A stretch of DNA of 64,000 nt from Arcobacter sp. CECT 8983. Its GTDB lineage: Bacteria; Campylobacterota; Campylobacteria; Campylobacterales; Arcobacteraceae. Shown one piece after another: positions 1 through 64,000 of this stretch. The stretch is from the NCBI RefSeq assembly GCF_004118855.1, contig NZ_PDKF01000002.1, positions 124,001 to 188,000 on the forward strand, read 5' to 3'. Both the position numbers and the translations under genes were made by a program. The notes under the pieces were generated by a model. It did no database searches, was not told the DNA's origin, and was given only the letters and a program-made list of their open reading frames with translations. The stretch's first letter is position 1. Each line of letters opens with the position of its first letter.

Positions 1-66
1 GCTTTAGCAGTGATTTTAAGATTTATATTAACAAAAACTAGTAATAGATTATTTAATAAAGGTTAA
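1..66 (+). CDS. 3' end of an amino acid ABC transporter permease (partial)
   Basis: An open frame enters from the left edge and gives 21 residues ending in RLFNKG before TAA at 64-66. The next permease starts 2 bases later, so the two are surely co-transcribed. Polar amino acid importers of the HisMQ type usually carry two paired permeases followed by an ATPase, and this tail (hydrophobic stretch, then KTSNRLF) fits the end of the first permease. Too short for independent identification; the call rests mostly on context. Confidence 0.6.
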   Translation, partial: ALAVILRFILTKTSNRLFNKG

Positions 67-68
67 AA

Positions 69-719
69 ATGGAACAGTTTACTACATTAGATATATTTCA
101 AAACTTGTTATTAGCTGCAAGATGGACAGTATTGTTATCATTGATAGCTTTTATTGGTGGAGGAATAGTAGCTGGAATACTTTTAGTATTTAGAATGACT
201 AATAATAAAGTATTGACAGCTTTAATAAATATTTATGTGGAGGTTTTCCAAGGAACACCTCTTCTAATGCAACTTTTTCTTGCTTTTTTTGGTTTATCTT
301 TAATAGGGATAGATATAGGAGCATGGGCAGCAGCAAGTTTAGCTTTAACGCTATTTACTAGTGCTTTTCTTTGTGAAATATGGAGAGGTTGTCTTGATTC
401 AGTTGACAAAGGACAATGGGAAGCTTGTAAAACAATGGGATTAAATTATTATCAAGCAATGTTTCATGTAATAATTCCCCAATCAGTTAGATTAGCAACA
501 GCACCAACTGTAGGTTTTTCAGTCCAAGTTGTAAAAGGAACAGCATTAGCTTCAATTATTGGGTTCGTTGAACTAACAAAAGCTGGAACAATGTTAAACA
601 ATGCAACATTTGAACCATTTAAAGTGTTTACAATGGTTGCTATTTTGTATTTTGTAATTTGTTTTCCACTTACAAAATATAGTAAATATTTAGAAAGGAA
701 ATTAAATGTCGCTAGTTAG
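69..719 (+). CDS. Amino acid ABC transporter permease, HisM/GlnP family
   Basis: 216 residues, the usual length for HisMQ-type inner-membrane permeases of polar amino acid importers. Several hydrophobic segments are visible (about 20-40, 60-75, 85-100, 155-175, 190-205). The EAA loop that docks on the ATPase is seen as WEACKTMGLNYYQAMFHVIIPQ around residue 117, and EVFQGTPLLMQ near 58 is typical of the family. It starts 2 bases after the previous permease and overlaps the downstream ATPase gene by 14 bases, so it lies in one operon. The transported amino acid cannot be told from the permease; glutamate/aspartate or glutamine types are plausible. Confidence 0.93.
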   Translation: MEQFTTLDIFQNLLLAARWTVLLSLIAFIGGGIVAGILLVFRMTNNKVLTALINIYVEVFQGTPLLMQLFLAFFGLSLIGIDIGAWAAASLALTLFTSAFLCEIWRGCLDSVDKGQWEACKTMGLNYYQAMFHVIIPQSVRLATAPTVGFSVQVVKGTALASIIGFVELTKAGTMLNNATFEPFKVFTMVAILYFVICFPLTKYSKYLERKLNVAS

Positions 720-1434
720 TTTAGAAGGTGTGCATAAATATTATGGGGAAAAACATATTCTAAAAGGGATTGATTTAGAAGTTAAAGCAGGAGAGGTTCT
801 TTCTATAATAGGAAGATCAGGCTCAGGAAAGAGTACACTTCTTAGATGTATCAATGGTTTAGAAGAACACCAAGAAGGAAATATTGTCGTTGGTAATCTA
901 GAAGTTACAACTGATGATTTACAACTTCAAAAAATAAGTAAAGTGTGCGGTATGATATTTCAAAGTTTTAATTTATATCCACATAAAACAACTGGAGAAA
1001 ATGTAATGTTATCTCCTTTGTTAATTCTTGGTATGAATAAAAAAGAGGCAAAAGAATTAGCTATGAAATGCCTAAAAAAAGTTGGTATGGAGCAATTCTT
1101 TGACCAGTATCCAGAAAGTTTATCAGGTGGACAAAAACAAAGGGTTGCAATAGCAAGGTCTTTAGCTATGTCTCCAAAAGTATTATTATGTGACGAGATA
1201 ACATCAGCTCTTGATCCAGAATTAGTTGGTGAAGTTTTAAAGGTACTTGAAGAACTTGCAAGTGAAGGAATAACATTAATTTTAGTTACACATGAAATGA
1301 ACTTTGCAAGGGATATAGGAGATAGAGTTATCTTTATGCATGATGGCTTAATTTGGGAAACTGGGAAAAGTGAAGAGGTCTTTGCAAATCCACAAACAAA
1401 AGAGTTACAAGGTTTTCTTTCATCTGTACTATAA
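706..1434 (+). CDS. Amino acid ABC transporter ATP-binding protein, GlnQ/HisP family
   Basis: 242 residues, one ABC ATPase domain that energises the preceding permeases on the cytoplasmic side. Walker A GRSGSGKST near 37-45, Q-loop FQSFNLYPHKT, signature LSGGQKQR, Walker B VLLCDE, and switch histidine in LVTHEMNFA are all intact. The usual DEPTSALD reads DEITSALD, an Ile replacing Pro. The ATG lies inside the end of the permease gene and the reading frames overlap by 14 bases, suggesting translational coupling. The stop codon sits inside a terminator-like hairpin (1431-1458), so this is the last gene of the operon. Confidence 0.95.
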   Translation: MSLVSLEGVHKYYGEKHILKGIDLEVKAGEVLSIIGRSGSGKSTLLRCINGLEEHQEGNIVVGNLEVTTDDLQLQKISKVCGMIFQSFNLYPHKTTGENVMLSPLLILGMNKKEAKELAMKCLKKVGMEQFFDQYPESLSGGQKQRVAIARSLAMSPKVLLCDEITSALDPELVGEVLKVLEELASEGITLILVTHEMNFARDIGDRVIFMHDGLIWETGKSEEVFANPQTKELQGFLSSVL

Positions 1435-1458
1435 AATAGTCAATTCTGACTGTTTTAT
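1431..1458. terminator. Bidirectional terminator-like hairpin
   Basis: A 12-base inverted repeat (ATAAAATAGTCA at 1431-1442, TGACTGTTTTAT at 1447-1458) with one G-T pair and the loop ATTC. It begins at the stop of the amino acid ABC operon and faces the end of the minus-strand MFS gene, so it can serve both convergent genes. The T tract is short. Confidence 0.65.
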
Positions 1459-1477
1459 AGGGAAGTAAACCTAATTT

Positions 1478-2641
1478 TTACTTTGCTTTATTATGTAATC
1501 TTTGAAAACTTAAAAGAGTAATTAAAAGTAAAAGTAGAAAAATGCAGAAATATGTAACTCCATCATATTTATAATATTCCCATAAGATTGAGGGTAAAAA
1601 AGTTCCTAAACATCCACCTAGATAGAAAAAGGTTTGATGAACAATGGCTATTTTTTCTTTTTCATTTGGAATTAGTTCAAAAATATAACTAGGGCTTGCA
1701 GATTGTGCACTAAACATACCCATAGTAACAAAAGCAATTCCTATAATAACACTAGTAACTGAATTTGTTAATGTAAAAAGTATTCCTAAAATTAAAAGAA
1801 AAATTCCTACATATATAATCTTTAAGTGACCAAAAATACCTGAAATCCTTCCTGCTAAGGGGCTTACAAATATACCTAATATTAATACTAAAAATATATT
1901 TCCTACTTGATGGCTATTTAGATTAAAGGGTTCTTGAGCTAAATGATATGTTACAAAAGTAGAAATAGCCATAAAAGAAAAGAATACTACAGTTGGAACT
2001 AAAAGAGCTGTTAATATTTTTATATTTGAAATATATTTTAATAACTCTTTTGTAGTAATTCCTTTTTTTTCGTGATGGATTTTCTGTGTTTTAGGGAAAG
2101 TAAATATTATAACAATAAAAGCAATAGCTAATAAAATAGCAAAAACAAGAAACGCTTTTTGCCATGAATAAAGAAATGTTAGCCAACCAACTAATAATCT
2201 TCCTATTACAGCTCCAAAACTTGTTCCTGCCATATATATTCCTATTCCCATAGACCTATGCTTTTCAGAATAAATCTCTTGAATATATGAAAGTATAATT
2301 GCCGTAATTCCTGGTAAGAATACTCCTTGTAAAAATCTGCTAAAAAGTAAAGCATAAAAATTTGTAGCTAATGCGGAAATTAAAACAGAGATAAAAAGAA
2401 AAAAAGTACAAACAACCATAATATTTTTCTTTTCAAAACGATTGATTATTGGAATATAAAAAGGAGTGGCTATCATTAAGACAAAGAGCATGCCAGATAG
2501 TAAAAGGTTTGTTTGTAAAATACTAATATTAAATTCTTGTTTTATTACAGGTAAAATTGCCTGTGGAGTATAGATTGTTGAAAATATTATGGATACTACA
2601 AAAAAAACTGTAAATGAGATTTTAAGTGATGAACTTTGCAT
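1478..2641 (-). CDS. MFS transporter, YnfM/arabinose-efflux-like
   Basis: 387 residues with about 12 hydrophobic segments, the standard size of a drug:H+ antiporter-type MFS protein. The sequence FSRFLQGVFLPG in the fourth helix region and YMAGTSFGAVIGRLLVG in the fifth (motif C-like GxxxGxxxG) match exporters of the YnfM group. The first ATG is preceded by AAGGAAC at a good distance. It is a single-gene unit, convergent with the amino acid ABC operon and divergent from the TrpX-like importer. The substrate cannot be inferred. Confidence 0.85.
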   Translation of the reverse strand: MQSSSLKISFTVFFVVSIIFSTIYTPQAILPVIKQEFNISILQTNLLLSGMLFVLMIATPFYIPIINRFEKKNIMVVCTFFLFISVLISALATNFYALLFSRFLQGVFLPGITAIILSYIQEIYSEKHRSMGIGIYMAGTSFGAVIGRLLVGWLTFLYSWQKAFLVFAILLAIAFIVIIFTFPKTQKIHHEKKGITTKELLKYISNIKILTALLVPTVVFFSFMAISTFVTYHLAQEPFNLNSHQVGNIFLVLILGIFVSPLAGRISGIFGHLKIIYVGIFLLILGILFTLTNSVTSVIIGIAFVTMGMFSAQSASPSYIFELIPNEKEKIAIVHQTFFYLGGCLGTFLPSILWEYYKYDGVTYFCIFLLLLLITLLSFQRLHNKAK

Positions 2642-2788
2642 TCAAGTTCCTTACTTTTTAAAGTTTACAAGAGCGTATTTTAGTCAGTAAGCATTAAATA
2701 AAAATTAACTTGCATTTTTATAATCGATTTGTATAGATTACATACAGCTTTATTTTTTCATCTAAGTAACCATTTAGTTGTAAAGATA

Positions 2789-2794
2789 TACAAT
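2789..2794 (+). promoter_or_regulatory. Candidate -10 element for the TrpXYZ-like importer
   Basis: TACAAT lies about 58 bases upstream of the binding-protein start in the 210-base divergent spacer, in AT-rich sequence and without a clear -35, as is common in Campylobacterota. Placement is by eye only. Confidence 0.3.
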
Positions 2795-2851
2795 ATTTAA
2801 AAAATTTTTTTAAGTTTAAAATAAACAAGAAATCATTCTAAGGAATTCATT

Positions 2852-3811
2852 ATGAAATTAAGTTCAATTCTTAAAAGTGCTCTTATGTCAACACTTTTAG
2901 TATCTTCTGCTTTACAAGCTAAACCTGTATATGTTGCAACAACTGCAATTGTAGAACATCCAGCATTAGATGCTGTAAGAGATGGAGTTAAACAAGCATT
3001 AATTGACAATGGTTATAGTGGTGATAAACTTAAGTTTACTTATGAAAGTGCTCAAGGAAAACCAGATATTGCTTCACAAATTGCAAGAAAAATGGTAGGT
3101 GAAGAGCCTGATATCATTGTTGCTATTGCAACACCATCAGCTCAAGCAGCAGTTACTGCTACTAAATCAATTCCAGTTGTATTTTCAGCTGTAACAGATC
3201 CTTTAGCTGCAAAACTTGTTCCACATTTAGAAAAACCAAGTGGAAATGTTACAGGTCTGTCTGATATGGCAAATCTTAAAGAGCATTTAGAGTTAATAAA
3301 AGAGTTTATCCCTAATCTGAAAGCTGTAGGAATTCCATACAATCCAGGTGAAGCTAACTCTGTATCAATGTTAGCTTCGATGAAAAAAGAAGCTTCTAAA
3401 ATGGGAATTGAAATTGTTGAAGCAGCAGCTCCAAAATCTTCTGATGTAATGATTGCAGCTAAACAATTAGTTGGTAAAGTAGATGCTATTTATTGTTCAA
3501 CTGATAATACTATTATCTCAGCTGTTGAATCTGTTGTAAAAGTTGGTATTGATGCTCAAGTTCCAGTTTTTGCTAGTGATACAAGTACAGTTGAAAGAGG
3601 AGCAGTTGCAGCTGTTGGTTATAACTACTTCGATATGGGCAAACAAACTGGTGATATTGTTGTAAGAATTTTAAAGGGTGAAAAACCAGGAAATATTGAT
3701 GTAAAAATGGCAAAAGGAACAGACCTATATATTAATTTAAAAATGGCTAAAAAAATGGGTGTTAAAGTTCCAGAATCAGTACTTGAAAAAGCTACTAAAA
3801 CTATTAAATAA
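2852..3811 (+). CDS. ABC transporter substrate-binding protein, PF04392 (TrpX-like)
   Basis: 319 residues with a cleavable signal peptide (about 23 residues, ending LQA|KP), so periplasmic. The mature part reads as a two-lobed type I binding protein: VEHPALDAVRDGVKQAL, IVAIATPSAQAAV, SIPVVFSAVTDP, GNVTGLSD, and the second-lobe start AVGIPYNPGE. These are hallmarks of the ABC_sub_bind family, some members of which bind tryptophan/tyrosine in streptococci. Followed by permease and ATPase genes. Start chosen at the ATG with AAGGA 8 bases upstream. Ligand unknown; aromatic amino acids are only a family-level guess. Confidence 0.88.
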   Translation: MKLSSILKSALMSTLLVSSALQAKPVYVATTAIVEHPALDAVRDGVKQALIDNGYSGDKLKFTYESAQGKPDIASQIARKMVGEEPDIIVAIATPSAQAAVTATKSIPVVFSAVTDPLAAKLVPHLEKPSGNVTGLSDMANLKEHLELIKEFIPNLKAVGIPYNPGEANSVSMLASMKKEASKMGIEIVEAAAPKSSDVMIAAKQLVGKVDAIYCSTDNTIISAVESVVKVGIDAQVPVFASDTSTVERGAVAAVGYNYFDMGKQTGDIVVRILKGEKPGNIDVKMAKGTDLYINLKMAKKMGVKVPESVLEKATKTIK

Positions 3812-3827
3812 TTAAAAAGTTGTTAAT

Positions 3828-4730
3828 TTGTCACTTTATGCTTTTTTAGGAACACTTGAAATAGGGTTCATTTATGGTTTAGTTGCAATGGGAGTCTATC
3901 TTACTTTCCGTATTTTAGATTTTCCAGATTTAACTGTTGATGGAAGTTTTACATTAGGAGCAGCTGCAACTGCTGCTCTAATAGTCTCTGGAGTAAACCC
4001 TTATTTAGCAACTTTATTAGGTACACTTGCAGCTGCTTGTGCTGGTATTGTTACAGCTTGGTTAAATTTACGTTTTAATATTCTTCATCTGTTAGCAAGT
4101 ATTCTTACAATGACTGCTTTATACACAATAAATCTTCGTGTGATGGGAAAACCAAACCTTTCTTTAATAATGGAGCCTACTATGTTAACTCCCTTTGAAG
4201 ATTTAGGAATACCAGCTATGTATCTAAAAGTTATATTTGTAGCTGTTTGTGCAATTATTGGTGGTTTATTATTGGCGTGGTTCTTATATACTCAATATGG
4301 TTTAGCAATGAGAGCAGTTGGTTCTAATAAAAGAATGGCACAAGCAAATGGTATTGTAGTAAAAGAAAAAGTTTATGTAGGACTTGCTTTATCAAATGGT
4401 TTAGTAGGACTAGGAGGAGCTTTATTTGCACAAACAAGTGGTTTTGCAGATTCAACAATGGGAATTGGAACTATTGTTGTAGGACTTGCTGCTGTTATTA
4501 TAGGTGAATCTTTATTTGGAACAAAATCAATGTTGGTTGTTGTATTAAGTTGTATTCTAGGTTCTATTTTTTATAGAATTGCTGTATCTATGGCACTTAA
4601 TGCAGACTTTTTAGGTTTCCAAGCATCTGATTTAAATCTAATTACAGCTGTACTTGTTACCTTATCATTAATATTCCCAAAATTAAGAAGTGAATATAAA
4701 TCAAAAAAAGCAAAAAGGAAAAAAGTATGA
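3828..4730 (+). CDS. ABC transporter permease, TrpY-like (BPD_transp_2)
   Basis: 300 residues with about 8-9 hydrophobic segments. The N-terminal IGFIYGLVAMGVYLTFRILDFPDLTVDGSF is diagnostic of the permease partner of PF04392 binding proteins, related to the LivH/RbsC fold. The frame opens with TTG at 3828, directly before the conserved SLYAFLGTLE start; no ATG fits and the ribosome site is weak, so translation may depend on the upstream gene. The 3' end overlaps the ATPase start as ATGA. Confidence 0.9.
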   Translation: MSLYAFLGTLEIGFIYGLVAMGVYLTFRILDFPDLTVDGSFTLGAAATAALIVSGVNPYLATLLGTLAAACAGIVTAWLNLRFNILHLLASILTMTALYTINLRVMGKPNLSLIMEPTMLTPFEDLGIPAMYLKVIFVAVCAIIGGLLLAWFLYTQYGLAMRAVGSNKRMAQANGIVVKEKVYVGLALSNGLVGLGGALFAQTSGFADSTMGIGTIVVGLAAVIIGESLFGTKSMLVVVLSCILGSIFYRIAVSMALNADFLGFQASDLNLITAVLVTLSLIFPKLRSEYKSKKAKRKKV

Positions 4731-5530
4731 TTGCTTGTAAAGATTTACATGTTACTTTTAATCATGGTTTAGCAACTGAAAAGTTAGCTTTAAGAGGCGT
4801 TGATTTAACTATACCTGCTGGTGAGTTTGTAACTGTTATTGGCTCAAATGGTGCAGGAAAATCAACCTTACTTAATACTATTGCAGGTGATATTGAAGCA
4901 ACACATGGACAGATATTTTTTAATGATAGAGATGTTACAGCCTTACCAGCATCAGGTCGAACAAAAGATATTGCAAGAGTATTTCAAGATCCGCTTGCTG
5001 GAACTTGTGGGGATTTAACAGTTGAAGAGAATATGTGTCTAGCTTATGGTAGAGGCAAAAAAGGTACTTTATCTTTAGCATTAAATAGCAAACTTAGAAA
5101 ACTTTTTAAAGAGCAGTTAAGTAGGCTTAATCTAGGACTTGAAGATAGATTAACTTCTCAAATGGGTCTTTTATCTGGAGGTCAGCGACAATCAGTTAGT
5201 CTTTTAATGTCTGCTTTACAACCAAGTAGTATTTTACTTTTAGACGAACATACAGCAGCTTTAGATCCAAAAACAGCTGCACTTATTATGGATATTACTT
5301 CACAAATTATTGAAGAAAAATCATTAACAGTAATGATGGTAACTCACTCTATGAGACAAGCTTTAGACCATGGATCTAGGACTATTATGTTACATGAAGG
5401 TAAAATTATCTTTGATTTAACAGGTAAAGAAAGATCTGGTTATGAAGTGAAAGATCTACTTAATTTATTTGCCCTTGCAAGACAAGATGGCGAAGAATTA
5501 GATGATGATAAATTATTATTAGACAGTTAA
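4727..5530 (+). CDS. ABC transporter ATP-binding protein, TrpZ-like
   Basis: 267 residues, a single ABC ATPase domain for the importer above. Walker A GSNGAGKST near 39-47, Q-loop FQDPLAGT, signature LLSGGQRQS, Walker B ILLLDEHTAALDPKTA and switch histidine MMVTHSM are complete. The DEHTAALDP form of the D-loop region is typical of this subgroup. It overlaps the permease by 4 bases (ATGA) and ends at a hairpin terminator (5530-5551). The C-terminal tail is rich in acidic residues. Confidence 0.92.
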   Translation: MIACKDLHVTFNHGLATEKLALRGVDLTIPAGEFVTVIGSNGAGKSTLLNTIAGDIEATHGQIFFNDRDVTALPASGRTKDIARVFQDPLAGTCGDLTVEENMCLAYGRGKKGTLSLALNSKLRKLFKEQLSRLNLGLEDRLTSQMGLLSGGQRQSVSLLMSALQPSSILLLDEHTAALDPKTAALIMDITSQIIEEKSLTVMMVTHSMRQALDHGSRTIMLHEGKIIFDLTGKERSGYEVKDLLNLFALARQDGEELDDDKLLLDS

Positions 5531-5551
5531 ACATAGTTTTTTAACTATGTT
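5530..5551. terminator. Hairpin between convergent importer and ureD genes
   Basis: A perfect 9-base stem (AACATAGTT at 5530-5538, AACTATGTT at 5543-5551) with loop TTTT sits exactly in the 19-base gap between the stop of the TrpZ-like gene and the stop of ureD on the other strand. It probably stops transcription from both sides. Confidence 0.6.
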
Positions 5552-6299
5552 ACTGTTTCCCTAGATTAAACTCTTTTTTATCAATATTTTTTCTATATAT
5601 ATTCCAAAGTTCTTTTTGTCTGTTTTTTATATCAATCATTTTATTTGAAGAAATAGATCCTAAAATCATTTTTTTAGATTTTGAAAAAGTAAATGAATCA
5701 AATCCCTTTTTATGTAAAGTTTTTAAAAACTCTTCATTGTCTTTTGTTTTGATATATATTTTTAAATAGATATAGTTTTCACTTTCATGCCTTTTAATAT
5801 AATCTTTTAAATCTTTTCCTAATACTTCAAAGTTTTCGTAATATTCAAGCTTTTTATTACATAAAAATTTATTTCTAACTAACATAGAATCAAAATCAAA
5901 ATGCTCATAACTTCTCCCTTGAGTTAAGATATCAGAGTAAAAGAAAGTAGAATTTTCATCGGCATCTATTCTAAGTAGTTGTAAAAGTTTTGAGTCTTTA
6001 TATAAAATTAGTTCATCATTTAGAAATTCTAAATTTGAGTTTTCTAACTTGATATTTAGATAGTTTATTCCATACTCTTTTTTTGATGGATAAACTTTTG
6101 TTGCTGATTCAGTTGTAATAATTGAGTTTGAATCTTCAAGTTTAATATTTGTTTTAATTCTATCCTTTGGGAAGATTCCTTCCCCAATGCTTAGAAGCTT
6201 TATATAGTTTTCTTCTTCACTAAAATAGTAATATCTTGTTGGAAGTTGTAGTTTATTTAATGAAAATACTTCATCTTTAAAATTTATTGAGATACTCAT
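5550..6299 (-). CDS. ureD: Urease accessory protein UreD/UreH
   Basis: 249 residues. UreD helps load nickel into apo-urease together with UreF and UreG. Family marks visible here are ITTESATKVYPSK (the TT.xATK.Y core, about residues 58-70) and FFYSDILTQGRSYEHFDFD around 120-138, equivalent to the YSxIxxxGR region of Helicobacter UreH. The ATG abuts the urtE stop, so it is the last gene of the urea uptake operon. No urease structural gene (ureA/B/C) or ureE/F/G is in the window, and the next gene downstream runs in the opposite direction. UreD is poorly conserved, hence moderate confidence. Confidence 0.78.
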   Translation of the reverse strand: MSISINFKDEVFSLNKLQLPTRYYYFSEEENYIKLLSIGEGIFPKDRIKTNIKLEDSNSIITTESATKVYPSKKEYGINYLNIKLENSNLEFLNDELILYKDSKLLQLLRIDADENSTFFYSDILTQGRSYEHFDFDSMLVRNKFLCNKKLEYYENFEVLGKDLKDYIKRHESENYIYLKIYIKTKDNEEFLKTLHKKGFDSFTFSKSKKMILGSISSNKMIDIKNRQKELWNIYRKNIDKKEFNLGKQ

Positions 6300-6995
6300 T
6301 TATACTGATAAGTACTGTTCTACTATTTGATCATTTAGATCATCAATCTCACCTTTTGCAACAACATTTCCCCTATCAAGCAGATAGAAATCATCTCCGT
6401 GTCGTCTTGCAAATGGTAACTTTTGTTCAACTAATATAACAGTTATCTTCTCCTCTTTTGTAAGATAGTCTATTACTCCTCCAATTTGTTGTACGATATT
6501 TGGTTGAATACCTTCACTTGGCTCATCAAGGATTAGAAGTTTAGGTTCTAAACATAAAGCTCGCCCAATTGCTAATTGTTGTTGTTGACCACCAGAAAGG
6601 TCTCCACCTTTTCTTTTTAGCATATCTTTCAAAACTGGAAATAATTCATATATTTTATCAGGAACTTGCTTTAAGCCATTTCTATTACCTAAAAGCCCTA
6701 TTTCTAGATTTTCTTTAACTGTTAGTTGAGGAAATATTTCCCTTCCTTGTGGAACATAACCTATTCCAAGTCCTGCTCTTTTTTCACTACCAAGTTTACT
6801 TATGTCTTTGTCTTCAAAAACTATTTGACCATTTTTTATTGGAATTAATCCCATAATAGCTTTTGCTAAAGTTGTTTTACCAACTCCATTTCTTCCCATA
6901 AGACAAGTACATTTTGCTTTTTCAATCTCTAAGTTTAAATCCCAAAGAGTGTGACTTTGTCCATAAAATTGGTTTAAATTTTTAATGTTTATCAT
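6300..6995 (-). CDS. urtE: Urea ABC transporter ATP-binding subunit UrtE
   Basis: 231 residues, LivF-type ABC ATPase that powers the UrtBC channel. Walker A MGRNGVGKTTL near 33-43, signature LSGGQQQQLAIGRAL, Walker B LLILDEPSEGIQPNIV, and IGYVPQGREIFPQLTVKENL are intact and typical of UrtE. It is separated from urtD by 1 base and abuts ureD. The urtABCDE order, with a C-terminal ureD, identifies the transporter as urea-specific rather than a branched-chain amino acid system. Confidence 0.93.
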   Translation of the reverse strand: MINIKNLNQFYGQSHTLWDLNLEIEKAKCTCLMGRNGVGKTTLAKAIMGLIPIKNGQIVFEDKDISKLGSEKRAGLGIGYVPQGREIFPQLTVKENLEIGLLGNRNGLKQVPDKIYELFPVLKDMLKRKGGDLSGGQQQQLAIGRALCLEPKLLILDEPSEGIQPNIVQQIGGVIDYLTKEEKITVILVEQKLPFARRHGDDFYLLDRGNVVAKGEIDDLNDQIVEQYLSV

Positions 6996-6996
6996 T

Positions 6997-7785
6997 TTAC
7001 TCTCCTAGATATACTTTTCTTACTTTCTCATTATTTTGAACTTCTTTCATAGAACCTTCTGCTAAAACTGAACCTTCATGAAGTACAGTAACCTTTTTTG
7101 CAATACTTCTAATAAACTCCATATCATGTTCTACGACAACAACTGAGTGACTTTTTGAAAGTTCTGTTAATATTTGTGCAGTTTTTTCAACTTCCCCTGG
7201 AGTCATACCTGCAACTGGTTCATCTACAAGTAGAAGTTTAGGGCTTTGCATAAGAAGCATTCCTATTTCAAGCCACTGTTTTTGCCCATGTGAAAGAATT
7301 GAAGCACGATTTTGATAATGCTCTTTTAGTCCTATTAACCCCATAGTCTCTTCTATTTTATCTTTTTGTTCTCCACTCAAACTTGCAAATAATGTTTTAT
7401 AGAATCTTTTATCTTCTTTCATTGCAAGTTCAAGGTTTTCAAAAATTGTATGCCCTTCAAAAACTGTAGGCTTTTGGAATTTCCTTCCAATACCAATTTC
7501 GGCAATATTTGGTTCATCTAATTCTAAAAGATTAGCTGCTTTTCCAAAAATAACATCCCCTTTATCTGGCTTTGTTTTTCCTGTAATAACATCCATCATT
7601 GTTGATTTTCCTGCACCATTTGCTCCAATGATACATCTTAACTCTTCATATTCAATTGATAAAGATAAAGAGTTTAAAGCTTTAAATCCATCGAAGCTAA
7701 CAGTAACATCATCTAAATAAAGAATTCTGTCACCTTTTTTTAAATCTCCTACATTTTGTTCTTGATTGTGCTTAAGCAGTAACAT
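6997..7785 (-). CDS. urtD: Urea ABC transporter ATP-binding subunit UrtD
   Basis: 262 residues, LivG-type ABC ATPase. Walker A GANGAGKST, the UrtD-typical signature LSHGQKQWLEIGMLL (in place of LSGGQ), and Walker B LLLVDEPVAGMTPGE are visible. The short N-terminal extension (about 25 residues before the ABC domain) is common in this subunit. The start overlaps the end of urtC by 14 bases, so translation is likely coupled. Confidence 0.94.
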   Translation of the reverse strand: MLLLKHNQEQNVGDLKKGDRILYLDDVTVSFDGFKALNSLSLSIEYEELRCIIGANGAGKSTMMDVITGKTKPDKGDVIFGKAANLLELDEPNIAEIGIGRKFQKPTVFEGHTIFENLELAMKEDKRFYKTLFASLSGEQKDKIEETMGLIGLKEHYQNRASILSHGQKQWLEIGMLLMQSPKLLLVDEPVAGMTPGEVEKTAQILTELSKSHSVVVVEHDMEFIRSIAKKVTVLHEGSVLAEGSMKEVQNNEKVRKVYLGE

Positions 7786-8905
7786 TTGTAAGCTCCTCTT
7801 TTTCTTTTTTGAAGTTCATTTTTGAAATAAGTCCAACTACACCTTTTGGTAAGAATAATGTTACTACAACAAATAAACCACCTAAAGCGTATAACCAAAC
7901 TTCTGGAAGAGCAGATGTAAAATATGTACTTGCATAATTTACGATAAAGGCTCCAACTATGGCACCATATAAAGTTCCACGTCCTCCAATGGCAACCCAA
8001 ATAACTAACTCAATGGAAAAAAGTGGTGAAAATACATTTGGATTTATGATTCCAACTTGTGGTACATATAAAGCTCCTGCAACACCAGCCATAGCAGCAC
8101 TTACAATAAAAATAAAAAGTTTATATTGCTCAACTTTATATCCTATAAATCTAGTTCTACTCTCTGCGTCCCTGATTGCTATACAAACACGCCCTAATCT
8201 TGAGTTCATAATAAATCTTGCGATTAGATATCCTACAAAAAGAGCAAGAAAAGATACAATAAGTAAAGCAATTCTTGTACTATCTGCTTGTAAATCAAAT
8301 CCTAAAATATCTTTGAAATCTGTAAGTCCATTATTTCCACCAAATCCCATATCATTTCTATAAAATGCTAACATAAGGGCATAAGTCATAGCTTGGGTTA
8401 TAATTGATAAATAAACTCCTGTAACTCTAGATCTAAATGCTAAGTAACCAAATACAAAAGCAAGCACTCCAGGAACTAACATAATCATAATAAGTGTAAA
8501 AATAGGATTATCAAAACCATACCAAAACCAAGGTAATTCTTTTAGGTTCATAAATACCATAAAATCTGGTAAATCAGGGTTTCCATAAACTCCCCTATCC
8601 CCTATTTGCCTCATTAAGTACATCCCCATTGCATATCCACCAAGGGCAAAAAATGCTCCATGACCAAGACTTAAAATTCCTATATAACCCCATACTAAAT
8701 CAAGGGCAAGGGCAAGAAGAGCAAAAGCTAAATATTTACCAAGTAAGGTAACTGTATATGTAGAAACATAAAATACTGAATCTTGTGGTAAAACAAGGTT
8801 TGCAAAAGCAACATACATAACTACTAATGCAAGTATTCCTAATACTATTTTACCACCTTTGTCATTTTCTAAAATCTGTAAAAATATTGGTTTTCGTTTC
8901 ATCAT
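7772..8905 (-). CDS. urtC: Urea ABC transporter permease UrtC
   Basis: 377 residues with about 8-10 hydrophobic segments; LivM-type permease with ALDLVWGYIGILSLGHGAFFALGGYAMG and the C-terminal LFLPKGVVGL signature. The frame is open further upstream to 8992, but that would overlap urtB by 77 bases. The ATG at 8905 has a strong AAGGTGG site 6 bases before it and leaves a 10-base gap to urtB, so I place the start there (a second ATG follows immediately at 8902). Forms the channel with UrtB. Confidence 0.9.
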   Translation of the reverse strand: MMKRKPIFLQILENDKGGKIVLGILALVVMYVAFANLVLPQDSVFYVSTYTVTLLGKYLAFALLALALDLVWGYIGILSLGHGAFFALGGYAMGMYLMRQIGDRGVYGNPDLPDFMVFMNLKELPWFWYGFDNPIFTLIMIMLVPGVLAFVFGYLAFRSRVTGVYLSIITQAMTYALMLAFYRNDMGFGGNNGLTDFKDILGFDLQADSTRIALLIVSFLALFVGYLIARFIMNSRLGRVCIAIRDAESRTRFIGYKVEQYKLFIFIVSAAMAGVAGALYVPQVGIINPNVFSPLFSIELVIWVAIGGRGTLYGAIVGAFIVNYASTYFTSALPEVWLYALGGLFVVVTLFLPKGVVGLISKMNFKKEKEELTNVTA

Positions 8906-8915
8906 TTTTTCCACC

Positions 8916-10517
8916 TTAATCTTGTGCATCTCGACCTTTTTGAGGGAAAAGTCCTCTAGGTCTTTTTTGAATAAATAAGATAATAAATACAAGAATAATT
9001 ACTTTTGCTAAAACAGCTCCAGCAACTGGTTCCATAAATTTATTGATTTCACCAAGTGTAATTGCTCCAATTAGTGTTCCCCATAGATTTCCAACTCCAC
9101 CAAATACAACAACCATAAAACTATCTACAATATACGCTTGTCCTAAGTTTGGTCCCACATTTGTAAGTTGAGATAAAGCAACACCAGCAATACCAGCAAT
9201 ACCTGAACCAATACCAAAAGTCATAGCATCTATCCATGAAGTTCTTATCCCCATAGCTTGTGCCATTTGTCTATTTTGAGTAACAGCTCTCACTTTTAGC
9301 CCAAGAGAAGTTTTATTTAGAACCATTAATATTCCAACAAATACTAATAAAGCAAAAATAATGATATATAACCTATTATATGTAAGAGAAAGAGCAGAAT
9401 TAACTTCTAATGCTCCACTCATCCAAGAAGGAGTTTTAACTTCTTGATTTAAAGGAGAATAGATTGTTCTAACAACTTGTTGTAGGATTAAACTAATCCC
9501 AAAAGTAGCAAGTAAAGTCTCTAAAGGTCTTCCATAAAGGTGTCTAATAACAAGTCTTTCAATAATAATACCAACAATACCACTTACAATAAATGCAGCA
9601 GGAATAGCTATTAAAATTGAGTATTCTATTAAGTTTGGCATAATTTGCTGAAGAGTATATGTTGTATAAGCTCCAATCATCATCATTTCACCATGGGCCA
9701 TATTAATAACTTTCATTACACCAAAAGTAATTGCAAGTCCAATAGCTGCAAGAAGTAAAACAGAACCCATGCTAAGACCAAAAAATGCTTTTTCAACAAC
9801 TGCATAATATGATCTAATTGTTTCAACATTTCCTAAAGAAGATTTTGCAGTTTTTATAAGCTCTTTTGAGTTGTTTTCATTGTTGATAATCTCTTTTAAT
9901 GCAATAATTGTTTGGTTTGAAAGATAATCACCTAATTCTTTAGCTGCTATTAATTGTTCCTTGCCTTTAGAATATTTTGCTTTTAAAATAGTATTTGCTT
10001 CTACCAAAATCTCTTTTACATCACTATCTTTTTCTTTTTTTAATGCTTTTGAGATAAGTAATTTAGAGTCTTTATCAAGATTTTTTAGTAAATTTTTTGC
10101 AGATATTAATCTTTTTTCTTTTTTCTTTGAGAATAGATTCATCTCTGCTAATTTATTTTTAATAATACTTCTTAATCTATTGTTTGATTTTACTTTACTA
10201 AAATTTCTTCTACTTTGAGGTTCTAAATCCTTTGAAGTAAAAAAGTTTTTAGTATGATAATTTCTTCCCTCTTTTTTTACTAAAACAACAAACTCTTTAT
10301 TATCTTTTTTATAATAAAGGTCTCCATCTTTGATTTTAGTAAATAGAGTATTTATTCTATCATCGTCTGCATATTTATCTGCAAGTTCGATAATAACTTT
10401 TTGTTTAGTTTTTAAACTGTCAATTTGAAGTTGCTTTATATCTTCTTCAAAGTTTGCAAAAAGTGAAGTGATAAAAAATAGATTAAGAAAGACTATCTTT
10501 AATATATTAGTTTTCAT
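8916..10517 (-). CDS. urtB: Urea ABC transporter permease UrtB with soluble N-terminal domain
   Basis: 533 residues. A signal-peptide-like start (cleavage near residue 21) and a charged soluble region to about residue 230 precede the LivH-type membrane domain (about 235-530) with GLAITFGVMKVINMAHGEMMMIGAY and GIGSGIAGIAGVALSQL. This long N-terminal extension is normal for UrtB in proteobacteria and is absent from amino acid LivH; its role is unclear. A terminator-like hairpin lies between urtA and this gene, suggesting lower expression than the binding protein. Confidence 0.93.
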   Translation of the reverse strand: MKTNILKIVFLNLFFITSLFANFEEDIKQLQIDSLKTKQKVIIELADKYADDDRINTLFTKIKDGDLYYKKDNKEFVVLVKKEGRNYHTKNFFTSKDLEPQSRRNFSKVKSNNRLRSIIKNKLAEMNLFSKKKEKRLISAKNLLKNLDKDSKLLISKALKKEKDSDVKEILVEANTILKAKYSKGKEQLIAAKELGDYLSNQTIIALKEIINNENNSKELIKTAKSSLGNVETIRSYYAVVEKAFFGLSMGSVLLLAAIGLAITFGVMKVINMAHGEMMMIGAYTTYTLQQIMPNLIEYSILIAIPAAFIVSGIVGIIIERLVIRHLYGRPLETLLATFGISLILQQVVRTIYSPLNQEVKTPSWMSGALEVNSALSLTYNRLYIIIFALLVFVGILMVLNKTSLGLKVRAVTQNRQMAQAMGIRTSWIDAMTFGIGSGIAGIAGVALSQLTNVGPNLGQAYIVDSFMVVVFGGVGNLWGTLIGAITLGEINKFMEPVAGAVLAKVIILVFIILFIQKRPRGLFPQKGRDAQD

Positions 10518-10531
10518 GCAAGTACCTTTAT

Positions 10532-10573
10532 AAAAAAAGAGGAGAAATCCCAGAAGATAAGCTCCTCTTTTTT
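10532..10573 (-). terminator. Intra-operon terminator/attenuator between urtA and urtB
   Basis: On the minus strand AAAAAAGAGGAG is followed after a 17-base loop by CTCCTCTTTTTTTAT, giving a 12-base stem and a T tract. It sits 10 bases after the urtA stop and before the urtB start. Partial termination here would give more UrtA than membrane subunits, as is common for binding-protein operons. Confidence 0.7.
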
Positions 10574-10583
10574 GTTTAGTTTT

Positions 10584-11864
10584 TTAGTAGTTTTGTCCAG
10601 AACATTGTTTAGTTTTTGTGTTGTAGTTACCACAATTTATAGGGTCAGTCCAATCTGCAATAACATCTTTAGATGAAGGTAAGAAGTCAGACCAAGCATC
10701 TCCTGCAACTTCACCATCAGTAGAGTAAACAGTTTCAAATTGCCCATCTTCTTGAATCTCACCAATAAGTACAGGTTTTGTTAAGTGGTGGTTTTTAAGC
10801 ATTTTAGCTGTTCCACCAGTTAAGTTAGGAACCTCAAGACCAATAATAGCTTTACTAACTTTATCAACATCAGTAGTACCAGCTTTTTCAACAGCTTTTA
10901 CCCAAAGGTTAAATCCAATATAAGTAGCTTCCATAGGGTCATTGGTAACTCTTTTATCATCTTTGATATATTTTTTCCACGAATCAATAAAATCATAGTT
11001 TAAATCAGAGTCTGCACTTTGGAAATAGTTCCATGCTGCAAGGTGACCAACAAGTGGTTTTGTATCAATACCTGATAACTCCTCTTCCCCTACTGAGAAT
11101 GCAACAACAGGAATATTTTCTGCACTAATACCTTGATTTGCTAACTCTTTATAAAATGGAACATTTGCATCACCATTGATTGTAGAAACAACTGCTGTTT
11201 TAGCCCCAGTTGAACCAAATTTTTTAATATCACTTACAATACTTTGCCAATCAGAATGACCAAATGGAGTATAGTTAATCATAATATCAGAAGCTTTTAC
11301 GCCTTTTGCTTTTAAATATGATTCTAAGATTTTGTTTGTTGTTCTTGGATATACGTAGTCAGTCCCTGCTAAAACCCATCTTTTAACACCAACTTCATTC
11401 ATTAAGTAATCAACTGCTGGAATAGCTTGTTGATTTGGCGCCGCACCTGTATAGAATACATTTTTAGATGACTCTTCCCCTTCATATTGTACAGGATAAA
11501 AAAGAAGTCCATTTAACTCTTCAACAACAGGAAGAACAGATTTTCTAGAAACAGAAGTCCAACAACCAAAAGTTACATCAACTTTATCTTTAGTTAGTAA
11601 TCCTCTCATTTTTTCAGCAAACAGTGGCCAGTTTGAAGCAGGATCAACTACTACAGGTTCAAGCTTTTTCCCTAGAACTCCACCTTTTTTGTTTTGTTCT
11701 TCAATAAGCATTAAAACTGTATCTTTTAATGTAGTCTCTGAAATTGCCATAGTTCCAGATAAAGAGTGTAAAACACCAACCTTGATTGTATCAGCAGCTT
11801 GAGCTAATGATGTCATAGCAACTAATGCTGCAATCGATAAAGATTTAGCAAACAACTTTTTCAT
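10584..11864 (-). CDS. urtA: Urea ABC transporter substrate-binding protein UrtA
   Basis: 426 residues with a clear signal peptide (about 23 residues, ending AQA|AD); periplasmic type I binding protein. KVGVLHSLSGTMAISETTLKD, the conserved VFYTGAAPNQQAIPAVDYL, and NHHLTKPVLIGEIQEDGQFE are characteristic of UrtA/AmiC-like urea binders. Four cysteines (two near the C-terminus: NCGNYNTKTKQC) may form disulfides. The ATG is preceded by AAAGGAG. The upstream minus-strand sequence carries a TATACT-like -10 at 11913-11918. First gene of urtABCDE-ureD, with a hybrid kinase gene just upstream on the same strand. Confidence 0.95.
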   Translation of the reverse strand: MKKLFAKSLSIAALVAMTSLAQAADTIKVGVLHSLSGTMAISETTLKDTVLMLIEEQNKKGGVLGKKLEPVVVDPASNWPLFAEKMRGLLTKDKVDVTFGCWTSVSRKSVLPVVEELNGLLFYPVQYEGEESSKNVFYTGAAPNQQAIPAVDYLMNEVGVKRWVLAGTDYVYPRTTNKILESYLKAKGVKASDIMINYTPFGHSDWQSIVSDIKKFGSTGAKTAVVSTINGDANVPFYKELANQGISAENIPVVAFSVGEEELSGIDTKPLVGHLAAWNYFQSADSDLNYDFIDSWKKYIKDDKRVTNDPMEATYIGFNLWVKAVEKAGTTDVDKVSKAIIGLEVPNLTGGTAKMLKNHHLTKPVLIGEIQEDGQFETVYSTDGEVAGDAWSDFLPSSKDVIADWTDPINCGNYNTKTKQCSGQNY

Positions 11865-11972
11865 ATTTTCTCCTTTGAAATTAAAATATCTATTTTGATA
11901 TTCTTTGGAAGTAGTATAAAAAAGTAGTGTTGTCTTAGTGTTTCTTTTTGTTGATAAGTTTGATTTTACTGG

Positions 11973-14600
11973 TTAGTTTTTATACATAGATTTACATAGT
12001 TTTGAGAGTTTCTCAAACTGAAACTCTTCGAGTAAGTCCCTTATATGAGTACTTGTATCTTTATTTATAGTATTTGAATCAAGTATTTCAAATATTGAGT
12101 CTTTATCTAATGTACTTGTATAGTCATCAATTTTTTTTGCAATAGCTTCTTCTAAGATAAACTTTTGCTTTTCTAAAGAAGAGTTATTTTTATAATTAAA
12201 TTCAATGTTTAAAAGCTTTTCTAGTGTTTTAATAATATCTACTTCCTCAAAAGGTTTAGGCAAAAAGTGATCTGCACCACTATTTAAAGCTTCTTTTTTA
12301 TCGTCTTCAAAAACATTTGCTGAAATAGCTACTATAGGAATATTTTTAATTTTTTTTATAAGCTTTGTTGCTTCAAGACCATTTAGATTAGGCATTTGAA
12401 TATCCATAAAGATTAAATCAATAGAGTTATTTTTTAGTTTTTCAATAACCTCTTGTCCATCATTTGCTTCAATAGTTTTAATATTGTATGAATTAAGTAG
12501 CTGTACAAGTAAGTCTCTATTTGCTTTTGTATCATCTGCAACAATAACTTGAAAATTTAAATTTTCAGGAATACTTACTTCATACTCTTTATTGATATCT
12601 TTTTCTTTAAAATGTTTGATTCTTTGTATTTCAATATTAAACAAAAAGCTACTTCCTTTATTTATTTCACTTGTAACTTCTATTGCTCCTTTCATCTTTT
12701 CAATAAGCTCTTTGGTAATGGTAAGCCCTAATCCTGAACCATTATGTTTATGCTTTTTTTCTTCAATTTGTTCAAAGGGTTTAAAAATAAGATTTAATGC
12801 ATCCTTACTCATTCCTATTCCTGTATCCTTTATCGTTACATAAAGTTTTGAATCTTTCTCTTTTATAAGAGCTTCGATTGTTCCTTGCTTTGTGAACTTT
12901 AGGGCATTACCTAAAATATTTATAAATATCTGTTTTAATCTTTTTTCATCACATTTAATATATCTAGGCAAATTTTCATCTTTTTGCAAGTTAAAATTTA
13001 AGGCTTTTTCTTGACATCTTGAAGTAAATATTGATTCTATTTCTTCTAAAAAAGAGTATAAATCAAATTCATTTGCTTCTATTTGCAGTTTCCCTGCTTC
13101 TATTTTTGCAAATTCCAAAATCTCATTTATCAAAGAAAGTAAATGTTTTCCACTACTATAAATAGTATTGATATTTTGAACTTCTGTTTTATCTATATTT
13201 TTAGACTTTTTTAAAAGAGTTGCAAATCCTAAAATTGCATTTAAGGGTGTTCTTAATTCGTGGGACATATTTGTTAGAAATAGTGACTTAGATCTATTTG
13301 CTTTTTGTGCTTCAAGGGTCGCTTGTTTTAATTGGTTTTCATACTCTTTTCTTTTTGTAATATCTGAAAAAACAACAACTGACCCTTCTAAAATACTAGA
13401 GTCATTACTATAAATAGGAGTACTAACATAATCAATAGGGAAAAGTTGCCCTGTTTTAGAATAAAATGTTTGCTCCTCATTTTGAATAAGCATTAATCTC
13501 TCTTTTTGTTGAGCACCTTTTTTAAATAAGTGTTTTCCAATAGTTTTATTTAGATATTTACCAATTAAATCCTTTGAACTATATCCTAATATCTTTGAAG
13601 CTGTTGGATTTACAAAAATAAATCTTCCTTTAGCATCAAGACCAAAAATACCCTCACCTGCTAAATCTAGAATTCTTCTATTTTGTTTTTGTGATTCCAT
13701 TAGTTGAATAGCATTATCTTTAAATACTTCAACTGCTCCAATCATTTCACTTATTTCATCCATAAATACTTTTTGTGGTAAAGCTATATCCATTTTATTT
13801 TTAGAAAGTTCAAGCATACCTTTATTTAATATCTCTATTGGATGAATAATTCTATGCAGTATTACAAAAACAAAAGAGAAAACAAAAAGAATAATCAAAA
13901 ATAAAACAGCAACAGATAGATAAGTCTCCATTGTTTTTACAGTCTGTCTAGCTTCATTAACTCTTTGCTGTGTTCTTGTTTCAAAGGCTTTGTAAAACTT
14001 ATTTAGAGGTTTCATAATAGCTATCTTTGCTTTATGGTATTTCTCCCCATGCATAATTTGTCTAGCAAGCTTAAAATCAGGCTCTTTTTTTATTGTATAG
14101 TTTCCTTTTTTATCTTGGAAAATACCTTTAATGGCATTCATAGCTTTTGTTTCTAGGTTTGTTAAATCATCGGATTCTTGTTGAGATTTGTACAATAAAG
14201 CAAGCTCTTCTTCTGGGAAACCTGCTTCTTTCATAAGTTGTCTTAGTGGAGTTTTTTCTCCATCAAGTTTTGGATTTGAGCCTTCAAGTGTATAAAAATC
14301 CCAAAAAATTCTATTGTAGTTTAAAGGTCTAGGTTTTTTCCCATTTCTTATATCAAGTACTGTATGAAACTGCTCTTTAAACATCTGCTTACCTGTAATA
14401 ACATGTGTTCTAGCCATTCTTGTTAAGTCATCACTACTTTGTCTTAACTCATCTGCTAGTACTAAAGAACGATGTTGCATTTTATAGGCAGCTTCTAATT
14501 TATCTACTGCTTTTTGATACTCTCCTAAGATAAAAACAACACTTATAAGAGCGGTACTATTGATGATAAGTAAAATAATAAATAGTTGTTTAAGTTTCAT
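11973..14600 (-). CDS. Membrane hybrid histidine kinase (HAMP-PAS-HisKA-HATPase-REC)
   Basis: 875 residues. Membrane helices at about 7-26 and 228-250 enclose a roughly 200-residue periplasmic sensor. Then come HAMP (about 252-300), PAS (about 305-420, with ILDLAGEGIFGLDAKGRF), HisKA with H-box FLTNMSHELRTPLNAI, HATPase with DTGIGMS and GSGLGLTI boxes, and a C-terminal receiver (about 690-805) with DD, phospho-acceptor D in LIFMDIQMPNLNG and a KPF motif. A further 70-residue tail shows no recognised motif. It ends 109 bases upstream of urtA on the same strand, so it may sense nitrogen or urea status, but that is inference from position. Confidence 0.9.
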   Translation of the reverse strand: MKLKQLFIILLIINSTALISVVFILGEYQKAVDKLEAAYKMQHRSLVLADELRQSSDDLTRMARTHVITGKQMFKEQFHTVLDIRNGKKPRPLNYNRIFWDFYTLEGSNPKLDGEKTPLRQLMKEAGFPEEELALLYKSQQESDDLTNLETKAMNAIKGIFQDKKGNYTIKKEPDFKLARQIMHGEKYHKAKIAIMKPLNKFYKAFETRTQQRVNEARQTVKTMETYLSVAVLFLIILFVFSFVFVILHRIIHPIEILNKGMLELSKNKMDIALPQKVFMDEISEMIGAVEVFKDNAIQLMESQKQNRRILDLAGEGIFGLDAKGRFIFVNPTASKILGYSSKDLIGKYLNKTIGKHLFKKGAQQKERLMLIQNEEQTFYSKTGQLFPIDYVSTPIYSNDSSILEGSVVVFSDITKRKEYENQLKQATLEAQKANRSKSLFLTNMSHELRTPLNAILGFATLLKKSKNIDKTEVQNINTIYSSGKHLLSLINEILEFAKIEAGKLQIEANEFDLYSFLEEIESIFTSRCQEKALNFNLQKDENLPRYIKCDEKRLKQIFINILGNALKFTKQGTIEALIKEKDSKLYVTIKDTGIGMSKDALNLIFKPFEQIEEKKHKHNGSGLGLTITKELIEKMKGAIEVTSEINKGSSFLFNIEIQRIKHFKEKDINKEYEVSIPENLNFQVIVADDTKANRDLLVQLLNSYNIKTIEANDGQEVIEKLKNNSIDLIFMDIQMPNLNGLEATKLIKKIKNIPIVAISANVFEDDKKEALNSGADHFLPKPFEEVDIIKTLEKLLNIEFNYKNNSSLEKQKFILEEAIAKKIDDYTSTLDKDSIFEILDSNTINKDTSTHIRDLLEEFQFEKLSKLCKSMYKN

Positions 14601-14671
14601 ACAGCTTGTCTATTTTCTTTCTGTTGTTTTCAGTTATAATAACTAAAAACCAAGATAATATTTGAGGTAAT

Positions 14672-15028
14672 ATGATTAAAAAATATACTATCTTAATCGT
14701 AGATGATAAGTTAGAAAATTTACAATATTTAAACAAAGTACTTAAAGAAGAGGATTATGATATTAGAGCTACTCCTGATGGAAAAGTAGCACTAGAAGCA
14801 GCAAAAAAAAATCCTCCTGATTTGATTCTTTTAGATATAAAAATGCCAAATATGAATGGCTATGAATTATGTAAGCTAATTAAAAAAGAAGAGTGCTTAA
14901 AAGACATTCCGATTATATTTATTTCAGCCTTAGATAGTATAAATGACAAGGTACAAGCTTTTGAAGAAGGAGGGGTTGATTATATATTACAAAGCCTTTT
15001 GAACCAAAAGAAATACAAGCTAGAATAA
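14672..15028 (+). CDS. 5' fragment: receiver domain as currently translated
   Basis: 118 residues as read; residues 1-107 are a normal CheY-like receiver with aspartate in LLDIKMPN, and the last 11 residues are out-of-frame sequence ending at TAA 15026-15028. The conserved Lys-Pro-Phe of the receiver is lost from this frame. ATG at 14672 with GAGGTAAT upstream. If expressed alone it would be a truncated single-domain receiver. Confidence 0.6.
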   Translation: MIKKYTILIVDDKLENLQYLNKVLKEEDYDIRATPDGKVALEAAKKNPPDLILLDIKMPNMNGYELCKLIKKEECLKDIPIIFISALDSINDKVQAFEEGGVDYILQSLLNQKKYKLE

Positions 15029-15075
15029 AAACCCAATTACAAATTCATAAAAATAAAATAGAAATACAAAGACTT

Positions 15076-15729
15076 TTGCTACAACAAGATTTATTTGTAA
15101 AAAAAATTATGCATGAAGTAAATACACCTATTTCAATAATCTCTTTAAATACCGACTTAATAGAACAACAATATGGACCTTCAAAACAAATTGAAACAAT
15201 AAAAGCTTCAGTAAAAACTTTATCTTCTATATATGGAGACCTTTCATACAAAATAAAAAAACAATCAAGGGAATATAAAGTAACAAAAATAAATCTTTTA
15301 GAGTTTATTAGTTCAAGGGTATTATTCTTTGATGAGTTAGCAAATACAAAAGATATCCATATTAATTTAGAGTATAGCCATGAACTTTATATTTTAATGA
15401 ATGAATACGAGTTTGAAAGAGTAATAGATAATACTTTAAGTAATGCAATTAAATACAGTAAAGCTTCAAATGAAATAAATATTTTCTTTGGAAAAGAAGA
15501 GGGCGAAACAATTATTTTTGTGGAAGATTTTGGAATTGGTATAGAAGATACTACAAAAGTTTTTGATGCTTATTATCAACAATCAAATAAAAAGTTAGGT
15601 TTAGGTTTAGGTCTTAATATAGTAAAAGAGATTTGTGATAAATATAATATCGATATTGAAATAAAGAGCAAAAAATCAGTGGGTACAAAGTTTATTTTTA
15701 ATATTGGTGCTATAGTAAAGGAAGATTGA
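15076..15729 (+). CDS. 3' fragment: histidine kinase domain as currently translated
   Basis: 217 residues when read from TTG at 15076, with no convincing ribosome site there. It contains the H-box (HEVNTPISI near residue 13), an N-box (NTLSNAIKYSK) and G-boxes. The natural start is in the receiver upstream, so this is the displaced second half of the split gene rather than an independent gene. Confidence 0.55.
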   Translation: MLQQDLFVKKIMHEVNTPISIISLNTDLIEQQYGPSKQIETIKASVKTLSSIYGDLSYKIKKQSREYKVTKINLLEFISSRVLFFDELANTKDIHINLEYSHELYILMNEYEFERVIDNTLSNAIKYSKASNEINIFFGKEEGETIIFVEDFGIGIEDTTKVFDAYYQQSNKKLGLGLGLNIVKEICDKYNIDIEIKSKKSVGTKFIFNIGAIVKED

Positions 15730-16403
15730 TGAAGATATTTTTATTAGAAGATGATTTTTCTTTAAACAAACTAATTTGTAATGCTTTAGAAGATAGAGGC
15801 TTTTTTGTAACTAGTGTAGATGATGGTTATTCTGCAATGACTCATATTTTAAACAACAAATATGATTTATATATTTTAGATATAAATGTTCCTGGTTTTT
15901 CTGGACATGAGGTTTTAGAACAAATAAGAAAGGTAAATGAACAACTACCTGTAATAATTGTAAGTGCTCAACTTGACATTGATAATATCTCTAAAGCATA
16001 TGATTTAGGTTGTAATGATTATTTAAAAAAGCCCTTTGAACTTGAAGAGCTTATTCTTCATATAAAATATCATATAAAAACAATTTTAAAAAATGATGTT
16101 GATAACGATATTATAGACTTAGGCTATGGATTAACTTTTGATTCAAAAGACCAAATACTTTATAAATTAGGGCATGAAATTGTACTAACTCATAAGGAGA
16201 AACTTCTTCTTACACTTTTTATAAATAATCTTGATAAAACAGTCTCTTCAGAGATGATTCACGAATATGTTTGGGATAATAAAGAGATGGAAGCTGTTAG
16301 TATGAGAAGTATGATTCATAAATTACAAAAAAAACTAAAAAGTGGAATGATAGTAAATATTCGGGGTGTTGGTTACAAAATGATAAGGAAAATAAAAGCA
16401 TAA
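15729..16403 (+). CDS. OmpR/PhoB-family response regulator
   Basis: 224 residues: receiver (1-118; acidic EDD near 8-10, phospho-acceptor D in LYILDINVPG, KKPFE) and a C-terminal winged-helix DNA-binding domain ending RGVGYKMI. The start is the ATG at 15729, which overlaps the preceding kinase stop and has AAAGGAAG 4-11 bases upstream; a TTG three bases earlier is not needed. Likely partner of the split receiver-kinase upstream or of the large kinase downstream. Its targets are unknown. Confidence 0.92.
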   Translation: MKIFLLEDDFSLNKLICNALEDRGFFVTSVDDGYSAMTHILNNKYDLYILDINVPGFSGHEVLEQIRKVNEQLPVIIVSAQLDIDNISKAYDLGCNDYLKKPFELEELILHIKYHIKTILKNDVDNDIIDLGYGLTFDSKDQILYKLGHEIVLTHKEKLLLTLFINNLDKTVSSEMIHEYVWDNKEMEAVSMRSMIHKLQKKLKSGMIVNIRGVGYKMIRKIKA

Positions 16404-16455
16404 AATGTAATAATTTAAGCTATTTAATTATACATTTCTTTATTAAGGAAATTTG

Positions 16456-19119
16456 ATGGGTTATATTTTTAGATGTTTTATCTTAATTGTTTTTTTATCC
16501 TCTTTATCTTTTGGAAGAAATGATAAGTTGTTCACAAAAAGTGAACTTGACTACATTAATAATAATCCTGTATTAAAAATTTCAATGCTTAACAATTTTG
16601 AACCTTTTTCTTTTGAATTAAGAAATAAACATAAAGGTTTTACTTTAGATATTTTAAAAAGAATAGAAAAAATCAGTGGACTAAAGTTTGAGGTAAAAAC
16701 TTCAAGATGGTCTGATGCTTTAACAAGTTTTAAAGAAAAAGAAGTTGATTTAATATCAGATATCTCTTATACTGATGAAAGAACAGAATATGCTATATAC
16801 ACAAGTCCTTATTATGAGATTCCAACTTTTATATTTGGATTGAAAGCAAATTTAGAATATAAAGATAATAAAAGTTTAATAGGTAAAACTATTGCAGTTT
16901 CAAGAAGTACTTTTTATATAAAACAGTTAAAAAAACTTGGTATAAAAGTTTTAGAATTAGATACAAGTTTTGAAAAAGCACAAGCTGTAATTACTGGAAA
17001 AGCAGACTATTTTTTAGCTTCATATACTACAGGTCAAAAAGCAATAAGTGATAATACCTTTTATACTTTAAAAGTACATGGGGAGTTTACTTCTATAAAA
17101 AAAGAAGACTTAAGATTTGCAACTCATAAAGACAATATTATTTTAAGAGATATAATTGAAAAATCTTTAAATAAAATAGAACCTGAAGAGTTTTCATATT
17201 TAGCAAAAAAGTGGATAAATAATAGATTTGACAATCAAATAAATTTTACAGAACAGGAATTGTCTTTTATTAAATCTAATCCAACAATAAAGTACAGTGA
17301 AGTAAACTGGAAGCCTTTATCAATTATTGAAGATAATAAAATGAAAGGTATCATGGGGGAGTATTTAGACTTAGTTTCACAAAGAACAGGTTTAAATTTT
17401 GAGTTTATACCTTCAAAATCTTGGACTCATGTTTTGCAACAGTTTAAAGAAGGAAAAATTGATTTAGTTCCAGGAGTTGGTTCAAGTCCCCAAGAAAAAC
17501 AATTAGGTTTAATTTCAAATAGATATGCTAAATATCCTTTTGTTATAGTAACAGATGATAGATATACTTATTTAGATAGTTTAGCTGATTTAAAGAATGC
17601 AACAATTGCTGTTCCAAAGTTTTATACAAGTTATAATTTTATAATTAAAAACTATCCTAATATGAAGCTTTTTATAACTGAAGATATTCCAGAAGCTTTA
17701 ATTGCAGTAGAAAATGGAAAAGCAGATGCTTTTGTTGGTCATATTGCAACTTCTTTGTATTATATTTCTGAATTACATCTAAAAAACTTGAAAGTTGCAG
17801 GGACTACTGCATTTGATATCGAACATCACTATTTAATACAAAAAGATATGCCTTTATTATTGTCAATAATTGACAAAGCATTTAATTCTATAACTTTACA
17901 AGAAAGAAAAGATATAAATTCTAATTGGATTCAAACAACGGTTGTAGAAAAGAAAATAGACTATAAATTAGTATTCTTAGTTTTCTTTATTTTTATTATC
18001 ATTCTAACAGTATTTATTTATAGACAAAATATATTAAAAAAATATAACGAAAGACTTAAAGAGTCTTATTCTGATATACAAAGTATTATGAATTCTACAA
18101 TGGAAGCAATCCTAATTACAGAAAATAGAAAATGTATAGAAGTAAATGATTCTGCAGTTGAACTTTTTGGATATTCATCAAAAGAAGAGATGATTGGACA
18201 AGATTTATTGAATTTTATATCAAAAAAACATAGAAGTCTTGTTAAAAATAAAATAAAAAATACAGTAAAAGATCCTTATGAGTTAGAGATTTTAACAGAA
18301 AATAGAACAAATATTAAAGCGCTAGGGAAGGGTGTAAACTTAAAGCTTAGTGGGAAAAATGTAAGAATTTCTTCACTTATTGATATCTCTGATATTAAAA
18401 ATAAAGAAAAACTTTTAATTGAACAATCTAAAATGGCAGCATTAGGTGAAATGATAGGTCATATTGCTCATCAATGGAGACAACCTTTGAGTGTAATAAC
18501 AGTAATTACAACAAGTTGGGAAGTTTATGAGGAACTAGGAATCTTTGATAAGAAAAAAGTTTTAGATGAGGGTAAATTGATTTTATCTAATGCAAAATAT
18601 TTATCACAAACTATTGATGACTTTAGACATTTTATAAAAGGTGAAAACTCTTCTTCTGAGTTTAATATTAAAGATTTAATTGATAATTTAATAAGGCTAT
18701 TAAACCCTTCTATTCAAAATGAACAAATAACTTTAATCTTAAGTAATAAAATAAATAAACAATTAATAGGTGGACAAAATAATATTCTTCAAGCTTTAAT
18801 AAATATCATAAATAATTCAATTGATATTCTAAAACAAAAAAATGAAGACAAACTTATATTTTTAGAAGTAAAAGAAAATAAAGAAAATAAAGTGCAAATC
18901 ATTATAAAAGACAATGGTGGCGGAGTAAATGAAAATATTATTAATAAAATCTTTGAGCCATATTTTACAACAAAACACCAATCCCAAGGAACAGGGCTTG
19001 GTTTATATATGACATATAATATATTAGAAAAAGCAAATGCTTCTATTGAGGCAAAAAATTGTAAATTCACTTATAATAAAAAAGAGTACAAAGGTCTTAG
19101 CTTTACTATTACTTTTTAA
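16456..19119 (+). CDS. Sensor histidine kinase with two SBP_bac_3 periplasmic domains and PAS
   Basis: 887 residues. A signal/anchor (about 1-20) is followed by two tandem extracellular solute-binding family 3 domains (about 28-255 with LKISMLNNFEPFSF; about 265-490 with IKYSEVNWKPLSII), a membrane helix near 507-525, a PAS domain, the Campylobacterota-type H-box MIGHIAHQWRQPLSV, and HATPase (DNGGGVNENI, GTGLGLYM). The arrangement resembles BvgS/EvgS sensors but without receiver and Hpt. The start is ATG 16456 with AAGGAA six bases before; TTG 16453 is also in frame. The SBP folds suggest sensing of an amino acid-like ligand. It converges on the RluA-family gene with an 11-base overlap. Confidence 0.9.
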   Translation: MGYIFRCFILIVFLSSLSFGRNDKLFTKSELDYINNNPVLKISMLNNFEPFSFELRNKHKGFTLDILKRIEKISGLKFEVKTSRWSDALTSFKEKEVDLISDISYTDERTEYAIYTSPYYEIPTFIFGLKANLEYKDNKSLIGKTIAVSRSTFYIKQLKKLGIKVLELDTSFEKAQAVITGKADYFLASYTTGQKAISDNTFYTLKVHGEFTSIKKEDLRFATHKDNIILRDIIEKSLNKIEPEEFSYLAKKWINNRFDNQINFTEQELSFIKSNPTIKYSEVNWKPLSIIEDNKMKGIMGEYLDLVSQRTGLNFEFIPSKSWTHVLQQFKEGKIDLVPGVGSSPQEKQLGLISNRYAKYPFVIVTDDRYTYLDSLADLKNATIAVPKFYTSYNFIIKNYPNMKLFITEDIPEALIAVENGKADAFVGHIATSLYYISELHLKNLKVAGTTAFDIEHHYLIQKDMPLLLSIIDKAFNSITLQERKDINSNWIQTTVVEKKIDYKLVFLVFFIFIIILTVFIYRQNILKKYNERLKESYSDIQSIMNSTMEAILITENRKCIEVNDSAVELFGYSSKEEMIGQDLLNFISKKHRSLVKNKIKNTVKDPYELEILTENRTNIKALGKGVNLKLSGKNVRISSLIDISDIKNKEKLLIEQSKMAALGEMIGHIAHQWRQPLSVITVITTSWEVYEELGIFDKKKVLDEGKLILSNAKYLSQTIDDFRHFIKGENSSSEFNIKDLIDNLIRLLNPSIQNEQITLILSNKINKQLIGGQNNILQALINIINNSIDILKQKNEDKLIFLEVKENKENKVQIIIKDNGGGVNENIINKIFEPYFTTKHQSQGTGLGLYMTYNILEKANASIEAKNCKFTYNKKEYKGLSFTITF

Positions 19120-20029
19120 GAATAAACTCTTTATCAAACTCTTGATATATATCTTTATTCTTTGAGTATATTTTATAAATTGCACCTTTGTATTTAAACT
19201 CTAAATAATTTGCTTGCAACCACAATCTATAAGAACCACTGTGTTTAATTCTTGTTTGTTTAGAAATAGTTTTATTTAAATACTCTTCAGCAACTTCATC
19301 ACAAACACCATAAATAGGGTCACCTAAAATAGTATGACCGATTGAATTAAGATGTATTCTTATTTGATGTTGTCTTCCTGTAATTGGATTAACTTCTATT
19401 AGTGTTAAGTCTTTATCTTTATTGTACTTTAAAGGCTTTACATTAGTTATTGATTCTTTTCCTTCTTCTTTAGAACATGTTGCCATTCTAACGCCAATAG
19501 CTTTTCCCTCTTTTTTTAGGTTTTTATCAATAGTTATTTCTTTTTCAAGTTTACCTTTTACAATGGCAAGATAAGCTTTTTTATACTCTTTTTTTTCAAA
19601 CATAGTTGCGAGGGCATTAGTAGTTTTATTATTACGTCCTACTAAAACTAAACCAGAAGTTTCTGCATCAATTCTATGGGCTTGATTAGCTTTGTCTCCA
19701 AAGTGATATCTTATTTCATCCAAAAGTGAATATTCCGTGCTTTTAGATATAGGGTGAATCATTAAGTTAGATGGCTTATCAAAAATAGCAAAATCAGTAA
19801 ATGTAATAAGAGGATTAAGTCCTCTAGTATGTCCCTCAAAAACAGCCATGTATATATAATCTTCTTCTATAACTTGAGATATCTTATAAGGTACTTTGTT
19901 ACTATTGAAGATTCTACCACGACTAAGCATACGACTCGATATCTTGGGGCTTAGAGTTAAGTCTTGTAATAATGCAATTTGAATAGTTTTACCTTTAGTA
20001 ACTGAAAATTTTTTTAAAGTGAATGGCAA
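19109..20029 (-). CDS. RluA-family 23S rRNA/tRNA pseudouridine synthase
   Basis: 306 residues. The catalytic motif HRIDAETSGLVLVGRN (Asp in HRxDxxTSG) is near residue 120. Further family motifs are KKAYLAIVKG and ITGRQHQIRIHLNSIGHTILGDPIYG. The first 80 residues look like an S4-type RNA-binding domain (LTLSPKISSRMLSRGRIFNSNKV). It isomerises uridines in structured RNA; which positions cannot be told. Convergent with the preceding kinase gene, overlapping by 11 bases, and divergent from purB. Confidence 0.92.
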   Translation of the reverse strand: MPFTLKKFSVTKGKTIQIALLQDLTLSPKISSRMLSRGRIFNSNKVPYKISQVIEEDYIYMAVFEGHTRGLNPLITFTDFAIFDKPSNLMIHPISKSTEYSLLDEIRYHFGDKANQAHRIDAETSGLVLVGRNNKTTNALATMFEKKEYKKAYLAIVKGKLEKEITIDKNLKKEGKAIGVRMATCSKEEGKESITNVKPLKYNKDKDLTLIEVNPITGRQHQIRIHLNSIGHTILGDPIYGVCDEVAEEYLNKTISKQTRIKHSGSYRLWLQANYLEFKYKGAIYKIYSKNKDIYQEFDKEFILKK

Positions 20030-20178
20030 TATTGTATCCTAGAAATTAAGTAAAATTTTAGGCAAAAGATATACAAAAATTAATATAAAATTTTGGCTAA
20101 TTTAGATAACATATCATACTAAAAAAATAAGAAGTTTTTAATAAAATTTAATAAATATAGATTACAAGGGATTTGCAA

Positions 20179-21510
20179 ATGGTTGAAAGATATGCCAGAG
20201 AAGAAATGAAAAAACATTGGACACAACATGCAAGATATGCTGCATGGCTTGAAGTAGAAAAAGCTGCAGTAAAAGCATGGAATAAATTGGGGCTTATCCC
20301 TGATGAAGATTGTAAAAAAATCGTTGAAAATGCTACTTTCTCTGTTGAAAGAATTGAAGAGATTGAAGCAGTTACAAAACACGATTTAATTGCATTTAAT
20401 ACAAGTGTTTCAGAATCACTTGGAGAAGAATCAAGATGGTTCCACTACGGAATGACTTCTTCAGATGCAGTTGATACAGGTGTTGCATTACAAATGAGAG
20501 ACTCTTTAAAAATTGTTATTGATGATGTAAAGATGTTAATGGAGTCTATTGAAAAAAGAGCCCAAGAGCATAAGTTTACACTAATGGTAGGAAGAAGCCA
20601 TGGTATCCATGGGGAGCCTATTACATTTGGTCTTACTCTTGCAGTTTGGTATGACGAAATGGCAAGACACCTTAAAAATCTTGAAGAGACTATGGAAGTT
20701 ATTTCTGTAGGTCAAATCTCTGGAGCTATGGGTAACTTTGCTCACGCTCCATTAGAGCTTGAAGAGTATGCAATGGCAGAACTTGGGCTTAAACCTGAAC
20801 CTTGTTCAAACCAAGTTGTTCATAGAGATAGATACGCTAGACTTGCAACGGCACTTGCAACAATGGCTTCTTCTATTGAAAAGTTTGCAGTTCAAGTAAG
20901 ACACTTACAAAGAACAGAAGTTTATGAAGCAGAAGAGTTTTTTGCAAAAGGTCAAAAAGGTTCTTCTGCAATGCCTCACAAAAGAAATCCTATCTTAACT
21001 GAAAATATCACAGGTCTTGCAAGAACAATCAGAGCTTATGCAATTCCTGCAATGGAAAATGTTGCATTATGGCATGAAAGAGATATTTCACACTCATCAA
21101 GTGAAAGATTCTGGTTACCAGATGCATTTATTACAACTGACTTCATGCTTCATAGAATGAATAATGTAATCGCTAACTTAACAGTTATGCCAGAAAATAT
21201 GATGAAAAACTTAAACCAAACTGGTGGATTAGTATTCTCACAAAGAGTATTATTAGAACTTCCAAAAGCTGGTGTTTCAAGAGAAGATGCTTATAAAATC
21301 GTTCAAAGAAATGCAATGAAAGTTTGGGAAGAGATTCAACAAGGAAAACCAACTACAAATGAAAATGGTGAATCATTATACTTAGGACACTTATTAGCAG
21401 ATGAAGATTTAAGAGCTAAATTAAGTGAAGAGCAAATTAGAGAGTGTTTTAACTACGACTACTACACTAAAAATGTAGATGCAATTTTCAACAGAGTTTT
21501 TAAAAAATAA
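20179..21510 (+). CDS. purB: Adenylosuccinate lyase
   Basis: 443 residues. Catalyses two fumarate-releasing steps of purine synthesis (SAICAR to AICAR and adenylosuccinate to AMP). Signature GSSAMPHKRNPI near residue 262 contains the catalytic serine loop, and TSSDAVDTG and GRSHGIHGEPITFG carry conserved His residues of the fumarase/ASL superfamily. Start chosen at ATG 20179, with AAGGG 9 bases upstream; a TTG two codons earlier is too close to that site. Followed after 29 bases by nrdA, a pairing also known in other Campylobacterota. Confidence 0.96.
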   Translation: MVERYAREEMKKHWTQHARYAAWLEVEKAAVKAWNKLGLIPDEDCKKIVENATFSVERIEEIEAVTKHDLIAFNTSVSESLGEESRWFHYGMTSSDAVDTGVALQMRDSLKIVIDDVKMLMESIEKRAQEHKFTLMVGRSHGIHGEPITFGLTLAVWYDEMARHLKNLEETMEVISVGQISGAMGNFAHAPLELEEYAMAELGLKPEPCSNQVVHRDRYARLATALATMASSIEKFAVQVRHLQRTEVYEAEEFFAKGQKGSSAMPHKRNPILTENITGLARTIRAYAIPAMENVALWHERDISHSSSERFWLPDAFITTDFMLHRMNNVIANLTVMPENMMKNLNQTGGLVFSQRVLLELPKAGVSREDAYKIVQRNAMKVWEEIQQGKPTTNENGESLYLGHLLADEDLRAKLSEEQIRECFNYDYYTKNVDAIFNRVFKK

Positions 21511-21539
21511 ATAAATTATAATCGAAAAAGGCAAGCAAT

Positions 21540-23924
21540 ATGGCAATTATGATTAAAAAAAGAAACGGGAGAAAAGAGGTTTTAGATATCACTAAAATCC
21601 AAAAAATGACAATCGATGCAACAAAAGATTTAGATGGAGTATCTCAATCTGAGTTGGAACTTGATGCACAAATTAAGTTTGTTGATGGAATGAGTTCTGC
21701 TGATATTCAAGATGCACTGATTAAAACAGCAGTAGAAAAAATTGATATTGATGTTCCAAACTGGACATTTGTAGCAGCAAGACTGTTTTTATTTGACCTT
21801 TACCATAGAGTTGGAAAATCAACTCATGGAATCAAAGGTGAGCCATATTGCCATTTAAAAGACTATTTAAGATATGGAAAAGAAGCAGGTAGGTTAATCC
21901 CTAATCTTGGTGAAGGTTTCGACTTAGATGATTTAAATGAGTATATAGATTCAGACAGAGACTTATTATTTAACTATCTTGGAATCAAAACTTTATATGA
22001 TAGATATCTAATCAAAAATAAAGATGGAAATCCAATAGAACTTCCTCAGCATATGTTTATGGCTATTGCTATGTTCTTAGCTCAAAATGAAGAGAATAAA
22101 CAACAAAGAGCAAAAGAGTTCTATGATGTAGTATCTAAGTTTGAAGTTATGCTTGCAACACCAACATTATCAAATGCAAGAACAAATAGACACCAACTAA
22201 GCTCTTGTTATATTGGTTCAAGTCCAGATAATATTGAAGGTATCTTTGATGGATATAAAGAGATGGCATTACTATCTAAATATGGTGGTGGTATTGGTTG
22301 GGATTGGAATCAAATCAGAGCCTTAGGTGGTTCTATTGATAGCCATAAAAATGCAGCTGGTGGTACAGTTCCATTCCTTAAAATTACAAACGATATTGCA
22401 ATTGCAGTTGACCAATTAGGTACTAGAAAAGGTGCAATTGCAGTATATGTTGAACCATGGCATATGGATATTTCAGATTTCATTGATTTAAAAAAGAACT
22501 CTGGTGAAGAAAGAAGAAGAGCTCATGATTTATTTCCTTCATTATGGATTACAGACCTATTTATGGAAAGAATTCTAGAAGACTCTCATTGGACTTTATT
22601 TGACCCATTTGAAGTAAAAGATTTATCAGAACTTCATGGTGATGAGTTCAAGAAAAGATATGAAGAGTATGAAAATGACGAGTCTATTACAAAAGATAGA
22701 ATCAAAGCAAAAGATTTATGGAAAAAAATTCTAACTTCTTATTTTGAATCTGGAAGCCCATTTTTATGCTTTAAAGATAATGCAAATAGAGCTAACCCAA
22801 ATTCTCACGTTGGTCATATTAGGTCTTCAAATCTTTGTACGGAGATTTTCCAAAATACAAACCCTAACCACTATAAAATTAAGTTAGAGTTTGAAGATGG
22901 AACAATTGAAACATATGAAGAAGAGGATACTATTCTTATAGATGGTGGACAAGAAAAGAAAGCTAATAAAGTAACTGCACTTGACTCTATAAACGGTAAA
23001 AAAGTATTTATAGTTGAAAAAGAGAAAATTGATGGAGATACAGCTGTATGTAACTTAGCATCAGTAAACTTATCTAGAATCAACACAAAAGAAGATATTG
23101 AGAGAGTTGTTCCAATTGCAGTTAGAATGCTTGATAATGTAATTGACTTAAACTTCTATCCTCTAAGAAAAGTAAAAGCTACAAACTTAAAATCAAGATC
23201 TATTGGTCTTGGTGTTATGGGTGAGTCTCAAATGCTTGCAGAACAAAAGCTTGTATGGGGTAGTGAAGAACACTTTAAGAAGATTGATTCAGTTATGGAA
23301 GCAATCTCTTATAATGCAATTAGATCTTCAAGTGAACTTGCAGTTGAAAAAGGTATTTATCCTACATTTGAAGGTTCAAACTGGTCTAAAGGTATTATGC
23401 CACATGACCATGCACCACAATCAGTTAATGCACTTGTAGATAAAGACCTATTTGATGCAGGATATGATTGGGAAGTATTAAGAGAACAAGTAAAAACAAA
23501 TGGTATGAGAAATGGTTACTTAATGGCTATTGCTCCTACATCATCTATTTCGATTCTTGTTGGAACAACACAAGCGATTGAACCAGTTTATAAAAGAAAA
23601 TGGTTTGAAGAGAACTTATCAGGACTTATTCCTGTAGTTGTACCAAACTTAAGTCCTGAAACTTGGGTTTATTATACACCAGCATATGAAGTAGATCAAA
23701 TAGATATTATTAAAGCTGCTGCTGTTAGACAAAAATGGATTGACCAGGGGCAAAGTACAAATATCTTTATGAGTTTAGAAAAAGCAAGTGGTAAATATCT
23801 ACATGAGATTTATACTACAGCTTGGAAGCTAGGTCTTAAATCAACATATTATTTAAGATCTCAATCTCCTGAGGCTTCTAATGATGTTGAGGATAGAAGT
23901 ATGGAGTGTGCAGGTTGTCAATAA
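21540..23924 (+). CDS. nrdA: Ribonucleoside-diphosphate reductase alpha subunit, class Ia
   Basis: 794 residues. Makes deoxynucleotides with NrdB. An N-terminal ATP-cone (about 4-92, RNGRKEVLDITKIQ) gives allosteric control. Catalytic parts visible are SSCYIGS, the NLCTEIF core, LASVNLS and the C-terminal redox pair C790-x-x-C793. A roughly 60-residue acidic insert (NHYKIKLEFEDGTIETYEEED onward) separates NLCTEIF from AVCNLASVNL; a comparable insert occurs in Campylobacter and Helicobacter NrdA and is not seen in E. coli. ATG at 21540 with AAAAGG upstream. Likely in one unit with purB. Confidence 0.96.
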   Translation: MAIMIKKRNGRKEVLDITKIQKMTIDATKDLDGVSQSELELDAQIKFVDGMSSADIQDALIKTAVEKIDIDVPNWTFVAARLFLFDLYHRVGKSTHGIKGEPYCHLKDYLRYGKEAGRLIPNLGEGFDLDDLNEYIDSDRDLLFNYLGIKTLYDRYLIKNKDGNPIELPQHMFMAIAMFLAQNEENKQQRAKEFYDVVSKFEVMLATPTLSNARTNRHQLSSCYIGSSPDNIEGIFDGYKEMALLSKYGGGIGWDWNQIRALGGSIDSHKNAAGGTVPFLKITNDIAIAVDQLGTRKGAIAVYVEPWHMDISDFIDLKKNSGEERRRAHDLFPSLWITDLFMERILEDSHWTLFDPFEVKDLSELHGDEFKKRYEEYENDESITKDRIKAKDLWKKILTSYFESGSPFLCFKDNANRANPNSHVGHIRSSNLCTEIFQNTNPNHYKIKLEFEDGTIETYEEEDTILIDGGQEKKANKVTALDSINGKKVFIVEKEKIDGDTAVCNLASVNLSRINTKEDIERVVPIAVRMLDNVIDLNFYPLRKVKATNLKSRSIGLGVMGESQMLAEQKLVWGSEEHFKKIDSVMEAISYNAIRSSSELAVEKGIYPTFEGSNWSKGIMPHDHAPQSVNALVDKDLFDAGYDWEVLREQVKTNGMRNGYLMAIAPTSSISILVGTTQAIEPVYKRKWFEENLSGLIPVVVPNLSPETWVYYTPAYEVDQIDIIKAAAVRQKWIDQGQSTNIFMSLEKASGKYLHEIYTTAWKLGLKSTYYLRSQSPEASNDVEDRSMECAGCQ

Positions 23925-23998
23925 GATAACCTTACACTTTTTATATACAAAAGTCTAAAATTAAAATATATAATGTCAAAAAACAGAGGTAAATAAAA

Positions 23999-25018
23999 GT
24001 GGGAAGAAAAACGATATATAATCCAGATTCTAAAGAGACTTTCAATGAAAGAAGAATCTTTGGGGGAAATCCCGATGGAATGATTAACTTCACTAAAATG
24101 AAGTATCAATGGGCTTTAAGACTTTGGGATACGATGGAAGCAAATACATGGTTCCCTAAAGAAGTACAAATGACTGGTGATGCTAAAGATTATAAGTACT
24201 TAAGCCCAGCAGAGAAAAGAATGTATGATTTAGTACTTTCTCAATTAATCTTTATGGATTCTTTACAAACAAATAACTTAATGGATAATATTAATCCATA
24301 TATCACTGTTCCTGAGATTAATGCTTGTTTATCAAGACAATCTTATGAAGAAGCAAATCACTCAAAGTCATACGCAGTTATGGTTGAGTCTATTTCTGAT
24401 AATACAGATGAGATTTATGATAAGTGGAAAACAGATGAGAAGTTAAGAGAAAAGAATAACTATATTGCAGAGGTTTATCATAACTTAGCAGGGGATATTA
24501 CTGATCAAAAGATAGTATTAGCTATGTTTGCTAACCAAATCTTAGAAGGATTATATTTCTATGCTGGATTTGCAGCAATGTATGCCCTTGGAAAATCAGG
24601 GAAAATGCTTGGTTCTTCTCAAATGATTAGATTTATTCAAAGGGATGAAGTAACTCATTTACTTCTTTTCCAAAATATGATTAACTCTACAAGAAAAGAG
24701 AGACCTGATTTATTTACTCCTGAATTAGAACAAATTGTAAGAGGTATGTTTAAAAAAGCAGTAGAACTTGAATCTTCTTGGGGTGCATATATTACTCAAG
24801 GACAGATTTTAGGGTTTACAGACGCTATTATCACTCAATATATCCAATATCTTGCAGATAGAAGACTTGAAGCAGTTGGTTATGCTCCTGAGTATAATGT
24901 GAAGCATCCTATTCCTTGGGTTGATGGGTATGCAAGTTTTAATGACCAGAGAACTAACTTCTTTGAAGGGAATGTAGTAAACTACTCGAAGGGTTCTATC
25001 GACTTCGACGACTTCTAA
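23999..25018 (+). CDS. nrdB: Ribonucleoside-diphosphate reductase beta subunit, class Ia
   Basis: 339 residues, the radical-generating diiron subunit. Metal and radical residues are in place: Asp in FMDSLQTNN, the ExxHxxxY string in [10 protein letters not shown] (Tyr equivalent to the stable tyrosyl radical), and the second Glu/His set in [13 protein letters not shown]. Translation starts at GTG 23999 with AGAGG about nine bases upstream. The 74-base gap after nrdA holds a TATAAT-like box at 23969-23974, so nrdB may also have its own promoter. A strong terminator starts within its stop codon. Confidence 0.96.
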
Positions 25019-25047
25019 AAAAAGAGTTTTATTAATAACTCTTTTTT
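25018..25047 (+). terminator. Rho-independent terminator after nrdB
   Basis: An 11-base perfect stem (AAAAAAGAGTT at 25018-25028, AACTCTTTTTT at 25037-25047) with an 8-base loop and a T6 tail begins at the last base of the nrdB stop codon. Confidence 0.85.
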
Positions 25048-25137
25048 GAAATTTCTGCGTTATCGTGGAAATTTCATCAGTCACTTACTTTAGTAAGCTC
25101 CCAATAAAATTGCCACTCTGGCCTTGAACTTTCTAAA
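25048..25137. repeat. Possible dispersed intergenic repeat element
   Basis: This stretch is visibly richer in GC than its surroundings and carries internal symmetry: the palindrome GAAATTTC occurs twice (25048, 25069) and CTTAC-TTTA-GTAAG forms a small hairpin (25084-25097). It follows the nrdB terminator and encodes no protein. It looks like one of the short mobile or repetitive intergenic sequences of this group, but only one copy is in the window, so the call is tentative. Confidence 0.35.
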
Positions 25138-25461
25138 AAATAATTCTCACTAAAACTCTTTTCATGTATATGTTTATACTATAAAATAATTATGTCTTAT
25201 AATAGAATTATAGTATTTATAAGCATATGGTTTTTTGATAAAATATGAAATGTTTTAATCAATTAATTAAAAAGTGTAGCAATATTTTGAAATTTTGCGT
25301 TAACATAAAAACTTTTTTATAGTAAATTCTACAAAATATAAAGTATAAGAGATAATAATTATGTAGATAATATCGTATCTGTATCAGCACTTCTGTAAAA
25401 AAATAATTTTATTATACTATAATTAAACTATACTAAAGCCCCATTATAAGGTACTTTGTGT
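25138..25461. other. AT-rich spacer, no gene seen
   Basis: About 320 bases of very AT-rich sequence with frequent stops in all frames on both strands, several TATAAT-like strings and no credible ribosome site plus reading frame. I see no RNA gene signature in it. Confidence 0.5.
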
Positions 25462-25490
25462 TTGACATTTATAAAAAAATAATGTATACT
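25462..25490 (+). promoter_or_regulatory. Near-consensus sigma-70 promoter without an ordinary gene
   Basis: TTGACA at 25462-25467, a 17-base spacer, then TATACT at 25485-25490. A perfect -35 is unusual here because Campylobacterota promoters mostly lack one. The predicted transcript starts near 25497, carries a small hairpin (CTATAT-TTG-ATATAG, 25500-25514), a Shine-Dalgarno AAAGGA at 25543-25548, and only tiny frames, before a strong terminator at 25777-25807. Confidence 0.6.
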
Positions 25491-25552
25491 CTGTTTGTGC
25501 TATATTTGATATAGTGATTTTATAATGTGATGTAATATCAGAAAGGAAAAAT

Positions 25553-25594
25553 GTGGTTAACTTTATCATAAAAATAATTATCAAAAAAAAATAA
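25553..25594 (+). CDS. Possible 13-residue hydrophobic-basic peptide
   Basis: GTG at 25553 follows AAAGGA by four bases and opens a 13-codon frame reading MVNFIIKIIIKKK. An overlapping ATG at 25551 gives only six residues. The peptide is a short hydrophobic run with a lysine tail, downstream of a strong promoter. It may be a leader peptide, a type I toxin-like peptide, or chance; the sequence does not decide. Confidence 0.25.
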   Translation: MVNFIIKIIIKKK

Positions 25595-25597
25595 GTA

Positions 25598-25625
25598 AGA
25601 TAAAAGAGTTATAAAACTTTTATCT
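25598..25625 (+). other. RNA hairpin in the orphan transcript
   Basis: A perfect 9-base inverted repeat (AGATAAAAG at 25598-25606, CTTTTATCT at 25617-25625) with a 10-base loop lies just after the 13-codon frame. No T tract follows, so it is more likely a structural part of the RNA than a terminator. Confidence 0.4.
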
Positions 25626-25776
25626 CTACTCATGTGGTTATGAATAATGACATAAATAGTCTTTTATATTTCTTTAAATACTTAGTTAGTTTATTGCACA
25701 ATTGCAAGAATGAGTCCAGCCTTTGTTAAAGCCGAGTGTTTTAGAATAGTTTTTGGAAAAGAACGAGTATGTTTGA

Positions 25777-25807
25777 ATAAAAAGAGTGACTAACTCACTC
25801 TTTTTAT
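25777..25807. terminator. Strong bidirectional terminator hairpin
   Basis: A perfect 13-base stem (ATAAAAAGAGTGA / TCACTCTTTTTAT) with a 5-base loop and T5/A5 flanks. It could end the orphan transcript from 25497. Confidence 0.7.
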
Positions 25808-25887
25808 GAGTTACGCAGTTCAAAAAATTATGATAAAACAAGAGGGAAGTCGCTAGACCTTTGGCAACATGGCTGGTTGCTTTTTGC

Positions 25888-25913
25888 GATACTTTTTTCA
25901 ACAAAAAAGTATC
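25888..25913. terminator. Hairpin with CAAC loop, terminator-like
   Basis: A perfect 11-base stem (GATACTTTTTT at 25888-25898, AAAAAAGTATC at 25903-25913) closed by a 4-base loop. The T run is inside the stem and no T tract follows, so termination is uncertain; the stem itself is clear. Confidence 0.45.
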
Positions 25914-26016
25914 ATCCACAAAGGCTTTAGCCTTTATAGTGCTAATATTATTTTGTAACTTGAATGAAACCAAGCCCTAATAAAATTATAATATCAAATA
26001 TAAAAAAGGGTAAATC

Positions 26017-26109
26017 ATGACACTAAAATATGAGAGCGGTTTTTTATTCTTAAGTATGAGTATTAGTTACTTTACAACAGCATATCTAAGTTACTTTTTC
26101 ATATACTAA
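26017..26109 (+). CDS. 30-residue single-span membrane peptide, copy 1
   Basis: ATG at 26017 is preceded by AAAAAGGG seven bases earlier and by TATAAT at 25987-25992. The product (30 residues) has a short polar head with YES at 5-7 and then one hydrophobic segment ending YFFIY. It aligns without gaps over its full length with the peptide at 26199, sharing YES, LFL, the serine, TTA, Y and FIY. Two full-length related frames with good ribosome sites so close together are very unlikely by chance. Function unknown; it could be a small membrane-complex subunit or a type I toxin-like peptide. Confidence 0.7.
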   Translation: MTLKYESGFLFLSMSISYFTTAYLSYFFIY

Positions 26110-26198
26110 CGGAATAACTGAATACTTAATAGACATTTTTTTACTACCAAAGTATACAAAAACAGTGTAAACTGTTATATATAATCAAAGGAGAAATT

Positions 26199-26291
26199 AT
26201 GGAAACAAGATACGAAAGTCAAGTTTTATTTCTAGGATTATCATTAGTTTATTATACTACGGCATTAGCAACATATATTTTTATTTATTAG
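26199..26291 (+). CDS. 30-residue single-span membrane peptide, copy 2
   Basis: ATG at 26199 follows a perfect AAAGGAG by five bases. The 30-residue product begins METRYESQVLFL and ends TYIFIY; about half of its residues match copy 1 at 26017 without gaps. One membrane helix (about residues 8-29) is predicted by eye, with a charged N-terminus probably in the cytoplasm. A small inverted repeat AACAGT-GTAA-ACTGTT (26161-26176) sits just upstream beside AT-rich -10-like sequence. Its last 11 bases overlap the end of the convergent GGDEF/EAL gene. Confidence 0.75.
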   Translation: METRYESQVLFLGLSLVYYTTALATYIFIY

Positions 26292-28650
26292 TACTTATAT
26301 TTTCTATTCTTTCAGGTTTTGCAAAATAGTAACCTTGGAATAGTTTACAACCTAAATTTACTAAAAATTTATATTGCTCTTTAGTTTCTACACCTTCAGC
26401 AACTACTTGCAAGTTTAAAGCTTCTGCAAATAAAAGTATGCTTTTAACAATAGCTTCATCAGCTTTATTTTCCAATATATTACTTACAAAAGACCTATCT
26501 ATTTTGATTTGATTTAAAGGTAACTCTCTTAGATATTGTAAAGAAGAGTAGCCAGTTCCAAAATCATCTAAAGATACTTGAACCCCTAGTTTTTTTATTT
26601 TAAGCATTTTATCTTTTACTTCTTCAAGGCTTTTTGCAAGAATAGATTCTGTTAATTCTACTTTTAGAAGATTTGCATTTACTTTATACTGTTTTATATA
26701 CATTTTGATTGTATCAATAAAATCCTCTTCTAGAAACTGTTTTGCACTAATATTAATAGCAATGACCCAATTTGATGTTTCTTTAGCTTTTTGCCATGTT
26801 TCTAGCTGTTTACAGGCAGTTTTTATAACCCATGAGCCAATAGGAATAATCAATCCAGTCTTTTCAGCAATTGGAATAAAACTATCAGGGGGAATAATAC
26901 CTTCCTCAGGGTGTATCCATCTAATTAATGCTTCTGCTCCATATACATGATTTTCATCATCATATTGTAGTTGATAAAATAATTCAAAATGCTCCTCATC
27001 AATTGCTTTTATAAGTTGTGAATATGTATCAAGATGATTTTGTGCCATATTTTGTGCTTGTTTATCAAAATAAGAGAATCTTTTTTCCTCTTTTTTTGCT
27101 TGATGTAAAGCAGAGTCTGCTTGTTTTAATAGTTCATTTGCACCTTTACAGTTTTTATTATAAATTGATAATCCAGCATAGACCATAGGATTTATAGTTT
27201 TATCTTCTATTTTTATTTCTTCGGATAAAGTATTTACTAAGAACTCTGCTAAAAGCTTGGCTTCAATGGAAGCTTGGTTTTTGTGTTCATGAATATGTGG
27301 AAACCAAACTGCAAATTCATCTCCTGTTACTCTAGCTATCATTGAAGCATCATTAAATATTTTTTTTGTTTTTAAAGTAATTGCTTCGAGTACTTTATCT
27401 CCTATGCTATATCCATAGGCATCATTAATAATTTTAAAGTCTCTTAAATCAAAACAAATAAGTAATCCCCATCTAAACTGTTGTTTTTTATTTAGATGTG
27501 TTTGTATCTCATTTAAAAGCATTTCTTTGTTTGCTAATCCAGTTAAAGAATCATACTGTTTTAGGTACTCAACTTTTGCTTCTGTCTCTTTTTGTATTGT
27601 TAAATCAATAAAAGATGCCACATAATAAATTACATTTAAATCATCATCTAAAACAGCTTGAATTGTAAGGTGTTCTGGATAGATTGTTCCATCTTTATGT
27701 TTGTTGTATATTTCACCACTCCAGTGATTGTATTTGTGTAATTTTTTTTTCATCTCTTTATAGAAATTTTCATCTTGATATCCAGATCTTAAAATACTAG
27801 GAGTTTTCCCTATAACTTCCTCTTTTTCATATCCAGAAATTTTAGTAAAGGCTTTATTTACTTGAAGAATTATCTCATTTGCGTCTGTAATCATCATTCC
27901 ACTTCTTGTCTCAAAAGCAGCAGCAGCTATTTTTTCAACTTTCTGTGAATTTTCTATCCTTTGAAGCATATAGTTTATTTCATCATAAAGTTTACCTATT
28001 TCATTATCTTCTTTAGTCTTAGCCCTGTTTTTTAAAGAATCAATAATATCAATCTTACTTAAAAAAGATACTAACTTTAAGATAGGTTCTGTAAATCTTT
28101 TTGCAAAGAAGTTAGCAAGGACAAAAGATAAAAGAAGTAAAACTAAAGAAATAGTTATTAAAATAGGAATATCTCTTTTTACAATATCTGATAAGTTTTT
28201 TACTTTGAAGTTTAATTCTACAACCCCTAGTTTAGTACCTTGATATCTAGCATCAGCATAAAGTTTTAAAAGATTGTCTTTTATGTCATTTACTTTTTTA
28301 TAATCATTAGGTAAAGGCTTTACTTCAAGGTCTTTATTATTTTTGTTGTATTGGAAGATAGCTTTATTATCTAATTTATATAGAATCATTGAATCAATAT
28401 TATCAAAAGATTTTAACTTACTTGTTATATCAGCTGCAACGGCTATTTCTTTTAATAAAACAAGTTTCGCAATATCTTGACTTAGTATTTTTGCAACTGT
28501 TCTTGAAAGCTCAATAGTTTTTGTTTGTTGAGACTTCATATTCCAGTAAACAAAACTAGAATATCCAACTATACCAGTTATTAAAGTAACCAGTAAAATC
28601 ATTAAAGTTAGTCTTCTTTTTATTGAACCTCTGTAGTGTTTTTTTGTCAT
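26281..28650 (-). CDS. Membrane PAS-GGDEF-EAL cyclic-di-GMP signalling protein
   Basis: 789 residues. Helices near 13-32 and 163-185 flank a periplasmic sensor. A HAMP-like linker, PAS (about 245-350), GGDEF (about 365-525) and EAL (about 540-780) domains follow. The cyclase signature reads TGDEF instead of GGDEF, which may reduce activity. The phosphodiesterase motifs look complete (AEALIRW, KVELTES, LDDFGTGYSSL, KIDRSF, VAEGVET). It is probably a c-di-GMP phosphodiesterase or bifunctional regulator. The ATG is one base after the rhodanese stop, so they form an operon. Confidence 0.9.
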   Translation of the reverse strand: MTKKHYRGSIKRRLTLMILLVTLITGIVGYSSFVYWNMKSQQTKTIELSRTVAKILSQDIAKLVLLKEIAVAADITSKLKSFDNIDSMILYKLDNKAIFQYNKNNKDLEVKPLPNDYKKVNDIKDNLLKLYADARYQGTKLGVVELNFKVKNLSDIVKRDIPILITISLVLLLLSFVLANFFAKRFTEPILKLVSFLSKIDIIDSLKNRAKTKEDNEIGKLYDEINYMLQRIENSQKVEKIAAAAFETRSGMMITDANEIILQVNKAFTKISGYEKEEVIGKTPSILRSGYQDENFYKEMKKKLHKYNHWSGEIYNKHKDGTIYPEHLTIQAVLDDDLNVIYYVASFIDLTIQKETEAKVEYLKQYDSLTGLANKEMLLNEIQTHLNKKQQFRWGLLICFDLRDFKIINDAYGYSIGDKVLEAITLKTKKIFNDASMIARVTGDEFAVWFPHIHEHKNQASIEAKLLAEFLVNTLSEEIKIEDKTINPMVYAGLSIYNKNCKGANELLKQADSALHQAKKEEKRFSYFDKQAQNMAQNHLDTYSQLIKAIDEEHFELFYQLQYDDENHVYGAEALIRWIHPEEGIIPPDSFIPIAEKTGLIIPIGSWVIKTACKQLETWQKAKETSNWVIAINISAKQFLEEDFIDTIKMYIKQYKVNANLLKVELTESILAKSLEEVKDKMLKIKKLGVQVSLDDFGTGYSSLQYLRELPLNQIKIDRSFVSNILENKADEAIVKSILLFAEALNLQVVAEGVETKEQYKFLVNLGCKLFQGYYFAKPERIENISTNK

Positions 28651-28651
28651 T

Positions 28652-29506
28652 TTACTTTGAAGGGTTTTCTATAGGAACTGCTTCATCGTTCCCCCATTCT
28701 GCCCATGAACCGTCATATACGCTAGCTTTATAACCTAATTCTTGAAGAACGATATAATTTAGTGCAGCTTCTGCCCCACCATCACAGTAAAGGATAATCT
28801 CTTTATCTTTTGGGATATCTTTATATAAAGTCTCTAGTTTATCAAGATTTTTTATTTTATTACCAGTTGTAGTAACTTGGTAGTTTTGAGTACAGGCATA
28901 GTTTTGTGCAGTTGGAATATGTCCAAATCTTTTTGCAATTGATTCTTTACCTAAGTAATGTGACTCTTTTCTTCCATCAATAATTGTCTTTTTGCCAATA
29001 GAAAGTAGGGTACTTAGTTTTGTTTGAACTTTGGTATTATCTACTCTTGGCGTAAAATTACTTTTTCTAGGGACAAAGGGCTTTTCACTAAGAGTAAAAC
29101 TATCTTCTTCCCAGTTTTTGTAGCCTACTTTTAAGATACCAACATTATTGTGTCCTAATATTTCAAGTATCCAATAAAGTCTTGCAGACCAAATAAAACT
29201 ACCGTCATCATAAGCAACAACCAAAGAATCATTTTTTATTCCTGCATCAGAAAAAAGTACTTGAAGTTTTTCTATATTTGGCATAAAGAATTTTTTATCA
29301 AAAAGATTTTCTAATGCTGGGATATTAAATGCATTTTTTATGTGATTCTTATTATATAGTTCTTCATTTCTTAAATCTAATAATACAAGATTCGGGTTTG
29401 AAATATTTTGTTTTAACCAAGCAATATCAACAATTGAGGGCATATTTTTTTCAGTAGCAAAAAGTGAAATACTAAAGATACAAATTAAGAAGATTTTTTT
29501 TACCAT
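28652..29506 (-). CDS. Periplasmic two-domain rhodanese (sulfurtransferase)
   Basis: 284 residues with a signal peptide (cleavage near residue 17, LFA|TE). The N-terminal rhodanese domain (about 20-140; LLDLRNEELYNKNHIKNAFNIP, with YDDGS in place of a cysteine loop) is inactive. The C-terminal domain has the catalytic Cys241 in YCDGGAEA. It is thus a thiosulfate or mercaptopyruvate sulfurtransferase-type enzyme acting outside the cytoplasm. The operon with a c-di-GMP protein is unusual and could couple sulfur chemistry to signalling, which is speculation. Confidence 0.85.
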   Translation of the reverse strand: MVKKIFLICIFSISLFATEKNMPSIVDIAWLKQNISNPNLVLLDLRNEELYNKNHIKNAFNIPALENLFDKKFFMPNIEKLQVLFSDAGIKNDSLVVAYDDGSFIWSARLYWILEILGHNNVGILKVGYKNWEEDSFTLSEKPFVPRKSNFTPRVDNTKVQTKLSTLLSIGKKTIIDGRKESHYLGKESIAKRFGHIPTAQNYACTQNYQVTTTGNKIKNLDKLETLYKDIPKDKEIILYCDGGAEAALNYIVLQELGYKASVYDGSWAEWGNDEAVPIENPSK

Positions 29507-29597
29507 TTTAGTGGCCTTTATAGTAAAATAAATATAATTATATCCACTATTTTCTTAAGTTCTTAGCTTTAATTCTTTAATTTAAACTACAATTAAG

Positions 29598-30257
29598 TTA
29601 TAACTCTAGCTTATATCCAATGCCTTTTATATTTATAATTGAATCTTTTCCTAAAATCTTTCTTATATTCTTTATATATGTTCTTACTGTGGTATCTGTA
29701 GGGGTATCATCATAAACCCAGTTATTAAGTGCAATTTCTTCTATTGATACTGCTTTATTTGAGTGTTTTAAAAGATATTCAAAAACTTTTGCTTCAGTTT
29801 TTGATAGTTGGAACTTTTTATCTTTTATAAAAATAGTTTTCAAATCATAATCATAAGAAATATCATTATTTATCTTTTGTTCTTCTTTTGATTCTATTTT
29901 TCTTAATCTTTTGATATTATCAATTCTAAGTTTTAATTCACTTAAGTGAAAAGGTTTTCTTATGTAGTCATCAGCTCCTGCATTAAAACCTTTTTCCATA
30001 TCTTTTGTAGTATGTAGTGAAGTTATAAAGATAGTTGGAATATCAATGGAGTTTGATTTTAAATTTTTTAATAAATCAAAACCACTTATTGAAGGTACAT
30101 TTACATCTAAAATAAGTAAATCAAAGTGTTGCTCGTAAATAAGTTCATATGCTTCTTGTCCATCATAGGTAGAGATAACTTCATATTTTAGTTCTTCTAA
30201 AAACTCTTCTATGATTTCATGTAAAAGAGTATCATCTTCTAGTAATAATATTTTCAT
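29598..30257 (-). CDS. OmpR-family response regulator (candidate metal regulator)
   Basis: 219 residues: receiver (EDD near 7-9, phospho-acceptor D in LLILDVNVPS, RKPFH) and winged-helix DNA-binding domain ending KGIGYKLEL. The start is taken at 30257, where GGAG lies six bases before the ATG; an ATG four codons earlier has no ribosome site. It is divergent from the histidine kinase at 30341, with which it must pair. The kinase runs straight into the heavy-metal efflux operon, so a CusR-like role is likely. Confidence 0.9.
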   Translation of the reverse strand: MKILLLEDDTLLHEIIEEFLEELKYEVISTYDGQEAYELIYEQHFDLLILDVNVPSISGFDLLKNLKSNSIDIPTIFITSLHTTKDMEKGFNAGADDYIRKPFHLSELKLRIDNIKRLRKIESKEEQKINNDISYDYDLKTIFIKDKKFQLSKTEAKVFEYLLKHSNKAVSIEEIALNNWVYDDTPTDTTVRTYIKNIRKILGKDSIINIKGIGYKLEL

Positions 30258-30312
30258 TTTAAACTCCATAATAAAGTATATAAATTACACGTGGAAGTTA
30301 TGTGGAAAATGT

Positions 30313-30318
30313 TATAAT
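30313..30318 (+). promoter_or_regulatory. -10 box of the divergent histidine kinase gene
   Basis: TATAAT 28 bases before the proposed kinase start. A transcript from here would begin near 30325 and carry AAAAGGAG at 30327-30334, six bases before the ATA at 30341. It argues against the upstream GTG at 30302 as the start. Confidence 0.5.
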
Positions 30319-30340
30319 CAATTTTCAAAAGGAGTATACC

Positions 30341-31489
30341 ATAGATTTAACAAGAAGTGAAAAGCTTACCTTTATAAGATTTTTATCTTTATATTTAGGA
30401 GCTTCATTTATTTTATTATTACTATTATCATTGTTATATTATCAAAATGAGAAAACTCTACACCTTGATTTAGCTAAAACAAAAATGGAAAATATCTCTT
30501 CTCAAATAGCTGCAAAAGTTATCTTTTCTCATATGATGGAAACAAAATTAAATATTGATGATTATTTAAGTATGAAGCAGTATGAAATAGCTTTTTATGA
30601 TAGAGATGGTAAAAAAATCCTTGGAAATTTTAATGATGAAATAAAACTAGAAAATGGTTTTTACCAAAAAGATAATAACTACATCTTGGTTGATAATTCT
30701 ACTTTTGGTCACCTTGGTATCTTTCATATTGCAATAAAAGATAAACTTTTCCATACTTTAGCTAATAACACTAGAAATAAAGTATTAATTGTATTTTTAA
30801 TCACTTACTCTTTAATTGCTCTTATTGGTTTCTTTTTAGCAAAACTATTTATTAAACCTATAAAAGATGAGAGGGAAAAGCTAAACAATTTTATAAAAGA
30901 TACAACCCATGAATTAAATACTCCTATTAGTGCTATTTTAATGTCTTCAGAAAGTGACAATCTTAGCTCAAAACAGCTTGAAAGAGTAAAACTAGCAGTT
31001 CATAGAATCTCAGAAATCTATAGTGATTTAACTTATATTTTTTTAGAAGAAAAAGATGAGAATAGGGTTCTAGAAGAGCTTGAACTAAAAACTTTAATAG
31101 AAGAACAACTTAAGTACTTTGAAGTAATAGCATTAAAAAGAAAAATAACTATTCATTTAGATTTAGAAGAGTTCTTCTATAAAATTGATAAAAATGATTT
31201 TATAAGACTATTTAATAATATCCTTTCAAATGCTATTAAATACAACAAAAAAGAGGGTGAAGTCTTTATTTCTTTAAAAGATTCAACACTTAGTATAAAA
31301 GATACAGGTATTGGTATTGAAAAGAAAAAAATAGATGATATCTTTAATAGATATTATAGAGCTACTAAAGAGCAAGGTGGCTTTGGAATAGGGCTAAATA
31401 TAGTTCAAAATATCTGCAAAGAGTATGATATAAACTTTAATGTAACTTCCCAAGAAAGAAAAGAGACTACTTTTACTTTCAAATTTTAA
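30341..31489 (+). CDS. Sensor histidine kinase, probable partner of the divergent regulator; ATA start
   Basis: 382 residues from 30341. Membrane helices at about 13-33 and 148-168 flank a small periplasmic domain. The H-box FIKDTTHELNTPISAIL, N-box NILSNAIKY and G-boxes DTGIGIEKKK, GFGIGLNI are intact. The frame extends to GTG 30302 (395 residues), but the only good ribosome site (AAAAGGAG) stands six bases before an ATA codon, and the -10 box lies inside the longer version. I favour initiation at ATA, which gives IDLTRSEKL as the start; the GTG remains possible. 61 bases downstream lies the metal efflux operon. Confidence 0.85.
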   Translation: MDLTRSEKLTFIRFLSLYLGASFILLLLLSLLYYQNEKTLHLDLAKTKMENISSQIAAKVIFSHMMETKLNIDDYLSMKQYEIAFYDRDGKKILGNFNDEIKLENGFYQKDNNYILVDNSTFGHLGIFHIAIKDKLFHTLANNTRNKVLIVFLITYSLIALIGFFLAKLFIKPIKDEREKLNNFIKDTTHELNTPISAILMSSESDNLSSKQLERVKLAVHRISEIYSDLTYIFLEEKDENRVLEELELKTLIEEQLKYFEVIALKRKITIHLDLEEFFYKIDKNDFIRLFNNILSNAIKYNKKEGEVFISLKDSTLSIKDTGIGIEKKKIDDIFNRYYRATKEQGGFGIGLNIVQNICKEYDINFNVTSQERKETTFTFKF

Positions 31490-31550
31490 TTTCCACACAT
31501 CCTCCATAAATAACAACTACACTTCTTGGAATAAAATCTAAGGAGACAAA

Positions 31551-31931
31551 ATGAAACTATTGAAAATATTTTCAATGATTGCACTTTTAATAGGTGTTCT
31601 AAACGCAGACCCAATTGACTTAAGTGGAAGTAAAGACGGGTATGATGTAACTTTAAAAACAGAAAAAACATTAGTAGTTGGAGATAACTATTTTTATGTA
31701 ACACTATCAAAAGATGGAAAACCTGTAACAGATGCAAAAGTAAAAGCAAAATTCTTTATGCCAGAAATGCCTGGAATGCCATATATGGAGTATGTAGGAA
31801 AAGCAAAATTAGTTGATGGTAAATATAAAATGTTAATTAACTTAACAATGAGTGGTACTTGGCAGTATCATCTAATGTTTAAAACTGCTGATGGAAAAGT
31901 ACACAAACTTAGATCTAGTGTAAATTTATAA
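31551..31931 (+). CDS. Secreted YtkA-like/FixH-like domain protein
   Basis: 126 residues with a signal peptide (about 19 residues, LNA|DP). The mature part is a small beta-sandwich of the YtkA type: YFYVTLSKDGKPVTDAKVKAKFFMP, then the methionine-rich MPEMPGMPYM, then GTWQYHLMF. Such proteins often sit at the head of copper or silver efflux operons, and the Met cluster could bind Cu(I) in the periplasm. AAGGAG precedes the ATG. Overlaps the next gene by one base (TAATG). Confidence 0.8.
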   Translation: MKLLKIFSMIALLIGVLNADPIDLSGSKDGYDVTLKTEKTLVVGDNYFYVTLSKDGKPVTDAKVKAKFFMPEMPGMPYMEYVGKAKLVDGKYKMLINLTMSGTWQYHLMFKTADGKVHKLRSSVNL

Positions 31932-33142
31932 TGTTAAAGCAATCTCTTATTCTCATCTTGTTTTTTAGTCTATTTACTAATTCTATTTATGCAAAGGAAG
32001 TAAAGCAAGTAGTAAAGGAAGCTATTAATAAAAATAGTTCCCTGCAAGCTTTAGAGCAAACAATTGCTTTAGCAAAAGAGCAAATAAACTTAGCTTCAAA
32101 ATGGCAAAACCCAGTTTTGAGTTTTGGAGCAAATGATATACAGTTTGATGATATCTCTAAAAGAGATTTAGAACCTATGCAAGCACAGTTTATTGGTCTT
32201 AATCAGATTATACCAATAGGTAATAAAAAAGAGTTAGAAGAAGAGATTGCAAGGGATGATTATGAGCTTTCAAAGCTAGTATTAGCAGATAAAAAGCTTG
32301 AGTTAGAATCAAAAATATATGAATATATTTATAATATAAAGTTAGTTGAAGAAAGAGTTACTCTTTTTTCTAAGTTAAAGCAGAATGTTGCAGAACTACA
32401 AAATCTTTTAGAAGAGTTTTACAAATATAATAAAGCAAGTCAGATAGATATAATAAAAGTTCAGACATTGTATGATGAACTTGATATAAGCGAACAAAAA
32501 TTAAACAATAATCTTAGGGTTTTTAAACTTCAGTTAGAACAATTAACATATACAAAGTTTAAAGATATTGATATCAGTACTAAGTTACAGAAACTTACTT
32601 TAGTAAATAATATTGATTCACACCCTAAGATTTTACAGCTAGAAAAAAATATTAAAAAATTTAATACTACTTCAAAATTTGAAGAGGAAAAGAAAAACTC
32701 AGATATAAACTTTGCAGTTAAATATTTTCAAAGAGATAGTAAATATGAAGACTATATAAATGTAAGTGTTGCAATTCCTCTTTCTGTTTATGGAAGTGAA
32801 AATATAAAAGCACGAAAAGCAAAACACAAAGCAAGTGAATATAAAAATCTTTTAGAAGATTCAAAATTAAAATTTACAAATCAAATTAAAATTTTACAAA
32901 GTAATATTGATAATGCTTTTTATTCATATAGAAAAATAAATGAAAGCATAATTCCAAAATACAATCAAATTCAAAAAACACTTGAAAGTTATAACAGATT
33001 TTCATCATTAAAGAAAATTGATTCAAAAGAGTTGATTAAAAACCTAAATGAATTAATCAAGTATAAACTAAAAGCAATTGATGAAAAACAGAAATTTTAT
33101 ACAAATTTAGCAAATTCTATCTATTTTACAAAGGTTAATTAA
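31931..33142 (+). CDS. Outer-membrane efflux protein, TolC/CusC family
   Basis: 403 residues with a signal peptide (about 21 residues, IYA|KE). The mature chain is largely helical with coiled-coil runs and TolC repeats (EQTIALAKEQINLASKWQNPVLSFGA; YINVSVAIPLSVYGSENIKARKAK). It forms the outer-membrane exit duct for the RND pump encoded downstream. It overlaps both neighbours by one base, the mark of a tightly coupled operon. Confidence 0.87.
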   Translation: MLKQSLILILFFSLFTNSIYAKEVKQVVKEAINKNSSLQALEQTIALAKEQINLASKWQNPVLSFGANDIQFDDISKRDLEPMQAQFIGLNQIIPIGNKKELEEEIARDDYELSKLVLADKKLELESKIYEYIYNIKLVEERVTLFSKLKQNVAELQNLLEEFYKYNKASQIDIIKVQTLYDELDISEQKLNNNLRVFKLQLEQLTYTKFKDIDISTKLQKLTLVNNIDSHPKILQLEKNIKKFNTTSKFEEEKKNSDINFAVKYFQRDSKYEDYINVSVAIPLSVYGSENIKARKAKHKASEYKNLLEDSKLKFTNQIKILQSNIDNAFYSYRKINESIIPKYNQIQKTLESYNRFSSLKKIDSKELIKNLNELIKYKLKAIDEKQKFYTNLANSIYFTKVN

Positions 33143-34143
33143 TGAAAAAATACATACTAGTCCTATTTTTAGGGGCTTGCATATTAAATGCTGAAATTCT
33201 TGAAATAAAGCAGTTGTTCAATAAAAAGCTTGTCAAAGTACAAAAAGAGCAAATAGGGCCTTTAAAAAGCTTTTATGGACGTCTTACTTTTGATGAATCA
33301 TTAACTTTTGATGTTGTAAGTAGATTTGATGGATATATAACAAAATTAGATGCTAATAAACTTTATTCTATGGCAAAAAAAAATGAACCTCTTTTTTCAA
33401 TCTATTCAGATGAGGTAAGTTCAATAATTCAAGAAATTAATATTGCAAAAAAATTTAACAAAAGTTTAGTAAAAAGTAATATTAATAAATTAAAAGCTTT
33501 AGCTGTAGATAATAAAGAGATAAAAAGAATTGTAAAAGGGAAAGAAGAGATTTCTGAAATTGCATTTTATTCTCCTTATGATTCCCTTGTTATAAAAAAA
33601 GAGATAAATAATGGAAGTTTTGTAAAAAAAGGAAGTCTTTTACTTCAACTTGCATCTTTAGAAAAACTTTGGGTTATAGCAAGTGTATATCAAAAGGATT
33701 TGTCTTTTATAAATAAAGGTCTTAAAGCAAAAGTTTATATAGATGGATTTGATGAACCAGTTGTTTCAACAGTTGACTATATCTATCCTACAGTAGATGA
33801 GACAAATAAAAGTGTTGATGTAAGACTTGTAATAGATAACAAGGATTTAAAGTACTCACCAAATATGTTTGCTAAAGTTGATATAAAGCAAAATAATAAA
33901 GAAATTCTAACTTTACCTAAGACGGCAGTTTTACAAAAAGGAAGTAAACATTATGTTTTCCAATACCTTTCTGAGTCAGAGTATGAACCAATAGAAGTTA
34001 CTGCAAAAAGAATATCTTCTAAGAAGTATGAAATTATTGATGGAATCCAAGAAGGACAAAGTGTTATTAATAATGCTTTATTCTTACTTGATTCAGATGC
34101 TATTACTAATGGACTTTATAGTTCAGATGATGATGACTGGTAG
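33142..34143 (+). CDS. Periplasmic adaptor (membrane fusion) subunit, CusB-like
   Basis: 333 residues with a signal peptide (about 17 residues, LNA|EI). The barrel-sandwich halves (GRLTFDESLTFDVVSRFDGYITKLDANK; ISEIAFYSPYDSLVIKKEINNGSFVKKGSLLLQLASLEKLWVIASVY) and the beta-barrel (KVYIDGFDEP, PNMFAKVDI) of the HlyD/CusB family are clear. It bridges the RND pump and the outer-membrane duct. It is shorter than E. coli CusB and lacks its long N-terminal metal-binding tail. Confidence 0.88.
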   Translation: MKKYILVLFLGACILNAEILEIKQLFNKKLVKVQKEQIGPLKSFYGRLTFDESLTFDVVSRFDGYITKLDANKLYSMAKKNEPLFSIYSDEVSSIIQEINIAKKFNKSLVKSNINKLKALAVDNKEIKRIVKGKEEISEIAFYSPYDSLVIKKEINNGSFVKKGSLLLQLASLEKLWVIASVYQKDLSFINKGLKAKVYIDGFDEPVVSTVDYIYPTVDETNKSVDVRLVIDNKDLKYSPNMFAKVDIKQNNKEILTLPKTAVLQKGSKHYVFQYLSESEYEPIEVTAKRISSKKYEIIDGIQEGQSVINNALFLLDSDAITNGLYSSDDDDW

Positions 34144-34151
34144 GAATTATT

Positions 34152-37100
34152 ATGGTTGAATCTATAATCTCACAAAGTATAAAGAATAAATTTTTAGTAA
34201 TTTTTGCAATGCTAGTATTAGCTATTGGTTCTATTTGGGCTATTAAAAATACAAGCTTAGATGCACTTCCTGACCTTTCACCACCACAAGTTATTGTGCA
34301 AGTGAAGTGGGCAGGGCAAAGTCCAAAAACTATTGAGGAACAAGTTTCATATCCTCTTATTTCAAACCTTATGAGTCTTCCAAATATTGAAACTGTAAGA
34401 GCTATGAGTTCTTTTCAAAATGCTCTTATTTATGTGATATTTAAAGATGGAACTGATCTTTATGATTCTAGAAATAGAATCTTAGAGCAGCTTTCTCAAC
34501 TTCAAGGTAGTTTTCCTGAAGGTGTTGATGTAGCAATTGGACCAGACGCAACTGGTGTTGGATGGGCTTATCAATATGCTTTAAAATCAGACACAAAATC
34601 TCTTGATGAGTTGAAAACCTTACAAGACTATTATTATAAGTTTGCACTTTTAGGTGTTGATGGAGTTAGTGAAATTGCATCTATTGGTGGATTTATTAAA
34701 AACTATGAAATTACAATTGATCAAGATAAGATGGTGCAATATGATGTTTCAATTGCTGATTTAAAAAAGAGTTTAGAATCAAACAATGATGAAAAGGGTG
34801 GAAGAATTATTTTAGAAAATGGTTTTGAACATATGATTCAGGCAAAAGGTTTTCTAAAAACGGTTGAAGATATTGAAAATATTACTATAAAGACTTTTAA
34901 CTCTAATCCTCTTATGATAAAAGATATTGCAAGTGTTAATATCACTTCATCAAATAGAAGAGGTATGGCTGATTTAAATGGTCAGGGTGAAACAGTAGGT
35001 GGAATTGTAGTTGTACGTTATGGTGAAAATCCTTATTCAGTAATAAAAAGGGTTAAACAAAAACTTAATACTTTAAAAATAGATGATGTAGAAGTAGTTG
35101 AAGTTTATGATAGAAGTTCACTTATTGATAAGGCAATTGATACACTTAAAAACACTCTTGTTGAAGAGTCGATTATTGTTATGATTATTGTGGCACTATT
35201 TTTATTCCACTTTAGGTCAGCACTTATTATTATCATTACTTTACCACTTACAGTTATGATTACTTTCTTATTAATGAAGTTCTTTAACTTAGGTTCAAAT
35301 ATTATGAGTTTAGGTGGTATTGCTATTGCAATTGGAGCAATGGTTGATGCTACTATTGTTATGGTGGAAAATGCCCATAAACATCTTCAAGGAAAAGAGA
35401 ATATTTCAAATAATGAAAGAATTGATATTATAATCAAGTCTTCAAAGCAAGTAGGGCGACCAATATTTTTTGCACTTATTTTAGTTGTTGTTTCTTTTTT
35501 ACCTATTTTTGCTTTAACAGGACAAGAGGGAAGATTGTTTACACCTTTAGCTTTTACTAAAACATTTGCAATGGTAGCTGGAGCAATTCTTTCTATTACT
35601 ATTGTTCCTATTTTAATGATATATTTTATAAAAGGAAAAATTCTAAGTGAAGATAAAAATGTTTTAAATAGATTTTTTGTGAAACTTTATTCTCCTATTT
35701 TAAAACTATCACTTAGATTTAGATTCTTAATAGTTGCGTTTTTTGTTCTTACTTTGGCTTTTTCATATCCAGTATATAAAAAGCTAAACTGGGAATTTAT
35801 GCCTATGATGAATGAGCAAACTTTTATGTATATGCCAGTAACCCCATATGGTATTGGTGTTGATTTGTCAAAAGAGTTAACACAAAAAACAAATCAAATA
35901 ATAAAGTCTTTTCCAGAAGTTGATACAGTATTTGGTAAAGCAGGGCGAGCAGATACTGCAACTGATCCAGCACCACTAGCTATGATTGAAACAATAATTA
36001 CATTTAAACCAGAAAATGAGTGGAGAGAAGGAATGACATATAAAAAGTTAATGCAGGAAATGGATCAAAAATTAAAAGTAGCTGGTCTTATTAATTCTTG
36101 GACTTATCCTATTCGTGGAAGAATTGATATGCTTCTAACAGGTATTAGAACACCTCTAGGAATTAAACTTTATGGAAATGACCATCAAAAGTTAGAAGAT
36201 ACAGCTTTAAAGTTTGAGAAAAGATTAAAAAAACTTGATTCAACACTTTCTGTATCAACTGACAAGATTAATTCAGGTTACTATTTAAATATTAATTTAG
36301 ATGAAAAGATGTTGTCTAGATATGGTATTACAAAAAATGATATTTTATCTACTGTATCATTAGGTGTTGCAGGTTCAAAAGTTACAACACTTTTTGATGG
36401 TTTAGAGAGATATCCTGTTTCATTAAGATTTGAAACAACTCAAAGGGAAGATATAAATGCTTTAAATAATCTTCAAGTAAAAACAAAACTTGGTTTTCAA
36501 CCTTTACAGATGTTTGCAAGGTTAAGTTATGAAGAGGGACCTTCTGTAATTAAATCAGAGAAAGCACTTAATGTTAACTTCATTTATATTACTCCTAAGG
36601 CTGATATCTCATCAAAACAATACAAAGATGAGGCTAAAGAGATACTTGCTGATATGAAGCTTCCTGAAGGCTTTTATTATGAGTGGGCAGGACAGAGTGA
36701 ATATTTAGAATCAGCAATGGAAAAATTAGCATATATTATTCCACTAACTTTTGTTTTAATTTTTATTCTTATTTATTTTGCACTTAAAAATATCACATAT
36801 ACATTTATTATATTTTTCACTTTACCATTTGCCTTAACAGGTGGAGTATTTTATTTAGAATTTTTAAACTTCAATATGTCTATAGCAGTTGTTGTTGGCT
36901 TTTTAGCTTTACTTGGAGTTGCAGCTGAAACTTCTATTGTTATGTTGGTATATTTACATGAAGCAATGAAAGAATTACAAGAAAAATGTGAAGAACCTGA
37001 TAAAACCTATATTTTTCATGCAATATATAAAGGAGCTGTTTTAAGACTTAGGCCAAAGCTTATGACACTATTTGCAATCTTAGGTGGACTTATTCCTATT

Positions 37101-37268
37101 ATGTATATTGATGGGGTAGGAAGTGAAGTTATGCAAAGAATTGCTGCACCAATGATTGGTGGAATGACTTCTTCTGCGATATTAACATTAGTTATTATTC
37201 CTGCAATTTTTTATATATTAGCAATTAGAAAAAAAGGGAAAATGGCGGAAATAGATATTTCTCACTAA
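34152..37268 (+). CDS. Heavy-metal RND efflux pump, CusA/CzcA family
   Basis: 1038 residues, the expected size. About 12 membrane helices and two periplasmic loops; the HME-RND signatures NTSLDALPDLSPPQVIVQVKWAGQSPKTIEEQVSYPL at the N-terminus and IAIAIGAMVDATIVMVENAHKHL in helix 4 are typical. It exports metal ions (Cu(I)/Ag(I) or Zn/Co/Cd) using the proton gradient. Methionine-rich stretches (FMPMMNEQTFMYMP) and the Met-rich secreted protein upstream favour copper/silver. It is the last gene of a four-gene operon controlled, by position, by the two-component system at 29598-31489. Confidence 0.92.
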   Translation: MVESIISQSIKNKFLVIFAMLVLAIGSIWAIKNTSLDALPDLSPPQVIVQVKWAGQSPKTIEEQVSYPLISNLMSLPNIETVRAMSSFQNALIYVIFKDGTDLYDSRNRILEQLSQLQGSFPEGVDVAIGPDATGVGWAYQYALKSDTKSLDELKTLQDYYYKFALLGVDGVSEIASIGGFIKNYEITIDQDKMVQYDVSIADLKKSLESNNDEKGGRIILENGFEHMIQAKGFLKTVEDIENITIKTFNSNPLMIKDIASVNITSSNRRGMADLNGQGETVGGIVVVRYGENPYSVIKRVKQKLNTLKIDDVEVVEVYDRSSLIDKAIDTLKNTLVEESIIVMIIVALFLFHFRSALIIIITLPLTVMITFLLMKFFNLGSNIMSLGGIAIAIGAMVDATIVMVENAHKHLQGKENISNNERIDIIIKSSKQVGRPIFFALILVVVSFLPIFALTGQEGRLFTPLAFTKTFAMVAGAILSITIVPILMIYFIKGKILSEDKNVLNRFFVKLYSPILKLSLRFRFLIVAFFVLTLAFSYPVYKKLNWEFMPMMNEQTFMYMPVTPYGIGVDLSKELTQKTNQIIKSFPEVDTVFGKAGRADTATDPAPLAMIETIITFKPENEWREGMTYKKLMQEMDQKLKVAGLINSWTYPIRGRIDMLLTGIRTPLGIKLYGNDHQKLEDTALKFEKRLKKLDSTLSVSTDKINSGYYLNINLDEKMLSRYGITKNDILSTVSLGVAGSKVTTLFDGLERYPVSLRFETTQREDINALNNLQVKTKLGFQPLQMFARLSYEEGPSVIKSEKALNVNFIYITPKADISSKQYKDEAKEILADMKLPEGFYYEWAGQSEYLESAMEKLAYIIPLTFVLIFILIYFALKNITYTFIIFFTLPFALTGGVFYLEFLNFNMSIAVVVGFLALLGVAAETSIVMLVYLHEAMKELQEKCEEPDKTYIFHAIYKGAVLRLRPKLMTLFAILGGLIPIMYIDGVGSEVMQRIAAPMIGGMTSSAILTLVIIPAIFYILAIRKKGKMAEIDISH

Positions 37269-37278
37269 ATAAGAAAAA

Positions 37279-37308
37279 ATGTGTAGTTATCACACGATAA
37301 CTACACAT
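37279..37308 (-). terminator. Perfect 13-bp hairpin after cusA, T tract on the minus strand
   Basis: ATGTGTAGTTATC (37279-37291), loop ACAC, GATAACTACACAT (37296-37308). The A-rich flank on the left gives a T6 tail in the minus direction, so it may end the RRM-protein transcript, while the stem could also end the efflux operon. Confidence 0.65.
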
Positions 37309-37342
37309 AAAAGAAGTAAAATACTTCTACAGTTTTAGCAAA

Positions 37343-37460
37343 TATAATGGAACTCCAACTTACACATAGACATAATATAACCAAACAACCAACCAGCAAA
37401 GAGACTTCTCCTTAAGAAGGGGTTCCATTATATAACTGTAAGTTTAGATTTTATATTTTT
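37343..37460 (+). ncRNA. Candidate small RNA with closed ends and C/U-rich loop
   Basis: TATAAT at 37343-37348 would start a transcript near 37355. Its first bases AACTTACA (37357-37364) pair perfectly with TGTAAGTT (37437-37444), followed by a T-rich run to about 37460. Inside lies a hairpin CTTCT-CCTTA-AGAAG (37405-37419) whose TTCTCCTT is complementary to a Shine-Dalgarno. A competing 15-bp inverted repeat (37342-37356 with 37419-37433, one G-T pair) includes the promoter. This may be an sRNA or a small MITE-like element; no known family is recognised. Confidence 0.4.
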
Positions 37461-37484
37461 ATTGTAGTTTTCGATAAGAGAAGA

Positions 37485-37751
37485 CTAGAATTGTCTTCTA
37501 GGTCTCTCTTCTCTTGGTCTCGCTTCATTAACTCTTAAAGTTCTACCTTCAACTTCGTTACCATTCAGTTTTTCAATAGCTTCGTTACCTGCAGAAGAAT
37601 CTGCCATTTCAACAAAACCAAAACCTTTTGATCTTCCTGTTTCTCTATCTGTGATAACCTTAGCGCTTTTTACTTCACCGAACTCAGCGAAAACTTTTTC
37701 TAACTCACTATCATTCATTCTAAATGATAGATTTCCAACATAAATGTTCAT
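37485..37751 (-). CDS. RRM-domain RNA-binding protein
   Basis: 88 residues, a single RNA recognition motif. RNP2 is IYVGNL (2-7) and RNP1 is SKGFGFVEM (about 45-53), both with the aromatic residues that stack on RNA. The C-terminus is a short basic tail (RPREERPRRQF). Such single-RRM proteins occur in cyanobacteria and Campylobacterota; their targets are largely unknown. Single-gene unit on the minus strand. Confidence 0.92.
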   Translation of the reverse strand: MNIYVGNLSFRMNDSELEKVFAEFGEVKSAKVITDRETGRSKGFGFVEMADSSAGNEAIEKLNGNEVEGRTLRVNEARPREERPRRQF

Positions 37752-37817
37752 TACTTTTATTCCTTTGTTTAAGTAAAGAACATTATGCCTTATTATTTTT
37801 AAATATGCAAGTTTTTT

Positions 37818-39230
37818 TTAAGCTTCTTTACCAAAGTTTGCATTAATTGCGTTATTTATTCTTGTTTTTGTTTCTTCTACACCTAAAATTGCCATGATGT
37901 CATAAACAGAAGGAGCTTGTGTTCCACCTGTAAGTGCAATTCTAATTGGTTGGAATAGTTGAGGGAATTTAAGTTCAAACTCCTCTATAAACGGCTTTGT
38001 TATTGTTTCATAATCACAAGCTAAATGAAGTGAATCTTGATTGTTTTCAAGTAGTTGAACATAAGACTCTAAAATTTTAATTGTTGTGTCTTTTACAAAC
38101 TTTTTACTTCCTTTTTCTTCATACTCTGTAGGAACATTTGTTATTTTCTCAACTGCTTCTTTTAGTTCAATTAAAGTTTGTACTCTCTCTTTAGAAAGGT
38201 CTAATAACATCTCTTTTTTATCATGTCCATTAATATGACAATCAAAAAATTCTAGCTCTTTTGCTAATCTTTCATTTGAAACATTTTTAATGTAATGTGC
38301 ATTTAACCATAATAGTTTTTCTTCGTTGTATGAAGATGCAGATTTATTAATATTTGTTGGGTCAAATAACTCTAGCATCTCTTCCATTGAAAAAATTTCT
38401 TGGTCTTTATTTGACCATCCAAGTCTAACTAAGAAGTTTAAAAGAGCTTCAGGAAGATAACCTTTTCTTTTATAATCCATAACGTCAAGTGCACCATCTC
38501 TTTTAGATAATTTTCTACCTTGAGGATTATTTATCATTGGCACATGATAAAATTTTGGAACTTCAAAACCAAGTGCTTCATAAATAACAATTTGTTTAGG
38601 AGTATTAGTTAAGTGATCATCACCTCTAATTACATCAGTCATTCCCATAAGTGCATCATCAATTGCAACAACAAAGTTATAAGTAGGAATTCCATTTGAT
38701 CTTGCAATTACAAAGTCATCTACTTCTGAACAATTGAAATTCATTATTGATCTTACACCATCTATAAAAGTGATTACTCCATCTTCAGGCGATTTAATTC
38801 TAACTACAGGATCTACTCCTTCAGGAATTTCTGGTAAAACTTTTCCTTCTTCAGGTCTCCATGTTCCATCATATCTTGGAGTTTCTTTATTTGCCATTTG
38901 CTTTTCTCTTAAAGCATCTAATTCTTCTTTTGACATATAACAATGATATGCTTTACCTTCATCAAGAAGTTGGTTAATATATTTTTGATAAATATCAAGT
39001 CTTTGAGATTGATATTCAACTTTTCCATCATAAGATAAACCAACCCAATCAAAAGCTTCAATAATAGCTTTCATTGCATCTTCATTGTTTCTTTGAGTAT
39101 CAGTATCTTCAACTCTTAATCTAAATTCTCCCTTTGTTTTTCTTGCCCATAGATAACTATAAAGTGCAGTTCTTAAACCACCAATATGTAAATAACCAGT
39201 TGGACTTGGAGCAAATCTAGTAATTGCCAT
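37818..39230 (-). CDS. gltX: Glutamyl-tRNA synthetase
   Basis: 470 residues, class I synthetase. The HIGH motif appears as HIGG in FAPSPTGYLHIGGLRTALYS (residues 6-25) and the KMSKS loop as RKLSKRDG near 236-243. The anticodon-binding C-terminal half is present. Campylobacterota often carry two GltX proteins, one specialised for tRNA-Gln (used with GatCAB); this copy ends at 470 residues and could be either. The gene follows a 32-residue membrane peptide and rlmN in one minus-strand operon. Confidence 0.93.
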   Translation of the reverse strand: MAITRFAPSPTGYLHIGGLRTALYSYLWARKTKGEFRLRVEDTDTQRNNEDAMKAIIEAFDWVGLSYDGKVEYQSQRLDIYQKYINQLLDEGKAYHCYMSKEELDALREKQMANKETPRYDGTWRPEEGKVLPEIPEGVDPVVRIKSPEDGVITFIDGVRSIMNFNCSEVDDFVIARSNGIPTYNFVVAIDDALMGMTDVIRGDDHLTNTPKQIVIYEALGFEVPKFYHVPMINNPQGRKLSKRDGALDVMDYKRKGYLPEALLNFLVRLGWSNKDQEIFSMEEMLELFDPTNINKSASSYNEEKLLWLNAHYIKNVSNERLAKELEFFDCHINGHDKKEMLLDLSKERVQTLIELKEAVEKITNVPTEYEEKGSKKFVKDTTIKILESYVQLLENNQDSLHLACDYETITKPFIEEFELKFPQLFQPIRIALTGGTQAPSVYDIMAILGVEETKTRINNAINANFGKEA

Positions 39231-39241
39231 TTTTGTATTCC

Positions 39242-39340
39242 TTATTTGTCTTTATTTTTGTAAGATTTAAAAAATCCAATTGCAGAAATTATTGCAACAC
39301 CTGCAATAAATATTAGCATTGCTAAATCAAGAGGTTCCAT
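39242..39340 (-). CDS. 32-residue single-span membrane peptide between rlmN and gltX
   Basis: On the minus strand an ATG at 39340 has AAGGAAA five bases upstream, inside the end of rlmN, and the frame overlaps rlmN by 14 bases before ending 11 bases ahead of gltX. The product starts MEPLDLAMLIFIAGVA, has one hydrophobic helix (about residues 6-24) and ends in the basic tail KSYKNKDK. The overlap, ribosome site and composition all point to a real translated small protein. No function is recognised. Confidence 0.65.
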   Translation of the reverse strand: MEPLDLAMLIFIAGVAIISAIGFFKSYKNKDK

Positions 39341-40394
39341 TTGTTTCCTTTTCTTTAAGTTGACCACATGCTGCTGAGATATCTAATCCTTTAGATTCTC
39401 TAATTGTACATAGTAAACCTCTACTTGTTAAATATTCTTGGAATTTTACCATATCCTCCCTTTGTGGTCTTTGATATGATGTACCAGGATAGGGATTAAA
39501 ATAAATAAGATTTACTTTTGCTTTTATTCCATCAAGAAGTTTTAACAGTTTTTGTGCAGAAGGTATATCATCATTTTTATCTTTTATTACTAGATATTCA
39601 AACATAACTTTTTTTCTAGCATAAACTGGGAACTTTCTAACTGCATCAATAATTGATTTTATATTGTATGCTTTATTCATAGGAATAAGTTCACTTCTTA
39701 AATCATCATCAACTGCATGAAGTGAAATAGCAAGTTGAATTCCTAAATCTTCATTTCCTAATTTTTCTATTTTAGATGATAATCCAGAAGTTGATACAGT
39801 CTGTCTTCTTCTTGATATTGCTAGCCCATCAAGTTCTGAAAATACTTTTACAGAGTGAACAAAGTTCTTATAGTTATCAAGGGGTTCACCCATTCCCATA
39901 AAGACAATATTAAGTGTTTTATTCTCTGCAATTTCATTATCTCTTTTTATTTGAACAATTTGATTTACTATTTCACCAACAGAAAGATTTCTAACAAATC
40001 CACCTTTTGCAGTTAAGCAAAAAGTACATCCAACTTTACAACCAACTTGAGTTGAAATACAAACAGTATATTTTTCTCCTCTTTCAATTGAACCATCTTC
40101 ATTTACTTTTTTTTCTTTCATAAGTAATAAAACAGATTCAACTGTGTGACCATCTTCTAATTGAAAAAGATATTTAATACTTCCATCAAGACTCTTTTCT
40201 TTTTTAACAATTTTTAGAATATCTATTTCATAGTTTTCTTTTAATTGTTCTTTTAAATCATTTGGTATGTTTTTCATTTCGTCATAAGATGTTACATACT
40301 TTTTATATATCCAGTTATAAACTTGCTTTGCTCTGAAGCTTGGTTTTAACTTTTCTTTTAATTCCTCTAAAGTGAAATCGTAGATTGTACTCAT
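39327..40394 (-). CDS. rlmN: 23S rRNA m2A2503 / tRNA m2A37 methyltransferase RlmN
   Basis: 355 residues, radical SAM enzyme. The iron-sulfur motif CKVGCTFCLTAKGGFVRNL is at about 118-136, preceded by TVCISTQVG. The conserved NIVFMGMGEPLDNY and the SAM-binding/GEP region are present, and the catalytic second cysteine is in DISAACGQL near the C-terminus. It methylates A2503 of 23S rRNA and A37 of some tRNAs. First gene of the rlmN-peptide-gltX operon. Confidence 0.95.
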   Translation of the reverse strand: MSTIYDFTLEELKEKLKPSFRAKQVYNWIYKKYVTSYDEMKNIPNDLKEQLKENYEIDILKIVKKEKSLDGSIKYLFQLEDGHTVESVLLLMKEKKVNEDGSIERGEKYTVCISTQVGCKVGCTFCLTAKGGFVRNLSVGEIVNQIVQIKRDNEIAENKTLNIVFMGMGEPLDNYKNFVHSVKVFSELDGLAISRRRQTVSTSGLSSKIEKLGNEDLGIQLAISLHAVDDDLRSELIPMNKAYNIKSIIDAVRKFPVYARKKVMFEYLVIKDKNDDIPSAQKLLKLLDGIKAKVNLIYFNPYPGTSYQRPQREDMVKFQEYLTSRGLLCTIRESKGLDISAACGQLKEKETNGTS

Positions 40395-40599
40395 AGCTTT
40401 CCTTTTTAAGCTTTAAACTTATTTTGAAGTGTACAAAATCTTTTATTTGTAACAGTTAAAGTAAATAGGTTAGTTTATATTATTGTTGTAGTTTTATCGT
40501 GTAGAGATTAAAGATTTATATTAATATATGATATTCTTGTTAAAATGTTTCTCTAGTTACATGGATGTAAGCTTGCTTACCATTTCACTTTCAACAGCT

Positions 40600-40627
40600 A
40601 AAAATGTGATGAAGCTCACATTTTTTT
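40600..40627. terminator. Terminator downstream of the hisF operon
   Basis: A 10-base stem (AAAAATGTGA at 40600-40609, TCACATTTTT at 40616-40625) with a 6-base loop and T/A tracts on both sides. It follows the minus-strand genes that end at 40649. The rest of the 254-base gap between 40395 and 40648 holds the probable rlmN promoter region, a small GTAAGC-TT-GCTTAC hairpin (40567-40580) and a parS site. Confidence 0.7.
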
Positions 40628-40632
40628 AATGC

Positions 40633-40648
40633 TGTTTCACGTGAAACA
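40633..40648. other. parS site (ParB-binding), perfect palindrome
   Basis: TGTTTCACGTGAAACA, a perfect 16-base palindrome matching the bacterial chromosomal parS consensus. It lies in the gap directly after the stop of the phosphorylase-like gene. Confidence 0.88.
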
Positions 40649-41194
40649 TTATTTGATAATTTGTTTTTCTAGTAAATATGAAGTTAGTTTTTTCATAGCT
40701 TCTTTGTGGTTTTTCATGAACTCTTCGTGAGCATTTTCATTTGTATAGTTTGTAATAATAAAGATTCCAGCAACTGGAATTTCAAACTCTTTAGCTACTT
40801 GTAAAATTGAGTAGAATTCCATATTCTCTGCACCAATTCCATACTCATTAAAGTTTTTTGACAGTTCAAAGTTTTTTGAAATATAATTAGATGAGTTAAT
40901 GATAGTATCATTTCTTACCATTTTATTTTCTGATTCTAATACATTGTCTAATGGAGTATAAGAGTTGTCTTCTAAAAAAGACAACTCAATATTTGCAGCT
41001 CTTTTTGATTCTACTATATCAAATATTTTATGATTACCATAGCTTCCTGCAGTTCCAATAAAAAGTAAAAAATCAGGTTTGTCAAATAGACATTGTCTAG
41101 TAAGATTAATTGCTGTTTCAACTAATCCTACTCCCATTTCTTTTGCAAAGTTAAATGTTTCATTTCTCCCTGCACAAACAATCATTATTTGCAC
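40649..41194 (-). CDS. Nucleoside phosphorylase superfamily protein (short PNP/MTAN-like)
   Basis: 181 residues, shorter than the usual 230 or so of MTAN or PNP enzymes. Family features are the glycine-rich FLLFIGTAGSYG, the ENMEFYSILQVAKEF segment equivalent to the EME ribose-binding motif, and FIITNYTNENAHEEF near the C-terminus. No signal peptide. Substrate not evident. It overlaps the SIMPL gene by 10 bases and ends next to a parS site. Third gene of the hisF operon. Confidence 0.7.
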   Translation of the reverse strand: MQIMIVCAGRNETFNFAKEMGVGLVETAINLTRQCLFDKPDFLLFIGTAGSYGNHKIFDIVESKRAANIELSFLEDNSYTPLDNVLESENKMVRNDTIINSSNYISKNFELSKNFNEYGIGAENMEFYSILQVAKEFEIPVAGIFIITNYTNENAHEEFMKNHKEAMKKLTSYLLEKQIIK

Positions 41195-41847
41195 TCCATT
41201 ACAAATGAAGGGTCAATTGATATATCTTCTTTATTTGATTCAGGTACGGCTATTTTTGCATCTACCATTTCTGTATTAGAGTATGCCATTCTTGCCATTG
41301 GTCTATAAGTTGAATTATGTATTGAGATATTTTTTACTACACATTTTAAACCTAAATCTCTAGACAAGTTTTTTGCATATCTTGTTCCCCAATTTATTGC
41401 TTCTAGTCTCAAAATATCATTTGCTATATCAAAAGTTGAATCTTTTACCGTCCATCTAAGATTGCTAATAACTATGTTAGTACTTCTTTCTTCTTTTAAT
41501 TCAATCATTTCACTAATGAATTCATTTATATAAGTTGCTTGATCTGAACTTACTTTATATCTTAATTCTCCTCTGTATCCTGTGATCTTTGGAGCATTAT
41601 TAGAAGTTCTATATTGTGGTCTTACAGTTAATGTTCCACTATCTTTTTCAATTTTATCATAATCCTTTATCTTTTTATTAAATCTTTTAAGAGTTTTGTT
41701 TATCTCTTTTTCACTATCCCCTTCAACTACAACAGAAAAATATGTTGTAAGAGTATCTTCTGTTAAACTTTTTGAAAACTTTTTATTAAAGTTAACCTCA
41801 AAAGAAAATAAATAAATTGGTAAAATAAGTAATGCTAAAAATTTCAT
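41185..41847 (-). CDS. Periplasmic SIMPL (DUF541) domain protein
   Basis: 220 residues with a short signal peptide (about 15 residues). The mature part has the SIMPL pattern: TYFSVVVEGDSEKEINKTLKRFNKKIK, LTVRPQYR, ITGYRGELRYKVSSDQ, and a long tail helix region DIANDILRLEAINWGTRYAKNLSRDLG. Function of the family is poorly known (envelope-associated). It lies one base after hisF. Confidence 0.8.
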   Translation of the reverse strand: MKFLALLILPIYLFSFEVNFNKKFSKSLTEDTLTTYFSVVVEGDSEKEINKTLKRFNKKIKDYDKIEKDSGTLTVRPQYRTSNNAPKITGYRGELRYKVSSDQATYINEFISEMIELKEERSTNIVISNLRWTVKDSTFDIANDILRLEAINWGTRYAKNLSRDLGLKCVVKNISIHNSTYRPMARMAYSNTEMVDAKIAVPESNKEDISIDPSFVMECK

Positions 41848-41848
41848 G

Positions 41849-42610
41849 TTAAATCCTTACTGGAATATTGTTCTCTTTTAAATAGTGTTTTAGTTCCATA
41901 ATATCAATCTCTTTAAAGTGAAAAATTGATGCTGCTAAAGCTGCACTTGCTCCACATTCAAAAGCTTCCTTCATATGTTCCATTGTTCCAGCTCCGCCAC
42001 TTGCAATAACTGGAATATCAACTATTTTAGAGATTTGTGATGTTATATCTAGTTCAAATCCTGTTTTGGCACCATCAGTGTCCATAGATGTTAAAAGGAT
42101 TTCACCTGCACCTCTATTGTAAACTTCTTTTGCCCATTGTATGGCATCAATACCTGTATCTTCTCTTCCACCTTTTACAAAAACGTGGTAAGAACCATCT
42201 TCAACTTTTTTTACATCAATTGCAACGACAATACACTGTGAACCAAATCTTTTTGCTCCCTCATCAATAAAGTCTGGATTTACTACTGCTGAAGAGTTTA
42301 TAGAAACTTTATCACAACCTACATTTAGTAGTTTATAAATATCATCAAGCTTTCTAATTCCCCCACCAACAGTTAAAGGAATAAATACTTCCTTCGCTAC
42401 ATCTCTTACAATATCAACGATAGTATCTCTATTTTCGTGACTTGCAGTAATATCTAAAAAAGTGATTTCATCTGCACCTTCATTGTTATATCTTTTTGCA
42501 ACTTCTACAGGATCACCTGCATCTCTAAGTCCAACAAAGTTTACACCTTTTACTACCCTTCCATCTTTTACGTCTAAGCAAGGGATGATTCTTTTTGCAA
42601 AATAACTCAA
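41849..42610 (-). CDS. hisF: Imidazole glycerol phosphate synthase subunit HisF
   Basis: 253 residues, a full-length beta/alpha barrel. The active-site aspartates are in [12 protein letters not shown] (Asp11) and VVAIDVKK (near 131). [17 protein letters not shown], and IASGGAG phosphate-binding loops are conserved. With HisH it forms IGP and AICAR in histidine synthesis. First gene of a three-gene minus-strand operon, divergent from rsmA. Confidence 0.96.
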
Positions 42611-42700
42611 AACTTAATCCTTATTGAATTTAAGTAAAAATCTTATCTAATTGTAAGTTAAATACAGATATACTCTTTAGTTCTTAATTAGGAGAAGGTT

Positions 42701-43495
42701 ATAGTTAAAGCAAAGAAAAAATTCGGACAAAATTTTTTAAAAGACAGTACAGTCTTAGATAGGATCATCCAATCGATGCCCAAAAATGATAATAAAATCG
42801 TAGAAATTGGGCCTGGCTTAGGTGATTTGACAGAAAAATTAGTCAAGTACAAAGATACGTTAGCGTATGAAGTAGATACCGATTTAATTGGTATTTTAAA
42901 GACTAAGTTTGCAATTGACATCCACGAGAAGCGTTTTGAACTGATCCACACTGATGTTTTAAAAGCTTGGAATGAAAAAAGTACACTTTATGAAGGAAGC
43001 TATGATTTAATAGCTAACTTACCGTACTATATTGCAACAAATATTATTTTAAGGGCAATTGAAGACGAGAATTGCGAGAATATTATTGTAATGATACAAA
43101 AAGAAGTAGCTCTGAAGTTTGCAGCATCAGAAGGTGAAAAAGAGTTTTCTGGACTTGGTGTTATTACAAAATTGGCTTCAAAAGAGGCAAGGATACTATT
43201 TGATGTACCTCCTGAATCTTTTGAACCAGCTCCAAAAGTTATGTCTTCAATTTTATTTATCAAAAAAGATTTAGATGTAAAACTAGATAAAAGTTTTTTG
43301 AAGTTTTTAAAGGTTTGCTTCTCGCAACCTCGAAAAAAACTTATTAAAAACCTTTCTTCTGTTTATGATAAAAAACTTTTATCTGATGTTTACAGTGACC
43401 TTGAATTAATAGAGACTTTAAGACCTCATGAGCTTAACGCATCTTTGTATAGCCAAATGTATACAAAGGTTAAGAATGGAAAACAACGAAGTTAA
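42701..43495 (+). CDS. rsmA: 16S rRNA dimethyladenosine transferase RsmA (KsgA); ATA start
   Basis: 264 residues. Dimethylates two adenosines in helix 45 of 16S rRNA. The conserved N-terminus KKKFGQNFLKD lies upstream of the first ATG (42776), so the true start is earlier. In frame only GAG AAG GTT ATA separate the stop TAG at 42689 from that motif. AGGAG at 42690-42694 stands six bases before ATA 42701, giving ATA-GTT-AAA-GCA as the start. The SAM motif EIGPGLGDLT and catalytic NLPYYIA are intact. It overlaps RNase J by 20 bases at the head of a long operon. Confidence 0.9.
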   Translation: MVKAKKKFGQNFLKDSTVLDRIIQSMPKNDNKIVEIGPGLGDLTEKLVKYKDTLAYEVDTDLIGILKTKFAIDIHEKRFELIHTDVLKAWNEKSTLYEGSYDLIANLPYYIATNIILRAIEDENCENIIVMIQKEVALKFAASEGEKEFSGLGVITKLASKEARILFDVPPESFEPAPKVMSSILFIKKDLDVKLDKSFLKFLKVCFSQPRKKLIKNLSSVYDKKLLSDVYSDLELIETLRPHELNASLYSQMYTKVKNGKQRS

Positions 43496-45428
43496 AGTAC
43501 AAGTACAAGAACAAAACGAAAATAAGCCTAAACAGCAACAACAAGAAAAAAAACAAACTACAAATAAACCAAATAATCAAAATCAAAAAACTGATAAGAG
43601 TGATAAAAAAGTTTATAACAAAAAGAGAAGACCTACTAATAATAGAGCAAAAACTAATGCGAGTAAGTCTACAAAAACATGGAATGCTGATTTAAGAAAA
43701 GCATATATAATCAATGAAAAATCTCATAAAAATAGATTAAACCCTCACAATAAACTAAATCTTTCAACTAATGCAAAAGTTAGAATTACTCCATTAGGTG
43801 GATTAGGTGAGATTGGTGGAAATATGATGGTAATTGAAACTGAAAACAATGCAGTTATTGTTGATGTTGGAATGAGTTTCCCTGATGAAAATATGCATGG
43901 TGTTGATATTTTAATTCCTGATTTTACATATATTAGAGAAATCAAAGATAAAATTGAAGCAGTTATAATTACTCATGGGCATGAAGATCATATTGGTGCT
44001 ATGCCTTATTTATATAAAGAGATGCAGTTTCCTATTTATGGAACCTCTTTACCTCTAGAAATGATTGGTTCAAAATTTGATGAACACAAAATGAAAGAGT
44101 ATAGAAAACTATTTAGACCAGTTGAAAAAAGAGTTCCAATTAAAATTGGTGATTTTGAAATTGAGTGGATTCACATCACTCACTCTATTATTGATTCATC
44201 TTCATTAGCAATTACAACTGAAGCTGGAACAATTATTCATACAGGTGATTTTAAAATTGACCACACTCCAATAGATGGTTTCCCAACAGATTTACATAGA
44301 TTTGCACATTATGGTGAAAAGGGTGTTTTACTTTTAATGTCTGACTCTACTAACTCTCACTCTCCAGGTTTTACTAAAACTGAAAAAACTGTAGGACCAA
44401 CTTTTGATAGACTATTTTCTACTTCAAAAGGAAGAGTTATTATGTCAACATTCTCTTCAAATATCCATAGAGTTGCACAAGCAATTGAGCATGGAATTAA
44501 GTATGGAAGAAAAATCTGTGTTATTGGAAGATCTATGGAAAAGAACTTAGATATTGCAATGAGTTTAGGATATATAAAATTTCCAAAAGATCAATTTATC
44601 GATGCCCATGAAGTAAATAAATATGAAGATAAAGAAGTTTTAATTGTGACTACTGGAAGTCAAGGTGAGTCTATGTCAGCTCTTTATAGAATGTCAATTC
44701 ATGAGCATAGACATGTAAAGATTAAACCAGGTGATCAAATCATTTTATCAGCTAAAGCTATTCCTGGAAATGAGGCTAGTGTATCTGGTATTATCAATCA
44801 TTTATTAAAAGCTGGTGCACAAGTTGCATATCAAGACTTTAGTGAAATTCATGTATCAGGACATGCTGCACAAGAAGAACAAAAATTAATGATTAGACTT
44901 GTTAAACCTAAATTCTTTATGCCAATTCACGGTGAATATAACCATGCCTTAAAGCATGCAAAGACAGGTATTGATTGTGGAGTACTAGAAAGAAATACTT
45001 ATATAATGAGTGATGGAGAACAAGTAGAAGTAACACCTAAATATCTTAAAAAAGCAAGATCAGTTAAGACTGGAAAAGTATATATTGATAATCAAATGAA
45101 TCATAAAATTGCAGATGACATTGTAATTGATAGACAAACTATGGCAAACGAAGGTGTTGTTATGATTGTTGGTCAAGTTAATGCAAATGATAGAAAAATG
45201 GAAACTAAACCAAAAGTTACTTCATTTGGACTTGTTCCAAACAAACAAGATAGAAACTTTGCCAAAGAGATTGAAGATATTTTAGAGACTTTCTTACAAA
45301 ATGCAAGAGAGGGAGTATTTAAAAATAATAGATACTTAGAAGATGAATTAAGAAAAGTTGTTAGAAAACACTGTTTCAGAAAATATAAAAAATACCCAAT
45401 GATTGTACCAACACTATTTGTACAATAA
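43476..45428 (+). CDS. rnj: Ribonuclease J
   Basis: 650 residues. Metallo-beta-lactamase/beta-CASP RNase with catalytic HGHEDHIGAMPY, HTGDF, and ATTGSQGE-like and HVSGHA motifs. The first 90 residues are a low-complexity Gln/Asn/Lys-rich extension, as in Helicobacter RNase J, where it aids interaction with the helicase RhpA. I place the start at ATG 43476 (AAAGG six bases before); the frame is open 16 codons further up but without a ribosome site. RNase J is the main mRNA decay nuclease in this group. Confidence 0.94.
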   Translation: MENNEVKVQVQEQNENKPKQQQQEKKQTTNKPNNQNQKTDKSDKKVYNKKRRPTNNRAKTNASKSTKTWNADLRKAYIINEKSHKNRLNPHNKLNLSTNAKVRITPLGGLGEIGGNMMVIETENNAVIVDVGMSFPDENMHGVDILIPDFTYIREIKDKIEAVIITHGHEDHIGAMPYLYKEMQFPIYGTSLPLEMIGSKFDEHKMKEYRKLFRPVEKRVPIKIGDFEIEWIHITHSIIDSSSLAITTEAGTIIHTGDFKIDHTPIDGFPTDLHRFAHYGEKGVLLLMSDSTNSHSPGFTKTEKTVGPTFDRLFSTSKGRVIMSTFSSNIHRVAQAIEHGIKYGRKICVIGRSMEKNLDIAMSLGYIKFPKDQFIDAHEVNKYEDKEVLIVTTGSQGESMSALYRMSIHEHRHVKIKPGDQIILSAKAIPGNEASVSGIINHLLKAGAQVAYQDFSEIHVSGHAAQEEQKLMIRLVKPKFFMPIHGEYNHALKHAKTGIDCGVLERNTYIMSDGEQVEVTPKYLKKARSVKTGKVYIDNQMNHKIADDIVIDRQTMANEGVVMIVGQVNANDRKMETKPKVTSFGLVPNKQDRNFAKEIEDILETFLQNAREGVFKNNRYLEDELRKVVRKHCFRKYKKYPMIVPTLFVQ

Positions 45429-45438
45429 GGAAATAAAA

Positions 45439-46404
45439 ATGGATTTCAATAAAATTGCAAGTGATGTATTAGAGATTGAAGCTAATGAATTATTATTAGC
45501 AGCTAAAAATATCAAAGATTTTGATATAGAAAAAGCAGTTGATTTAGTAGTTTCTTGCAAGGGAAAACTTATTGTAACAGGAGTAGGGAAGTCTGGTTTA
45601 GTTGGAGCTAAGATAGCTGCAACATTAGCTAGTACTGGAACATCATCTTTTTTCCTTCATCCAACAGAAGCTATGCATGGTGACTTAGGAATGATTGGAA
45701 AAAATGATATTGTATTAGCAATATCTTATAGTGGTGAAAGCGAGGAGTTAATACAACTTCTTCCCCACCTTAAAAGATTTGATATTCCATTGATTGCAAT
45801 GGCTAAAACTAAAGAATCAACTCTTGGTAAATACTCTGATTTCTTTATTAATATCTCTGTATCAAAAGAGGCTTGTCCTTTAGATACAGCTCCTACTTCA
45901 TCTACAACATTAACTATGGCTATGGGAGATGCATTGGCTGTTTGTTTAATGAAAAAGAGAGATTTCAAAAAAGAAGATTTTGCTTCGTTTCATCCAGGTG
46001 GTAGCTTAGGGAAGAAGTTATTTATTAAAGTAGATGACTTATTAAGACGGGATAATTTACCTGTTGTTTCACGTGAAACAAAGTTAAAAGATGCAATCGT
46101 AACTATGAGTGAAGGAAGACTAGGAAGTATACTTATTGTTGATGAAAACAGTAGATTAAGTTCAGTTCTTAGTGATGGAGATTTAAGAAGAGCATTAATG
46201 TCAAATGATTTCTCTTTAGATTGTAAAATAGAAGATATATCTACTAAAAATCCAAAAACAGTAAAAGATAAAAATATCTTAGCAAGTGATGCACTAAGAA
46301 TCATAGAAGAGTATAAAATTCAAGTGTTAATAGTTACGGATGAAGAGGGTAAAGTTGAAGGAATTTTACATATTCATGATCTAATTGAAGCAGGAATCAA
46401 ATAA
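45439..46404 (+). CDS. kdsD: Arabinose-5-phosphate isomerase (KpsF/GutQ family)
   Basis: 321 residues: SIS sugar-isomerase domain (about 30-190; GVGKSGLVGAKIAATLASTGT, HPTEAMHGDLG, SYSGESEEL) followed by two CBS domains. Makes arabinose 5-phosphate for Kdo, part of lipid A core synthesis. The start is ATG 45439, preceded by AAGGAAA; the frame is open 12 codons earlier inside rnj. A perfect parS palindrome (46065-46080) lies inside the coding region, spelling VSRET. Confidence 0.93.
   Translation: MDFNKIASDVLEIEANELLLAAKNIKDFDIEKAVDLVVSCKGKLIVTGVGKSGLVGAKIAATLASTGTSSFFLHPTEAMHGDLGMIGKNDIVLAISYSGESEELIQLLPHLKRFDIPLIAMAKTKESTLGKYSDFFINISVSKEACPLDTAPTSSTTLTMAMGDALAVCLMKKRDFKKEDFASFHPGGSLGKKLFIKVDDLLRRDNLPVVSRETKLKDAIVTMSEGRLGSILIVDENSRLSSVLSDGDLRRALMSNDFSLDCKIEDISTKNPKTVKDKNILASDALRIIEEYKIQVLIVTDEEGKVEGILHIHDLIEAGIK
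46065..46080. other. parS site inside kdsD
   Basis: TGTTTCACGTGAAACA, identical to the site at 40633, placed within the linker before the first CBS domain of kdsD and tolerated as codons. Confidence 0.85.
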
Positions 46405-47201
46405 TGAAAAAACAAGAAGAAGAGACAACAGAATTAACAAGACTTAATAAGTTTATTTCTCACAATAGTAGTTACTCAAGAAGAGAAGCAGATAAAATAA
46501 TAGAAGAAGGAAGAGTTACAATAAATGGAAAACCTGTAACGAATCTTTCAACTAAAGTATCTCCTAATGATGAAGTTAAAATTGGGAAAAAACTTATAAA
46601 AGAAGATAAAAATAGAATGTACACAGTAATAATGTATAATAAACCAAAAGGGGAGTTAGTAACTAAAAATGACCCACAAGGTAGAAAGACTGTTTTTGAT
46701 TCTTTAGATAAAAAATATAAACACTTTATGCCAATTGGAAGATTAGATTATGCTAGTGAAGGTTTAATTCTTTTAACTGATTCTGTTGATGTTGCGAATA
46801 AATTAATGCATTCTAAATTAGAAAGAATCTACAAAATAAAAGTAGATGGTGAAATTCATCCAAAAGTAGAAGAGGCAATGTTACATGGTCTAGAACTTGA
46901 AGATGCTAGCACTGGAGCTCATGAAAAATCAAAGATTAAATCTATGAATTTTGAACCTTTCGTTGCTTATCAGATTTTGACTAATAACAAAAATTTTTCT
47001 AAACTAAAAGTTGCAATTACTGAAGGTAAGAATAGAGAATTAAGAAGATTTTTTGGACACTTTGGTTTAAATGTAATGGACTTAAAAAGATTTGAATTTG
47101 GTGGAATGACATTAAACAATCTTCCTACTGGAAAGAGTAGATATTTAACTAAGGATGAATACAAAGATTTAAGATCTTTTATAAACGCACAAGATGACTG
47201 A
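46404..47201 (+). CDS. RsuA/RluB-family pseudouridine synthase
   Basis: 265 residues. An N-terminal S4 RNA-binding domain (LNKFISHNSSYSRREADKIIEEGRVTING) is followed by the catalytic domain with the Asp motif PIGRLDYASEGLILLT and EGKNRELRRFFGHFG. This matches the RluB/RluE/RsuA group; RluB (23S U2605) is most likely. It starts at TAATG on the kdsD stop. Confidence 0.92.
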   Translation: MKKQEEETTELTRLNKFISHNSSYSRREADKIIEEGRVTINGKPVTNLSTKVSPNDEVKIGKKLIKEDKNRMYTVIMYNKPKGELVTKNDPQGRKTVFDSLDKKYKHFMPIGRLDYASEGLILLTDSVDVANKLMHSKLERIYKIKVDGEIHPKVEEAMLHGLELEDASTGAHEKSKIKSMNFEPFVAYQILTNNKNFSKLKVAITEGKNRELRRFFGHFGLNVMDLKRFEFGGMTLNNLPTGKSRYLTKDEYKDLRSFINAQDD

Positions 47202-48390
47202 CTTATCAAACATATTACGTCCACAAACTTTAAATGAGTTTATAGGACAAAAACATATAATCGGTAAAGATAAAACATTATATAAACTAATTGAGAAAAA
47301 AGAGATACCACATCTCTTTTTTTATGGTAAGCCAGGAACAGGTAAAACTACTTTAGCAAAAATCATTGCAAAAAATATCAATACAGACTATTATTACTTT
47401 AATGCAACAACAATAAAAATTGATGATTTAAGAAAGGTATTTATAAAATATAAAAATGCTTTACTTAAGCCTATCGTTTTTATTGATGAAGTGCATAGAC
47501 TATCAAAGAATCAACAAGAAGTACTTCTTCCAATAATGGAAAATTATGAAGCAATTATAATCGGTGCAAGTACAGAAAACCCATTTTTTACATTAACTAA
47601 TGCAATAAGGTCTAGATCTTTTTTATATGAATTCAAAGCCTTTACTAAAGAAGAGATGGAAGAGGTTTTAAAAAGAACATTTAACTATATTGATTATACG
47701 ATAGATAAGGATGCTAGAGAGTATTTAATCTTATCAAGTAGTGGTGATGCAAGGGCAATGCTTAATTTGCTTAATTTCGCCGTTAAAATTGATTCTCACA
47801 TAACAATGAAAATATTAAAAGAACTAAGAGAATATCCTATTGGAGATGGAGTTAGTTCAAAAGATAGTCACTATGATTTAGCAAGTGCTATGATTAAATC
47901 AATTAGAGGTTCTGATGTAGATGCAGCACTTTATTATATGGCAAGACTAATTGATGGCGGAGAGAGTGTTGAATTTATTACTAGAAGATTAGTTATTCAT
48001 GCAAGTGAAGATATTGGAAATGCAAATCCAAATGCACTTACTATGGCAGTAAATACTATGGTTGCAACATCAAAAATAGGATATCCAGAAAGTAGGATTA
48101 TACTTTCTCAATGTATTATTTATTTAACTTCATGTCCTAAATCAAATGCTTCATATATGGGTATTAATAAAGCACTTGGTGATGTACAAAATGGTAGAAT
48201 ATTAGAGATTCCAAAACACCTAAGAGATAGTCATATTGGATATAAATATCCCCATGATTATGGTGGATGGGTAGAACAGCAATATTTAGTTGAACCAACA
48301 AGATATTATGATTCATTAAATGTTGGCTATGAAAAAACATTAAATGAGTGGCTGAAAAAAATTAAAAATAAAGACTTAGGGGAAAAATAG
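47194..48390 (+). CDS. rarA: Replication-associated recombination protein RarA (MgsA)
   Basis: 398 residues. AAA+ ATPase of the RarA/WRNIP1 family, acting at stalled replication forks. LRPQTLNEFIGQKHIIG at the N-terminus, Walker A YGKPGTGKTT, Walker B VFIDEVHRL, sensor TENPFFTLTNAIRSRS, and the C-terminal YKYPHDYGGWVEQQYL are diagnostic. Slightly shorter than E. coli RarA (447). It overlaps the preceding gene by 8 bases and abuts hemJ. Confidence 0.94.
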   Translation: MTDLSNILRPQTLNEFIGQKHIIGKDKTLYKLIEKKEIPHLFFYGKPGTGKTTLAKIIAKNINTDYYYFNATTIKIDDLRKVFIKYKNALLKPIVFIDEVHRLSKNQQEVLLPIMENYEAIIIGASTENPFFTLTNAIRSRSFLYEFKAFTKEEMEEVLKRTFNYIDYTIDKDAREYLILSSSGDARAMLNLLNFAVKIDSHITMKILKELREYPIGDGVSSKDSHYDLASAMIKSIRGSDVDAALYYMARLIDGGESVEFITRRLVIHASEDIGNANPNALTMAVNTMVATSKIGYPESRIILSQCIIYLTSCPKSNASYMGINKALGDVQNGRILEIPKHLRDSHIGYKYPHDYGGWVEQQYLVEPTRYYDSLNVGYEKTLNEWLKKIKNKDLGEK

Positions 48391-48924
48391 ATGGACTTTC
48401 TTTTAGATTACTATTTGTGGATACTTGTTTTTCATATAGTAGCAGTGATGTCGTGGATGGCAATGTTATTTTATCAACCAAGACTTTATGTATATCATAC
48501 AGAGCATAAAGATAAAAAAGAGTTTGTAGAAGTTGTTAAAATACAAGAATTAAAAATGTATAAATACATTGGTATGCCAGCTATGTGGGCAACTTTAGTT
48601 AGTGGATTTTTAATGGTAGCTATTAATCCTGATTTATTAAAAGGAGATGGTTGGCTTCATGCAAAGATATTTTTTGTATTACTTCTTGTTGCTTACTCTT
48701 TTTCTTTGGGATATTATAGAAAAGAGCTTGAAAAAGGAAACTATAAAAAAGAAGGAAAATTTTTTAGAGCTTATAATGAAGTTCCAACAGTATTAGCAGT
48801 TCTTATTGTTGGATATGTAGTGACAAAAACTTTTTCACTTAGTTTTACAATTATTACTTTATTAATAGGAAGTTTTATAATATATAAAGTATTAAACCAA
48901 AAATCAAAAGAAAAGAAGAATTAA
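48391..48924 (+). CDS. hemJ: Protoporphyrinogen oxidase HemJ
   Basis: 177 residues with four to five membrane helices; the HIVAVMSWMAMLFYQPRLYVYH segment (about 16-37) with its conserved His, and WLHAKIFFVLLL, match HemJ (formerly UPF0093). It oxidises protoporphyrinogen IX in heme synthesis at the inner membrane. It directly follows rarA with no gap and overlaps phoH by one base. Confidence 0.9.
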   Translation: MDFLLDYYLWILVFHIVAVMSWMAMLFYQPRLYVYHTEHKDKKEFVEVVKIQELKMYKYIGMPAMWATLVSGFLMVAINPDLLKGDGWLHAKIFFVLLLVAYSFSLGYYRKELEKGNYKKEGKFFRAYNEVPTVLAVLIVGYVVTKTFSLSFTIITLLIGSFIIYKVLNQKSKEKKN

Positions 48925-50339
48925 TGAGTTTTGAAAAAGTTTATGTTCTAGATACAAATATTTTACTTGAAGATGCAACAAATATTTTTAAGTTAAGTGA
49001 TGAAAAAAAGAATTTAATTGTTTTACCAGAAACAGTACTTGATGAAATTGATAGCAAAAAAAGTGGTTTTGATGAGATAAACTTTCAAGCAAGAGAGTTT
49101 GCAAGAATCTTAGAAAATTCGAAAATCATTGGCACAAAAAAAGAAGAAAACTTTAAAATAGTAAGACTAGAGATACATAGCCAAAAAGAGGCAATAATAG
49201 ATATTATTTCATGTGAAGAGTATGATATAAATACTAAAAATGTAGCTTTAAATATTATAAATGATAGAAAAATACTTGAAGTAGGACTTTTTGCAAAAAG
49301 ACACTATGATGAAAATACAACTTTTCTTTCTTTAGATATTATGGCAAGAACTAGAGCTGTATCTTTAGATTTAAATACTGATTCTTTACTTGGTTCAAAT
49401 CAAGAAGATTTTAATTATGAGTTTATTAAAACTATTGAAATAAAGTTTGAAGATACAGAGCATTTAGATAATACTTTAATCACTGAATTAGATAGTGAAT
49501 ATGCACCCCACAATTTTAATTACTGTTTTAAAGTAAAAAGTTCAGACCAAGTTATTCTTGCTACAGTTCAAAATAAAAGAGTAGTTTTATTAGATGAAGG
49601 GGAAATGAGAAATCAAATTATTACTCCTTTAAATAAAGAGCAACTATTCTTTTCATGTGGAATACTATCTCATTTTTATAATGTACTTATTGTTGAAGCA
49701 AAAGCAGGTTCTGGTAAAACTTTACTTGCATTAAGTGGAGCATTAAAGTTAATTAGACAAAAAAACTATCAAAGAGTAATTTACATTAGAAACTCAATTG
49801 AATCCCTTGACAAAGGTGAAGATGTAGGATATTTACCTGGATATGAAGAGAAATTTAGAATCTATAATCACCCATTAATGGATAGTTTAGACTATATAAT
49901 TAGAACAGAGCATAAAAGAAGACAAGCAAATAAAAAGAATGCAGAGAATATTCAAGAGTTAGATGATCAAGAAGTAACTCAAAGAATAGAACAAATGATT
50001 CAAAACTATGGAATAGAGACAATGTGGGTAGGGGAAATGAGAGGAAGAACTCTTTCTAATGCCTTTGTTATAATTGATGAAGCACAAAATATGTCAAACA
50101 AAACTATGCAAATGGTTTTATCTAGAGTTGATAATACTTGTAAAGTTGTAATTTTAGGAAGTAATAAACAAATTGATAACTTCTATGTAAATAAACATAC
50201 AAATGCATTAACTACTCTTTTAAAATCTACAAAAAATGAAAACTCACTTATAAATATCTTTGCAATTAGGTTACAAAAAGTATTAAGAGGTCCAATTACT
50301 GAATGGGCAGAGCAGATATTTACTTCAAAAAATAGATAA
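48924..50339 (+). CDS. PhoH-family ATPase with N-terminal PIN domain
   Basis: 471 residues. PIN nuclease-like domain at about 5-145 (YVLDTNILLED, with further acidic residues LPETVLDEID and LSLDIMAR) and a PhoH P-loop domain (VEAKAGSGKTLLALSGAL near 255-272; Walker B FVIIDEAQNMS; GSNKQIDN). Proteins of this PhoH2-like layout are RNA helicase-nucleases related to YlaK. End of the rsmA operon. Confidence 0.9.
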   Translation: MSFEKVYVLDTNILLEDATNIFKLSDEKKNLIVLPETVLDEIDSKKSGFDEINFQAREFARILENSKIIGTKKEENFKIVRLEIHSQKEAIIDIISCEEYDINTKNVALNIINDRKILEVGLFAKRHYDENTTFLSLDIMARTRAVSLDLNTDSLLGSNQEDFNYEFIKTIEIKFEDTEHLDNTLITELDSEYAPHNFNYCFKVKSSDQVILATVQNKRVVLLDEGEMRNQIITPLNKEQLFFSCGILSHFYNVLIVEAKAGSGKTLLALSGALKLIRQKNYQRVIYIRNSIESLDKGEDVGYLPGYEEKFRIYNHPLMDSLDYIIRTEHKRRQANKKNAENIQELDDQEVTQRIEQMIQNYGIETMWVGEMRGRTLSNAFVIIDEAQNMSNKTMQMVLSRVDNTCKVVILGSNKQIDNFYVNKHTNALTTLLKSTKNENSLINIFAIRLQKVLRGPITEWAEQIFTSKNR

Positions 50340-50390
50340 TTTATTAAAAATTAGATACCTTTATGTATTAAAATATGTAAAGGTATTCAA

Positions 50391-51320
50391 ATGAAAATTG
50401 TATTTTTAGACACAAAAACTTTAGGAAATGATATTTCACTTGATAAGTTTGAAACTTTAGGTGAAGTAATAAAATATGAAACTACAAATTCACGTGAAAC
50501 ATTGCAAAGAGTCCAAGATTGTGATGTAGTAGTTACAAATAAAGTAGTACTTTCAAAAGAAATAATAGAAAAATCAAATTTTAAACTTATTTGTATAACT
50601 GCAACAGGAACTAATAATGTTGACCTAGAAGCAGCTGCTAAAGCAAATATTGAAGTTAAAAATGTAACTGACTATTCCACTTCAAGTGTAGCCCAACTAA
50701 CAATAACTTTAGTGTTAGAGCTTATTCAAAAGATTTCCTATTATAAAGAGTATGTTGATTCTCTTCAATGGTCAAGAAGCAATCTTTTCACACATGTTGA
50801 CAAACCATTCTTTGAATTAAAAAACAAAAAATGGGGAATAATTGGACTTGGTAATATTGGAAAAGAAGTTGCAAAAATAGCAAATGCCTTTGGAAGTGAA
50901 GTTAATTATTATTCTACTTCTGGTAAGAATTTAAATACAGATTATAATAATATAAGTCTAGAAGAGCTACTTAAAACTTCAGATATAATTACAATACATT
51001 CTCCACTTAATGATTCAACATACAATTTGCTAAATAAAACAAATTTAAGTTTGCTAAAAGAAGATGCTATTTTAGTAAATGTAGGGCGTGGTGGAATTAT
51101 AAATGAAGATGATTTATCTGCAAAGCTAGATTCAACTAAAAGCTTATATTGTGGGCTTGATGTTGTAGAAAAAGAGCCAATTGAAGAGAGTAGTCCATTA
51201 TTAAAAATCAAAAATAAAGACAGATTAATTTTAACACCACATATTGCATGGTCATCAATAGAAGCTAGGACAACTTTAATAAATAAAGTATTTGACAATA
51301 TAAAATCTTTTGTATTATAA
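50391..51320 (+). CDS. D-2-hydroxyacid dehydrogenase
   Basis: 309 residues, standard family length. NAD-binding GLGNIGKEVAKIANAFG (about 154-170) and the catalytic Arg (VNVGRGGIINEDDL), Glu (VVEKEP) and His (LTPHIAWSS) are all present. It reduces a 2-keto acid; hydroxypyruvate or glycerate-type activity is possible but not shown. A degenerate parS-like sequence lies near its 5' end. Confidence 0.9.
   Translation: MKIVFLDTKTLGNDISLDKFETLGEVIKYETTNSRETLQRVQDCDVVVTNKVVLSKEIIEKSNFKLICITATGTNNVDLEAAAKANIEVKNVTDYSTSSVAQLTITLVLELIQKISYYKEYVDSLQWSRSNLFTHVDKPFFELKNKKWGIIGLGNIGKEVAKIANAFGSEVNYYSTSGKNLNTDYNNISLEELLKTSDIITIHSPLNDSTYNLLNKTNLSLLKEDAILVNVGRGGIINEDDLSAKLDSTKSLYCGLDVVEKEPIEESSPLLKIKNKDRLILTPHIAWSSIEARTTLINKVFDNIKSFVL
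50486..50501. other. Degenerate parS-like site
   Basis: AAATTCACGTGAAACA matches 13 of 16 bases of the two perfect sites at 40633 and 46065, keeping the CACGTG core and the full right half. Confidence 0.4.
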
Positions 51321-51339
51321 TACATACTATAATATGTAT
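51320..51339. promoter_or_regulatory. Inverted repeat over the -10 box of the Phd-like gene
   Basis: ATACATA (51320-51326) and TATGTAT (51333-51339) form a perfect 7-base inverted repeat whose centre overlaps a TATAAT box (51328-51333), just before AGGAG and the ATG at 51350. Binding there would block the promoter, as in autoregulated antitoxin genes. Confidence 0.5.
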
Positions 51340-51349
51340 AGGAGTACAC

Positions 51350-51814
51350 ATGAATCTGTTGCAATATAAATCAGATGAGATGGTTTCATCTACAGAGTTA
51401 ATTAGAAAGAGTAAAAACATCTTTAATAAGCTTCAAAAAAAAGAGATTGAGAAGGCTGTAATATTAAGAGATGGTAAACCTCAGTTTATGCTTTTAGATT
51501 TTGATACTTATGAAGAGTTGATGAGTGAATACCTATCTTTAAAACAACTTTTAGAAAAAGATGAAAAAAAAGTTAAAAAGAATAAAGTAAAAAAAGTTGA
51601 AATTGAAGAAGAACTTTTACAAATTGATGATTCTTATGATGATGAAGAAGAGATAAAAAAAGATGAATTGGAAGAAGCTTTAGCTCAAATAGAAAAATTA
51701 GGACTAGAAGAAAAAAGTGATGAAATCTTAGAAACAAAAGATGATTTAGAGATTGAAATTGATATTAAAGAGATTAATAAAGAGAAACAACCTTTAAAAG
51801 ATTTCTGGGAGTAA
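51350..51814 (+). CDS. Phd/YefM-like protein with long acidic tail, no toxin partner
   Basis: 154 residues. Residues about 8-58 (MVSSTELIRKSKNIFNKL ... AVILRDGKPQFMLLDFDTYEEL) resemble the DNA-binding fold of Phd/YefM antitoxins. The rest is highly charged: a lysine cluster near 72-84, then many Glu/Asp to the C-terminus. No toxin gene follows; the next gene is 132 bases away and is a DNA methyltransferase. The promoter carries a palindrome that may be its own operator. It may be a stand-alone regulator rather than an antitoxin. Confidence 0.7.
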   Translation: MNLLQYKSDEMVSSTELIRKSKNIFNKLQKKEIEKAVILRDGKPQFMLLDFDTYEELMSEYLSLKQLLEKDEKKVKKNKVKKVEIEEELLQIDDSYDDEEEIKKDELEEALAQIEKLGLEEKSDEILETKDDLEIEIDIKEINKEKQPLKDFWE

Positions 51815-51838
51815 ATATTAAAGTATAGATTTAGAATC

Positions 51839-51868
51839 AATAAAAGAATTGTTTAACTTTTATTTTAA
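51839..51868 (+). terminator. Weak terminator-like hairpin after the Phd-like gene
   Basis: AATAAAAG (51839-51846) and CTTTTATT (51857-51864) with a 10-base loop, followed by TT. All-AT apart from one pair, so low stability. Confidence 0.35.
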
Positions 51869-51946
51869 GAAAGAAATTACTATTTAGGATTTTAATGCAC
51901 TCTAAATACAATTTGGTTAAAATTAGCTTTTTTAAAGGGTTTTATA

Positions 51947-53023
51947 TTGAAATATAATTGTATTGATTTTTTTTGCGGATGTGGTGGTTTAAGTTTAGGT
52001 TTTAAACAAGCTGGGTTTAACATAATTATGGGAATTGATTCTGATGAAAATGCCATAAAAACATATAATAAGAATTTTAATAATGTTGGCTATAGACTTG
52101 ATGTTTTAGATGTTAATGGTAAAGAAATTTTAAAAAAACTTCCAAAAGATACAAAAGTAGATGTACTAATTGGTGGTCCTCCTTGTCAAGGATTTTCAGC
52201 TGCAAATCAATGGACAAAAGATAATGACGATGATAGAAATAAGTTGGTTTTATATTATGCCAAACATATCGAATACTTAGAACCAAAAATGTTTTTAGTT
52301 GAAAATGTGAAAGGAATGCTAGCCCCGTCAAAAGTTCATATAAAAGATCAAATTTTAAAAATATTTGATAAAATTGGTTACACTATACATGGTCCAGAAA
52401 TACTAAATGCCGCAGATTATTTAGTGCCACAAAAAAGAGAAAGAGTATTTTTTATTGGAACAAAGAAAGGTTACAACTTTAAATTCCCAGAAAAAAAAGA
52501 CATTAAATATACTGTAAAAGATGCTATTTCTGATTTATATATTTTTGAAGATAAACAAGATGATGAACCAATTAAACATAAATTGAAAACTGAAAGTGTT
52601 TATCAAAAGTTAATAAGAGAAAATTCTGAAATTGTATATAATCATCATCCAAAACTTCCTGCTGAAATTACACAACTTAAAATTAGTCATGTACCTCAAG
52701 GTGGTAATTGGAAAGATATACCACTAGATGTAATAGGGAATAATAGAAGTAATAGACATTCTAGTGCATATAAAAGATTAAGTGAAAAAGAACCTTCAAT
52801 AACTATAGATACAGGCAATGCTCATTCAAACTATTTTCATCCTCTATTTAATAGAATACCTTCTGTAAGAGAAGCTGCTAGACTACAATCATTCCCTGAT
52901 ACTTTTATTTTTGAAGGACCGAGGGGTAGTCAATATAGGCAAGTTGGAAATGCAGTTCCTCCCCTATTATCAAAAGCTATCGCTGAAGAATTTATGAAAT
53001 CATTAGGGAATTACAATGAATAA
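51947..53023 (+). CDS. DNA (cytosine-5) methyltransferase 1 of a LlaJI-like system
   Basis: 358 residues. Motif I DFFCGCGGLSLGFKQAG (7-23), catalytic motif IV GGPPCQGFS with Cys80, motif VI VENVKGM, VIII QKRERVFFIG, IX REAARLQSFPD and X QYRQVGNAVPP are all present. Target recognition lies around 185-290. The start is TTG 51947 with AAAGGG eight bases upstream. It overlaps the second methyltransferase by 8 bases. Two methyltransferases in one operon usually mean an asymmetric target with one enzyme per strand. Confidence 0.93.
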   Translation: MKYNCIDFFCGCGGLSLGFKQAGFNIIMGIDSDENAIKTYNKNFNNVGYRLDVLDVNGKEILKKLPKDTKVDVLIGGPPCQGFSAANQWTKDNDDDRNKLVLYYAKHIEYLEPKMFLVENVKGMLAPSKVHIKDQILKIFDKIGYTIHGPEILNAADYLVPQKRERVFFIGTKKGYNFKFPEKKDIKYTVKDAISDLYIFEDKQDDEPIKHKLKTESVYQKLIRENSEIVYNHHPKLPAEITQLKISHVPQGGNWKDIPLDVIGNNRSNRHSSAYKRLSEKEPSITIDTGNAHSNYFHPLFNRIPSVREAARLQSFPDTFIFEGPRGSQYRQVGNAVPPLLSKAIAEEFMKSLGNYNE

Positions 53024-54122
53024 AATTGATTTATTTTGTGGATGTGGTGGATTAAGTTTAGGGTTTAAACAAGCTGGATTTAATAATTTATTTTCAATTG
53101 ATTTTTGGCCTGATGCAATTGAAACTTATAATCATAATATGCCAAATTCAAATGCATATTGTGAATGTCTTGATGAAGATATAGTGGAAAAATTAGATAA
53201 ATATTACAATGGAGAAGAAATACATACAATAATTGGAGGACCACCTTGTCAAGGATTCTCAACTGTTGGGACTAATAGGTTAGGGAAAAGAGATGTTGAA
53301 GACCCAAGAAATTACTTATATCAACACTTTTTAAAATTTGTTAAACATCATAGACCTTATTGCGTTTTAATTGAAAATGTAAAAGGTATGAAAACTTTAG
53401 ATAAAGGTAGATACTTAAATCATATAATTTCTGAAATAAAAGAAATGGGTTATAACGTAAAATATGAGATTTTAAATGCATCAGAATATGGAGTACCTCA
53501 AAGTAGATATAGACTCTTTATTGTTGGTTATTTGATGGATAATTTTGAATTCCCAAAGCCTGTAGATTATAAAGTTACAACTAGTGAAGCTATCTCTGAC
53601 TTACCAAGTTTAGATGTATATTCAGATTTAAAAGATTGTCCAACCAGTTTTGTATATTCTAAGAAGTTAACTGATTATCAAGTCCTTTTAAAAGGAAAAT
53701 CAAAACTAATTTTTAATCACGAACCTACAAATCATACTGAACAAACAAAAGATATAATATCAAAAATTAAAGATGGTGGAAGAATAACAGATTTACCAGA
53801 AGAATATTGGAATATTAGAAAATATAACAAGTCTTTTCAAAGAATGAACAGTTGTGAACCATCACATACAATAGATACAGGTCACAGAAATTACTTTCAT
53901 TATAAAGAAAATAGAGTACCTTCTGTGAGAGAATGTGCAAGAATACAATCTTTTCCTGATAATTTTATTTTTTTAAAATCTAAAACTAGTCAATATAAAC
54001 AAGTAGGAAATGCTGTACCTCCAATATTAGCAAATAAATTGGCTATTCAAATCAAAAAATATATTGAACTTGAAGATATTGAGAAATTGAGAGAAAAAAG
54101 AAAAAAACTGATTAAAGGTTAA
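53016..54122 (+). CDS. DNA (cytosine-5) methyltransferase 2 of a LlaJI-like system
   Basis: 368 residues. Motif I IDLFCGCGGLSLGFKQAG at the very N-terminus, Cys78 in GGPPCQGFS, ENVKGM, PQSRYRLFIVG, RECARIQSFPDNF and QYKQVGNAVPPI. It is clearly related to the first methyltransferase, sharing the core motifs, but its target-recognition stretch differs. It follows with 8 bases of overlap and is 2 bases from the McrB-like gene. Confidence 0.93.
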   Translation: MNKIDLFCGCGGLSLGFKQAGFNNLFSIDFWPDAIETYNHNMPNSNAYCECLDEDIVEKLDKYYNGEEIHTIIGGPPCQGFSTVGTNRLGKRDVEDPRNYLYQHFLKFVKHHRPYCVLIENVKGMKTLDKGRYLNHIISEIKEMGYNVKYEILNASEYGVPQSRYRLFIVGYLMDNFEFPKPVDYKVTTSEAISDLPSLDVYSDLKDCPTSFVYSKKLTDYQVLLKGKSKLIFNHEPTNHTEQTKDIISKIKDGGRITDLPEEYWNIRKYNKSFQRMNSCEPSHTIDTGHRNYFHYKENRVPSVRECARIQSFPDNFIFLKSKTSQYKQVGNAVPPILANKLAIQIKKYIELEDIEKLREKRKKLIKG

Positions 54123-54124
54123 AT

Positions 54125-56125
54125 ATGTTAAAAAAATATAAAGTAGAAAAAGAAACAGATTTTGTAATTAATTTAAGTAAATATGATGTTTTAAAATACA
54201 TTTTAAAACAATACTTATCAAAATTTTTCAATGAATTAGATAATATAAACAATCAAGAATTAATAAGTCAAAAAACAATTCTATTAGACGAATTAATAAA
54301 AGACAATAAAGATGATTATTTAGAATTTGAAATTGCAGATAAATATTATTTTCTACTTAATGTTTATAAATTTGATTATTTTGATAATTTAATAACTTAT
54401 AGTAAAGAAATTTTAGGAATAACTGTAAAAGAGGATGAAGAAAGTACAGAAAAACTTAATAATATTAAAAAAAATGTATCTTTAAACCAAATATTTTTTG
54501 GACCTCCAGGTACTGGAAAAACATATAATGTTGTTAATGAAAGTTTAAAAATTCTTGGTGAAGATTCTTCTAATTTATCAAATGTAGAAAAATTTGACAA
54601 ATTATATAGTTTAAATCCAAAGTTACTGAATGATGATAAGTTAAAACCTGGCAAAAAAATTTATAGAAATTTATCTTATCCTATTTCAACTATTTTAAAA
54701 ATCTTTGATAAAAATAATACTGTATCAATGACTAAAGAAGAAATAATTGAGTCTGCTATGAATGATTATCATTTAAGTTGGAGCGGACCATCAACTATAA
54801 GTCAAAACACAAGACCACTTTTACATTTTAATTTATTAGAAAAAAATAATAACTCGTTTGAATTGACAGACAAAGGGAAAGAGTTTTTATCTGAATATAA
54901 AACTATAAATTTTTCTAATGAAATGATTACTTCTTTAAAAAACTACATAGTATCAAGTCTAAGAAATACCACTTTAAACGATATAAACTTAGTTAAAAAT
55001 ATGATTTTATGTACATTAAGATGGTTTTATGAAGATAAAATCATTAGTGATGCTTCAAATACAATTAAATTACTTAAGTATTATAACTATGAAAATATGA
55101 GTTATGGTTATATTTTTCCATATTTAATGGAATTAAACCTAATTGAAAAAAAAGATACTAATTTTTCTATAACTAACTATGGAGAAGAACTTGTAGAAAG
55201 TTTAACTATTTTAAAAGATATAGATGATGGAAAAGAAAACAAACAAATTAAGTTTAATAGATTAAATGAAATTGGGAAAATAGAATTTGTTACATTTCAT
55301 CAAAGCTTTTCTTATGAAGAATTTATTGAAGGAATTAGACCTGAAGTAGTAAAAACTAGTGATGGGAAAAATGAAATTACATATAATGTAAAAAATGGTA
55401 TTTTCAAAAATATATCAAATGCTGCAATAAAAAATCCTGATGAAAATTTTGTTCTAATAATAGATGAGATTAATAGAGGAAATATTTCAAATATCTTTGG
55501 TGAACTGATTACACTTTTGGAAAACACAAAAAGAAAAGGTAATAAAGATGCATTGAGTATAAAGCTACCTTATTCTAATGAAATATTTAGTGTACCTAAT
55601 AATTTATATGTTATTGCTACAATGAATACTGTAGATAGGTCAATTGGTCTTATAGATAATGCTTTAAGAAGAAGGTTTACATTTATTGAATATCCACCAT
55701 TAAGTAAGCTAATCACTTCTATTGATGGAATTGATTTAATTGAGTTTTTCACTACTTTAAATAAGAGAATAAGTTTTTTATTAGATGATAATCATAAATT
55801 AGGTCACGCATATTTTATGTCAATAAAAAATGAAAAAGATTTAAATATATTATTGAAAGATAAAATTATTCCTTTACTTCAAGAATATTTCTATGATGAA
55901 TGGGACAAGATTGCACTTGTATTTGCAGATAATGATGCGTGGGGGAAAAAAGAGGAAGAAAAAATTATTCAAAAAAACTCAGCTACTGATGTCAATGAAC
56001 TATTTGGAGAAAGTGATTTAAATGGATATGAAGATAAGATTGTTTATCAAGTCAATGAAAATTTACTTAAAGCAAATTTATCTTTAGATATTTTAAAATT
56101 AATTTATGAGAAACCAACTAGATGA
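54125..56125 (+). CDS. McrB-like AAA+ GTPase, restriction subunit
   Basis: 666 residues. An N-terminal region of 120 residues without recognised motif precedes Walker A GPPGTGKT (126-133). An insert of about 230 residues, with winged-helix-like stretches ending in restriction-family repeats (LTDKGKEFLSEY, ITNYGEELVES), splits the motor. McrB marks follow: EFVTFHQSFSYEEFIEG, Walker B FVLIIDEINRGNIS, and the MNTADRS-type guanine-recognition motif ATMNTVDRS, then ALRRRF. It should move DNA by GTP hydrolysis with the McrC-like partner, overlapping by 4 bases (ATGA). Confidence 0.9.
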   Translation: MLKKYKVEKETDFVINLSKYDVLKYILKQYLSKFFNELDNINNQELISQKTILLDELIKDNKDDYLEFEIADKYYFLLNVYKFDYFDNLITYSKEILGITVKEDEESTEKLNNIKKNVSLNQIFFGPPGTGKTYNVVNESLKILGEDSSNLSNVEKFDKLYSLNPKLLNDDKLKPGKKIYRNLSYPISTILKIFDKNNTVSMTKEEIIESAMNDYHLSWSGPSTISQNTRPLLHFNLLEKNNNSFELTDKGKEFLSEYKTINFSNEMITSLKNYIVSSLRNTTLNDINLVKNMILCTLRWFYEDKIISDASNTIKLLKYYNYENMSYGYIFPYLMELNLIEKKDTNFSITNYGEELVESLTILKDIDDGKENKQIKFNRLNEIGKIEFVTFHQSFSYEEFIEGIRPEVVKTSDGKNEITYNVKNGIFKNISNAAIKNPDENFVLIIDEINRGNISNIFGELITLLENTKRKGNKDALSIKLPYSNEIFSVPNNLYVIATMNTVDRSIGLIDNALRRRFTFIEYPPLSKLITSIDGIDLIEFFTTLNKRISFLLDDNHKLGHAYFMSIKNEKDLNILLKDKIIPLLQEYFYDEWDKIALVFADNDAWGKKEEEKIIQKNSATDVNELFGESDLNGYEDKIVYQVNENLLKANLSLDILKLIYEKPTR

Positions 56126-57429
56126 AATATCCAAAAAAAGTTTGTGAATTTGGATATATAAGAAATATAAAGGCATATCCTAATGCTACTGACACTTTTA
56201 ATGAGATATTTTTAAATGATGATGCATTTGAAGAATTAATTTCTTTTATAGAAACTAATTCTGCACTCAATGGAGATATTGACAAAGCATTTTCTATTTA
56301 TAGAAAAAGTGGTAAACAATACATACAAGTTAAAAACTATGTTGGAATAATTGAAACCAAAAATAAAACTGTTATTGAGATACTCCCAAAAATTTATTTA
56401 TCAAATGATAAAGATGAGATTAAAAAGACTAAAGATATTTTTCTGAAAATGTTGAAAGAGTTAAAAAATTCACCATTTATTTCAATTAGTGATGCTGACC
56501 TTCAAACAAAAAAAGATTTTCCTATGTTAGAAATATTTATTTCTTCATTTTTAATTGAATGTGAAAGACTGATAAAATACTTGAAATTAAACTATATTAA
56601 AAAATCTGAAAATTTAAAATTTATCAAAGGGAAAATAGAAATAACAAATCAAATAAAACATAATTCAATAAATAAAAGTAATTTTTTTGTTAATTATGAT
56701 AAATATGACTTAAATATCCCACAAAATAAATTAATAGTTTCAACTTTATATAAAATTATTAATATATCTATTTCTCATAAAAATATTTCAAAAGCTTCAA
56801 AACTATTAAAGAATCTACCTTCTATTGAAACTTCTAAAAATATTACTAGAGACTTTCAATTATCATTAAATTCTAATAGATTATTTAAATCATATGAAAA
56901 AGCATTAAATTGGGCAGAAGTATTTTTATTAAATAAATCATTTACAAATTTTTCTGGAGATAGTATTAATCAAGCTATACTTTATCCAATGGAAAGAATT
57001 TTTGAAGATTATATATGTTCATTATTAAAGAAATTTACAATAGGAAATACCATTAAACTTCAAGATAAATCTTATTACTTAGTTGACAAACATAAAAACA
57101 AAGGAAAATTTTTACTTAAACCTGATGCTATATTATCAAAAAAAGAAAGTTTAATTATATTTGATACAAAATGGAAATTACTGAATTCAAAAAGCAATTC
57201 TAAAAACTACAATATAAAATCTGCTGATATGTACCAATTATATGCATATGGAAAAAAATATTCTTTAAATTCTCAAATAGAACCAAAATTAAAACTTATC
57301 TATCCTAAAAATATAAATTTTATAGATAAACTTGATAATTTTATTTATGACGGGGATTTAGTATTAGAAGTAATACCTTTTGATTTAGAAAGAAATGAAA
57401 AAGAACAAATACTTTCATTAATTCATTAA
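56122..57429 (+). CDS. McrC-like PD-(D/E)xK nuclease subunit
   Basis: 435 residues. The C-terminal nuclease core is visible as LLKPDAILSKKESLIIFDTKWK (Asp, Asp, Lys), and ADMYQLYAYGKKY is typical of McrC. The N-terminal half (VKNYVGIIETKNKTVIEILPKIYL) is also McrC-like. It cuts DNA with the McrB-like motor encoded just before it. A hairpin terminator follows. Composition is even more AT-rich than the neighbouring core genes, consistent with horizontal transfer. Confidence 0.88.
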   Translation: MKYPKKVCEFGYIRNIKAYPNATDTFNEIFLNDDAFEELISFIETNSALNGDIDKAFSIYRKSGKQYIQVKNYVGIIETKNKTVIEILPKIYLSNDKDEIKKTKDIFLKMLKELKNSPFISISDADLQTKKDFPMLEIFISSFLIECERLIKYLKLNYIKKSENLKFIKGKIEITNQIKHNSINKSNFFVNYDKYDLNIPQNKLIVSTLYKIINISISHKNISKASKLLKNLPSIETSKNITRDFQLSLNSNRLFKSYEKALNWAEVFLLNKSFTNFSGDSINQAILYPMERIFEDYICSLLKKFTIGNTIKLQDKSYYLVDKHKNKGKFLLKPDAILSKKESLIIFDTKWKLLNSKSNSKNYNIKSADMYQLYAYGKKYSLNSQIEPKLKLIYPKNINFIDKLDNFIYDGDLVLEVIPFDLERNEKEQILSLIH

Positions 57430-57489
57430 TATCTTTGATTATATGTTTGAGTAAAAGAATTGATACTTATATAAGTTCTTAAAAGTCTT

Positions 57490-57514
57490 AAACTAGTGAT
57501 ACCTCACTAGTTTT
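57490..57514. terminator. Terminator at the end of the restriction operon
   Basis: A perfect 10-base stem (AAACTAGTGA at 57490-57499, TCACTAGTTT at 57504-57513) with a four-base loop and a T4 run on the plus strand. It abuts the stop of the convergent TRAP protein gene. Confidence 0.75.
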
Positions 57515-58601
57515 ATAGATTATTTTTAATATATAAATAATCAGATATCTTAGTCCACTCTCTTACATCTTTCATATATGCATCTTGGTGGTCTAGAATC
57601 TCTTTTAGCTCAGGAGATTTTTTTCCTAATTCATCTCTTAATTCAGCATTTGCTTTTTTCATTTCATCCATAATCTCTTTTGGGAATGTTTTGATTTGAA
57701 TATTTGGATATTCTGCTTTCATCTTTTTCCAGGCTTTTGCATTCATATCATAGTTTTGTATATACATATCATATGCAGCTGTTCTAATAGTAAGTACTAA
57801 AATCTCTTGTAAATCTTTTGGTAATTTATCAAAAGTTTTTTTATTTATTAAAAACTGCATTTCAGAAGCTGGTTCATGCCAACCTGTATAATAATAAGAA
57901 GCAACTCTATGAAATCCCATACCTATGTCCATAGATGGACCAACCCATTCTAGTGCATCGATATTATTTCTTTCAAGTGCTGTGTAAAGCTCCCCTGGAG
58001 CAATATTTGTAACTTGAACACCAAGTTTTGCCATAATTTCTCCAGCAAAACCAGGAATCCTCATTTTAAGTCCTTGTAAGTCTTCTAAAGTATTAATCTC
58101 TTTTTTAAACCAACCACCCATTTGAACGCCAGTACTTCCACCTGGAAATGAAAGTAGTCCATGTTTTGAATAAACTTTTTGCATAAGCTCTAAGCCACCA
58201 CCTTCATAAAACCAAGCATACTGTTCAGGTGCAGTCATCCCAAATGGCATAGATGTAAAAGGAAGAGCTGCAATATCTTTACCTTTCCAATAATATGATG
58301 CAGAATGTCCTATATCATACTGACCACCTTTTACCATATCAAAAATACCAAGTGGTGATTTATGCTTATTAGCAGCATCAACTCTAATTTTTAATCTTCC
58401 ATTTGAAATAGTTTCTGCATATTTTGCCATATTTCTTGCTGAGTCAATTAATGGAGATAAAGTAGGTCCCCAAGTTGTAGCCATAGTAAGAGTATAAGTT
58501 TTAGCTTTTGCTTTTTTCTCTTGTTTTGTTTGTTGTTTTGTGTCATTACACCCAGTAAAAAGAATAACTAATGAAACAAAAAGAAATGTAAGTCTTTTCA
58601 T
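57513..58601 (-). CDS. TRAP transporter substrate-binding lipoprotein, DctP family
   Basis: 362 residues. Lipobox LFTGC puts a lipid-anchored Cys at residue 18, then a Lys-rich linker. DctP/TakP features: TMATTWGPTLSPLIDSARNMAKYAE, GRLKIRVDAANKHKSPLGIFDMVKGGQYDIGHS, the conserved Arg in LKMRIPGFAGEIMAKLG and ALERNNIDALEWVGP. Organic or keto acids are typical ligands. No TRAP membrane genes (DctQ/M) are in the window; they would have to be elsewhere, or the protein acts as a sensor. It is downstream of a TPR lipoprotein and a cyclase gene. Confidence 0.88.
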   Translation of the reverse strand: MKRLTFLFVSLVILFTGCNDTKQQTKQEKKAKAKTYTLTMATTWGPTLSPLIDSARNMAKYAETISNGRLKIRVDAANKHKSPLGIFDMVKGGQYDIGHSASYYWKGKDIAALPFTSMPFGMTAPEQYAWFYEGGGLELMQKVYSKHGLLSFPGGSTGVQMGGWFKKEINTLEDLQGLKMRIPGFAGEIMAKLGVQVTNIAPGELYTALERNNIDALEWVGPSMDIGMGFHRVASYYYTGWHEPASEMQFLINKKTFDKLPKDLQEILVLTIRTAAYDMYIQNYDMNAKAWKKMKAEYPNIQIKTFPKEIMDEMKKANAELRDELGKKSPELKEILDHQDAYMKDVREWTKISDYLYIKNNL

Positions 58602-58616
58602 CTTTCCCCTTATTAT

Positions 58617-59666
58617 TTAACGAAGTTTTTTAATTGTGTTTAGTTGTTGATTTATTTTTTTCAAATATGCATAAGCTATTTGATTATCTGGCTCACATCC
58701 AATAATCTTTTCAAAGATTTTCTTTGCATCATCAAAATTTTGATTAAGATATAGTTTAATACCTTTACTTTCTAGTTTTCCTGTTATATCACATTTTGCA
58801 AGAATTGAAGCTTTTAATATTTCTTTTGCTTCTTTGTTATTTTTGTCACTTTTTAAAATATTTTTTGCCATTTCTTGTGCTTTGGTATAATCTTTTTTTG
58901 CTAAATAATCTTTTGCTTCTTCTATTAACTCTTTTTGTTTGATACTATATAAATAGCTGTCTATTTTGTCATCATCTTGATAAATAGAATTTAATACACT
59001 AAACTCTTTTTTTGCTTCGTTATATTGTTTTTTGTTATAAAGCTTTATAGAGTTTTTAATTAAATTTTCGTAAGAGTTTTTTATTTCATTCTTAGCTTGC
59101 AGAACAAAAGGATTATTTTCATCATATTTATGTAGTTTCTTTACTGCATTATTTAAAGCAAGAGTGTGATAGACATTTATTTTATTCTTTTGTAATAGTT
59201 TTTGAACTTCTTTTTCTTTTTTATTAATAAATCTTTTCACTTTTTTATCTTTAAGAAGAATCTCTTTTAGTGCTATTGCTTCAGGTAAAAAAGGGTCATT
59301 ACGCATTGTTATATTTATGTAGTATAAAGACTTTAGTTTATTTTTCTTTTCATAAGCTTTAGCTTTTTTAAAAAAGTAATTAGCATTAAATTTTGCTCTG
59401 TTTTTTAGACTATTTATGTACTTTTTTGAATAAACTTCTTTTGCCTCATAAAAGTTTACTTTTTCGTAAGCAAGAATAGCTTTGTGGTAATATTTCTTTT
59501 TTAAATAAATATCCCCTTCTTTTTTATAGTTTTTTATTTCATTTATTACTTTGTTATAAATCTCAAGTTTTTTCTTATCTGAAATGTTATTTGGGGATGT
59601 AATTGAACAAGCAGTAAATAAAAAAGGTAGAATTATTAGGTAGAAATTTTTTATTAGTGTTTTCAT
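58617..59666 (-). CDS. Lipoprotein with TPR-like repeats
   Basis: 349 residues. Lipobox LFTAC near residue 20 marks an envelope lipoprotein. The rest is almost entirely helical and Lys-rich, with repeats of TPR type such as KKYYHKAILAYEKVNFYEAKEVY, KQYNEAKKEFSVL, AKKDYTKAQEMAKNILKSDKNNKEAKEIL and LYLNQNFDDAKKIFEKIIGCEPDNQIAYAYL. It probably scaffolds other proteins. The start coincides with the end of the adenylate cyclase gene (one-base overlap), so they form one operon. Confidence 0.8.
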   Translation of the reverse strand: MKTLIKNFYLIILPFLFTACSITSPNNISDKKKLEIYNKVINEIKNYKKEGDIYLKKKYYHKAILAYEKVNFYEAKEVYSKKYINSLKNRAKFNANYFFKKAKAYEKKNKLKSLYYINITMRNDPFLPEAIALKEILLKDKKVKRFINKKEKEVQKLLQKNKINVYHTLALNNAVKKLHKYDENNPFVLQAKNEIKNSYENLIKNSIKLYNKKQYNEAKKEFSVLNSIYQDDDKIDSYLYSIKQKELIEEAKDYLAKKDYTKAQEMAKNILKSDKNNKEAKEILKASILAKCDITGKLESKGIKLYLNQNFDDAKKIFEKIIGCEPDNQIAYAYLKKINQQLNTIKKLR

Positions 59667-61141
59667 TAAATATCTCTTTTTGATAAGATTAGGCTAACCT
59701 CAATATCTTGACTAAAGCCTTTTGCATTTATAGAATCAATTGTTTTTGTCTCAAAGTCATTTTGTATATTTTCTAAATTAGTATTAGCTATTAAAATCTC
59801 ATTTTCTTTTGCGTTAGAGCATAGTCTTGCTGCTAGGTTAACATGTGATCCCATAGAAGTAAAATCCATACGTTCATTAGCCCCAACATTTCCAACAATA
59901 ACTTCTCCTTTGTTTATACCAATTCCTACGCAACAGATAACTTTATCTTGTTCTTTTCTTTGCTCATTTGCAGTTTTTATAATATTTTGAATTTCAATTG
60001 CGGCATTAACAGCATCATGCAAACTTTTTTCACCTGAAAATGAAGCCATAACTTCATCTCCAATAAACTTATCTATATCTCCATTATTCTTTTTAATAAT
60101 TTCTGCTTGAAGATTCAGATAAAAATTAACTATTTCTACAACTTCACTTGGAGATTTTTCTTCACTCATTTGTGTAAAGCCTCTAATATCAGAAAAAAGA
60201 AAAGTCTGTGTTCTATATTCTCCTCCTAAAAGAAGCTGTTTTTTTGTATCTTCTTGAATCATACTTATAGTTGAATTTGAAACAAATTTTTCCATATGAT
60301 TTCTTTCTCTAAGACCATTTACCATACTATTAAAACGTTCTGCTAGAGTACCTATTTCATCGTAACTATTACTATTTAATTCTTCTATATTTAAATCACC
60401 TTTAGATACTTTATTTGCAGCCTCTGTAATATCTAAAATTGGTCTAGTAAACTTTAATCCAAAGAAATAAACAATAGCTGTAGCAATAAGAATGAAAATA
60501 AAAGTAGTAAAAATAGCAATATAAATTACTTGATTTATTACTCCATAAATAGCCTGTTTATCATATTTTAAAACAACTGCACCTAAAAGAAAGGTTTGGT
60601 TTTTAAAAGTATAAAGAATAGGTCTTGTAAATTGATAGGCTTTAATATTATTATTTATAGTAATATCTTTTTGCAAAATAGATTCAGAGTTAATTTTATT
60701 TAGTTGTTCTATTAGTTCTTTATCTTCTAAGAATTGGGTTTTTATAGAGCTTTGAAAACCAGTTAGATATTTAAATTGATTTTTGTTTTCTTTTTTTTCA
60801 CGCTCATAAATAGAAATATCTATAAATCCATCTATATTTGATTGTTCAATTTTGTTTACAAGTTCACTTAAATTTAGTTTGTTTTCATATGTTCTTTCCA
60901 GCAAAGCTTGTCTTGAGAAGTTACTAATATGATGAATTGAGCTTGTAACAACATCAAAAGATTTTTTTTCAATAGAGTCTGTCATAAGATTGATAATAAT
61001 AAAACTTGAAATTACAACAGTTGTAATAATAGTTCCAATAGCAAAGCCAATTAGTTTTAGCTTTATTCCGCCATTTCTTATTATTATTAATAGTTTATCT
61101 TTTAGAGATATTAAATTTTGTTTATTATATATTTTTCTCAC
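59666..61141 (-). CDS. Membrane class III adenylate/guanylate cyclase with HAMP
   Basis: 491 residues. Helices near 30-52 and 200-225 enclose a sensor domain; HAMP at about 225-285; cyclase domain about 305-485. Metal-binding aspartates are in FLFSDIRGFTQMSEE and GDIDKFIGDEVMASF; MDFTSMGSHVNLAARLCS provides further substrate residues. It should produce cAMP (or cGMP) in response to an outside signal. First of three co-oriented genes (cyclase, TPR lipoprotein, TRAP lipoprotein). Confidence 0.9.
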   Translation of the reverse strand: MRKIYNKQNLISLKDKLLIIIRNGGIKLKLIGFAIGTIITTVVISSFIIINLMTDSIEKKSFDVVTSSIHHISNFSRQALLERTYENKLNLSELVNKIEQSNIDGFIDISIYEREKKENKNQFKYLTGFQSSIKTQFLEDKELIEQLNKINSESILQKDITINNNIKAYQFTRPILYTFKNQTFLLGAVVLKYDKQAIYGVINQVIYIAIFTTFIFILIATAIVYFFGLKFTRPILDITEAANKVSKGDLNIEELNSNSYDEIGTLAERFNSMVNGLRERNHMEKFVSNSTISMIQEDTKKQLLLGGEYRTQTFLFSDIRGFTQMSEEKSPSEVVEIVNFYLNLQAEIIKKNNGDIDKFIGDEVMASFSGEKSLHDAVNAAIEIQNIIKTANEQRKEQDKVICCVGIGINKGEVIVGNVGANERMDFTSMGSHVNLAARLCSNAKENEILIANTNLENIQNDFETKTIDSINAKGFSQDIEVSLILSKRDI

Positions 61142-61240
61142 AAATTACCTTAAATAGATAATCGACATTATAGTATTTTTACTTTATATTTAGGTAAATA
61201 ATTAATTATAGTATGTACTGTTTATTATTTGATATAAATA

Positions 61241-61316
61241 TGGTGACCATGATTGGGCTTGAACCAACGACAACTACGATGTCAACGTAGTGCTCTACCA
61301 ACTGAGCTACACGGTC
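61241..61316 (-). tRNA. tRNA-Val (GAC)
   Basis: 76 bases on the minus strand. Acceptor GACCGTG pairs with CATGGTC (one G-T pair), D arm GCTC...GAGC, anticodon arm CTACG-TTGACAT-CGTAG with anticodon GAC, T arm GTTGG-TTCAAGC-CCAAT, discriminator A and an encoded CCA end. All arms fold. Confidence 0.97.
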
Positions 61317-61324
61317 AGAGGATA

Positions 61325-61624
61325 CTATTTTAATTCATGAAGTTCACTAAATAAAAAAGCCTCAACTATTTCATCAATACTTCTTTGAGTAGGAGCTACT
61401 AATACAGATATATCTTCTTGTTGGAATTGCCAAACATATTCTTGGTCATTTTGAACAATCAATGTCTCAATAAAAGCATTTATATCATCTTTTTCTTTAT
61501 AAAACGTACAATTTTCTATTTGTCCTTCATTTAATTCAATAAAAGCCCAATATTCTGTTGCATCAAGTGTAGTTAATAGGGCTTCATGCCTTCTATTTGA
61601 ATCTACAGGGATTAGTAAACTCAT
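61325..61624 (-). CDS. Conserved-looking small protein of unknown function
   Basis: 99 residues from ATG 61624, which has GAAGGA seven bases upstream; an ATG five codons earlier lacks one. It begins MSLLIPVDSNRRHEALL and is acidic, with pattern STLDATEYWAFIELNEGQIENCTFYKEKDDI that loosely recalls the NifX/iron-molybdenum cofactor-binding fold, but I cannot assign it. No signal peptide. It ends 9 bases from the tRNA 5' end on the same strand. Confidence 0.7.
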   Translation of the reverse strand: MSLLIPVDSNRRHEALLTTLDATEYWAFIELNEGQIENCTFYKEKDDINAFIETLIVQNDQEYVWQFQQEDISVLVAPTQRSIDEIVEAFLFSELHELK

Positions 61625-61722
61625 ACTAAAGTCCTTCATTTTTTCTAAATAATATTATTTGTTGATAAATATTATTGTTCGTATTATATATTTTTGAAAC
61701 TTATTAAAACTTTACTTATTTA

Positions 61723-63501
61723 CTATAGGTATATTTTTTTAAACCATTTAGAAAATATAAAGATAGTCCAAAGATGTTGTTTGAACTTTCTTTGTGAAGA
61801 AAGAGAATAGATTTGTTTTAAGTATTCATCATTAAAAAGATTAGTTTCTTTATTTACTTCTAAAATAGTTTGTAAAATAGAGTCTTTATACTCTTCATGA
61901 ATCCATTCATTAAAAGGAGAATTAAAACCTTTTTTTGTACGGTTTACTATTCTTTCAGGAATATATTTTAAAGCAATCTTTTTTAGAAGATATTTATTTG
62001 TATCTCCTATTTTAATTTTTGAATCAATACTAAATGCAAGATTTACTAATCTATAGTCTAAAAAAGGAGTTCTAACTTCTAAAGAGTTTCTCATAGAAAT
62101 ACGATCTACTTTACTAAGTAATGCTTCTCCTAGCCATATTTTCAAATCAATATAACTCATCCAATCAACGGGGTCTTTTTTAGGGTTTTCTGTTTTAAAA
62201 GTAGGCACTTTTTTAAATAGTTTTCTTTTTTGAATATCTGAATAAATTTCACCAAAAGAGTTATAAATATTTTGTTTTTTAACTACTCTTCTTAAGTATT
62301 CACTCTCTTTTGTGTTGTTTTGTAAGGCACCAATAATAGAGTTTAGAAACTCATTTTGATTGCTTTGTAGTGATTTCGCAAAATCATAATAACCTAAAAA
62401 CTTAGCATAGTTATCATACCCTAAAAATAGTTCATCACTTCCTTCTCCACTTAAAACTGTTTTTATTCCTGTTTGATGTATTTTGTTTGTAAGGATATTA
62501 AGAGGAACTGCTGCACTATCTGCATGGGGTTGTTCAAGTGCAGTTAAAGTATCTTCAAAATAGTTTATAAAATCAGCTTTTCCTATTTCAAGTCTTGTGT
62601 GATTTGAGTTTATATGTTTTGCAGTAATATCTGCATAATCTAACTCACAATAGTTTTTATATTCACTATATCCTACTGAAAAAGTGTTTATCTTCTTATG
62701 TGTAATTTTAGAGTATAAAGCTGATACTAAGGAGCTATCAACTCCACCACTAAGTAAACTTCCAACTTCTACATCTGAAACAAGTCTTGATTCAATACTT
62801 TTGATTAAAGTCTCTTCTATCTTTTCTAAAGCTTCATTTTCATCTTTTATAGCTTTATAGGTATTGATTTTATAGTATCTTTTCTTTTTTAAATCATTGT
62901 TTTGCAAAGTAAAATAAGTTGCTGCTTCAAGAGAGTTTATATCTTGATAGAAAGTATTTGGTGAGATTGGAACAAAATATTGAACATATTGACTAAGAGC
63001 TACTTTATTTAGTTTAGGAGTACTTCCTAGTAATTTTATAATAGAGTTTATAGAAGAAGAGAAGATAAACTTATTGTCTTTGTGGTAATAAAAGAATGGT
63101 TTCTTTCCATATCTATCCCTTGCACAAAAGTATTTTTCTTTTTTCATATCATAAAGGCAAAAAGAGAACATACCATTTATTTTGTTTAAAAAGTCTTCTT
63201 CGTACTTTTGATATAGTCTTATTAAAACTTCTGTATCTGATGAGGTTTTGCACTCTAAGCTTTCGCTTTGTATTAATTCTTGATAGTTATAAATCTCTCC
63301 ATTAAAGACAATTAAAATATCATCAAAAACCATAGGTTGATTTGCTTCTTTGTCTAAATCAATAATAGCAAGTCTTGTGTGACCAAACTCTTTGTTTTTT
63401 ATTTTTAGTGAAGAGTTGTAATCAGGACCTCTATTGTTTAAGTTTTCTAAAGCCTCTTTAAAATTGTTTGATAAAAAGCTTGCACCTAAAATACCACACA
63501 T
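61723..63501 (-). CDS. asnB: Asparagine synthetase B (glutamine-hydrolysing)
   Basis: 592 residues. The N-terminal class II amidotransferase starts MCGILG with the catalytic Cys2; the frame has an extra ATG just before, but GGAG spacing (seven bases) and the need for a free Cys after Met removal favour 63501. Glutaminase residues NNRGPDY, FNGEIYNYQE and SSDTEVL follow; the synthetase domain has the PP-loop SLLSGGVDSSLVSALYS and LSGEGSDELFLGY. It makes asparagine from aspartate and glutamine. Such AsnB copies also occur in glycan clusters. It lies two bases after an AEC transporter gene. Confidence 0.93.
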   Translation of the reverse strand: MCGILGASFLSNNFKEALENLNNRGPDYNSSLKIKNKEFGHTRLAIIDLDKEANQPMVFDDILIVFNGEIYNYQELIQSESLECKTSSDTEVLIRLYQKYEEDFLNKINGMFSFCLYDMKKEKYFCARDRYGKKPFFYYHKDNKFIFSSSINSIIKLLGSTPKLNKVALSQYVQYFVPISPNTFYQDINSLEAATYFTLQNNDLKKKRYYKINTYKAIKDENEALEKIEETLIKSIESRLVSDVEVGSLLSGGVDSSLVSALYSKITHKKINTFSVGYSEYKNYCELDYADITAKHINSNHTRLEIGKADFINYFEDTLTALEQPHADSAAVPLNILTNKIHQTGIKTVLSGEGSDELFLGYDNYAKFLGYYDFAKSLQSNQNEFLNSIIGALQNNTKESEYLRRVVKKQNIYNSFGEIYSDIQKRKLFKKVPTFKTENPKKDPVDWMSYIDLKIWLGEALLSKVDRISMRNSLEVRTPFLDYRLVNLAFSIDSKIKIGDTNKYLLKKIALKYIPERIVNRTKKGFNSPFNEWIHEEYKDSILQTILEVNKETNLFNDEYLKQIYSLSSQRKFKQHLWTIFIFSKWFKKIYL

Positions 63502-63503
63502 CA

Positions 63504-64000
63504 TTAAACTCCAAAGAACTTATTTAAAATGATTATATAAATAGCCATAAATCCAATAAAACTTAAAGTACTAATAATAACTGCAAAGGTTGTATCAATT
63601 GGTTTACAGTTGTATAAAGCTGAAATATTTACATTATTTACTGCAAGAGGAACAATTAGTTCTAAAAAGATGATTGAACCAACAAAAGGATCAATTTTAA
63701 AATAAATAATGACAAATAGTCCAATGATAGGTAAAATAATATGTTTAAACAAAGTGATGTTTATTGATAAATTCCAATTTGCACTTCTTATTTTAACTTG
63801 AGACATAAAAATACCAAATACAATAAGTTGCATAACTATCGCTGCATATGCTCCCATTGTAAATACTTTCTCAAAGTTTGCATTTAAAGTAAAACCATAA
63901 TGATTAAATAAAATAGCTAAAATAGCTGCATGAATAGCTGGTATTTTAAATATCTCTTTTATCGCATCAGCAAATTTAAACTTTTCTCCTGCAAAGAAAT
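63504..64000 (-). CDS. AEC-family (auxin efflux carrier-like) transporter, 3' part
   Basis: The reading frame is open to the right edge, so only the C-terminal 164 codons are in view. Several hydrophobic helices are visible, with FKIPAIHAAILAILFNHYGF and LELIVPLAVNNVNISALYNCKPIDTTFAVIISTLSF, typical of AEC-family permeases. A start at the internal ATG (63857) would wrongly truncate it. Substrate unknown; the co-transcribed asnB hints at organic or amino acids, which is only context. Confidence 0.8.
   Translation of the reverse strand, partial: FFAGEKFKFADAIKEIFKIPAIHAAILAILFNHYGFTLNANFEKVFTMGAYAAIVMQLIVFGIFMSQVKIRSANWNLSINITLFKHIILPIIGLFVIIYFKIDPFVGSIIFLELIVPLAVNNVNISALYNCKPIDTTFAVIISTLSFIGFMAIYIIILNKFFGV

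Follow-up and report, generated by a model that had tools for sequence, protein, structure and literature searches.

Tandem 30-codon genes for predicted single-helix membrane peptides in Arcobacter and their relatives downstream of nrdAB

The tandem pair in the window

The window analyzed here is a stretch of 64 kb from the genome of Arcobacter sp. CECT 8983 (G000). Two short open reading frames were found in tandem on its forward strand. ORF1 (26017-26109, +; ATG at 26017, stop codon ending at 26109) encodes a peptide of 30 aa, MTLKYESGFLFLSMSISYFTTAYLSYFFIY, that is identical in the related genomes G063 and G062, and is preceded by a Shine-Dalgarno-like AAGGG (26006-26010, +) conserved in relatives. 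ORF2 (26199-26291, +; ATG at 26199, stop codon ending at 26291) also encodes 30 aa, METRYESQVLFLGLSLVYYTTALATYIFIY, with an 87% identical copy in G063, where its Shine-Dalgarno sequence AAAGGAG (26187-26193, +) is kept as well. An inverted repeat, AACAGTGTAAACTGTT (26161-26176, +), lies between the two frames and is partly kept in G063, but its function is doubtful. ORF2 runs 11 nt into the 3' end of a convergent PAS-GGDEF-EAL gene (26281-28650, -).

A sequence-only reading of the window had described two 30-codon frames with Shine-Dalgarno sites that could be aligned without gaps, and this description was confirmed. The ungapped alignment showed 53% identity, with YES (residues 5-7), LFL (10-12), TTA (20-22) and a final FIY (28-30) common to both peptides. 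Apart from itself, ORF2 matched only ORF1 in a tblastn search of the 2.74-Mb genome (E = 2e-4). The best 19-residue hydropathy was 1.2 for ORF1 and 1.6 for ORF2, the net charges were 0 and -1, respectively, and both C-termini were FIY. Three ORFs of 24-45 codons in the 64-kb window were intergenic, hydrophobic and equipped with a Shine-Dalgarno sequence, and two of these three were ORF1 and ORF2. Elsewhere in the window, another possible small membrane protein with a Shine-Dalgarno sequence, MEPLDLAMLIFIAGVAIISAIGFFKSYKNKDK (39242-39340, -), was located between two large ORFs resembling, by eye, a radical-SAM rRNA methyltransferase and a glutamyl-tRNA synthetase; it had no NCBIfam match.

The features that the sequence-only reading had placed around the pair fared less well. 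The best sigma70 match, probably the one meant by an "orphan promoter" beside the pair, is located at 25462-25490, more than 500 nt upstream, and promoter matches in the region were not above those in shuffled sequences (11 versus 10.5). As for strong hairpins nearby, the region is indeed hairpin-rich, but part of it consists of sequence that recurs in the intergenic DNA of relatives and is not gene-specific. The recurring hairpin-rich DNA (25777-25914; ATAAAAAGAGTGA...TCACTCTTTTTAT and GATACTTTTTTCAACAAAAAAGTATC) gives spurious minus-strand ORFs and looks like a dispersed repeat.

Distribution, coding evidence and evolution of the family

Iterated searches recovered 18 copies of the family in 10 of 16 genomes of the same genus: two each in G000, G063, G057 and G061, one each in G062, G056, G058 and G054, and three each in G067 and G068 (copies 1 and 2 of a genome are denoted by _1 and _2). 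All members were 29-34 codons long, and each had a purine-rich, Shine-Dalgarno-like stretch upstream. The family motif was [KR]YE...LF...S..YY..A...Y, and the consensus was MxxKYExxILFxxxSxxYYxxAFxxYxxVx. Among 16 aligned members, Y5 and Y26 were invariant, K/R4 and E6 were near-invariant, and S15, Y18 and Y19 were constrained. No further convincing member was found in the 104 genomes of the bacterial family or in draws of 399 genomes from the order and 397 from the phylum, and known members of the peptide family are to date confined to a single genus of Campylobacterota. Several weak profile matches were rejected: those in G034, G098 and G065 (C194) were antisense to a conserved large ORF, the one in G336 (E = 9e-4) lay antisense to a 928-residue ORF and lacked a start codon, and those in G065 (C164), G021 and G073 had no usable start or overlapped larger ORFs. 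In the six non-carriers, the nrdAB-side regions, which in G065 covered 6 kb to the contig end, showed neither a copy nor a remnant of one. Since 6 of the 16 genus members carry no recognizable copy, the function is dispensable.

No significant match to the family was obtained in Pfam, NCBIfam, PHROGs, PADLOC-DB, PDB, PLSDB plasmids or a phage collection; the best PHROG match (E = 0.03) was to a PHROG without assigned function. Among the open-library papers naming Arcobacter together with a small membrane protein, none dealt with this family, judged by titles and abstract openings. Judged by sequence, the family is new, and it is of a kind already known, the bacterial small single-transmembrane proteins.

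The sequence-only reading had proposed comparing synonymous and nonsynonymous changes among relatives. In this comparison, ORF1 differed from its G063 counterpart by 11 synonymous and 0 nonsynonymous changes and from its G062 counterpart by 8 and 0. ORF1 contains about 16 synonymous sites in 90, and the probability that 11 of 11 changes would be silent without selection on the protein was near 7e-9, well beyond chance. The codon comparison thus places ORF1 among small proteins defined as ORFs of ≤50 aa with protein-level selection, and its product is, by this measure, under strong purifying selection. ORF2 and its G063 orthologue showed five differences, one synonymous and four nonsynonymous; because these are so few, the dN/dS of ORF2 is by itself uninformative on coding, and its coding status therefore rests on similarity to the family. 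The orthologue pairs in G067/G068 had pN/pS values of 0.08-0.34. Stops or frameshifts in homologous relatives, which had been named as a refuting result, were present in none of the 18 copies collected, and six genus members were without the genes. The family, the ORF1 codon test and the predicted helix support the earlier description of the pair as tandem, related, protein-coding single-helix peptides, and on this evidence ORF1 and ORF2 are real paralogous genes.

The silent divergence of ORF2 from G063 (1 of 20 sites) was far below that of ORF1 (11 of 16 sites), located 90 nt away. This may reflect the small number of sites, recombination or constraint at the RNA level.

The copies are located downstream of nrdAB, beyond a variable stretch, as singles or tandem pairs whose surrounding genes vary; in G067 and G068 a third copy is dispersed elsewhere in the genome. 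In G000, G063, G062, G056 and G058 the copies end against a convergent PAS-GGDEF-EAL gene (identified by domain search), the 3' end of which is overlapped by ORF2 or the single copy by about 11-29 nt, whereas other genes lie beyond the copies in G054, G057, G061, G067 and G068. In G062, ORF2 and the spacer are missing, with a clean junction at similar 3' ends. In a family tree based on 30 sites and with low support, copy 1 of G057, G067 and G068 grouped together and the second copies of G000 and G063 formed a separate lineage; from this placement, duplication probably occurred more than once.

Other one-helix peptides were encountered in this part of the genomes. A second family, "TN" (...SLITVGVLTNGMLIYTFF...; L054:7435-7539, -; L056:8185-8289, -; L071:9591-9686, -), faces the KYE pair convergently in both G067 and G068, whereas the non-carrier G066 has it alone; it had no family match. 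In addition, one-helix short ORFs with Shine-Dalgarno sequences were located downstream of nrdB in non-carriers (L069:3331-3444, +, MSNTTRTEESKTLRNYTIFTVIFSATIVSGFFLVLVK; L071:2278-2388, +, MKDNIPIEEYEIKSYTIQVVFTLTAVTIGLFWILTI). These two are perhaps mutually related and had no Pfam match.

Predicted helix and upstream element

AlphaFold2 run on the alignment of ORF1 and ORF2 (A1) predicted one helix spanning residues 2-29 with a mean pLDDT of 87, and with the hydropathy values given above each peptide is predicted to have a single hydrophobic helix. Conservation was periodic with the helix (100 degrees per residue; a modest p = 0.035 from column shuffles, uncorrected for the relatedness of the sequences), and F11, S15, Y18/Y19, A22, Y26 and I29 fell on one side of it. 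In this model the conserved side would be a packing surface for another protein or for a second copy of the peptide. With its N-terminal K/R and no charged residue at the C-terminus, the helix would probably adopt an N-in/C-out orientation.

A promoter-like element was found upstream of ORF1 (25955-25986, +), consisting of a direct repeat with an 11-bp period, GTAAC-TTGAAT-GAAAC, followed after 10 nt by the -10-like hexamer TAAAAT; it is a putative promoter. The general pattern, GTWAY-N6-GAAAY-N10-TAAAAT, was matched exactly, spacing included, upstream of G063_1, G056, G058 and G057_2, and near-matches were found upstream of G062, G067_2, G068_2, G061_2 and G054. Much of the DNA further upstream of the element is strongly diverged between G000 and G063. 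Where copies are in tandem in G057, G061, G067 and G068, the element lies between copies 1 and 2, and copy 2 there therefore probably has its own promoter. In a search of the genome, 25955-25986 was the sole zero-mismatch site, so no regulon was visible; six sites had two mismatches, versus four in the control.

The arrangement is similar to PHO-box-type direct repeats bound by OmpR/PhoB regulators (PMC4415409) in that half-sites 11 bp apart stand just upstream of a -10-like hexamer, but the half-site sequences differ. An OmpR-family response regulator (Response_reg and Trans_reg_C domains) is encoded at 29598-30269 (-), about 3.5 kb from the element, and its link to the element is a guess. 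In the sister genomes, the EAL gene is likewise accompanied by the two-component system encoded near the pair, and relatives of both parts of this system occur in the corresponding region of G061. Near the remaining carriers no such system was found, and this regulator is therefore a candidate only.

Possible roles of the peptides

The explanation we favor, with our confidence about evenly divided for and against it, is that ORF1 and ORF2 encode accessory or regulatory helices for a larger inner-membrane protein. The products would be 30-residue single-pass inner-membrane proteins, each inserted as one helix. The conserved face (F11, S15, Y18/Y19, A22, Y26, I29) would pack on the larger membrane protein and alter its activity, assembly or stability, as with CydX, AcrZ and similar helices. 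ORF1 and its single-copy relatives would be expressed from their own promoter at 25955-25986, perhaps switched by an activator binding the direct repeat, and tandem duplication, divergence and loss would provide a set of slightly varied helices suited to different conditions or partners. The sequence-only reading had mentioned small subunits of membrane complexes among the possibilities; the conserved helical face and the purifying selection agree with this, but no partner emerged, and the presence of copies does not match that of heme-copper oxidases or cytochrome bd. No partner gene was found: the flanking genes vary from genome to genome, and neither CydB nor COX1 shares the distribution of the copies. 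Homo-oligomerization would give the same conserved face, which counts against the accessory-helix reading. The six genus members without copies and the modest periodicity value also weigh against it. A self-associating membrane peptide made under stress, similar to YohP, is a clearly less probable explanation: the peptides would oligomerize through the conserved face and alter membrane or energy state, with no dedicated partner. The single face of small and aromatic residues with roughly heptad spacing, the stand-alone genes with a conserved and possibly regulated upstream element, and the tandem copies, which raise dosage, fit this explanation. However, simple oligomerization would not need residues as specific as the invariant Y5, E6 and Y26, and the regulation is putative. 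In E. coli, the small stress membrane proteins of the YohP type (PMC7549839, PMC12719787) likewise have about 27-30 aa, one helix and a stand-alone gene, but there is no recognized sequence similarity.

The other explanations fit the data less well. The sequence-only reading had also put forward type I toxins. In a toxin-antitoxin module of this type, each peptide would serve as a membrane toxin and an antisense RNA would silence its mRNA. In size, in the single helix, in tandem duplication and in their patchy occurrence, the peptides do resemble AapA1 and ZorO (29-30 aa; ZorO is also tandemly duplicated; PMC8309996). The low silent divergence of ORF2 (1 of 20 sites) is what RNA-level constraint would give, and between the ORFs there is a weak promoter match on the minus strand (26178-26151). 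Basic C-terminal residues are common, not universal, in type I toxins; unlike AapA1 and ZorO, the pair has no basic C-terminus, with neither a C-terminal Lys/Arg nor a net charge other than 0 or -1. The proposed search for an antisense RNA, run as a promoter scan of the region, gave minus-strand matches at chance level only, with promoter matches equal to shuffles. The mRNA folded no better than shuffles (z = +0.6), the Shine-Dalgarno sequence of ORF1 was unpaired in both the minimum-energy and centroid folds, with no RBS-masking structure found, and an Rfam-type search of the window returned one tRNA only and no match at the pair. Moreover, the ORF1 protein was perfectly conserved while its DNA drifted (0 amino-acid versus 8-11 silent changes), the opposite of RNA constraint. 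The toxin reading is weakened by these results to an unlikely one, and the pair looks more like accessory helices than toxins.

A small subunit of a terminal oxidase, like CydX/CydY/CioY or the helix at the N-terminus of cytochrome oxidase subunit II, is less probable still. Such helices are abundant in oxidases, and the G058 member gave a sub-threshold match to Pfam COX2-transmemb (PF09125; E = 0.085, 13.1 bits versus a cut-off of 25), but this was 1 of 16 members and within chance for 16 queries. Of the 10 carriers, 7 had cydB, as did 2 of the 6 non-carriers, and the mismatches run in both directions: CydB was missing in the carriers G056, G057 and G061 and present in the non-carriers G055 and G064. 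A COX1-family protein is present in all of the genomes, with or without copies, and the single COX1-family match in G054, G063, G067 and G068 is of a kind that non-carriers also have. The bd-oxidase peptides CydX and CydY (CioY) (PMC4325964, PMC11955535) are similar to the present family in length (about 30-37 aa), in having one transmembrane helix with few conserved residues, and in having been found through searches of intergenic DNA, in the same phylum. In contrast, the present copies lie away from cydAB and outside oxidase operons, are distributed independently of CydB and are repeatedly duplicated, and the Trp common to CydX/Y/Z at the start of the helix (PMC4325964) is absent from all 16 aligned members. 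COX2-like and cytochrome bd identities were dropped on the distribution among carriers and non-carriers, by which the oxidase-subunit reading is largely refuted. A leader ORF, whose translation would regulate a neighboring gene while the peptide itself is irrelevant, is the least probable of all; the ORFs are short and intergenic, but the downstream gene is convergent in this clade, family copies have unrelated neighbors, and the ORF1 protein is itself strongly selected.

Small membrane proteins are systematically missed by annotation, and the pair represents very short genes of that sort, in which codon-level selection alone identifies a 30-residue gene, ORF1. The family provides a profile usable by annotators. 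With orthologues, paralogues and presence or absence within one genus, it is a compact case of how one-helix proteins arise, duplicate and find partners. In a fuller and clearly less probable form, the accessory-helix reading describes a genus-restricted, duplicating one-helix family with its own conserved promoter switch that modulates a specific membrane protein. If this is true, then, together with the "TN" peptides of G066, G067 and G068 and the other short ORFs, the stretch after nrdAB would be a region in which small membrane proteins originate and turn over.

What the first reader, a model, noticed from the sequence alone, without database searches (positions are those of the whole stretch)
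51947..57429. LlaJI/BsuMI-like restriction-modification operon: two C5-methyltransferases plus McrB-like and McrC-like subunits
Four genes overlap or nearly touch: two related cytosine-5 methyltransferases, a GTPase with McrB motifs (GPPGTGKT, MNTVDRS) and an McrC-like PD-(D/E)xK nuclease. Classical McrBC cuts methylated DNA and would be incompatible with resident m5C unless the specificity is reversed. LlaJI of Lactococcus pairs the same four components to cut unmethylated DNA. The McrB-like protein carries a large insert between Walker A and the GTPase core that could hold the target reader. The target is unknown.
Basis: partly seen in the sequence, partly recalled or inferred. Interest (0 to 1): 0.72.

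Follow-up and report, generated by a model that had tools for sequence, protein, structure and literature searches.

The report
Restriction system with reader inside motor
Four neighbouring genes most likely form a bacterial defence system that marks its own DNA with two methylating enzymes and uses a GTP-driven motor plus a nuclease to cut unmarked foreign DNA, with the part that probably reads the target buried inside the motor instead of attached to its end.

Summary
At 51947-57429 two C5-cytosine methyltransferases (M1, M2), an McrB-type GTPase and an McrC-type nuclease form one tight operon. A same-genus relative lacks this block (51816-57513), so it is an acquired cassette. It is not a LlaJI member: its nuclease is PF10117, LlaJI.R2 is PF09563, with no blastp match. 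The large McrB insert is real (about 240 residues between the Walker A helix and the TFHQS strand) and carries winged-helix signatures. One SAR116 alphaproteobacterium contig (L106) has the same set: orthologous M1 and M2, McrC, and an McrB with a homologous insert but no N-terminal domain, which points to the insert as target reader. There both methyltransferase target domains are more conserved (56-57%) than the catalytic halves (43-44%). Related methyltransferase pairs occur elsewhere with three other restriction modules. Target and cleavage could not be tested. Verdict: new variant of a known kind.

The parts
51816..57513 (.). Acquired block: absent from a same-genus relative (L216), where 101 bp take its place
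   Evidence: flanks 88% and 91% identical, breaks at 51815/51816 and 57513/57514
51947..53023 (+). M1, C5-cytosine DNA methyltransferase, 358 aa (TTG start)
   Evidence: PF00145 4e-73; orthologue in L106 49%
52487..52846 (+). M1 target-recognition region, residues 181-300 (borders set by eye)
   Evidence: 56% identical to the L106 orthologue against 43% in the N-terminal catalytic half
53016..54122 (+). M2, C5-cytosine DNA methyltransferase, 368 aa
   Evidence: PF00145 1e-75; orthologue in L106 51%
53550..53906 (+). M2 target-recognition region, residues 179-297 (borders set by eye)
   Evidence: 57% against 44% in the N-terminal half
54125..56125 (+). McrB-like AAA+ GTPase, 666 aa
   Evidence: AAA_5 5e-14; PDB McrB 6ut3 7e-54; Foldseek 6ut5 1e-21
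54125..54478 (+). N-terminal 118 residues, no family found, no counterpart in the L106 relative
54500..54523 (+). Walker A GPPGTGKT (residues 126-133)
54545..55270 (+). Insert between Walker A helix and TFHQS strand (residues 141-382): proposed target reader
54734..54895 (+). First predicted winged helix of the insert (residues 204-257)
   Evidence: HTH_45 2e-8 for the protein, two stretches, best at 232-262; helix-strand-strand order in a low-confidence model
55052..55219 (+). Second predicted winged helix of the insert (residues 310-365)
   Evidence: the halves resemble each other: reached by 1 of 1000 shuffles, 3 of 1000 with other borders. Its strands are missing in the full-length model
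55625..55636 (+). McrB signature NxxD (NTVD, residues 501-504)
56122..57429 (+). McrC-like PD-(D/E)xK nuclease subunit, 435 aa
   Evidence: PF10117 3e-78; L106 orthologue 42%

Best explanation
A self-contained restriction-modification cassette. M1 and M2, which have different target-recognition domains, methylate cytosines of one target, most simply one strand each of an asymmetric site. The McrB-like protein forms a GTP-driven AAA+ ring that carries the McrC-like nuclease. A reader module of probably two winged helices, inserted in the ring's own core between the Walker A helix and the next strand, recognises the unmethylated target on incoming DNA. GTP hydrolysis then drives translocation, and McrC cuts both strands. 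Shown here: gene content, order, motifs, families, insert position, the matching second set in L106, the empty site.
For: Operon with overlapping or abutting genes. L106 repeats the set with orthologous M1 and M2 (49% and 51%), McrC (42%) and McrB (39%), although there the MTase genes are transcribed away from the McrBC genes. In L106 only ten residues precede Walker A, so the homologous insert is the only large extra domain (insert similarity z 8.7, 0 of 1000 shuffles). Target domains exceed the catalytic halves by 13-14 points for M1 with M1 and M2 with M2 of L106, and fall below them crosswise. The block is absent in a same-genus relative. M1/M2-type pairs recur with other McrBC- or LlaJI-type modules, as expected of modification enzymes that serve restriction. 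LlaJI, the worked example, restricts unmodified DNA with R1 as the specificity subunit (PMC1459862, parts 1-3 of 6 read). Passages of PMC11779793 report that deleting both nuclease-side genes of a LlaJI-like four-gene operon in Clostridium cellulovorans raised conjugation tenfold for plasmid lacking the host methylation.
Against: No methylome or cleavage data. The insert's fold is not established: its models have pLDDT near 40, HTH_45 is found in the window protein but not in L106, and the L106 halves do not repeat detectably (55 of 1000 shuffles reach the score). Only two proteins with this insert were found, in capped scans. In the core tree L108, which lacks the insert, sits nearer the window protein than L106 does, though weakly (89/40). 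A profile with our N terminus ran on upstream of the L106 start through eight stop codons, but a direct tblastn of that N terminus against 400 bases there gave nothing. Five plasmid McrBC loci picked from the best McrC hits (H81, H83, H85-H87, of 119 records) have no C5-MTase in the fetched stretch; the Marinomonas one sits beside a Type I system. The unassigned 118-residue N terminus could also touch DNA. Small positive differences in the target-domain test (+1 to +4) also occur for MTases outside the pairs, so only the L106 and L237 values stand out.
Confidence: 0.7

Rival explanations
1. A methyl-dependent Type IV McrBC that merely sits beside, or polices, a pair of MTases.
For: McrC is PF10117 and McrB is nearest to McrB structures. 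In the survey 7 of 94 McrB rows have a C5-MTase in the fetched stretch, 4 of the 29 with a 135-162 spacing, so most surveyed relatives do without.
Against: Overlapping genes; the four orthologues together in L106 in another gene order; three C5-MTases in this genome, one in an NgoPII-type pair; no PF12102 (MrcB_N) or other known modified-base reader in the McrB at E 1.
Confidence: 0.12
2. Right system, wrong reader: the target is read by the N-terminal 118 residues or by McrC, and the insert is structural (ring assembly or McrC docking). Not exclusive with the other rivals.
For: E. coli McrB reads DNA from the N terminus (PMC11090510 passages); LlaJI.R1 is thought to (PMC1459862; PMC12707154 passage). 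The insert fold is not proven. Inserts not detectably related to ours sit at the same place in 29 other McrBs (10 of them as a profile).
Against: L106 has no N-terminal domain, and its McrC is of like size and family.
Confidence: 0.25
3. M1 and M2 act together on a palindromic or two-part site, not one strand each of an asymmetric site. Not exclusive with the other rivals.
For: BsuMI uses two MTases for a palindrome (recalled, from no call).
Against: Target domains of M1 and M2 differ (37%) and stay distinct in own, L106, L233, L234, L235 and L237, as two half-specificities would.
Confidence: 0.25

Closest known systems
LlaJI (Lactococcus plasmid pNP40, NC_010901.1)
   Same: Two C5-MTases, an McrB-like GTPase, a separate nuclease subunit, same gene order
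   Different: R2 is PF09563 with no blastp match to this McrC; R1 core 31%; R1's extra domain precedes Walker A and no insert follows it. A review passage (PMC12707154) says LlaJI reads its site by a B3 domain
BsuMI / LlaI three-subunit type
   Same: Short McrB-like subunits LlaIB and BsuMIB named as R1.LlaJI homologues (PMC1459862)
   Different: Their restriction cassettes have three ORFs (same source); here two, and McrB is 666 aa. Their sequences were not compared
L106, SAR116 cluster alphaproteobacterium AG-343-O03
   Same: Orthologous M1, M2, McrB with homologous insert, McrC
   Different: MTases transcribed away from McrBC; no N-terminal domain
E. coli / Thermococcus McrBC (Type IV)
   Same: AAA+ GTPase core and a nuclease subunit that matches McrC
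   Different: E. coli McrB has an N-terminal methylcytosine reader (PMC11090510 passage); no cognate MTases (recalled)
GTPase-domain inserts and MTase-associated McrB of Bell et al. 2024 (PMC11090510, passages read)
   Same: Reports that GTPase domains often contain insertions likely encoding specificity domains, and MTase association
   Different: Defers the MTase-associated groups to a later paper; the passages seen describe no such case in detail

Membership tests
LlaJI family | Two C5-MTases plus McrB-like and nuclease genes in one operon | tested here: met
LlaJI family | Nuclease subunit of PF09563 (RE_LlaJI) | tested here: not met
   PF10117 is the only Pfam hit of own McrC at E 1; LlaJI.R2 hits PF09563; no blastp match at 1e-3
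LlaJI family | Large domain before Walker A, no insert after it | tested here: not met
   LlaJI.R1 has about 270 residues before Walker A and VFHPDYTY about 29 residues after it (sequence); own has 125 before and a spacing of 264
LlaJI family | Restricts unmodified DNA | not testable with these tools
   needs strains or proteins
BsuMI/LlaI three-subunit type | Three restriction ORFs and short McrB | tested here: not met
   two restriction ORFs, none between M2 and McrB (2 bp); McrB 666 aa
Type IV McrBC | AAA+ GTPase with Walker A, DEINRG and NxxD, plus PF10117 partner | tested here: met
Type IV McrBC | Recognisable modified-base reader (DUF3578/MrcB_N, EVE, YTH) | tested here: not met
   no such Pfam hit at E 1; an unknown reader of modified DNA is not excluded
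Type IV McrBC | No cognate MTase | tested here: not met
   two in the operon; orthologous pair in L106
Type IV McrBC | Cuts modified DNA | not testable with these tools
   needs strains or proteins
C5-cytosine DNA methyltransferase | PF00145 over nearly the full length with PCQ and ENV motifs | tested here: met
   GGPPCQG and ENVKG read

The most novel reading that the evidence does not exclude
The target reader of a methylation-guarded McrBC-type restriction system lies inside the AAA+ motor, spliced between the Walker A helix and the next strand, so that binding of the unmethylated site could directly set GTP hydrolysis of the same subunit; and one kind of MTase pair has been matched in evolution with readers in different places (inserted, separate gene, N-terminal) and with both McrBC- and LlaJI-type motors.
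Probability: 0.5. Interest if true: 0.65.

Novelty: new variant of a known kind. Interest (0 to 1): 0.5.

Why it matters
McrBC-type motors are best known for cutting modified DNA; characterised systems that turn them to unmodified DNA are few (recalled). This one offers a compact test of how specificity is plugged into the motor: M1/M2-type pairs appear with four kinds of restriction module, so related sites may be read by different modules.

Tried and rejected
Idea that the insert is a swallowed copy of the separate ~260-residue protein that lies between M2 and the GTPase gene in L233-L235 (and a 246-residue one in L246): no sequence support (pairwise z at most 1.45; HMM score 0.7, below the best shuffles; hhalign E 0.006, probability 6%, over one helix-wing stretch). 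Idea that the insert is related to the commoner inserts (spacing 135-162): hhalign probability 0.1 against 10 of 29; pairwise, 29 tested, the best being L143 (z 3.8, 0 of 200 shuffles) and L173 (z 3.2, 2 of 200), against z 8.7 for L106; a distant tie to L143 is not excluded.

The insert in further genomes: own phylum 3 of 397, the window's own plus two weak hits, neither in an McrB gene; phylum of L106 1 of 398, L106's own genome; phylum of L107 1 of 395, E 9e-4, overlapping the start of a LysR-type regulator by my reading; phylum of L110 0 of 398, for which the tool warns that an empty answer shows nothing. Plasmids none; genome contigs by exact 8-residue patterns none (it did not return L106, so this search is insensitive); viral contigs none.

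Structure: two jobs; the insert is too uncertain in both for a fold search of that part; the full model was searched once. Core tree: own, L106 and L108 group at 96/50, with L108 next to the window protein at 89/40; no starred set holds the window protein; L233 and L234 McrB lie far off. Target by genome-wide motif avoidance: not tried, because the cassette looks recent. BsuMI sequences: none fetched; Foldseek row 22 (9a5m, YdjA-YdiS) names them. Organism name: not told by the tools; the gene content looks like Campylobacterota to me, untested (one search did not help). In print: the listings of searches showed no paper that I recognised as describing this arrangement; five papers were opened (PMC1459862 parts 1-3 of 6; passages of PMC11779793, PMC7680126, PMC11090510, PMC12707154).
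Full report
The observation. One search lists four + strand ORFs: M1 51947-53023 (TTG start), M2 53016-54122, McrB-like 54125-56125, McrC-like 56122-57429. They overlap or nearly touch. Pfam gives PF00145 for both MTases, AAA_5 for the GTPase and PF10117 (3e-78) for the last. M1 and M2 are 42% identical. Expected motifs are present: PPCQ and ENV in both MTases; GPPGTGKT, LIIDEINRGN and MNTVD in the McrB; KPD...FDTK in the McrC (read by eye).

An acquired cassette. In a same-genus relative (G010, locus L216) the gene before M1 is directly followed by the DctP gene that lies after McrC in the window. Similarity (88% and 91%) stops after 51815 and resumes at 57514; 101 bp replace the block. A second relative (G011, L228) shows the same neighbour order, not aligned base by base; in the other same-genus loci the far neighbour differs or was not in the fetched stretch. 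Of 16 same-genus genomes, the window's own among them, five match the McrB query; in the other four (G002, G003, G010, G011) the match lies in the core only. The four genes are poorer in G+C (24%) than the window (28%).

The McrB insert. From Walker A to TFHQS there are 264 residues. In the McrB-like ORFs with both motifs the figure is 23-162, except the window's own copies and L106 (293). In 29 of them it is 135-162, so this place takes inserts often; others are lengthened further on, between TFHQS and DEINRG. The window protein matches HTH_45 (2e-8, two stretches), with the best stretch inside the insert. The insert's halves resemble each other: 1 of 1000 shuffles reaches the score, 3 of 1000 with other borders. 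Predicted secondary structure is helices, two strands and a helix, twice, at low confidence; the second pair of strands is missing in the full-length model. The AAA+ core is modelled well and matches McrB structures (Foldseek 1e-21). So: a core that is surely McrB, and an insert that is probably, not certainly, two winged helices.

The second member. A capped genome-contig scan put one contig first: L106, a SAR116 cluster alphaproteobacterium assembly. It encodes two C5-MTases, an McrB and an McrC. Best partners: M1 with L106Mb 49%, M2 with L106Ma 51%, McrC 42%, McrB 39%. The insert aligns to ours (27% over 235 residues; z 8.7, 0 of 1000 shuffles); the 29 other inserts at this place reach at most z 3.8 (L143, 0 of 200 shuffles). 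HTH_45 is not found in L106 and its halves do not repeat detectably. Its Walker A begins at residue 11; an ATG with a purine-rich run before it starts the gene, and tblastn of our N terminus against 400 bases around that start found nothing, although a profile match ran on upstream through eight stops. Thus in L106 the insert is the only large module besides the core.

Target domains. Between own and L106 the target-recognition regions are 56% (M1) and 57% (M2) identical, the N-terminal catalytic halves 43% and 44%. In the wider table, M1-type enzymes of L106, L233, L234, L235 and L237 exceed their catalytic identity in the target domain when compared with own M1 (+3 to +14) and fall below it against own M2 (-9 to -18). 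M2-type enzymes give -2 to +13 against own M2 and -2 to -9 against own M1. MTases outside these pairs also give small positive values (PhotoM1 +1, L231 +4, L240 +3, L244 +2 and L246 +2 against own M2; L244 +2 against own M1), so only the large values carry weight: +14 and +13 (L106), +8 and +12 (L237). I infer that M1 and M2 are a pair of two specificities and that own and L106 probably share their target; for the rest it is open. The region borders were set by eye.

Other restriction modules with such pairs. A capped viral-contig scan with M1 and annotation by phmmer and Pfam show: L233 and L234, M1+M2 + a ~260-residue protein + short plain McrB + McrC-like ORF (PF10117 tested in L233 only); L235, M1+M2 + the same kind of protein + LlaJI-type R1 + PF09563 nuclease; L237, M1+M2 + McrB with about 440 residues before Walker A + McrC (PF10117). 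L246 has an M2-type enzyme, a 246-residue relative of the protein and a LlaJI.R1-like GTPase. Insert and separate protein exclude each other in the loci seen (own and L106 with insert; L233, L234, L235 with the protein; L237 with neither). I tested whether they are homologous and found no sequence support. The McrB cores of L233 and L234 are far from ours in the tree; the tree itself is weak around the window protein and puts L108, which lacks the insert, beside it (89/40).

Comparison with LlaJI. The pNP40 record (L211) gave the real proteins. LlaJI.R1 matches our McrB at 31% over 178 residues. LlaJI.R2 gives no match to our McrC at 1e-3 and belongs to PF09563. MTases match at 23-29%. The layout is the same; the parts are not. 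PMC1459862 (parts 1-3 of 6 read) reports that LlaJI acts on unmethylated DNA in vivo, that R1 binds the site, and that no endonuclease or GTPase activity was found in vitro.

Why not Type IV. The operon and its L106 counterpart tie the nuclease to the MTases. The genome also has an NgoPII-type REase next to a third C5-MTase (PF09521 5e-91). If that MTase marks GGCC (specificity recalled), a classical RmC-reading McrBC would attack its own chromosome. None of this proves cutting of unmodified DNA.

What is new. Bell et al. 2024 (PMC11090510; passages seen) already report that McrB GTPase domains often hold insertions that likely encode specificity domains, and that many are MTase-associated, deferring details. 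So neither the insert idea nor the association is new in general. What I did not find described in the papers searched is this set: an M1/M2 pair tied to an McrB whose reader candidate lies after Walker A and whose relative does without an N-terminal domain. I rate it a new variant of a known kind.

Noticed in passing
L092 4940-10069, L133 1166-6269, L030 728-5843: Five-gene sets: N4/N6-type MTase (Pfam-tested in L092 only), C5-MTase, ~250-residue protein (no Pfam hit in L092, the only one tested), McrB of 422-423 residues with no N-terminal domain and a shorter insert after Walker A, McrC
   Followed up: partly
L235 946-6417: Own-type M1/M2 pair combined with a LlaJI-type R1 and PF09563 nuclease plus a ~260-residue extra protein
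   Followed up: partly
L236 7953-10139: One 728-residue protein matching both M1 and M2 strongly, possibly a fused MTase pair, followed by a LlaJI.R1-like GTPase
   Followed up: no
L018 5762-9181 (p275D); L019 5779-9166: M1-like MTases paired with a second, more distant C5-MTase and quite different neighbours: an NgoFVII-type PLD/B3 endonuclease (Pfam-tested), or a protein annotated DUF3883
   Followed up: partly
L212 5004-6943 (G000:C8): NgoPII-type restriction-modification pair elsewhere in the window's own genome
   Followed up: partly
window 54125-54478 against 15076-15729: The McrB N-terminal 118 residues weakly match another window ORF (phmmer 7e-5), perhaps by composition
   Followed up: no
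L020 4727-6988, L021 4680-6935: McrBs with about 170 extra residues between TFHQS and DEINRG, a second insertion place in the same core; no Pfam family found there
   Followed up: no
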